Assembly (NCBI RefSeq): GCF_028696615.1
Contig: NZ_JAQVGQ010000004.1
Span: 1 to 35,241, forward strand
Source of the DNA: Immundisolibacter sp.
Lineage (GTDB): Bacteria > Pseudomonadota > Gammaproteobacteria > Immundisolibacterales > Immundisolibacteraceae
Direction: 5' to 3'
DNA: 35,241 bases
The notes beneath the pieces are model-generated. The model was not told where the DNA came from, did not search any database, and saw only the letters and a program-made list of their open reading frames with translations. Numbering within the stretch: position 1 is the first letter of the stretch; every line of letters starts with the position of its first letter. This document shows, one piece after another, positions 1 through 35,241 of the stretch. Position numbers and translations under genes: made by a program.

Positions 1-1152
1 CCCGGCCTGTGGCGCCTGGAGCTCGAAAACATCTTCTACGGCGAGGAGTGGCACCCGATCGTGCACCGCGCCGAGATCCCGAACCCCGGCGACTACAAGG
101 CCGCCTTCCTCGGCGAGATGCCGATCTTCGCCGTGCACGGCGACGACGGCAAGATTCGCGTGTTCCACAACGCCTGCGCCCACCGCGGCGCCACGCTGGT
201 GACCGACAGTGCCGGCAACAAGGCCGACTTCGAGTGCCCTTATCACCGCTGGCTGTTCAGCCGCGAAGGGGCGCTGGTCGGCTGTCCCAACAGCCAGGAC
301 TTCTCGCCCAGCTTCAGCAAGGAGAAGTTCGGTCTGAAGGAACTGCGCAGCGAGGCTTTCCACGAGCTGTATTTCGTCACCCTGAGTGACCGGACGCCGG
401 ACCTGCGCACCTACCTGACCGAAGCGGTGGCCGACCCGCTGTCGCGCGTGCTCGGCAGCGGCCACGGCCTGAAGCTGCTCGGCTACCAGAAGGTCTACTA
501 CGACTGCAACTGGAAGGCCTACGTCGACAACGACGGCTACCATGCGCCGCTGCTGCATCTGGCGTTCAAGCTGATGGGATGGCAGGGCGGCAAGGGCGAG
601 CAGATCGTAACCGAAAACGGCCATATCGCCTTCGACTCCGAGTTGACCATCCCGACCAGGATCGACGCGCTCGAGGACAGTTCCATCGTGCAGTTCAAGG
701 GCGATCCGGACAGCAAGGGCTCGATCGTGGTCAGCACCTTCCCGATCACCGTATTCACCAAGCACATGGACATGCTGAACGTCCGCTACGCCTTCCCGAA
801 GGGGCCGCGCGGCGTGGAGGTGCACTACACCTATTTCGCGCGCGACGACGACAGCCCCGAGCTGCTGGCGCACCGCACGCGCCAGTCGTCCAACCTGCTC
901 GGGCCGAGCGGGCTGATCAGCCTGGAGGATGCCGCCATCTTCACGCGCATCGACCTGGGCAACCGCTCGCCGGGCAATGCCATCTTCCAGAAGGGCGTGA
1001 CCGACGAGTACAAGCTCGAGTTCAACGTCAAGCAGAACGACGAGTCCGGCAACCTGCCGCGCTGGGAGCATTACCGCAAACGCATGGGCTTTCGGAGGGC
1101 CAAGGCAAGAACGGCATCGACAACAAGGTGCGCGAGGCCATCGAACGGCTGA
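1..1152 (+). CDS. Aromatic ring-hydroxylating dioxygenase, alpha subunit (5' truncated)
   Basis: Large subunit of a Rieske non-haem iron oxygenase, which puts O2 into an aromatic ring using electrons from a separate reductase and ferredoxin. The reading frame is open to base 1, before the first GTG at 61, so the N-terminus lies outside the window. The Rieske [2Fe-2S] site is visible as CAHRG followed by CPYHRW. The mononuclear iron site is suggested by DGYHAPLLH, the usual D-x2-H-x4-H arrangement. The C-terminus ends normally up to YRKRMGF, then runs about 20 arginine-rich residues of different character to a TGA at 1150-1152, overlapping the beta-subunit gene. The true end may be altered by a frameshift (see findings). 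The substrate cannot be read from the sequence; polycyclic or other aromatics are likely from the extradiol dioxygenase nearby. Confidence 0.88.
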   Translation, partial: PGLWRLELENIFYGEEWHPIVHRAEIPNPGDYKAAFLGEMPIFAVHGDDGKIRVFHNACAHRGATLVTDSAGNKADFECPYHRWLFSREGALVGCPNSQDFSPSFSKEKFGLKELRSEAFHELYFVTLSDRTPDLRTYLTEAVADPLSRVLGSGHGLKLLGYQKVYYDCNWKAYVDNDGYHAPLLHLAFKLMGWQGGKGEQIVTENGHIAFDSELTIPTRIDALEDSSIVQFKGDPDSKGSIVVSTFPITVFTKHMDMLNVRYAFPKGPRGVEVHYTYFARDDDSPELLAHRTRQSSNLLGPSGLISLEDAAIFTRIDLGNRSPGNAIFQKGVTDEYKLEFNVKQNDESGNLPRWEHYRKRMGFRRAKARTASTTRCARPSNG

Positions 1153-1592
1153 ACCTCGACTACATCCGGGCGCTGGACCGGCGCGACCTGCACGGCTGGC
1201 TGGCCACCTTCGACAAGCCGGCATCCTATGTGTGCATCGCCAAGGAGAACGAGGACCGCGGCCTGCCCATCGCCTATATGCTGGACGACTGCTACGAGCG
1301 CCTGCAGGATCGCGTGACCCAGGTGACCCAAATCCAGCCCGATGCCGTCGAGCACTACCAGCCGCGCCATTTCACGCAGCTGGTGGACATCGAACCCATG
1401 GGTGGCGTGATCTACCGCGTCGAGACGCATTTCACGGTCAATTACACCCCGGCCGACACCGGGCGCACCGCCGTGCTGGCCTGCGGCACCTACCTGGACG
1501 AGGTGGTGGTCAACGGTGAGGCGCGTTTTCGCAGCCGGCGCGCGATTCTCGACACCAATGTCGTGCCGCGCTACGTGGCTTATCCCATCTGA
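1128..1592 (+). CDS. Aromatic ring-hydroxylating dioxygenase, beta subunit
   Basis: Small structural subunit of the same Rieske oxygenase, with the NTF2/SnoaL-like fold. It opens with REAIERLNLDYIRALDRRD and has a GWLATFD segment typical of these subunits; its length of about 154 residues is slightly short for the family. The reading frame is open far upstream inside the alpha gene, so the start is uncertain. I chose GTG 1128 as the first plausible start, and it overlaps the alpha stop by 25 bases. A GGAGGG at 1094-1099 is too far from this GTG (28 bases) to be a good ribosome-binding site. That supports either a non-canonical start or a one-base frameshift at the junction. The gene is followed by a GC hairpin and then by inserted repeats. 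Confidence 0.8.
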   Translation: MREAIERLNLDYIRALDRRDLHGWLATFDKPASYVCIAKENEDRGLPIAYMLDDCYERLQDRVTQVTQIQPDAVEHYQPRHFTQLVDIEPMGGVIYRVETHFTVNYTPADTGRTAVLACGTYLDEVVVNGEARFRSRRAILDTNVVPRYVAYPI

Positions 1593-1604
1593 GAAGGCGC
1601 TCGG

Positions 1605-1630
1605 GCCGGCGGTGGGCGCCGCCGGCGCTT
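1605..1630 (+). terminator. GC-rich hairpin after dioxygenase genes
   Basis: A perfect 8-bp stem (GCCGGCGG / CCGCCGGC, loop six bases) lies 13 bases after the beta-subunit stop and is followed by only two or three T residues. It may act as a weak terminator for the alpha-beta transcript. Confidence 0.4.
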
Positions 1631-1633
1631 TGG

Positions 1634-1950
1634 GGAATGCTGAAAAAATTCCCTCCCGGGAATTTTTTCAGCTCGCCGCCGCGCGGTAGATGCCCGCGCG
1701 ACGCTACATGAATCGATGGCTTACGCCCTTGGTTCAAGCCGGGGCGTGCCGCCCCGGAGGGCGCTCAATAACAGGCCGTTGAAAAAGGGCTTTCCTGTCC
1801 TTTTTCAAATCGGCTCGTCGCGGCACCTGTCCGCGCCGGCCTCCGCTTATCAAGCACTTGACGTGCTTGATAAGCGCGTAAGCCATTCCTGGCTTGCCTT
1901 ATCAGGCCGTTGAAAAGGATTTTTCAACGGCCTGATAAATCACCGGTTCC
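1634..1950 (+). repeat. Family B five-hairpin element, copy B1, interrupted by element C
   Basis: This is the family B element best seen at 13126-13277. Hairpin 1 is a perfect 15-bp stem (GCTGAAAAAATTCCC and its complement, 1639-1672). It is followed by the GCGG-type hairpin 2, a decayed hairpin 3 (CATGAATCGATGG... / ...TTGGTTCAAG) and hairpin 4 around CCGGGGCG/TGCCCCGG. The fifth hairpin is split: its left arm ends CTCAATAA at 1771 and its right arm resumes ATAAATCACCGGTTCC at 1935-1950, with element C in between. Flanks are TTTG on both sides (1629-1632 and 1951-1954), with one extra G on the left. No protein-coding gene is supported between 1593 and 2047. Confidence 0.75.
1772..1934 (+). 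mobile_element. Family C five-hairpin MITE-like element nested in B1
   Basis: The element is 163 bp and is bounded by perfect 15-bp inverted repeats (CAGGCCGTTGAAAAA at 1772-1786, complement at 1920-1934). It is flanked by a direct ATAA on each side (1768-1771 and 1935-1938), which reads as a 4-bp target duplication. Inside are the hairpins in the same order as families A and B: an A/T stem (TTGAAAAAGG...CCTTTTTCAA), a CGCGG/CCGCG stem with loop CACCTGT, a long stem (CTTATCAAGCAC...), a short stem around CCATTCCTGG, and an 18-bp terminal stem (TTATCAGGCCGTTGAAAA). It encodes no protein, so any transposase would act in trans. Confidence 0.72.
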
Positions 1951-1993
1951 TTTGCGAAGCTCCACTGCGAAGCGCTGATCACTCATCCCCCTC

Positions 1994-2030
1994 AAAAGGC
2001 CGCGCCGGATACATTTCGGCGCGGCCTTTT
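1994..2030. terminator. Bidirectional rho-independent terminator
   Basis: A perfect 14-bp stem, AAAAGGCCGCGCCG paired with CGGCGCGGCCTTTT, encloses a 9-base loop. It has A-tract and T-tract edges in both directions. It sits between the plus-strand dioxygenase region and the 3' end of the minus-strand LLM gene, 17 bases beyond the LLM stop. Confidence 0.85.
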
Positions 2031-2047
2031 GCGTCAGGGCGCGCGGA

Positions 2048-3238
2048 TCAGTCGTTCCAGTTGGGCAGGATCTCGGTCGCCCACAGCTCGAGATTGCGCA
2101 TCTGGATGTGGTGCGGAATCGGTCCCGGGTACTGCCACATCAGGAAGTATTCCGGGTTGTGCTTCTTGACCATGTTTTCGATCTGCCGGTTCACCTGATC
2201 CGGATTGCCGACGAACTCGAAGCCTTTCTCGCACAGGTAGTTGTAGTCGCACTCGGGGCCGATGCGGCCGGTCTCGCCCTTTTTGCGGAAGGCTTCGTTG
2301 AAGCCGATCGGCGCAAACCAGGCTGGCCACACGAAGCCGTTGCCCATGGCGGCGTACTTGTGTGCTTCGGCAGCGTCCTCGAGCACCAGCGTGTCACGGA
2401 AGATGCCGATGTTCTGGCCGAGCGCGTAGTTGCGCCCGGCCGCGGCGGCTTCTTCCTGATAGGCGCGGAACAGGTCGCTCAGCACGTCGTCGTCGGTAGC
2501 CAGCGCGAACGGCGCGATGCCCTCGCGGGCGCAGAAGCGGAACGTGTCCTCGCTGAACGAGAACGGCTGGAAGATCGGCGGGTGCGGCTTCTGGAAGGTT
2601 TTGGGCGCAATGCCGATCTCGGTGATGATGCCGTCGGCGTTCTGACCCTTGCCGAAGCGGTTCACCACCTCGTGGTCGAACTTCAGGCCCTCGGGCGGGA
2701 TGGTCCAGTGCTCGGACTTGTGGCTGAAGGTTTCGCTGGTCCAGGCCTTTTTGATGATCTCGTAGTGTTCCAGGAACAGGCGGCGGTTTTTCTGGTCCAC
2801 CTCGGACTTGTCCGACATGGTGCCGCCGACGCCGTAAATCTGCCCCAGCACATCCGCCCAGCGCTTCTGGTAGCCGCGGGCGATGCCGAAGAACGTGCGC
2901 CCCTGCAGCATCTGGTCCAGCATGGCAATGTCTTCGGCCAGGCGCAGTGGGTTGTGGAAGGGAATGACGTTGGCCATCTGGCCCATGCGGATGCGCCGCG
3001 TCTGCAGGCCGAAGTAGAGGTTGAGCAGGATCGGGTTGTTGGACTGCTCGATGCCTTCGATGTGGAAATGATGCTCGGTGAAGGCGGCACCCCAGAAGCC
3101 GGCGGTGTCGGCAAATTTGATCTGCTCGGACAGCTGCCAGAGCATGTTCTGGTAGTTCTGCGTGTTCTGGCCGGCCATGCCCTTGCGGGTCTGACTGACG
3201 GTGCCGACCGAGGGCAGGTAAAACAAAATGAACTTCAC
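2048..3238 (-). CDS. LLM class flavin-dependent monooxygenase (luciferase-like)
   Basis: A 396-residue member of the bacterial luciferase-like flavin monooxygenase superfamily, which uses reduced FMN supplied by a partner reductase. The N-terminus MKFILFYLPSVG and the segment GFWGAAFTEHHF are the hallmark first beta strand and EHH region. GQMANVIPFHNPLRLAEDIAMLD is the conserved helix after it, and GRTFFGIARGYQ the next strand. The start is a GTG at 3236-3238 with a GAGGA about eight bases upstream. It is the last gene of the minus-strand run (ligase, lactonase-like protein, this gene), separated from the previous gene by family A repeat A1. The substrate is unknown; a catabolic role is inferred from the neighbours. 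Confidence 0.9.
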   Translation of the reverse strand: MKFILFYLPSVGTVSQTRKGMAGQNTQNYQNMLWQLSEQIKFADTAGFWGAAFTEHHFHIEGIEQSNNPILLNLYFGLQTRRIRMGQMANVIPFHNPLRLAEDIAMLDQMLQGRTFFGIARGYQKRWADVLGQIYGVGGTMSDKSEVDQKNRRLFLEHYEIIKKAWTSETFSHKSEHWTIPPEGLKFDHEVVNRFGKGQNADGIITEIGIAPKTFQKPHPPIFQPFSFSEDTFRFCAREGIAPFALATDDDVLSDLFRAYQEEAAAAGRNYALGQNIGIFRDTLVLEDAAEAHKYAAMGNGFVWPAWFAPIGFNEAFRKKGETGRIGPECDYNYLCEKGFEFVGNPDQVNRQIENMVKKHNPEYFLMWQYPGPIPHHIQMRNLELWATEILPNWND

Positions 3239-3292
3239 GGTTCCGTCCTCTTGAATTCAATGCCAATGAAAACCGCGCCGCGCTCCCTGCGG

Positions 3293-3450
3293 CTCAGAGT
3301 TTGTGAAGAAATGCGCGTCCCGCGCATTTCTTGCGCCGCCCGTCCGGTACACGCCCGCACGGGCTCCCGCGAATCGAGCCCTCAAGGGCTCGATTCGCGT
3401 CTGGCCATCCCTGGCCGGCCTCGGAGCTTGAAAAATTCACAAGCTCTCAG
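3293..3450. repeat. Family A five-hairpin element, copy A1
   Basis: Sits between the lactonase-like gene and the LLM gene in the same transcription direction. It is flanked by CTCAG direct repeats (3293-3297 and 3446-3450), with ends AGTTTGTGAA and TTCACAAGCT forming an imperfect (9 of 10) inverted repeat. In order it holds: hairpin 1, a perfect 12-bp stem AAGAAATGCGCG (3306-3332, loop TCC); hairpin 2, GCCCGTCCGG with loop TACACGC; hairpin 3, the 13-bp stem GCGAATCGAGCCC; hairpin 4, GGCCA TCCC TGGCC; hairpin 5, GAGCTTG...CAAGCTC. The right-hand CTCAG contains the complement of the upstream gene's TGA stop. Confidence 0.8.
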
Positions 3451-4280
3451 TCGTAGATTCCGCCCACGCGCAGCTTGGGCTCGTCCCGCAGCGGGGTGTC
3501 TCCCTCGTGGCACAGCTTGTGGTCGTGGCCCGGCATGACGCAGGCGTTGTGGGCGCGCGCCAGCATCTTGAGTTTGTGCAGCGAGTGTTTCCAGCGCAGC
3601 AGGTCGTTCGAGATGATCGAGCCGGCTTCGTGGTCGTAGCTGTCTTTCATGTAGCAGGCGTCGGAGGTCAGGATGACCGTGCCGGCGTGCTCCAGGTGCA
3701 CCATCAGCGCCATGGTGCCGGCGGTGTGGCCGGGGGCGCTGATGGCATGCACGTCTTTCAGAATCTCGGTGTCGCCGCCGAGCATGGTGAAGCGCAGGAC
3801 CGGCACGTCGTAATCGCAGCGCAGGAAGAAGTGCTCGTCGCGGGGCATGTTGGCGGCGGCGGCGTACTCGTCCTGGTGCACCAGAATCTTGGTGGACGGG
3901 CAGGTGTTCCAGAGTTTGGCGTTGCCGGCATGATCCACGTGCAGGTGACTCAAAAACACGTAGTCGATGTCCTCCGGCCCGAGCTTGTGGCGCTTCAGGG
4001 TGTTCTCGAGCAGCTGCTCTTCCGTGTAGTCGTCGTAGGGCGCCAGTTCTTTGTATTCCGGCAGCCACTGGTCTTCCCAGTGGCGGTGGATGGCGGCGTC
4101 GAACAGGATGCGCCCGTCCGGGTGGTCGATCAGGAAGGTGAACGACGGCACTTCGCACCAGACCTTGTTTTTCTGGTGGTTGGTTTTGGTCAGCATGAGC
4201 TGCGGGTGCCCGGTGACCAGCAGTTCCAGGTCGGCGTGCATGTTGCCGTGGTGCAGGGGGCGAATGGTGATGCCGCGCAT
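3447..4280 (-). CDS. Metallo-beta-lactamase-fold hydrolase, AHL-lactonase-like
   Basis: A 277-residue zinc hydrolase. The binuclear-zinc motif HLHVDH lies in LSHLHVDHAGN. Further ligands are the His of PGHTAG, the Asp of TSDACYM and the His of PGHDHK, so all canonical metal positions are present. The overall layout resembles N-acyl-homoserine lactonases of the AttM/AiiA type. In this setting it may instead open a lactone or thioester intermediate of the degradation pathway. The start ATG 4280 follows a GAGGAG. It lies 28 bases after the ligase stop, so the two are probably co-transcribed. The TGA stop is the first three bases of repeat A1. The family is certain; the substrate is not. Confidence 0.88.
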   Translation of the reverse strand: MRGITIRPLHHGNMHADLELLVTGHPQLMLTKTNHQKNKVWCEVPSFTFLIDHPDGRILFDAAIHRHWEDQWLPEYKELAPYDDYTEEQLLENTLKRHKLGPEDIDYVFLSHLHVDHAGNAKLWNTCPSTKILVHQDEYAAAANMPRDEHFFLRCDYDVPVLRFTMLGGDTEILKDVHAISAPGHTAGTMALMVHLEHAGTVILTSDACYMKDSYDHEAGSIISNDLLRWKHSLHKLKMLARAHNACVMPGHDHKLCHEGDTPLRDEPKLRVGGIYD

Positions 4281-4308
4281 GGTTTCTCCTCGCTGTGGAA
4301 CGATGCCG

Positions 4309-5910
<1,602 letters not shown>

Positions 5911-5982
5911 CGGTCGCCCTAATCAAACGTCCGTGTGGTTGGGCCGCACACGGCGTGGGTGATGGTTTTGCGCACGCCCTGG

Positions 5983-7041
5983 TCAGTCCGCCGCGGCGCC
6001 GCTGGCGGTGGTCAGCGGCCATAGCGCGTCGGCGCCGGCCGCGGCCAGGCGGCGGCCGAGGCGCTGCGCCCACAGCGCCTCGTTGCCGGCCTCGTCGCGC
6101 CACGACCACAACCGGCGTGTGGCGTGGTGCAGCGGGTACTCCTGCGTGAAGCCCATGGCGCCGTGCACCTGGTGGGCGATGCGGCAGGCGATGCCGGCCG
6201 CCTTGCCGGCGCGAATCTTGGCTGCGGCGATTTCATCCCGCGCGGCGCCGTGCTCGGCCACCGCCGCGGCGTGATCGACCGCCGACATCGCCGCCACCAC
6301 TTCCGCCGCCAGGATGGCGAGCTGTTGCTGGATGGCCTGGAATGCCGCCAGCGGCCGGCCGAACTGCCTGCGCTCGCGCGTGTAGTCGAGTGACTGCTGC
6401 AGCGCCCGTTCGAGCGCGCCGGTCATCAGCGCGGCGCGCAGCAGGGCGGCGCGGGCGGCGAAGGCGTCGGGCGTCACATCGGTCGCGTGCAGGCGATCGG
6501 CGGCCAGCGTCAGGTCGAGATGCAGGTCGTCACGCGCCTCACCGGCCAGGTTGTCGCCCGCTTCGAGGGCGTACTCGGCGGGCGTCAGCACGGCTAGGTG
6601 GCCGTCCAGCAGCAGCACCAGCGCCGTGGCGTGGCGCGCCGCGCCGACGCGCGGCAGCGTGCCCTGCAGGCGCAGCCCGTCGCCGGCCGGCGTGATGGAA
6701 AGAAGGCTGCCGGCGCTTGCCGCTGCCAGCACGCCGGTGCCCGGGGGCAGCCCGGCGCTGGCCAGCAGCCAGGCCGCCAGCATGGCGCTTTCCGCCAGCG
6801 GCACCGGCGCGCAGTGCCGGCCGGCCAGGCGCAGCAGCGCGCACTGGTCCGGCAGCGCAAGACCGATGCCGCCGAGCGCCTCCGGCACGGCCACCAGCGG
6901 GTAGCCGAGTTCGTCCAGTACCTGCCACAGGGCGGGGTCGAAGCCGCCGGCGTCGGCCGCCTGGACGCGCTCGGCGGTGCAATGGTCGGTGAGCACGCGA
7001 TCGAGCGTATCCAGCAGCATCTGACGGGTATCGTCGCTCAT
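5983..7041 (-). CDS. Acyl-CoA dehydrogenase, short subunit (FadE-like)
   Basis: A 352-residue acyl-CoA dehydrogenase-fold flavoprotein. The recognisable region is the C-terminal four-helix domain: ALQQSLDYTRERRQFGRPLAAFQAIQ, then QVHGAMGFTQEYPLH. The middle FAD/substrate domain is weakly conserved and alanine-rich, unlike the next gene. I use ATG 7041 (MSDDTRQ) rather than the longer ORF start at 7062, because the upstream dehydrogenase ends at 7049 and the ATG lies just after it. Adjacent unequal acyl-CoA dehydrogenase pairs often form heteromeric enzymes in steroid or branched side-chain degradation. That assembly is inferred here, not shown. Confidence 0.88.
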   Translation of the reverse strand: MSDDTRQMLLDTLDRVLTDHCTAERVQAADAGGFDPALWQVLDELGYPLVAVPEALGGIGLALPDQCALLRLAGRHCAPVPLAESAMLAAWLLASAGLPPGTGVLAAASAGSLLSITPAGDGLRLQGTLPRVGAARHATALVLLLDGHLAVLTPAEYALEAGDNLAGEARDDLHLDLTLAADRLHATDVTPDAFAARAALLRAALMTGALERALQQSLDYTRERRQFGRPLAAFQAIQQQLAILAAEVVAAMSAVDHAAAVAEHGAARDEIAAAKIRAGKAAGIACRIAHQVHGAMGFTQEYPLHHATRRLWSWRDEAGNEALWAQRLGRRLAAAGADALWPLTTASGAAAD

Positions 7042-7048
7042 GGCGCAC

Positions 7049-8236
7049 TCACCGAAGGCCAAGCGCGCGGGCCACCACGCCGCGCAGGATTTCGTTGGTG
7101 CCGCCGCGCAGCGTGAAGCCCGGCGAGTGCAGGATGGCCTGCGCCAGCAGTTGATCCAGGCGCCGCCGGGCGTGCAGCGAGGGGGCGGTTTCCACCAGCA
7201 GGCGCACGCGCTCGAATACCTCGCTCTCGAAACGCGTGCCGAGATCCTTGACCAGCGCGGCGGCCACGTCCGGCGCCTCGCCGCGCTGCAATGCGGCCGC
7301 CACCGACAGCGACATGCGCCGCAGCGACCACAGCTCGGCCGCCAGTTCGCCGATGGCCTGCGCGGTGTGCGGGTCCGGATCGGTGCCCGCCACGCGCAGG
7401 AATTCCTGCAACACCGGAAAGGTGGACATGAACCGTTCCGGGCCGGAGCGCTCGAAGGCCAGCTCCGAGGTCACCTGCTGCCAGCCCTGGCCGATCTGTC
7501 CCAGCACGCGGCTGTCGGGCACGAACACGCGCTCCATCACCACCTCGTTGAAGTGATGGGCGCCGGTCAGGATCGGCACCGGGCGGATGCTGATGCCCGG
7601 CGACTTCAGGTCGACGATGAACTGCGACAGGCCCGCGTGGCGGTCCTCGCCGAGCGGCTCGGTGCGGCACAGCACGAAAAACCAGTCCGCACGGTGGGCG
7701 TTGGACGTCCACAGCTTGGTACCCGTCACTTCCCAGCCGCCGTCCACCCGCTCGCCACGTGTGCGCACCGAGGCCAGATCGGAGCCGCTGCCGGGCTCGC
7801 TCATGCCGATGGCGAAGAACACCTCGGCGGCGGCCAATTTGGGCAGGAAGTAGCGCTTTTGCTCCTCGGTGCCGTAGCGCAGCAGCGATGGCCCGGTCTG
7901 GCGGTCACCCACCCAGTGCGCCGCCACCGGCGCGCCGGCGGCCAGCAGTTCCTCGTTGACCACGTAGCGCTCGAGCGCCGTGCGGCCGTGGCCGCCGTAC
8001 TCGCGCGGCAGGGTCATGCCGAGCCAGCCGCGCGCGGCCAGGCGGCGGCTGAAGTCGGGATCGAAACCACCGAGCCAGTTGTCGCAGGCCGGCGTGAAGC
8101 GTCCGGCCGCCAGCTCGTCGGCGATGAAGGCGCGCACCTCGGCACGCAGCGCCTCACACGCCGGCGGCAGCGTTGCCGGTTCGAGCCGGATGCCTGGTAT
8201 CGACAAGACGATCTCCTGCGCCGCCCGGGTGGGCAT
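7049..8236 (-). CDS. Acyl-CoA dehydrogenase, large subunit (FadE-like)
   Basis: An acyl-CoA dehydrogenase of about 395 residues with the full three-domain layout. It has an N-terminal helical domain (WLGMTLPREYGGHGR), a middle beta domain with the FAD-contacting GMSEPGSGSDLASVRT and GTKLWTSNAH, and a C-terminal domain ending RGGTNEILRGVVAR. The ORF opens at 8284. I prefer ATG 8236 (MPTRAAQEI) because the extra 16 residues look non-native, but no strong ribosome-binding site decides this. It is paired with the shorter dehydrogenase that follows seven bases later. It probably oxidises the CoA ester made by the downstream ligase gene. Confidence 0.9.
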   Translation of the reverse strand: MPTRAAQEIVLSIPGIRLEPATLPPACEALRAEVRAFIADELAAGRFTPACDNWLGGFDPDFSRRLAARGWLGMTLPREYGGHGRTALERYVVNEELLAAGAPVAAHWVGDRQTGPSLLRYGTEEQKRYFLPKLAAAEVFFAIGMSEPGSGSDLASVRTRGERVDGGWEVTGTKLWTSNAHRADWFFVLCRTEPLGEDRHAGLSQFIVDLKSPGISIRPVPILTGAHHFNEVVMERVFVPDSRVLGQIGQGWQQVTSELAFERSGPERFMSTFPVLQEFLRVAGTDPDPHTAQAIGELAAELWSLRRMSLSVAAALQRGEAPDVAAALVKDLGTRFESEVFERVRLLVETAPSLHARRRLDQLLAQAILHSPGFTLRGGTNEILRGVVARALGLR

Positions 8237-8293
8237 GGGTCTGACCGAACGAATGGTAAAGCAAGCTGCCCCCTTGCGGTGCACGCGGCGCCG

Positions 8294-8542
8294 TCAACCG
8301 TGGCGCAGTTTCAGGTACAGGATGGTGCCGGCCAGTGCCAGCGTGACGGCATTGGCCAGGATCAGCGGCAGGTCGCGCGTGAGCAGGCCGTACACCAGCC
8401 ACAGCAGCACGCCCGCCACGAAAATCACATACATGCGCAGCGAAATGCCGCGCGTGTCGCGCGTGGCCAGCGTGTGCAGCACCTGCGGCAGGAAGGCGAC
8501 CGTGGTCAGCAGGGCAGCCAACAGGCCGACGGCGGTGATCAT
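8294..8542 (-). CDS. SemiSWEET-type small membrane transporter
   Basis: An 82-residue protein with three predicted membrane helices (about residues 4-22, 36-54 and 60-78) and the PQ-loop-like signature AFLPQVLHTLATRDTRGIS near the start. That length and layout match bacterial SemiSWEETs, half-size MtN3/saliva-family proteins that dimerise to move small sugars or related solutes. The link to the surrounding catabolic genes is positional only. It is upstream of the acyl-CoA dehydrogenase pair on the same strand. Confidence 0.85.
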   Translation of the reverse strand: MITAVGLLAALLTTVAFLPQVLHTLATRDTRGISLRMYVIFVAGVLLWLVYGLLTRDLPLILANAVTLALAGTILYLKLRHG

Positions 8543-8631
8543 CGGGCAGCCCGCGCGCGGTGTGGTTTGTTGGTTATCATCGCCGGCTCTTGTCTTCTGC
8601 TCTGGAAGGCATTCCCCACGGAGGAGTCAGC

Positions 8632-9543
8632 ATGGCGAAGGTAACGGAATTCGGTTACTTGGGCATTGGCGTCAAGGATGGCGACGCCTGGCGCGAATTC
8701 GCGAGCCAGGTGGTTGGCATGGAAGTGCTGGACGAGGGCGACGGCGATCGCTTCTACCTGCGCATGGATAACTGGCACCACCGCATCATCGTCAACCTGA
8801 ACGGCAGCGACGACATGGACTTCATCGGCTGGCGCGTGGCGGGTCCCGATGAGTTCGACGAGATGAAGCGCCAGCTCGACGCCGCCGGCGTGGACTGGAA
8901 GCAGGCCGACGGCGAGGAGCGCAAGGAGCGCATGGTGCTCGACCTGCTCAAATTCACCGACCCGGGTGGCAACCCGACCGAGATTTTCCACGGACCGCGG
9001 GTGGAGACTTTCCTGCCGTTCCACCCCGGCCGGCGCATGTACGGTCGCTTCCTGACCGGCGCCGGCGGTGTCGGTCACTGCATCCTGCGCCAGAACGACG
9101 TGCAGAAGGCGTATCGCTTCTACACCGACGTGTTCGGCATGCGCGGCTCGGTGGAATACAACCTGCCGATCCCGGGCACCGACATGATCGCCTCGCCGGT
9201 GTTCATGCACTGCAACGAGCGCGACCACTCGGTGGCGTTCCTGGGCGCGCCGATGGAAAAGCGCATCAACCACCTGATGATCGAAGTGGATACGATGGAC
9301 GATGTCGGCTACACCTACGACATCGTGCGCAAACGCAAGATTCCGGTCGCCATCCAGCCCGGCAAGCACAGCAACGACCAGATGTGGTCCTTCTACATGG
9401 GCAACCCGTCCGGCTGGCTGTGGGAGTACGGCTGGGGCGCGCGCAAGGCGACTTACCAGTCCGAGTACTACGTGGCCGACATGTGGGGTCACGGCGTCGA
9501 GGCCACCGGCTTTGGCATGGACCTCGAGATGCAGGCCGGCTAG
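8632..9543 (+). CDS. Type I extradiol ring-cleavage dioxygenase (BphC-like)
   Basis: A 303-residue vicinal-oxygen-chelate enzyme with two domains (about residues 1-135 and 145-300), the size of 2,3-dihydroxybiphenyl 1,2-dioxygenases. The 2-His-1-Glu iron ligands are visible in the second domain: GVGHCIL, RDHSVAFLG and the Glu of GWLWEYGW. It cleaves a catechol ring next to the hydroxyls and so acts after the ring-hydroxylating dioxygenase and a diol dehydrogenase. The start is ATG 8632 with a strong GGAGG seven bases upstream; the longer ORF start at 8560 is not needed. It is monocistronic, ending at a perfect terminator. Confidence 0.92.
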   Translation: MAKVTEFGYLGIGVKDGDAWREFASQVVGMEVLDEGDGDRFYLRMDNWHHRIIVNLNGSDDMDFIGWRVAGPDEFDEMKRQLDAAGVDWKQADGEERKERMVLDLLKFTDPGGNPTEIFHGPRVETFLPFHPGRRMYGRFLTGAGGVGHCILRQNDVQKAYRFYTDVFGMRGSVEYNLPIPGTDMIASPVFMHCNERDHSVAFLGAPMEKRINHLMIEVDTMDDVGYTYDIVRKRKIPVAIQPGKHSNDQMWSFYMGNPSGWLWEYGWGARKATYQSEYYVADMWGHGVEATGFGMDLEMQAG

Positions 9544-9583
9544 GCGGTCCGTTCCCGGTGATGTCATCACCGGCCGCTACCGT

Positions 9584-9613
9584 GCAAACGCCCCGCTCGT
9601 TCGGGGCGTTTGC
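9584..9613 (+). terminator. Terminator of extradiol dioxygenase gene
   Basis: A perfect 12-bp stem, GCAAACGCCCCG paired with CGGGGCGTTTGC around a CTCGTT loop, 41 bases after the stop. It ends only 14 bases before the dgkA start used here, so dgkA must rely on read-through or on a promoter overlapping the hairpin. Confidence 0.85.
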
Positions 9614-9627
9614 TTATGGGAGACGAC

Positions 9628-9984
9628 ATGGGGCTGGGCAGGATCGCGCGCGCGGCGGGTTATTCCTTCAATGGTCTGCGGGCGGCCTTCGCCGGCGAGG
9701 AGGCGTTTCGTCAGGAACTGCTGATCGTGGCGATACTGAGCCCTCTGGGGTGGTGGCTCGGCCGGTCGGCGGTCGAGCGGGCGCTGCTGATCGCCAGCCT
9801 GCTGTTACTGTTGATCGTGGAGCTGCTCAATTCGGCGATCGAGGCGGCCATCGACCGCATCGGTCCGGAGCGGCACGAACTGTCCGGCCGCGCCAAGGAC
9901 ATGGGCTCGGCGGCGGTGTTCGTGGCCCTGGTGTTGACCGGTGTGGTGTGGCTGTCGATCGCCGCTGCGCGCTTTGTAGGCTGA
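9628..9984 (+). CDS. dgkA: Diacylglycerol kinase
   Basis: A 118-residue integral membrane kinase that recycles diacylglycerol to phosphatidic acid. The N-terminal amphipathic segment (RIARAAGYSFNGLRAAFAGEEAFRQE) is followed by three membrane helices. The signature VELLNSAIEAAIDRIG and the conserved ELSGRAKDMGSAAV match DgkA. I chose ATG 9628, which has GGGAG six bases upstream and gives the usual family length. The ORF start at 9610 would lie inside the preceding terminator hairpin. Confidence 0.93.
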   Translation: MGLGRIARAAGYSFNGLRAAFAGEEAFRQELLIVAILSPLGWWLGRSAVERALLIASLLLLLIVELLNSAIEAAIDRIGPERHELSGRAKDMGSAAVFVALVLTGVVWLSIAAARFVG

Positions 9985-10015
9985 CGCCCGGGCCGTTTGC
10001 GTAGGAGGTGTTCTG

Positions 10016-10909
10016 ATGCAACTGGGATACGTGGGGCTCGGCAGCATGGGGCTGCCGATGGCGCTCAATTTGCTGAAAGCCGGTTTCGCGCTGCAGGTGG
10101 TCAGCCGCAGCCGCGGTCCGATCGAGCAGGCGCTGGCTGCCGGGGCGCGCGAGGCGGCCGGCTATGCGGCGCTCGCCGCGGCCTGTGATGTGGTGTCGAC
10201 CTGTCTGCCGATGCCGGCCGACGTCGAGCGCGTGTATCTGGAACCGGACGGTCTGGTGGCACACGCGCGGCCTGGCACGGTGCTGATCGACCACAGCACC
10301 GTGGGGCCGGACACCTGCCGCAAGATCGACGCCGCCGCCCGCGCGCGCGGCGTGCATTTTCTGGATGCGCCGGTGTCGGGTGGCCCGGCCGGCGCGCAGG
10401 CCGGCACGCTCGGCATCATGGTCGGCGGCGAGCGGGCGGTGTTCGAGCGCGTGCGGCCGGTGCTGGACGCCATGGGCAAGACCGTGGTGCACCTGGGGCC
10501 GAGCGGCAGCGGCGCGGTCGCCAAGTTGATCAACAACCTGCTGGTGGGCGTGCACCAGCGGGCGCTGATCGAGATGCTGCTGGTTGGCCACAAGGCCGGC
10601 ATCGACCTCGACGGCCTGTATCAGGTGCTGATGGGCAGCAGCGGGCGCAGCGCGGTTTTGGAAATGATGTACCCGCGCCTGAAGGCGCGTGACTTCGCGC
10701 CTCGTTTTCGCACCGAGCTGCTGCACAAGGACTTGCGCCTGGCGCTCGAGATGGCGGCCGAATACGGCGTGCGCAGCGTCACCGGCGAGGCGGCGCTCGC
10801 CGCGACCGCGGCGGCCATGGCCGCCGGTCTTGGGCGCGAGGACACGCTGGCCATGCTACTGCCGCTGGAGCAGGAGGCGCACACGCGCCTGTTCGGCGAG
10901 GGTGCCTGA
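10016..10909 (+). CDS. NAD(P)-dependent dehydrogenase, 3-hydroxyisobutyrate dehydrogenase family
   Basis: A 297-residue beta-hydroxyacid dehydrogenase. It shows the Rossmann motif GYVGLGSMGLPMA at the N-terminus, the substrate-binding DAPVSGGPAGAQAGTL, and the catalytic-lysine helix GSGAVAKLINNLL. It could oxidise a 3-hydroxy acid such as 3-hydroxyisobutyrate or tartronate semialdehyde, or act as an imine reductase; the sequence does not decide. A strong AGGAGG (10003-10008) precedes the ATG. The final codons GCC TGA merge into repeat A4, which separates it from the convergent queG. Confidence 0.88.
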   Translation: MQLGYVGLGSMGLPMALNLLKAGFALQVVSRSRGPIEQALAAGAREAAGYAALAAACDVVSTCLPMPADVERVYLEPDGLVAHARPGTVLIDHSTVGPDTCRKIDAAARARGVHFLDAPVSGGPAGAQAGTLGIMVGGERAVFERVRPVLDAMGKTVVHLGPSGSGAVAKLINNLLVGVHQRALIEMLLVGHKAGIDLDGLYQVLMGSSGRSAVLEMMYPRLKARDFAPRFRTELLHKDLRLALEMAAEYGVRSVTGEAALAATAAAMAAGLGREDTLAMLLPLEQEAHTRLFGEGA

Positions 10910-11089
10910 GCGCTTGTGAATTTTTCAAGCGCTCAGGCCGGCCAGGGATGGCCGGACGCGAATCGAGCCCTTGAGGGCTTGATTCGCGCGAGCCCGTCCG
11001 GGCGTGCACCGGACGGGCGACACAAGAAATGCGCAGGACGCGCATTTCTTCAGAAACCCTGAGCGCTTGTGAATTTTTCAAGCGCTCAG
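10906..11089. repeat. Family A five-hairpin element, copy A4, with an extra terminal hairpin
   Basis: Lies between two convergent genes and is read in reverse relative to A1. From left: hairpin 5 (TGAGCGCTTG...CAAGCGCTCA), hairpin 4 (CCGGCCA / TGGCCGG), hairpin 3 (GCGAATCGAGCCC / GGGCTTGATTCGC), hairpin 2 (GCCCGTCCGG, loop GCGTGCA), hairpin 1 (AAGAAATGCGC / GCGCATTTCTT). A second complete copy of hairpin 5 follows at 11060-11089. The two hairpin-5 copies begin with the TGA stops of the flanking genes, one on each strand. The element could serve as a bidirectional terminator. Confidence 0.78.
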
Positions 11090-12189
11090 GCGCCGTGGCG
11101 CACCAGCGCCCAGGCCACGTGCTCGCGCACCAGCGCCGATGGGCTGTCGCGGTGGCGGGTAAGACAGGCCACGGCCTGGGCGTCGCCGGCCGGCGCGTTG
11201 CCGAGCGCGACCGCGATGTTGCGCTGCCAGCGCTGGTGGCCGATGCGGCGGATGGCAGAGCCCGCCAGGCGCTGCTCGAATTCCTCGGCGCTCCAGTCCA
11301 TGAGCTCCACCAGGCGCGGCGCGTCAAGGCCCTGGCGCGGCGCGAAGTCGGCCTCGGCGCTCGGCCGCGCGAATTTGTTCCACGGGCACGCCAGCTGGCA
11401 GTCGTCGCAGCCGTAGATGCGGTTGCCGAGCAGCGGGCGCAGCGGCTCGGGGATCGGCCCGGGGTGCTCGATGGTGAGGTAGGAAATGCAGCGCCGCGCG
11501 TCGAGCAGGTACGGCGCCACGATGGCGCCGGTGGGGCACACGTCGATGCAGGCGCGGCAGCTGCCGCAGTGGCCGCTGGCCGGCGCGTCCGTTGGCAGCG
11601 GCAGGTCGGTGTAGATCTCGCCCAGAAAAAACCACGACCCGCCGCGGCGGTCGATCAGGCAGGTGTGCTTGCCGATCCAGCCCAGACCGGCCTGCTCGGC
11701 AAGCGGCTTTTCGAGCACCGGGGCGCTGTCGCAGAACACCCGGTAACCGAACGGCCCGGCCAGGTCGGCGATGTGGTCGGCCAGGCGCTGCAGGCGCTGG
11801 CGCACCGGCTTGTGGTAGTCGCGGCCGAGCGCGTAGCGCGCCACGTAGCCGAGCGCCGGATCGTCCAGCACCGCGCGCGCGTCGGCTGCCGTGCCGGGCC
11901 AGTAGTCGAGGCGCACCGAAATCACCCGCAGCGTGCCCGGCACCAGCTCGGCCGGGCGTGAGCGCTTGCTGCCGTGGCGCGCCATCCAGGCCATTTCGCC
12001 GTGGTAGCCGCGCGCCAGCCAGTCGGCCAGGCGCCGTTCGGCCAGCGGAAGGTCCACGCCGGCGATGCCGCAGCCGGTGAAACCGAGCCGCTGGGCCAGC
12101 GTGCGCACCGTGGCGGCGAGCGCCGCCGGATCGGCGCCCTGGCGGGGTGTTTGGTGGGCGGGTGGCGTGGGGCTGTTGGGATGGGGCAT
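11086..12189 (-). CDS. queG: Epoxyqueuosine reductase
   Basis: A 367-residue cobalamin- and FeS-dependent enzyme that performs the last step of tRNA queuosine synthesis, reducing epoxyqueuosine to queuosine. Two [4Fe-4S] motifs are clear: CGSCRACIDVCPTGAI, and GCDDCQLACPWN with its partner cysteine in RRCISYL. The N-terminal QueG domain includes GYHGEMAWM and the C-terminus is a short HEAT-like extension. I start at ATG 12189 (MPHPNS); the ORF continues upstream to 12687 only as shadow sequence across a decayed repeat. The stop TGA is the first three bases of the extra hairpin in repeat A4. Confidence 0.95.
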   Translation of the reverse strand: MPHPNSPTPPAHQTPRQGADPAALAATVRTLAQRLGFTGCGIAGVDLPLAERRLADWLARGYHGEMAWMARHGSKRSRPAELVPGTLRVISVRLDYWPGTAADARAVLDDPALGYVARYALGRDYHKPVRQRLQRLADHIADLAGPFGYRVFCDSAPVLEKPLAEQAGLGWIGKHTCLIDRRGGSWFFLGEIYTDLPLPTDAPASGHCGSCRACIDVCPTGAIVAPYLLDARRCISYLTIEHPGPIPEPLRPLLGNRIYGCDDCQLACPWNKFARPSAEADFAPRQGLDAPRLVELMDWSAEEFEQRLAGSAIRRIGHQRWQRNIAVALGNAPAGDAQAVACLTRHRDSPSALVREHVAWALVRHGA

Positions 12190-12228
12190 GGGGTGTGGCG
12201 CGCGGGTTGGGACCGAAGGCAAGCAATC

Positions 12229-12356
12229 GAGGCGGCGCCGATGGGGTCGGCGCCGCCGGCCTGAAGCGTGGCATGGGCGACAGGTTGGGGGCGGGCCCGC
12301 ACCGCGCCGGCGGCGAGCGGAAAAAAATCCAACGAGGGAATTTTTTCGCATTTCTC
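12229..12356. repeat. Decayed family B element, copy B4
   Basis: Similar to the reversed B3 copy. GCGGGC..GCACCGCGC..GGC.GCGAGC leads into an A/T hairpin (GCGGAAAAAAATCC...GGGAATTTTTTCGC), followed by ATTTCT, much as in B3. A strong stem, GGCGGCGCCGA / TCGGCGCCGCC (12231-12257), is in the place of hairpin 4. Hairpins 3 and 5 are not recognisable. It lies between queG and the divergent dedA gene, so promoters for both must be in or beside it. Confidence 0.5.
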
Positions 12357-12427
12357 CGCAAGCGCGATTTCGGTTTGCGACCGTCTGCCCGATACTTTGC
12401 GCCCTGGTCGTGCCCCGGAAAGCCCTG

Positions 12428-13072
12428 ATGGACCTGCTGCACAGTGCGCTGGACCTGTTTTTGCACCTCGATACGCACCTGGCCGACTTCACCGCCCAGC
12501 ACGGCGTGTGGGTGTACGCGTTGCTGGCGCTGGTGGTGTTCTGCGAGACCGGGCTGGTGGTGACGCCGTTTCTGCCGGGCGACTCGCTGTTGTTCGTGGT
12601 CGGCACGCTGGCCGGCGGCGGGTTGCTCGATTTCGGCACCGCCGCCGCGGTGGTGTTCGTGTCGGCGGTGGTCGGTGACGGCGTCAATTACGCCATCGGC
12701 AATTTCGTCGGCCCGCGCGTGTATGCGCGGCCGGATTCGCGCTGGCTGCGGCAGGAGCACCTGGCCCGCACGCGGGCGTTTTTCGAGCGTCACGGCGGCA
12801 AGACCGTCGTGCTGGCGCGTTTCGTGCCCATCGTGCGCACGTTTGCGCCGTTCGTGGCCGGCGTCGGGTGTATGCAGTACCGGCGCTTTTTCGCATACAA
12901 CGTGCTGGGCGCAGCCGTTTGGGTGCTGCTGTTCATGAGTGCGGGTGTGCTGTTCGGCCAGATTCCGTGGGTCAAGGGCAACCTTACGCTGATCGCGCTG
13001 GGCATCGTCGCCGTGTCGCTGCTGCCGGTGGCGGCGCACTGGCTGCAGGCGCGCGGTGCCCGCGCGGCTTGA
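12428..13072 (+). CDS. DedA family membrane protein
   Basis: A 214-residue inner-membrane protein of the DedA/SNARE-associated (VTT) family, linked to lipid flipping and membrane homeostasis. Typical motifs are ETGLVVTPFLPGDSLLF near the start, ARFVPIVRTFAPFVAGVGCM in the middle, and YNVLGAAVWVLLF near the end. These include the conserved Glu, Pro-Gly-Asp and paired Arg residues of the family. Four to five hydrophobic segments are seen. ATG 12428 gives the usual length. It stands alone, divergent from queG and separated from the next gene by repeat B2. Confidence 0.92.
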   Translation: MDLLHSALDLFLHLDTHLADFTAQHGVWVYALLALVVFCETGLVVTPFLPGDSLLFVVGTLAGGGLLDFGTAAAVVFVSAVVGDGVNYAIGNFVGPRVYARPDSRWLRQEHLARTRAFFERHGGKTVVLARFVPIVRTFAPFVAGVGCMQYRRFFAYNVLGAAVWVLLFMSAGVLFGQIPWVKGNLTLIALGIVAVSLLPVAAHWLQARGARAA

Positions 13073-13125
13073 CGGCTGTCATGCCTTGCCCGGCGGCGAC
13101 GCCTATAGTCGCTCGCCACTTTTAA

Positions 13126-13277
13126 GGAAGGGCTGAAAAATTCCGTCCATGGAATTTTTCAGCTCGCCGTCGCGCGGTACACGCCCGCACGACGCTCCAT
13201 GAATCAATGGCGTACGCCCTTGATTCATGCCGGGGCATCCTGCCCCGGCGGAAACCGCTGAATAAATCAGCGGTTCC
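13126..13277 (+). mobile_element. Family B five-hairpin MITE-like element, copy B2 (best preserved)
   Basis: A 152-bp element starting GGAAGGGCTG and ending CAGCGGTTCC, flanked by perfect TTAA duplications (13122-13125 and 13278-13281). Hairpin 1 is GCTGAAAAATTCC, 13 bp. Hairpin 2 is CGTCGCGCGG with loop TACACGC. Hairpin 3 is CATGAATCAATGGC with loop GTAC and one mismatch. Hairpin 4 is CCGGGGCA TCC TGCCCCGG. Hairpin 5 is AACCGCTGA ATAAA TCAGCGGTT. Loop 2 is identical to family A copies and loop 4 nearly so, although the stems differ. No ORF is supported. Confidence 0.8.
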
Positions 13278-13342
13278 TTAATCCCCGCGCGGCGCCGGGC
13301 AGGCGCCGCGCACTGATCATTCAACCTGAGGAGCAACGGTTC

Positions 13343-14422
13343 GTGGCAAACAGCAACCTGAAATTCGGCGTCTACACCGAAATGAACTGCATGCCGGGGG
13401 TGGACACGGCCGAGGCGGTGTGGGACGTGATCGGTCACATCGAGCAGTGCGACCGGCTCGGCTACGACGTGTACATGGCCATCGAGCACCATTTCTTTCC
13501 CACCTTCGGCCAGTCGTCGAATCCGCTGGCGCTGTTCTCGGCCGCCGCCCAGCGTACCCAGAAAATCCGCTTTCGCACGCTGTGCCACACGTTGCCTCTG
13601 CACACGCCGACCGTGCTGGCGGGCGAAATCGCCACCGCCGACGTGCTGACCGGCGGGCGGCTGGATCTCGGCTTCGGGCGCGGCCACGCCTGGCTGTACA
13701 AGCTGGCCGGCATTCCCTACGAGGAAAGCCAGCCGCGCTACGAGGAAGCCCAGGAAATCATCATGAAGGCGCTGACCGAGGAGCGGTTCTCGTTCCACGG
13801 CAACAAATACGTGGTGGACGACGTGACCGTCTACCCGCGGCCGGTGCAGGCGAAGATGCCGGTCTACCTGACCGGCACCAGCGGGCGTTCGTTCCGTTTC
13901 GCCGCCGAGCGCGGCTGGGGCATCTCGGTGGGCGGTCCGGCGCCGTACCCGATTTTCGTGAACGCCATGAAGGAATACCGCGACGCCTGCGCCAAGGCCG
14001 GCCACAAGCCGATCGTGAGCTGGATTCAGCCGGTGCACATCGCGCCGACCGAAAACGAAGCGCAGGAGCAGGCGCGCACGGCGGCGCCGTACTTCTATCA
14101 CCAGATCGCCAAGCCCATTTTGTCGATCGACCAGAAGGCCGACCGCGAGCGGCTGCTGGCGGCCGGTTACGGCTTCTACGCCAGCGACGCCATGAACCGT
14201 ATGCTCGAGCTGACCTACGACGACATCCTGGCGCAGGACATGGTGTGGGTGGGTACGCCGGCGCAGATCGCCAACAAGGTGGCGGACTTCCTGGCCAAGG
14301 AGGAACTCGACGAGTTCGCCATCCAGGTGCTACCGCGCGGCCCGCAGGGTGGCCTCACGCTCGAGCAGCACCGGCGCGTGCACGAGCTGTTCGCCAAGGA
14401 GGTCATGCCGGCTTTCAAGTAG
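13343..14422 (+). CDS. LLM class flavin-dependent oxidoreductase
   Basis: A 359-residue luciferase-like flavin monooxygenase, distinct from the one at 2048-3238. Family features are KFGVYTEMNC at the first strand, GYDVYMAIEHHFFP, then TLPLHTPTVLAGEIATADVLTGGRLDLGFGRGHAW and PVYLTGTSGRSFRFAAERGWG. The start is a GTG at 13343 with GAGGAG eight bases upstream. It is a single gene ending at a bidirectional terminator. The substrate is unknown; it may serve the same degradation network as the left-hand genes. Confidence 0.9.
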   Translation: MANSNLKFGVYTEMNCMPGVDTAEAVWDVIGHIEQCDRLGYDVYMAIEHHFFPTFGQSSNPLALFSAAAQRTQKIRFRTLCHTLPLHTPTVLAGEIATADVLTGGRLDLGFGRGHAWLYKLAGIPYEESQPRYEEAQEIIMKALTEERFSFHGNKYVVDDVTVYPRPVQAKMPVYLTGTSGRSFRFAAERGWGISVGGPAPYPIFVNAMKEYRDACAKAGHKPIVSWIQPVHIAPTENEAQEQARTAAPYFYHQIAKPILSIDQKADRERLLAAGYGFYASDAMNRMLELTYDDILAQDMVWVGTPAQIANKVADFLAKEELDEFAIQVLPRGPQGGLTLEQHRRVHELFAKEVMPAFK

Positions 14423-14435
14423 CCGGCCGCGCGCT

Positions 14436-14463
14436 GCCGGCGGGGCGCGCACGCCCCGCCGGC
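14436..14463. terminator. Bidirectional terminator between LLM gene and proS
   Basis: A perfect 12-bp stem, GCCGGCGGGGCG / CGCCCCGCCGGC with a 4-base loop, lies between two convergent genes. T-tracts are poor, but position and stem strength support termination on both strands. Confidence 0.7.
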
Positions 14464-14470
14464 GCTTGTC

Positions 14471-16177
14471 TCACAGGCCGGCCAGCGCCTTGCGGATGAA
14501 GCCGGTCGCCTCGGCGAGCGGGATGTTCTCGGCCGCCTCGGCGCGGCGCGCCTTGTACTCGACGAGGCCCTCTTTCAGGCCACGCTCGCCGATCACCAGG
14601 CGGTGCGGGATGCCGATCAGGTCCATGTCGGCGAACATCACGCCCGGCCGCTCCGGGCGATCGTCGAGCAGCACGTCCACGCCGGCGGCGGTGAGCTGCG
14701 CGTATAGCTTTTCGGTGGCCTCGGCCACGGCCGGCGACTTGTGCAGGTTGATCGGCACCAGGGCCACCTCGAACGGCGCCAGCGCCTGCGGCCACACGAT
14801 GCCGCGCGCGTCGTGGTTCTGCTCGATGGCGGCCGCCACCACGCGCGACACGCCGATGCCGTAGCAGCCCATGGTCATCACCTGCTCGCGGCCGTTTTCG
14901 TCGAGCACGGTGCAGGCGAGCTTTTCGCTGTACACGGTGCCGAGCTTGAACACGTGGCCGACCTCGATGCCGCGGGCGATGGCGAGCGGCCCCGAGCCGT
15001 CCGGCGCCGGCTCGCCGGCCACCACGTTGCGGATGTCGGCCACTTCCGGCTCCGGCAGGTCGCGGCCGAAATTGACGCCGGTCAGGTGATAGCCGTTGGC
15101 GTTGGCGCCGCACACGAAGTCGGCCAGCGCCGCCGCGTCGCGGTCGGCGATCACCGGGCCCGGAAAATCCACCGGTCCCACCGAGCCGAAATCGCAGCCG
15201 AGCGCCGCCTGCACCTCGGCTGGGGCGGCGAACTGCAGCGGCTGCGCCAGCTGCGGCAGGCGCTGCGCCTTGACGGCATTGAGCTCGTGATCGCCGCGCA
15301 GCAGCAGCGCCACCAGGCCGCCGTCCGCGCCGCGCAGCACCAGTGTTTTGATGATGCGCTCAGCCGGCACTCCAAGAAATGCGCTCACCTCGGCGATGGT
15401 GTGCTGGCCGGGCGTGTGCACCGACTCGCGGTTGGCCGTGGCGGCCGGGCGCGGCGGTGGCGGCGGGGCGGGCGTCAGCTCTACGTTGGCAGCGTAGCCG
15501 CCCTCCGAGTAGGCGATGGCGTCCTCGCCGGAGTCGGCCAGCACGTGGAACTCATGCGAGCTGGCGCCGCCGATGCTGCCGGTGTCGGCCGCCACGGCGC
15601 GGAATTTGAGGCCGAGGCGGCCGAAGATGGCGCCGTAGGCGGCGTACATGGCCTCGTAGGTCTCATCCAGGCTCGCCGCGTCGCGGTGGAAGGAATACGC
15701 ATCCTTCATCAGGAACTCGCGCGCCCGCATCACGCCGAAGCGCGGCCGGATCTCGTCGCGGAATTTGGTCTGGATTTGGTAGAACGTGGCCGGCAGCTGG
15801 CGGTAGCTGGTCACCTTCTGGCGCACGATGTCGGTGATGACTTCCTCGTGCGTGGGGCCGAAGCAGAACTCGCGCGCGTGGCGGTCTTTGAAACGCAGCA
15901 GCTCGGGGCCGTATTTTTCCCAGCGGCCGGATTCCTGCCACAGCTCGGCCGGTTGCACCGCCGGCATCAGCAGTTCCTGCGCGCCGGCGCGGTCCATCTC
16001 CTCGCGCACCACCCGCTCGGCGCGGCGCAGCACGCGAAGACCCAGCGGCAGCCAGCTGTAGATGCCGGCCGCCAGACGGTTGATCATGCCGGCGCGCAGC
16101 ATCAGACGCTGGCTGATCACCTCCGCGTCGGACGGGTCTTCGCGCAGCGTGGCCAGCAGAAAGCGCGAGGTGCGCAT
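14471..16177 (-). CDS. proS: Prolyl-tRNA synthetase (bacterial type, with editing domain)
   Basis: A 568-residue class II aminoacyl-tRNA synthetase charging tRNA-Pro. The N-terminal catalytic core shows motif 2 ([21 protein letters not shown]) and the TFYQIQTKF strand. An inserted YbaK-like editing domain occupies about residues 230-390, clearing mischarged Ala-tRNA. Motif 3 is in [17 protein letters not shown], and the anticodon-binding domain ends the protein ([36 protein letters not shown]). Start ATG 16177 follows a GGAG. The upstream region to cysK is filled by two tandem family A repeats. Confidence 0.97.
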
Positions 16178-16255
16178 GGGGACTCCTTGGACGATGAAAA
16201 TGCCGCAGCCGGGCGGGCGCCCGGCGCGCGCAGATTATCGGCCAATAGCCGAAGG

Positions 16256-16412
16256 TCAGAGTTTGTGAAGAAATGCGCGTCCTGCGCATTTCTTGCGTCG
16301 CACGTCCGGTACACGCCCGGACGTGCTCACGCGAATCGAGCCCTGGCGGGCTCGATTCGCGTCCGGCCATCCCTGGCCGGCCTGAGAGCTTGAAAAATTC
16401 ACAAGCTCTCAG
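16256..16412. repeat. Family A five-hairpin element, copy A2 (tandem)
   Basis: First of two tandem units, left flank TCAG and right CTCAG. Hairpin 1 is AAGAAATGCGC, hairpin 2 a perfect 10-bp stem GCACGTCCGG with loop TACACGC, hairpin 3 GCGAATCGAGCCC, hairpin 4 CCGGCCA TCCC TGGCCGG, and hairpin 5 GAGAGCTTG...CAAGCTCTC. The hairpin 2 stem differs from A3 on both arms at once (GCAC/GTGC against GCCC/GGGC). Confidence 0.8.
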
Positions 16413-16565
16413 AGTTTGTGAAGAAATGCGCGTCCTGCGTATTTCTTGCGTCGCCCGTCCGGTACACGCCCGGACGGGCTCCCGCGAATCAAGCCCTTAC
16501 GGGCTCGCTTCGCGTCCGGCCATCCCTGGCCGGTCTGAGAGCTTGAAAAATTCACAAGCTCTCAG
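16408..16565. repeat. Family A five-hairpin element, copy A3 (tandem)
   Basis: Second unit, joined to A2 through a shared CTCAG with a 153-bp period. Hairpin 2 is GCCCGTCCGG TACACGC CCGGACGGGC. Hairpin 3 carries changes (GCGAATCAAGCCC / GGGCTCGCTTCGC). The right-hand CTCAG (16561-16565) contains the complement of the cysK TGA stop, so the element begins at the cysK stop codon. Confidence 0.8.
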
Positions 16566-17494
16566 ACGTCGAGGTCGGCGAACAGTGCCGTCGACAGGTA
16601 GCGCTCGCCGGCCGAGGGAATGATGGCGACGATGGTCTTGCCGGCCGCCTCGGGGCGCTTGGCGATCTGCTCGGCCGCCCACAGCGCGGCGCCGGAGCTG
16701 ATGCCGACGAACAGGCCTTCCTCGACCGCCGCGCGGCGCGCGTAGGCCATGGCATTCTCGTCGGTCACCTGCACGATCTCGTCGATGATGCCGGGGTTCA
16801 GGATGGGCGGCACGAAGCCGGCGCCGATGCCCTGAATCTTGTGCGGCGCCGGTTTGCCGCCGGACAGCACCGGCGAGGCCGCCGGCTCGACCGCGATGGC
16901 CTTGAACGACGGCCGGCGCGACTTGATCACTTCCGACACGCCGGTGAGGGTGCCGCCGGTGCCGACGCCGGAGATGAGGTAGTCGACCTCGCCGTCGGTG
17001 TCGCGCCAGATTTCCTCGGCCGTGGTGCGGCGGTGGATGTCCGGGTTGGCCGGGTTCTCGAACTGCTGCGGCATGTAGCTGCCGGGCCGCTCGGCCAGCA
17101 GTTCGCGGGCGCGCTCGATGGCGCCGGTCATGCCCTTCTCGGCCGGTGTCAGCACGATCTCGGCACCCAGCGCACGCAGCACCTTGCGCCGCTCGATGCT
17201 CATCGAGGCCGGCATGGTCAGCGTCAGCCGATAGCCGCGCGCCGCGCACACGAAGGCGAGCGCAATGCCGGTGTTGCCGGAGGTGGGTTCGATGATCTCG
17301 CCGCCCGGCTGCAGGAGGCCGTTTTTTTCGGCCGCCTCGATCATGGCAAGACCGATGCGGTCCTTGACCGACGACAGCGGGTTGAAGAACTCGAGCTTGG
17401 CCAGCACCGTGGCGTCGCTTTTGATCATGCGCCGGATGCGCACCAGCGGGGTGTTGCCGACGGTCTGCGTGATGTCATCGAAAATGCGCGCCAT
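16562..17494 (-). CDS. cysK: Cysteine synthase A (O-acetylserine sulfhydrylase)
   Basis: A 310-residue PLP enzyme making cysteine from O-acetylserine and sulfide. The PLP lysine lies in [11 protein letters not shown] (Lys about 42), the substrate loop is [12 protein letters not shown], and the PLP-phosphate loop is [11 protein letters not shown]. The C-terminal SSGAALWAA and SAGERYLST are CysK-type. I favour CysK over CysM from the GNTPLVRI start and the length. Start ATG 17494 has GGAG upstream; the track's longer start at 17644 is unsupported. It is divergent from thiE. It may also supply cysteine for the Isc/nif genes, but nothing in the sequence ties it to them. Confidence 0.95.
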
Positions 17495-17566
17495 GGGAGA
17501 CTCCTCGGGCAGGCACCGGCGGTGCGACGAAGGGGCGTCGATTCTAGGAACCGCCGCCCGGTGCGG

Positions 17567-17581
17567 GCAAATATCATTTGC
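17567..17581. promoter_or_regulatory. Inverted repeat in cysK/thiE intergenic region
   Basis: GCAAAT ATC ATTTGC is a perfect 6-bp inverted repeat with a 3-base centre, in the locally A/T-rich part of the divergent cysK-thiE spacer. It could be an operator for a dimeric regulator. No regulator is identified. Confidence 0.35.
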
Positions 17582-17622
17582 TGCCAACCTTATGCCATCG
17601 GCTGCGTGATTCGACGGACACC

Positions 17623-18270
17623 ATGACGACACCCGAACGCACACTCGCCATCCGCGGCGTGTACGCCCTGGCCGACACCTCGCTGCTCGGCGGCGCCGAG
17701 CTGCTCACGCGCGTGGCGGCGGCGCTGCGCGGTGGCGCGGCGGTGGTGCAGTACCGCGACAAATCGGCCGACGCGGCGCGGCGTCTCGACCAGGCGAGCG
17801 CGCTGCGTGCGCTGTGCCGGCGGCACGGCGCCGCATTCATCGTCAACGACGACATCGAGCTTGCCGAGCGCGTCGGCGCCGACGGCGTGCACCTGGGGCA
17901 GGACGATGCCTCGCCGGCGCTGGCCCGCGCGCGGCTCGGCAAGACGGCACTGATCGGCGCCACCTGCTACAACCGTCTGGGGTTGGCGGCGCCGGCGCTC
18001 AAGGCCGGGGCCGATCACGTGGCGTTCGGGCGGTTTTTTCCGTCCAGCACCAAGCCCGGCGAGGTTTACGCCAGCGTCGAGCTGCTGCGCGCCGCGCGGG
18101 CGGCGCTGGATTGCCCCATCGTCGCCATCGGCGGCATTCGCGCCGACAATGCGGCGCCGCTGGTGGCGGCCGGCGCCGATGCCCTGGCGGTCGGCAGCGC
18201 CCTGTTCGCGCCCGGCGTGGACAGCGAAGCCGCCGCCCGGGCGCTGGCCGCACTGTGGCCCACCACCTGA
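17623..18270 (+). CDS. thiE: Thiamine-phosphate synthase
   Basis: A 215-residue TIM-barrel enzyme that couples the HMP-pyrophosphate and thiazole phosphate halves of thiamine. Motifs are [57 protein letters not shown] and PIVAIGGI, covering the phosphate and pyrimidine sites. ATG 17623 gives the conventional N-terminus; the ribosome-binding site is weak. The next gene hemL starts 12 bases after the stop, so they are likely one transcript. No other thiamine genes and no evident TPP riboswitch are in the window. Confidence 0.95.
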
Positions 18271-18282
18271 CACAGGAAATCC

Positions 18283-19560
<1,278 letters not shown>

Positions 19561-19569
19561 AGCCCGCTT

Positions 19570-19764
19570 TCAGCCGAGCTCGTCGATCCAGGCCTGCTGC
19601 AGCGCTTCCAGCACCCGCTCGCCGCAGCGCTCGGGGGCATCATCGAAGCCCGGCAGCGCCAGCACCCAGGCGCGCAGCTCCGTGAAGCGCGCCCGCCGCG
19701 GGTCGACCTGCGGGTGGTGCTCGGCGAGCGCTTCGGCCAGCGCCTGACTGTCGGTCCATTTCAT
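19570..19764 (-). CDS. iscX: Fe-S assembly protein IscX
   Basis: A 64-residue acidic protein, the YfhJ/IscX family, which binds IscS and modulates cluster assembly, possibly as an iron-dependent regulator. It begins MKWTDSQALAEALAEHHPQVDP and contains FTELRAWVLALPGFDD, both typical. Its ATG overlaps the ferredoxin stop (ATGA), showing translational coupling. It is the last gene of the isc operon. The track's longer ORF to 20019 is shadow. Confidence 0.93.
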   Translation of the reverse strand: MKWTDSQALAEALAEHHPQVDPRRARFTELRAWVLALPGFDDAPERCGERVLEALQQAWIDELG

Positions 19765-20098
19765 GCAGATTCGCGGGCGTAGTTGAGCGTGTAGCGCGGG
19801 ATTTCGACGGTGAGATCCGCCTGGCCGACACGCGCCTGACACGACAGGCGCGAACAGGCTTCGAGCCCCCAGGCGCGGCCGAGCTGGTCTTCCTCGTCGT
19901 CGCTGGCGGCGCGCAGCGAGCGAAAGCCCTCGCGCACCAGCACGTGGCAGGTGGTGCACACGCAGGCTTTCTCGCAGGCGTGCTCGATGGCCACGCCATG
20001 GGCGGCCAGCGCGTCGCACAGCAGCGTGCCCGGGCGGGCCTCGAAGCGGGCGCCTTCAGGGCAAAGCTCGGCGTGCGGCAGGACGGTGATGGTAGGCA

Positions 20099-20099
<1 letters not shown>
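19761..20099 (-). CDS. fdx: Isc-type [2Fe-2S] ferredoxin
   Basis: A 112-residue adrenodoxin-type ferredoxin that supplies electrons for cluster assembly on IscU. The ligand cysteines follow C-x5-C-x2-C (CEKACVCTTC), with the fourth in CSRLSCQ. A cysteine takes the place of the usual small residue within the first loop. It starts MPTITVLPHAELCPEG, the normal Fdx N-terminus. Its ATG overlaps the hscA stop by one base and its stop overlaps the iscX start. Confidence 0.94.
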
Positions 20100-21954
<1,855 letters not shown>

Positions 21955-21955
<1 letters not shown>

Positions 21956-22455
21956 CAGGCGTCCACCTCCTCGTCGGCGAGGCGCTCCAGCAGCCGGCGC
22001 AGCGCACCGAACTCGAGCAACAGCGCGCCCGCGGCGGCGTCCTCGCCATCGAGCGCGTTTTCCAGGCGCGCCGTGCAGGCGTAAAGCCGCGTGCGCAGCT
22101 CCGCGCCCAGACGCTCCAGCGCGGCGGCGTCGCCGCGACGGCGGGCGGCATCGAGCGCTTCGTGCCAGTCCATCTGCTGCATCAGCAGCGCGGCCGGGGC
22201 GCGCAGGCCGCTGCTGTCGATGCCGCGCAGGGCCAGCAGATGGGCGGCGCGCCGGCCAGGGTCTTTGAGTGTCTGATAGGCATCGTTGAGCGCGGTGGCG
22301 GCATCGAGCGCCGCGGCCTGCGCAGCGGCATCGGCCAGGCGGTGGCGGTCCGGGTGACTCGCCCGGGCGCGCTCGCGGTAGGCGCCGTCGAGCGTCGCGC
22401 GATCGACGGCGAAGCGCCGCGGCAGGCCGAGCAGGGCGAAGCAGTCGGCGGTCAT
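21955..22455 (-). CDS. hscB: Fe-S assembly co-chaperone HscB (J protein)
   Basis: A 166-residue type III J-domain protein that delivers IscU to HscA and stimulates its ATPase. The J domain at residues 1-75 has the HPD motif in RASHPDRH. The C-terminal helical domain includes [13 protein letters not shown], the IscU-binding type of segment. One-base overlaps with hscA and close spacing to iscA show it is part of the isc operon. Confidence 0.95.
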
Positions 22456-22459
22456 GGCG

Positions 22460-22783
22460 TCAGGCGCTGAAGCTCTCGCCGCAGCCGCACTCGCCGCGCG
22501 CGTTCGGGTTGTCGAACTTGAAGCCCTCGTTCAGGCCCTCGCGCACGAAATCGAGCCGCGTGCCGTCGACGTGGATCAGGCTCGCCGGGTCCACCAGCAC
22601 GGTCACCCCGCCGCTGTCGAAACGCAGGTCGTCCGGCTGCGCCTCGTCGGCGAATTCGAGCAGGTACGACAGGCCCGAGCAGCCCGACGGGCGCACGCCC
22701 AGCCGCAGGCCGACGCCGCGGCCGCGGTTGGTGAGCGCCTTTTGCACGTGGCGGGCGGCGGCTTCGGTCAGGGTCACGGCCAT
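22460..22783 (-). CDS. iscA: A-type Fe-S carrier IscA
   Basis: A 107-residue A-type carrier that binds and passes on Fe-S clusters. The three conserved cysteines are in PSGCSGLSY and ECGCGESF. The length and the [13 protein letters not shown] start fit IscA proper. It follows the erpA-like gene, from which it is separated by a REP-like palindrome, and precedes hscB by four bases. Confidence 0.93.
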
Positions 22784-22842
22784 GGTGTCAGCTCCGGTGA
22801 TTGGGGAAAGGGGCAAAGCCGCCGGATAAATCCGGTGTACCG

Positions 22843-22912
22843 ATGTAGGAGCGGCTTCAGCCGCGAATGGCGGGATTTCGCGGCTGAAGCCGCTCCCACG
22901 AAGGCTCCTACG
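22843..22912. repeat. REP-type palindrome within the isc operon
   Basis: A perfect 20-bp stem (GGAGCGGCTTCAGCCGCGAA and its complement, 22848-22896) around a 9-base loop, with outer TGTAGGAGC / GGCTCCTACGA. This is the GTAGGAGCGGCTTCAGCCGCGA type of REP common in Pseudomonas and xanthomonad genomes. It lies in the 159-base gap between the erpA-like gene and iscA, the only sizeable gap in the isc operon. Confidence 0.85.
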
Positions 22913-22942
22913 AGGCGCCAGGGGGTTCACGTCGACGATGCC

Positions 22943-23284
22943 TCACACCGTGAACGAATTGCCGCAGCCGCAGGTGCTGGCGGCATTGGGGTTCTTGATG
23001 ACGAAGCGCGCGCCGGACAGGTCTTCCTGGTAGTCGATCTCGGCGCCGCCCAGGTACTGGATGCTCATCGCATCCACCAGCAGCGTGACGCCGTCGCGCT
23101 CGACCGCGGTGTCGTCGTCGGCGGCCGTCTCGTCGAACGAGAAGCCGTACTGGAAGCCCGAGCAGCCGCCGCCGGCCACGAACACGCGCAGCTTCAGCGC
23201 CGGGTTGCCTTCGTCGTCCAGCAGCGCGCGCACCTTGCCGGCGGCGGCGCTGGTGAACTGCAAGGGTGATGCGAGGTCGTTCAT
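22943..23284 (-). CDS. erpA: A-type Fe-S carrier, ErpA-like
   Basis: A 113-residue A-type carrier with cysteines in [11 protein letters not shown] and [41 protein letters not shown] closely follows the ErpA pattern rather than IscA. In E. coli erpA is a separate locus; here it sits between iscU and iscA in the operon. It therefore gives two distinct carriers in one transcript, perhaps one for nitrogenase maturation. ATG 23284 gives the normal ErpA N-terminus; the 177-aa track ORF starts too early. Confidence 0.88.
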
Positions 23285-23295
23285 GGCGGTCTCCG

Positions 23296-23700
23296 TCAGG
23301 CGGTGTCGGTGCTGGCCAGCGCGTCCTGCTTGGCGCGCAGGTCGTCGATGGCGGCGCGGATGGCGTCCTCGGCCAGCACCGAGCAGTGCAGCTTCACCGG
23401 CGGCAGCGCCAGTTCCTCGGCGATGGCGGTGTTCTGGATGGCTAGCGCCTGGTCCAGCGTGCGGCCCTTGAGCCACTCGGTGACCAGCGAGCTCGACGCG
23501 ATCGCGCTGCCGCAGCCGTAGGTCTTGAAGCGCGCATCGGCGATGACGCCGTCCTCGTCGACGCGAATCTGCAGGCGCATGACGTCGCCGCAGGCCGGCG
23601 CGCCGACCATGCCGGTGCCGACCTGCGGGTCCTGCACGTCGAGCGTGCCGACGTTGCGCGGGTTCTCGTAGTGGTCCAGCACGCGATCGCTGTAAGCCAT
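23296..23700 (-). CDS. iscU: Fe-S cluster scaffold IscU
   Basis: A 134-residue scaffold on which [2Fe-2S] and [4Fe-4S] clusters are built from IscS sulfur. It carries the three ligand cysteines with the nearby Asp ([32 protein letters not shown]) and the HscA-recognition LPPVK motif in [11 protein letters not shown]. It is a stand-alone U-type protein, not the longer three-domain NifU. It starts 28 bases after iscS. Confidence 0.97.
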
Positions 23701-23728
23701 GGGGGAATCTCCGAAAGGATTGAGGGTG

Positions 23729-24940
23729 TCAGTGCGTGGCCCACTGCACGGTGGCCAGATCGATGCCCTGCAGGTGCATGTCCCACAGCGGCGACAGCTC
23801 GCGCAGGCGGCCGACCTCGCGCGTCAGTTCGGCGATCGCGAAGTCGACCTCGGCCTCGGTGGTGAAGCGGCCAAGGCTCAGGCGCAGCGAGCTGTGGGCG
23901 AGCTCGTCCGGCAGGCCGAGCGCGCGCAGCACGTACGAGGGTTCGAGGCTGGCCGAGGTGCAGGCCGAGCCGCTGGAGACGGCGATGTCCTTGATGGCCA
24001 TCATCAGCGACTCGCCCTCCACGAAGGCGAAGCTGAGGTTGAGGTTGTGCGGCACCCGCTGCACGGGATCGCCGTTCAGGTACACCGCGTCGAGCGCCAT
24101 CAGGCCGCGCTTGAGGCGCTCGTGCAGCGCCGCGATGCGGGCGTTGTCGGCCGCCATCTCGAGGCGCGCCAGGCGAAACGCCTCGCCCATGCCGGCGATC
24201 TGGTGCGTCGGCAGCGTGCCCGAGCGCGCGCCGCGCTCGTGCCCGCCGCCGTGCATCTGCGCTTCCAGGCGCACGCGCGGCTGGCGGCGCAGGTACAGCG
24301 CGCCGATGCCCTTGGGGCCGTAGGTCTTGTGGGCCGAGAACGACATCAGATCGACCGGCAGGGTGGCAAGATCGATCGGCACCTTGCCGGTGGCCTGCGC
24401 GGCGTCCACGTGCAGCAGCACGCCGCGCTCGCGGCACAGCGCGCCGAGCGTCGCGATGTCCTGCACCACGCCGATCTCGTTGTTCACCAGCATCACCGAG
24501 GCCAGCACCGTGTCCGGGCGCAGCGCCGCGGCAAAACGGTCCGGGTCCAGCAGGCCGCTGTTGTCGGGGTGCAGGTAGGTCACCTCGTAGCCGTCGCGTT
24601 CCAGCGCGCGCATGCTGTCGAGTACCGCCTTGTGCTCGGTGGTCACCGTCACCAGGTGGCGGCCGCGGTCCTTGTAGAACTGCGCCGCGCCCTTGATGGC
24701 GAGGTTGTTCGACTCGGTGGCGCCCGAGGTCCAGACGATCTCGCGCGCCTCGCAGCCGACCAGCGCCGCCACCTCGGCGCGCGCCTCGCCGACGGCTTCC
24801 TCGGCGGCCCAGCCAAACCGGTGCGAGCGGCTGGCGGGATTGCCGAAGTGTGTTTCGAGGTAGGGCAGCATCTTGGCCACCACGCGCGGGTCGACGGGGG
24901 TGGTGGCGGCGTAGTCGAGATAAACCGGCAGTTCGGGCAT
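23729..24940 (-). CDS. iscS: Cysteine desulfurase IscS
   Basis: A 403-residue PLP enzyme that takes sulfur from cysteine for Fe-S clusters. It has the N-terminal [15 protein letters not shown], the PLP lysine in [14 protein letters not shown], and the mobile catalytic-cysteine loop [10 protein letters not shown]. The long loop and the C-terminal [17 protein letters not shown] are IscS-type rather than NifS-type. It is the first gene of the operon, with no iscR ahead of it. Instead a sigma-54 promoter lies about 65 bases upstream of the ATG, divergent from nifA. Confidence 0.96.
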
Positions 24941-25002
24941 GACAAGCTCCGCCTTGGCTGGTGCGGCCGCCGGACCGAAGGCGGCGGCTTTGGCAAAGCT
25001 TT

Positions 25003-25018
25003 CGCAAGCCCTGTGCCA
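25003..25018 (-). promoter_or_regulatory. Sigma-54 promoter of the isc operon
   Basis: On the minus strand TGGCACAGGGCTTGCG fits the -24/-12 consensus, with GG and GC separated by exactly 10 bases. It is 63 bases upstream of the iscS ATG and 106 bases from the centre of the NifA-type activator site. The fit to TGGCAC-N5-TTGC is essentially perfect. It implies RpoN-dependent, NifA-activated expression of the isc genes. Confidence 0.85.
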
Positions 25019-25090
25019 GCAGCTTGTCTGGCGGATAAGCAGGCGATTGAGAAAGAGTTTCTTCGGCAGCGACGGGGGACGGCCGCAGCT

Positions 25091-25130
25091 GCGTGTACGG
25101 TTTGTCGGGTTGGCGACAGAGCGTGTACGG
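25091..25130. repeat. Ten-base direct repeats flanking the NifA site
   Basis: GCGTGTACGG occurs exactly at 25091-25100 and 25121-25130, a 30-base period (about three helical turns), with the activator palindrome between them. This may mark additional protein-binding sites or a local duplication. Confidence 0.6.
25103..25118. promoter_or_regulatory. NifA upstream activator sequence shared by isc and nifA
   Basis: TGTCGGGTTGGCGACA matches the NifA site TGT-N10-ACA. It shares 14 of 16 bases with the site ahead of nifB. Its centre (25110.5) is 106 bases from the -12 GC of both flanking sigma-54 promoters, so one palindromic site could serve both directions. Confidence 0.82.
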
Positions 25131-25202
25131 CCTGTGGGCCCTTCGTCGGGTGGACGGGGTTCCCGGTGGCGGCACGGCGTGGCGCCCGAGCAGCCACTAC
25201 CT

Positions 25203-25218
25203 TGGCATCGCAGTTGCT
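25203..25218 (+). promoter_or_regulatory. Sigma-54 promoter of nifA
   Basis: TGGCATCGCAGTTGCT fits the -24/-12 pattern with 10 bases between GG and GC, 72 bases upstream of the nifA ATG. With the activator site at about -118 it implies positive autoregulation of nifA. Confidence 0.78.
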
Positions 25219-25290
25219 TGTATCAGAAGTGTCCAGACTGCTGCGGCGCCCCCCGCCGCACGGCGCTGCCTACCTGTCGAGGTTCCGTCC

Positions 25291-26901
<1,611 letters not shown>

Positions 26902-27054
26902 GGAAGCGCTGATTTATTCAGCGTTTCCCGTTCGGGGCAGGATGGCCCGGCATGAATCAAGGGCGTCAGCCCTTGATTCATGGAGCGCCTCGCGGGCGTG
27001 CACCGCGCGGCAGCGAGCTGAAAAATTCCATGGATGGAATTTTTCAGCATTTTC
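26902..27054 (-). repeat. Family B five-hairpin element, copy B3 (reverse orientation)
   Basis: Starts GGAAGCGCTGATTTATTCAGCG right after the nifA TAG and ends at hairpin 1 (GCTGAAAAATTCC...GGAATTTTTCAGC). The order is reversed relative to B2: hairpin 5, a GGGGCA/TGGCCC hairpin 4, an ATGAATCAAGGGC/GCCCTTGATTCAT hairpin 3, hairpin 2 with loop GCGTGCA, hairpin 1. Flanks TTAG (26898-26901) and TTGG (27055-27058) are an imperfect duplication. It separates nifA from the convergent acr3 gene. Confidence 0.75.
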
Positions 27055-27083
27055 TTGGCAGGTCCTGTCGGATACGAAACCGC

Positions 27084-28133
27084 TCAGGCGGCCCGGTGTT
27101 CGTACCAGCCCCGGCTGCGATTGACCACGCGCACCACCAGCAGCATCACCGGCACCTCGATCAGCACGCCGACCACGGTGGCGAGCGCGGCGCCGGACTC
27201 GAAGCCGAACAGGCTGATGGCGGTCGCCACCGCGAGTTCAAAGAAATTGGACGCGCCGATCAATGCCGAAGGACAGGCCACGTTGTGCTGCTCGCCGAGG
27301 CGGCGGTTCAGGAGGTACGCCAGCGCGGAATTGAAGAACACCTGTATCAGGATCGGCACCGCCAGCAGCGCGATCACCAGCGGCTGGCGCAGGATCGCCT
27401 CGCCCTGAAACGCGAACAGCAGCACCAGCGTTGCCAGCAGCGCCGCCGTCGACCACGGCCCGATGCGCGCCATGGCGGCATCGAACGCATCCTGCCCGCG
27501 CGACAGCAGCGTCCGGCGCCACAGCTGCGCCAGGATCACCGGGATCACGATGTACAGCACCACCGACGTGAGCAGCGTATCCCACGGCACGTGGATGGCC
27601 GAGATGCCGAGCAGCAGGCCGACCAGCGGCGCAAACGCGAACACCATGATGGTGTCGTTGAGCGCCACCTGCGTGAGCGTGAACAGCGGATCGCCATTGG
27701 TGAGGCGGCTCCACACGAACACCATGGCCGTGCACGGCGCCGCCGCCAGCAGGATCAGACCCGCGATGTAGCTGTCGATCTGCCCGGCCGGCAGATACGG
27801 CGCGAACAGCTGGCGGATGAACAACCACGCCAGCAGCGCCATCGAAAACGGCTTGACCAGCCAGTTCACGAACAGCGTGACGGCGATGCCGCGCACGTGC
27901 CGGCGCACCTGCCCCAGCGCGCCGAAATCCACCTTCACCAGCATGGGGATGATCATCACCCAGATGAGCAGCCCCACCGGCAGGTTGACGCGCGCGATCT
28001 CGAGCCGGCCGATCCACTGCACGGGTCCCGGCAGTGCCTGGCCGAGCGCGATGCCGGCCACGATGCAGGCGAACACCCACAGCGTGAGGTAGCGCTCGAA
28101 GGTGGATAGGGCAGCGGGCGGCGTTTTATTCAT
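27084..28133 (-). CDS. acr3: ACR3-family arsenite efflux permease
   Basis: A 349-residue membrane protein with about ten hydrophobic helices that exports arsenite using the proton-motive force. Family markers are LLIWVMIIPMLVKVDFGAL, the conserved cysteine in LLAAAPCTAMVFVWSRLTNGDP, and the conserved Glu in GASNFFELAVATAISLFG. It is ACR3, not the unrelated 12-helix ArsB. It is the third gene of arsR-arsH-acr3, 30 bases after the arsH stop. Confidence 0.95.
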   Translation of the reverse strand: MNKTPPAALSTFERYLTLWVFACIVAGIALGQALPGPVQWIGRLEIARVNLPVGLLIWVMIIPMLVKVDFGALGQVRRHVRGIAVTLFVNWLVKPFSMALLAWLFIRQLFAPYLPAGQIDSYIAGLILLAAAPCTAMVFVWSRLTNGDPLFTLTQVALNDTIMVFAFAPLVGLLLGISAIHVPWDTLLTSVVLYIVIPVILAQLWRRTLLSRGQDAFDAAMARIGPWSTAALLATLVLLFAFQGEAILRQPLVIALLAVPILIQVFFNSALAYLLNRRLGEQHNVACPSALIGASNFFELAVATAISLFGFESGAALATVVGVLIEVPVMLLVVRVVNRSRGWYEHRAA

Positions 28134-28163
28134 CGGGACGGCTCCGGTGGGGGTGGGGTGAGG

Positions 28164-28901
28164 TTATTCACTGGCGGCCCGGTCTTCGACCGCACCGGCG
28201 GCCGCCGCCAGCGCCTTGGCGTCGTCCGCGCCTTTGCGTTCGCTGTAGCGGTCGACCAGGTAGTCGGTCCGATCGCGCACCAGCAGCGTGAACTTGACCA
28301 ACTCTTCCATCACGTCGACCAGGCGATCGTAGTAGGGCGATGGTTTCATGCGCCCGTCGGCATCGAATTCCTGCCACACCTTCGGCACCGACGACTGGTT
28401 GGGGATGGTGACCATGCGCATCCAACGCCCCAGCACGCGCAGCGCGTTGACCACGTTGAACGATTGCGAACCGCCACACACCTGCACCACCGCCAGCGTG
28501 CGGCCCTGCGTGGGGCGCACGCCGCCTTCCTCGAGCGGCAGCCAGTCGATCTGGTTCTTGAACACGCCGGTGAAGGTGCCGTGCCGTTCCGGGCTCACCC
28601 ACACCTGACCCTCCGACCACTGCGACAGCGCGCGCAGCTCCTGCACCTTGGGATGTGTGACCGGCGCGCCGTCTACCAGCGGCAGGTCGTGCGGGTCGAA
28701 CAGCCGCGTGTCGGCGCCGAAGTGCCGCAGCAGGCGCTCGGCTTCGAGCGCCAGCAGCCTGCTGTACGACGGCGGCCGCAGCGAGCCGTAGAGCAGCAGG
28801 ATGCGCGGCGGGTGGGTGGCGGCGACGGCGGGCGCAAGGCGCTCGGCCGTCGGCCGCTCGAGCGCGTCGGGCGACGCGTTGGGCAAGTCGTCAAGTGTCA
28901 T
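28164..28901 (-). CDS. arsH: NADPH-dependent FMN oxidoreductase ArsH
   Basis: A 245-residue flavodoxin-like FMN protein of the ArsH family, which oxidises organic trivalent arsenicals or otherwise protects against arsenic. Signatures are [47 protein letters not shown] and [21 protein letters not shown]. The gene overlaps the arsR stop by 11 bases, indicating coupling. No arsC reductase gene is in the cassette. Confidence 0.95.
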
Positions 28902-29253
28902 CAGGGTTGTTCTTGTCGGTGAGAGTCGGGGTGGGGCGGATAGGGTGGGCAGTCGCCTGCAGGCACGGCTGACCTTGGCAGCAGTTGTCGGTGAGGTAAC
29001 TCAGCAGGTCGTTCATGCGCGCGTAGTCGGTGCGGTAGACGAGGTGCCGGCCGCGGCGCTCTTGCTCGATCAGGCCGGCGGTGCGCAGTTCCTTCAGGTG
29101 AAACGACAGCGTCGCCGCCGGCAGTTCGAGCGCTGCGGCGATGGCGCCTGGCGTTGCCCCGTCGCGGCCGGCGACCACCAGCCAGCGAAACACCCGCAGG
29201 CGGGTGGGTTGGGCAAGCGCGGCGAGCGCCTTGATCACGTTCTTTTCTTCCAT
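28891..29253 (-). CDS. arsR: Arsenic-responsive repressor ArsR
   Basis: A 120-residue winged-helix repressor of the ArsR/SmtB family. The DNA-reading helices are in [33 protein letters not shown]. The usual ELCVCDL metal site is absent. Instead cysteines 91, 92 and 97 (NCCQGQPC) near the C-terminus resemble the atypical arsenite site of Acidithiobacillus ferrooxidans ArsR. As the first gene of the ars operon it probably represses its own promoter in the nifB-arsR spacer. Confidence 0.92.
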
Positions 29254-29261
29254 GGTTTCAG

Positions 29262-29288
29262 TTTTATAAAAACATTGGATTTTGGCAA
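29262..29288 (-). promoter_or_regulatory. Candidate arsR promoter
   Basis: On the minus strand TTGCCA (29283-29288) and TATAAA/ATAAAA (29262-29268) lie just ahead of arsR. The spacer is 14-15 bases, shorter than ideal, so this is tentative. The region is unusually A/T-rich for this genome. Confidence 0.35.
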
Positions 29289-29377
29289 TGACGTGTCACT
29301 GCGCCTTGAACTCTGTACCTCACCTTTCGGGTGGGCGTGGCACACGCGTTGGATTTGTCGTGGCCGCGCGCCGGGTT

Positions 29378-29393
29378 TGTCGGGTCTGCGACA
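29378..29393 (+). promoter_or_regulatory. NifA upstream activator sequence of nifB
   Basis: TGTCGGGTCTGCGACA is an exact TGT-N10-ACA site, centred 77 bases from the -12 GC of the nifB promoter. It is nearly identical to the isc/nifA site. Confidence 0.85.
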
Positions 29394-29448
29394 CTCGGGT
29401 TTATCTATAAAAACCCTATAAATCAGTTGCTTGTTTTTTCTTTCCGGC

Positions 29449-29464
29449 TGGCATGGCGGTTGCG
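29449..29464 (+). promoter_or_regulatory. Sigma-54 promoter of the nifB operon
   Basis: TGGCATGGCGGTTGCG has the -24 TGGCA and -12 TTGC elements with 10 bases between GG and GC. It is 83 bases upstream of the nifB ATG. With the activator site upstream, it should drive the whole nifB operon. Confidence 0.88.
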
Positions 29465-29546
29465 AAAGGTGAGCTGACTTCCCCCCCACGCGGCCGCACG
29501 GTCGCGGCCCACTCCGGGCCAAGGTCAACGCACCCCAGGAGGCGCC

Positions 29547-31100
29547 ATGCACACCGCGCAATCGAACACCCAAGAACTGCTGTCGCTGGATGCTTTGCTG
29601 CAGAAGGCAGCCGAACACAAGGGCTGCGGCACCTCGTCCGACGGCGGCAAGGCGAGCTGCGGCTCGTCCGACGGTCCGGCCGACATGGCGCCGGAGGTGT
29701 GGGAGAAGGTGAAGAACCACCCCTGCTACAGCGAGGAGGCGCATCACCACTACGCGCGCATGCACGTGGCGGTGGCGCCGGCCTGCAACATCCAGTGCAA
29801 CTACTGCAACCGCAAGTACGACTGCGCCAATGAATCCCGTCCCGGCGTGGTGAGCGAAAAGCTCACCCCAGAGCAGGCGGCCAAGAAGGTGCTGGCGGTG
29901 GCCTCGACCATCCCGCAGATGACGGTGCTCGGCATCGCCGGCCCGGGCGATCCGCTCGCCAATCCCGACAAGACCTTCAAGACCTTCGAGCTGATATCGA
30001 AGACCGCGCCCGACATCAAGCTGTGCCTGTCGACCAACGGTCTGGCGCTACCGGACCACGTCGACACCATCGCCAACTTCAACGTGGACCACGTCACCAT
30101 CACCGTGAACATGGTCGACCCCGAGGTCGGCCAGCACATCTACCCGTGGATCTACTACAAGAAAAAGCGCTGGACCGGCATCGACGCCGCCAAGATTCTG
30201 ACCGAGCGGCAGATGCAGGGCCTGGAGATGCTGACCGCGCGCGGCATCCTCAGCAAGATCAACTCGGTGATGATCCCGGGCATCAACGACCAGCACCTGG
30301 TCGAAGTGAACCGGGCCGTCAAGAGCCGCGGCGCCTTCCTGCACAACATCATGCCGCTGATCTCGGCGCCCGAGCACGGCACCGTGTTTGGCCTGAACGG
30401 CCAGCGCGGCCCGACCGCGCAGGAGCTGAAGGCCCTGCAGGACGCCTGCGAGGGCGAGATGAACATGATGCGCCACTGTCGCCAGTGCCGCGCCGACGCC
30501 GTCGGCCTGCTGGGCGAGGACCGCAGCGCCGAGTTCACCACCGACAAGATCGACGCCATGGAGGTGGTCTACGACGCCGACACGCGCAAGGCCTACCAGG
30601 AGCTGGTCGAGCAGGAGCGCCAGGCCACGGTCGCGGCCAAGGAGGCGGAAAAGGCCGAGCTGGCCAAGCTCGCCGACGCCGAGGGCATTTCGCTGCTGAT
30701 CGCCGTCGCCACCAAGGGCCAGGGCAAGGTCAACGAGCACTTCGGCCACGCCAGCGAGTTCCAGATCTACGAGGTCGATGCCAAGAGCTCGAAGTTCGTT
30801 GGCCACCGCCGCGTGGACCTCTACTGCCAGGGCGGCTACGGCGAGGAGGACACGCTCGAAACCGTGGTCCGCGCCATCAACGACTGCCACGCCGTGTTCG
30901 TGGCCAAGATCGGCGGCTGCCCAAAGGCAGATCTCGCCAAGGCCGGCATCGACCCGGTGGACAGGTACGCCCACCAGCACATCGAGCAGTCGGTGATCGC
31001 CTACTTCATGGACTACGTCGGCCGCGTGCGCGCCGGCGAGATCACCCACCAGAGCCGCGGTGATGCCGACATCCGCCAGGGTGCCTTCATCGCCGCCTGA
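29547..31100 (+). CDS. nifB: Nitrogenase FeMo-cofactor biosynthesis protein NifB
   Basis: A 517-residue radical-SAM enzyme that fuses two [4Fe-4S] clusters with a carbide and sulfide into NifB-co, the precursor of FeMo-co. The SAM cluster motif C-X3-C-X2-C is CNIQCNYC (Cys80, 84, 87). It is preceded by [21 protein letters not shown] and followed by [29 protein letters not shown] provides further cluster cysteines. A C-terminal NifX-like domain starts near residue 380 ([16 protein letters not shown]). The start has AGGAGG upstream. Confidence 0.98.
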
Positions 31101-31130
31101 CGTTTCCGCCCCAGCTAAGGAGCTTTTCCC

Positions 31131-31355
31131 ATGGCCTACAAGATCGTCGCCTCCCAGTGCACCGGCTGCTCGGCCTGCGAGCCGGAATGTCCGAACCAGG
31201 CCATTTCCGAGAAAAACGGCGTGTTCGTCATCAACCCCAAGAAGTGCACCGAGTGCATCAACTACTTCGACGAACCGCAGTGTGTGGCGGTGTGCCCGGT
31301 GGACAACACCTGCATCGTCGACACCGGCTACCCGCGCTACCAGGCAAGCGCGTGA
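31131..31355 (+). CDS. fdxN: 2[4Fe-4S] ferredoxin, FdxN type
   Basis: A 74-residue bacterial ferredoxin with [12 protein letters not shown] and [20 protein letters not shown]. The second motif has the C-X2-C-X8-C-X3-C spacing common to nif-linked ferredoxins. It probably gives electrons to NifB or to nitrogenase. It follows nifB by 30 bases with an AAGGAG site. Its TGA stop overlaps a possible GTG start of the next gene. Confidence 0.93.
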
Positions 31356-31360
31356 GCGGC

Positions 31361-31738
31361 ATGGACATCACCATCACGCCGGCGGCGCAGAAGTTCATGC
31401 GCCGCATGGTGCGCTTCGGCGGCGAGGGGATGACCGGCTTTCGGCTGCAGGTGAGCCCGGGCGGCTGCTCGGGTCTTTCCAGCGAGTTCACGGTCGAAAA
31501 GGCGCCACAGCCGGGCGATGTGGCAATCGCGCTCGACGGCTTTGCGCTGTTCCTGCCGGCGCAAAGCCGCCTGCTGCTGCACGGCGCTACGGTGGACTTT
31601 GCCGACACGCCGACCGAGTCCGGCCTCGTGTTCCGCAACGTGGCCGGCGGCGGCAGCTGTTCCAGCCAGAAACCGACCAGCGCGCCGGCACTCGCCACCG
31701 TGGACGTGGCCAGCATCGGCCGCGGCGGGCGGCCGTAG
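31361..31738 (+). CDS. Nif-cluster HesB/IscA-like protein
   Basis: A 125-residue A-type-carrier homologue. The first cysteine is present in SPGGCSGLSSEF (Cys36). The C-terminal pair is reduced to one cysteine in GGGSCSSQ (Cys100), where IscA and ErpA have CGCG. It then has a 25-residue tail. It may carry a cluster between subunits with fewer ligands, or have another role around NifB. An in-frame GTG at 31352 overlaps the fdxN stop and could be the true, coupled start. Confidence 0.85.
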   Translation: MDITITPAAQKFMRRMVRFGGEGMTGFRLQVSPGGCSGLSSEFTVEKAPQPGDVAIALDGFALFLPAQSRLLLHGATVDFADTPTESGLVFRNVAGGGSCSSQKPTSAPALATVDVASIGRGGRP

Positions 31739-31749
31739 GAGACCGCGCC

Positions 31750-32304
31750 GTGGCGGCCGTGCTCGATGCCCCTGACGCCGGCAGCGCCGAGCAGGCCAGC
31801 GCCGAGCAGGTATTCGCAGCCATCAGCCTGCTGGGCGGGGCCCTGCCGGCGGAGGTCGATCGACACCTGCGCGCCGCCGGCCGGCACTATGCCGACGACG
31901 CGCGCGCGCTCGAGCACCTCGCCGCCGCGGCCGAACTCGCGCCCGCCCACCCGGCGGTACTGATCGGCCGCTACCGATTCTTCTTCTACAAGGGCCGCTG
32001 GGCGCAGGCGCTGTCGGTGGCCGGCGAGTGCCTCGCCTGGGCGGCGCGGCTGCTCGGCCTGCCCGCCGACTGGCACGACACGCGCCCGCAACAGGCCGAA
32101 TTCGGCGCCTATGACGCCGTGCCGGCGCGGTTTTACCTGTTCACGCTCAAGGGCTACGCGTATCTGAGCCTGCGCCTTGACCTGCTGGCCGAGGGGCAGG
32201 CGGCAGCACGCAAGCTACTCGAACTCGACCCCGCCGACCGGGTCGGCGGGCAGGTGCTGCTGGATGTGCTGCGGCGCCGGGAGGCGGGCGATGACGACGC
32301 TTGA
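31750..32304 (+). CDS. Nif-cluster helical (TPR-like) protein
   Basis: A 184-residue soluble protein rich in alanine and leucine helices. LEHLAAAAELAPAHPAVLIGRYRFFFYKGRWAQAL and LLAEGQAAARKLLELDPADRVGG look like tetratricopeptide-type helix pairs, which suggests a protein-binding scaffold. Proteins of this kind are found between nifB-linked ferredoxins and LRV proteins in other nif clusters, but I know of no assigned function. The start GTG 31750 has GGAG eight bases upstream, and the stop overlaps the next gene by 14 bases. Confidence 0.75.
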   Translation: MAAVLDAPDAGSAEQASAEQVFAAISLLGGALPAEVDRHLRAAGRHYADDARALEHLAAAAELAPAHPAVLIGRYRFFFYKGRWAQALSVAGECLAWAARLLGLPADWHDTRPQQAEFGAYDAVPARFYLFTLKGYAYLSLRLDLLAEGQAAARKLLELDPADRVGGQVLLDVLRRREAGDDDA

Positions 32305-33169
32305 AGCCGACCCTGACGTCGATATCAGTGCCTGCGACCACCAGGGTCGGCCGCTGCCCTGCGCCGACTGCCGGCACCGCGACTGGCTCGCCACCGGCGC
32401 CTGCCAGCCAGGCCGCGCCTGCGTGCACGACCGCTACGCCCGGCGCATCGACCGCTTCTTCGCCTGGCACCCGTACCTGGCGGCCGACTATCTGGAGCAC
32501 CCGTACTTCGAGGTGCGCGCCATCGCCGCCCGCCACGCGCCGGTGTTCTGCCTGCCGCCGCTGCTGGACGACCCGGACGAGACCGTGCGCTGGAGCGCCG
32601 CTGCCCGTCTGCCGCAAAGCTATCTGCTGCCGCTGCGCGCCGACCCGCACCGCGAGGTGCGCATCCGCGTGGCGCACCGCCTCAACGGCGAGGCGCTCGA
32701 AGCCATGACGCGCGATGCCGACTACTACGTGCGCCTGGTGGTGGCGCGGCGGCTGCCGCAGGCGCGCCTGGGCCTGCTGCTCGGCGACCCCGAACCGCAG
32801 GTGCGGCGCGAGCTGGCGCGGCGCCTCACGCCGCAGCGGCTGCTGTGTCTGGCCGCCGACGACGACGCCGAGGTGCGCCTCGAAGTGGCGCGCCGCCTGC
32901 CGCAGGCGCTGCTGGTGTGGATGAGCGCCGATGCCGACTGGCGCGTGCGCTACGCCGTCGCCGAACGCCTGCCCGCGGCACAGCTTGGCGGGCTGCTGCA
33001 CGACACCGATCCCATGGTGCGCGCGCTGGCGCAGGAACGCTGTGCGCTCGACACCGTCGCCGACAACGCGCACGCCGCGGCGGCGCCGGGCGCGGATGAG
33101 CCCGGCGTGCCTCCCGAACCGCTGCGCGCCGTGTGGCGCTTTCCCGCAGGAGGTGATCCCGATGGGTGA
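32291..33169 (+). CDS. Leucine-rich-repeat-variant (LRV) Fe-S protein
   Basis: A 292-residue protein with an N-terminal cysteine cluster (Cys15, 24, 27, 38 and 44, as in PCADCRHRDW). About eight short helical repeats follow (for example DDPDETVRWSAAARLP, DADYYVRLVVARRLP, DDDAEVRLEVARRLP). This matches the [4Fe-4S] LRV protein first described from the Azotobacter vinelandii nif region. Its role is unknown; a curved repeat solenoid with a redox cluster suggests docking to a nitrogenase assembly partner. The start ATG 32291 overlaps the previous gene. Confidence 0.92.
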   Translation: MTTLEADPDVDISACDHQGRPLPCADCRHRDWLATGACQPGRACVHDRYARRIDRFFAWHPYLAADYLEHPYFEVRAIAARHAPVFCLPPLLDDPDETVRWSAAARLPQSYLLPLRADPHREVRIRVAHRLNGEALEAMTRDADYYVRLVVARRLPQARLGLLLGDPEPQVRRELARRLTPQRLLCLAADDDAEVRLEVARRLPQALLVWMSADADWRVRYAVAERLPAAQLGGLLHDTDPMVRALAQERCALDTVADNAHAAAAPGADEPGVPPEPLRAVWRFPAGGDPDG

Positions 33170-33470
33170 CATCGCACGCGATTCCGACGTCAACGAACTC
33201 GGCAGCCCGCCGCGCTTCGATTACGGCCAAAAGGTGCGCAGCCGCAAGACGGTCCGCAACGACGGCACGTTTTCCGGGCGCGAGATCGGCGACATCCTGG
33301 TCAAGAAGGGCGACATCGGCTACGTGACCAGCATCGGCACCTTCCTGCAGCAGTTCTACATCTACGGCGTGGACTTCGTCGCCCACGGCTACCGGGTCGG
33401 CATGAAGGGCCGCGAGCTGGAAGCCGTCGAGCCCGTTCCCGAAACCGCCACCGATGGGGTCGCGCCGTGA
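33162..33470 (+). CDS. nifZ: NifZ family protein (first copy)
   Basis: A 102-residue protein with the NifZ domain: FDYGQKVRSRKTVRNDGTF, then GDIGYVTSIGTFLQQFYIYGVDFV. NifZ is needed for full maturation of the second P-cluster of the MoFe protein. AGGAGG precedes ATG 33162, which overlaps the end of the LRV gene by 8 bases. Confidence 0.93.
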   Translation: MGDIARDSDVNELGSPPRFDYGQKVRSRKTVRNDGTFSGREIGDILVKKGDIGYVTSIGTFLQQFYIYGVDFVAHGYRVGMKGRELEAVEPVPETATDGVAP

Positions 33471-33706
33471 ACCCGGCCGCACCTGCCCTGTTCGACTGGG
33501 GCCAGCGCGTGCAGGCACTGGTGGACCTGCACAACGACGGCTCCTACCCGGACCAGCCGCTGGACGCCCTGCTGGCCGCGGCCGGCAGCGCCGGCGAGGT
33601 GGTGCAGGTGGGTGTCGTGGTCGAGGCCGGCATCAACGTCTACATGGTCGAGTTCGCCCCCGGCCGCGTGATCGGTTGCCTCGAACATGAACTCGCGGCC
33701 GTGTGA
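33467..33706 (+). CDS. NifZ-like small protein (second copy)
   Basis: A 79-residue protein repeating the NifZ pattern in shorter form: FDWGQRVQALVDLHNDGSYPDQP, GEVVQVGVVVEAGINVYMVEF, then VIGCLEHEL. Its GTG start overlaps the first nifZ stop by four bases. It could be a division of labour within NifZ function or a heteromeric partner of the first copy. Confidence 0.82.
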   Translation: MNPAAPALFDWGQRVQALVDLHNDGSYPDQPLDALLAAAGSAGEVVQVGVVVEAGINVYMVEFAPGRVIGCLEHELAAV

Positions 33707-34061
33707 TGCGCACCCGTTGTCAGGCCCACCCGCAGCGGCTGCGCACCCGAACGAGTTCGACCTCAGGCGCATCGCCCGCGCGCTCGACGGCCGCCGCCGC
33801 TACCGCTACGTGTCGCCGCAGGTGCACGCGGTGCCCGGCGGCTACCGCATCGACAGCCCCTGCTGCTCGCGCAACGTGGACCCGTCCGGCGGCGTCATCG
33901 ACATCGCCCTCATCGAGCACCGGCCAGATGCCGTGCCCGCCTGGCAGCTCTACGCGCGCGACCACATCGCCGGCGCCTGGCGCCTGCACGGCGGCCACGC
34001 GCGCCTCGCGGACGCGCTGGCCGTGCTGTGTGCCGATCCTCAGCGCCAGTTCTGGCGTTAG
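33687..34061 (+). CDS. Conserved nif-cluster protein of unknown function
   Basis: A 124-residue protein that I recognise only as a type found in nif clusters. It starts with a probably disordered stretch of 20 residues. Then come IARALDGRRRYRYVSPQV and a central SPCCSRNVDPSGGVIDIA with a Cys-Cys pair that may bind metal. It ends in RDHIAGAWRLHGGHARL and ADPQRQFWR. It overlaps the second nifZ by 20 bases, so it is surely in the same operon. ATG 33687 is the only good start. Confidence 0.75.
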   Translation: MNSRPCDAHPLSGPPAAAAHPNEFDLRRIARALDGRRRYRYVSPQVHAVPGGYRIDSPCCSRNVDPSGGVIDIALIEHRPDAVPAWQLYARDHIAGAWRLHGGHARLADALAVLCADPQRQFWR

Positions 34062-34088
34062 CTGCCTGATGTCACAAGGAACGCCGCC

Positions 34089-34301
34089 ATGAAAGTGATG
34101 ATCCGCAAGGACGCCGCCGGCAGCCTGAGCGTGTACGTGCCGAAAAAGGACCTCGAAGAGCCGGTGGTCGCCCAGGAATGTCCGGATTTGTGGGGCGGCA
34201 GCGTCACGCTCGCCAACGGCTGGCGTCTGGCGCTGCCGGATCTGGCCGCCGACACGCGCCTGCCGGTGACGGTGGAGGCACGGCGTCTGGACGACGCCTG
34301 A
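34089..34301 (+). CDS. nifT: NifT/FixU family protein
   Basis: A 70-residue protein of the NifT/FixU family, usually found with nifB/nifZ and dispensable in tested strains. MKVMIRKDAAGSLSVYVPKKDLEEPVV and LWGGSVTLANGWRLALP are the family's conserved parts. AAGGA lies upstream. It is separated by 27 bases from the previous gene. Confidence 0.93.
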   Translation: MKVMIRKDAAGSLSVYVPKKDLEEPVVAQECPDLWGGSVTLANGWRLALPDLAADTRLPVTVEARRLDDA

Positions 34302-34306
34302 CCGCC

Positions 34307-34555
34307 ATGCAGCCGGCCGAACTCGACACCCTGCACGACCTGCTCGCCGCCGGCCGCAGCGACGGTCCCTCGCTGCGCGCCGCGCTGCCGCAGCTTTCCG
34401 TGACGCGCTGCGACGCGGGCGATCTCGACGACACGCCCTACCGCCGCTATGCGGGCTTTGACCTGCACCTGGTCGACGGCGCCGGGCACTGCTGGCAGAT
34501 AACGCGCGATCCGGCCGCCGCCACCGGCATCGTGCTGGCGAGGCAGCGGCCGTGA
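34307..34555 (+). CDS. Small conserved nif-operon protein
   Basis: An 82-residue protein between nifT and the DegT-like gene. It has no named function that I know. LHDLLAAGRSDGPSLRAALPQLSVTRCDAGDLDD is followed by YAGFDLHLVDGAGHCWQITRDPAAATGIVLA, with two isolated cysteines in conserved-looking settings. It starts five bases after nifT and overlaps the next gene by four (GTGA). That marks it as part of the nifB operon. Confidence 0.72.
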   Translation: MQPAELDTLHDLLAAGRSDGPSLRAALPQLSVTRCDAGDLDDTPYRRYAGFDLHLVDGAGHCWQITRDPAAATGIVLARQRP

Positions 34556-35241
34556 ACGATTCCGTCATCACCTTTTCGGACCCCGACTTCGGCGCCGCGG
34601 AGCTGGCGGCGGTGCAGGCGGTGCTGGGTTCGTCGTATCTGAGCGACGGCCCGCAGCAGGCGGTGTTCGAGACCGAGTTCGCGGCGTACCTTGGCCGCCG
34701 GCACGCCGTCAGCGTCGGCAGTGCGCGCATCGGCCTGCTGCTCGGGCTGCGCGCGCTCGGCATCGGGCCGGGCGATGAGGTGATCGCGTCCGCCTACGGC
34801 TGGCGCGAACTCGCGCACGCGATCGCGCAGGCCGGCGCCACACCGCGCTTCGTCGACATCGACTACTGGTCCGGCACGCTGGCGCCGGACAAGGTGGCGG
34901 CGGCCATCACGCCCGCCACGCGCGCCATCCTCGCCGCCAACACGCTGGGTCATCCGGCGGCCTGGACGCCGCTGCGCGCGCTCGCCGACCAGCACGGCCT
35001 GCGTTTGATCGAAGACTCCAGCGAGGCCATCGGCTCGCGCTACCAGGGGCGCCTCGTCGGCAGCTTCGGCGATCTCGCCGTGTTCGACTTCAGCCAGCCG
35101 GCGGCGCTGTGCTGCGGCACCGGCGCCATGCTGGTGACCGACGACGACGAACTCGCCGCCGCGCTGCGCCGCCTGCGCGGTCGGCGCCCGGCCGAGCGCG
35201 GCAACATCGTCGCCTCCGGCGTGGCGCCGTACGGCGCCGAG
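34552..35241 (+). CDS. DegT/DnrJ/EryC1-fold aminotransferase-like protein (3' truncated)
   Basis: The first 230 residues of a protein with the fold of PLP sugar aminotransferases. YLSDGPQQAVFETEFAAYLGRRHAVSVGSA, GPGDEVIASAYGWRELAHAI and LIEDSSEAIGSRYQGRLVGSFGDLAVFDF follow the family pattern, including the PLP Asp in EDSSEAIG. The usual lysine of the S-F-x-x-x-K-x5-G motif is absent: FDFSQPAALCCGTGAM places Pro where Lys is expected. The GTG 34552 start overlaps the previous stop. The nif-operon location is unexpected for a sugar enzyme. The gene runs off the window. Confidence 0.82.
   Translation, partial: MNDSVITFSDPDFGAAELAAVQAVLGSSYLSDGPQQAVFETEFAAYLGRRHAVSVGSARIGLLLGLRALGIGPGDEVIASAYGWRELAHAIAQAGATPRFVDIDYWSGTLAPDKVAAAITPATRAILAANTLGHPAAWTPLRALADQHGLRLIEDSSEAIGSRYQGRLVGSFGDLAVFDFSQPAALCCGTGAMLVTDDDELAAALRRLRGRRPAERGNIVASGVAPYGAE

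Follow-up and report, generated by a model that had tools for sequence, protein, structure and literature searches.

The demand for Fe-S clusters is much higher for nitrogenase than for ordinary metabolism, and attempts to engineer nitrogenase into new hosts commonly depend on NifU and NifS. That NifA can activate its own gene and control genes for Fe-S assembly is already known. Like nifUS and the other NifA/sigma-54-dependent nif operons, the locus described here appears to place nitrogenase-dedicated Fe-S genes in a nif cluster under NifA and RpoN; it differs in carrying a full Isc operon (IscS, IscU, an ErpA-type carrier, IscA, HscBA, Fdx, and IscX), and neither a NifU nor a NifS equivalog was found in the genome. 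The Herbaspirillum seropedicae nif cluster carries hsc, fdx, and hes genes within seven NifA- and sigma-54-dependent operons, with nifU and nifS also reported (PMC3093359), but neither a complete Isc operon nor an upstream activator sequence (UAS) shared with nifA is described there. On the acid-mine-drainage fosmid DX-1A-14, hscA and erpA lie between nifA and nifB with predicted sigma-N sites (PMC3912193), but only these two genes are reported, nifS is elsewhere in the cluster, and there is no full isc operon. As NifA/sigma-54-dependent nif operons with hsc genes have already been reported, the isc case is a variant on a known theme.

Plasmid pBN1 of Paraburkholderia aromaticivorans BN5 (NZ_CP022991.1) resembles our locus in carrying nifB and a nifA divergent from iscS-iscU-erpA-iscA-hscA-fdx-nifV-nifW, but hscB is not annotated and the spacer is without an exact UAS. 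Paenibacillus polymyxa WLY78 is a diazotroph without nifU or nifS and must use another Fe-S system for nitrogenase; Paenibacillus has suf genes (PMC8038749), whereas our locus has an apparently dedicated Isc operon linked to nifA. An RNA-seq paper on NifA in Paraburkholderia phymatum names only one Fe-S assembly accessory protein among its listed genes. We found no description of a complete NifA-controlled Isc operon replacing NifUS, or of a UAS shared with nifA, in a literature search that covered few subscription journals.

The window is the 35,241-nucleotide stretch of Immundisolibacter sp. DNA analysed here, and its features are collected in Table 1. Family models confirm that the operon is complete from iscS to iscX, with IscS, IscU, IscA, HscB, HscA, Fdx, and IscX in order and each passing its equivalog cut-off. 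It shares its core proteins and a near-identical gene order with the IscR-regulated iscRSUA-hscBA-fdx operon, but has no iscR, carries an extra erpA between iscU and iscA, and has NifA/sigma-54 sites instead. The first-pass annotation had noted the lack of iscR, and this was borne out: no IscR equivalog scores over cut-off anywhere in the window's assembly, and the position divergent from iscS is held by nifA. The presence of erpA inside nif-linked isc operons contrasts with a survey of A-type carriers, which describes ErpA-type (ATC-I) contexts as lacking genes for Fe-S biosynthesis (PMC2682760). The erpA-type gene and iscA are separated by 159 bp, and this gap contains a REP-like hairpin (AGGAGCGGCTTCAGCCGCG and an inverted copy, 22846-22911) that might, in the window species, attenuate transcription into the isc genes beyond it; by tblastn positions, the same gap is approximately 150 bp shorter in the congeners.

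Table 1. Genes and putative control sites of the isc-nif locus (positions in the window)
Feature	Position	Strand	Basis
iscX	19570-19764	-	TIGR03412, 107 bits (cut-off 40)
fdx, Isc [2Fe-2S] ferredoxin	19761-20099	-	TIGR02007, 163 bits (cut-off 132)
hscA, chaperone	20099-21955	-	TIGR01991, 821 bits (cut-off 708.6)
hscB, co-chaperone	21955-22455	-	TIGR00714, over cut-off
iscA	22460-22783	-	TIGR02011, 156 bits (cut-off 150.6)
erpA-type A-type carrier, between iscU and iscA	22943-23284	-	NF010147 (ErpA), 179 bits (cut-off 117)
iscU, one-domain scaffold, not NifU	23296-23700	-	TIGR01999, 216.5 bits (cut-off 192.4); TIGR02000 below cut-off
iscS, cysteine desulfurase	23729-24940	-	TIGR02006, 672.7 bits (cut-off 643.2)
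sigma-54 -24/-12 promoter towards iscS, TGGCACAGGGCTTGCG	25003-25018	-	-12 GC at 25004-25005
NifA UAS, TGT-N10-ACA, TGTCGGGTTGGCGACA	25103-25118 (centre 25110.5)	.	sequence, conservation, shuffle test
sigma-54 -24/-12 promoter towards nifA, TGGCATCGCAGTTGCT	25203-25218	+	-12 GC at 25216-25217
nifA, activator (GAF, AAA+, HTH)	25291-26901	+	TIGR01817, 717 bits (cut-off 529)
NifA UAS of nifB, TGTCGGGTCTGCGACA	29378-29393	.	pattern match
sigma-54 promoter of nifB, TGGCATGGCGGTTGCG	29449-29464	+	pattern match
nifB	29547-31100	+	TIGR01290, 696 bits

Read directly, the 350-bp spacer between iscS and nifA contains one UAS flanked by two opposed sigma-54 promoters. A sigma-54 promoter was defined as a -24/-12 element with GG and GC 10 bp apart (TGGCAC-N5-TTGC), and a UAS as TGT-N10-ACA approximately 80 to 150 bp upstream of a promoter. 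Both promoters in the spacer have this element, and the centre of the UAS palindrome is 106 bp from the centre of the -12 GC on both sides, which agrees with the positions and distances first reported for these three sites. The genome encodes both RpoN (475 bits) and NifA. TGT-N10-ACA by itself occurs in the window at chance level (3 found versus 2.8 expected), so the case rests on the combined promoter and UAS module and on its conservation. TGGCAY-N5-TTGC is enriched (3 found versus 0.25 expected), with all three matches preceding iscS, nifA, or nifB, and the module is found at two places in the window, whereas 100 shuffles of the window gave none. A consensus scan of the spacer returned no sigma-70-like promoter, although a weak one could escape such a scan, and no NtrC, IHF, or FNR consensus sites.

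The window's assembly is fragmented (325 contigs, 95.6% complete, 6% contamination); its key features recur in two congeners, the complete genome G002 (one contig, 3.24 Mb, 100% complete) and G001. Genome-wide searches used the module pattern GCAA-N6-TGCCA-N75..105-TGT-N10-ACA and, as a control, the reversed pattern. G002 has four matches, namely the two divergent iscS/nifA sites, one before nifH, and one before nifV, so all four targets are nif genes or the isc operon; G001 has four matches and G000 two, and the reversed pattern had none genome-wide. In both congeners iscS and nifA are divergent and all three sites are retained, with TGTCGCGTTGGCTACA as the UAS. Between the window and the congeners, 25 of 25 core positions are invariant, versus 165 of the 325 positions elsewhere in the spacer (Fisher p ~1e-7). 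The iscS-side promoter, which is TGGCACACGGCTTGCG in the congeners, is the better conserved of the two and stands 106 bp from the UAS centre in all three genomes, whereas the nifA-side promoter, TGGCACCCGTATTGCA in the congeners, stands at 108 bp there and at 106 bp in the window. Exact 106/106 symmetry was therefore rejected as a functional constraint. Of the conserved spacing that the first-pass annotation had proposed looking for in related genomes, the three sites are kept and exact equidistance is not; the congeners keep a shared UAS about equally far from the two promoters, and a site exactly midway is a property of the window genome only.

No NifU equivalog over cut-off and no NifS-like match were found in G000-G002; IscU and IscS equivalogs are present instead of a multidomain NifU and NifS, and apart from the IscS of the isc operon no IscS/NifS-type desulfurase was found there. 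A full SUF system including SufS and SufU is present; SUF occurs in the window's genus and also in its sister genus, which belongs to the same family. The Rrf2 regulator beside sufB in G002 is of the SUF type (suf_reg_Xantho) and precedes sufB-sufC-sufD-sufS. SUF is thus likely the housekeeping Fe-S system in the family. In the nif-less sister genus (G003-G006), neither HscA nor an IscS equivalog was found and no NifA scored over cut-off, so Isc tracks nitrogen fixation in the family. Three sister-genus genomes (G003, G004, and G006) have a stand-alone short IscS-like desulfurase (L275, L276, and L277) that scores approximately 390 to 400 bits, below the IscS cut-off; this protein was not found in the window's genus. 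With SUF under its own regulator, no NifU or NifS, and a nif-less sister genus without Isc, the Isc operon looks dedicated to nitrogenase. The coupling of Isc to nitrogen fixation proposed at first reading is therefore supported, but with a change in its meaning: the operon more likely replaces NifUS than represents a housekeeping Isc system brought under NifA.

In a class-wide sample, NifA scored over cut-off in 32 of 369 genomes; HscA was then placed in these and in a Rubrivivax MAG (G373), which was added via its NifA match. An iscR-less, nif-linked operon with erpA between iscU and iscA occurs in six further genomes: G219 (isc divergent from nifA, with nifB downstream of nifA), G143 (nifV-nifW after isc), G257 (isc divergent from nifHDK), G373 (isc upstream of nifW-fixABC-nifA), a plasmid of Methylococcus sp. 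EFPC2 (isc-nifV-nifW, near nifL), and P. aromaticivorans pBN1. The nine nif-linked IscS proteins form one clade (97/89), separate from 22 housekeeping IscS proteins that include one from the same order (G007), and the HscA proteins of the window's genus, G219, G373, G143, and G257 form another (100/99); the operon's IscS and HscA therefore group with nif-linked Isc and not with the housekeeping Isc of related organisms. The erpA-type gene between iscU and iscA marks the nif-linked type, being found in 9/9 nif-linked versus 0/22 housekeeping operons; IscR is encoded close upstream of iscS in most housekeeping operons but in 0/9 nif-linked ones. Within 450 bp of iscS, 7/9 nif-linked operons have a UAS/sigma-54 pair, versus 1/22 (doubtful) housekeeping operons. 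The two exceptions are G219, which has two UASs but a degenerate -24/-12 element towards iscS, and P. aromaticivorans, in which the -24/-12 element is present in the nifA-iscS spacer and the exact UAS is not. The one housekeeping pair (locus L120) was treated as chance, its -12 box being CCGC and not TTGC. In two genomes with HscA on the nifA contig (G268 and G327), ordinary iscR-linked housekeeping operons lie nearby, and these served as controls.

The reading that we prefer, with a probability of roughly 80%, is that NifA and sigma-54 drive both isc and nifA from the shared spacer, that Isc is dedicated to nitrogenase in the place of NifUS, and that SUF is the general system. The first part, RpoN/NifA control of the whole isc operon, had been suggested from the window and gains support from the congener sites, the presence of RpoN, the module at nifH and nifV in G002, and the independent nif-linked operons, most of which have such sites upstream of iscS. 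It would fail if only nifA were NifA-controlled from the spacer, the iscS-side -24/-12 element being fortuitous and isc being transcribed from an unrecognised promoter. One-sided sigma-54 matches can arise by chance (0.25 expected per window), but the iscS-side element is the better conserved of the two promoters, at a fixed 106 bp, and equivalents precede iscS in other nif-linked operons, including those of G257, G143, and EFPC2, where the divergent gene is not nifA; we consider a fortuitous site improbable. We give even less credence to an ancestral housekeeping Isc operon that merely lost its iscR and whose position next to nifA would be a coincidence. The proteins do pass ordinary Isc equivalog cut-offs, but they cluster with nif-linked Isc from different families, apart from the iscR-linked Isc of G007; every relative in the clade shows both the inserted erpA and the link to nif genes, and the nif-less kin have no Isc.

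It is harder to set aside a dual-use Isc operon, boosted by NifA and sigma-54 during fixation and otherwise kept on for housekeeping such as tRNA thiolation by a weak constitutive promoter, so that it would not be strictly nif-dedicated. Its IscS is the only desulfurase of its type found in G000-G002, the sister genus having a stand-alone IscS-like protein instead, and the operon includes components of general Isc systems such as IscX and both A-type carriers; however, the spacer has no sigma-70-like site, SUF is complete, with SufS and SufU, and the sister genus manages with no Isc operon. On balance we find dual use possible but rather unlikely. Even with a nitrogenase-dedicated operon, having this IscS as the only IscS/NifS-type desulfurase leads us to expect some NifA-independent expression if tRNA thiolation needs IscS.

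With nitrogenase-dedicated Isc under shared control as the working model, the spacer would act as a bidirectional sigma-54 control region. NifA is predicted to bind the single TGT-N10-ACA and to contact RpoN-RNA polymerase at either divergent -24/-12 promoter by looping DNA over approximately 106 bp, driving iscS-iscU-erpA-iscA-hscB-hscA-fdx-iscX leftward and its own gene rightward, with predicted 5' leaders of approximately 50 to 60 nt on either side. One NifA site serving two divergent promoters by looping is the simplest reading. The analysis shows the sites, their conservation, the gene content, the SUF/IscR/NifUS inventory, and the clade, and we infer NifA binding, looping, autoactivation, and dedication to nitrogenase. 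Isc would then be a nitrogenase-dedicated Fe-S assembly line in the role that NifU/NifS has in Azotobacter and Klebsiella, a role suggested by its nif linkage and regulation, while the separately regulated SUF operon would do general Fe-S assembly. The output of isc would be expected to follow NifA activity (low fixed nitrogen) and not IscR feedback. As read from the translation, NifA also has an interdomain Cys motif, C-x11-C-x19-C-x4-C, a type of motif that has been connected with redox sensing in the NifA of alpha- and betaproteobacteria (PMC10590331); low oxygen therefore probably also raises isc output.

More broadly, and with less confidence though still leaning in its favour, we propose that iscS-iscU-erpA-iscA-hscBA-fdx, without IscR and under NifA/sigma-54 control, is a monophyletic, horizontally spread machine that replaces NifUS in beta- and gammaproteobacteria and may be a third dedicated solution to nitrogenase Fe-S supply, with an ErpA-type carrier directed to nitrogenase and, in some lineages, one NifA site shared with nifA. 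Such an operon, free of IscR feedback and switched on together with nifA, would be an alternative supply module, and if the proposal is true, the shared NifA site in those lineages would be a single on-switch for activator and Fe-S supply. It makes testable the question of whether a chaperone-assisted Isc route (IscU, HscBA, and ErpA) can feed NifB, NifH, and NifDK without NifU. It is also a warning for the interpretation of diazotroph genomes: the presence of iscS-iscU-hscA does not imply a housekeeping Isc system.

Between nifA and nifB (27084-29253), three genes read by eye as arsenic-resistance-like are all on the minus strand: an ACR3-like transporter (27084-28133), an ArsH-like gene (28164-28901), and an ArsR-like gene (28891-29253). 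They look like an insertion within the nif cluster, since nifA and nifB are adjacent in G002 (L144). Downstream of nifB and a ferredoxin, at approximately 31361-31738, lies a further A-type (HesB/IscA-like) carrier, which brings the A-type carriers in the nif region to three. The window also has dispersed repeats of two families (3293-3457, 10906-11091, and 16255-16572; 1645-1760, 13124-13251, and 26933-27056), approximately 120 to 190 nt long with inverted arms and in both orientations, one copy lying directly downstream of nifA. In G002 (L145 and L149), identical 327-aa transposase-like ORFs are found near nifHDK and downstream of the suf operon, and insertion elements seem to have broken up the nif region of that genome.
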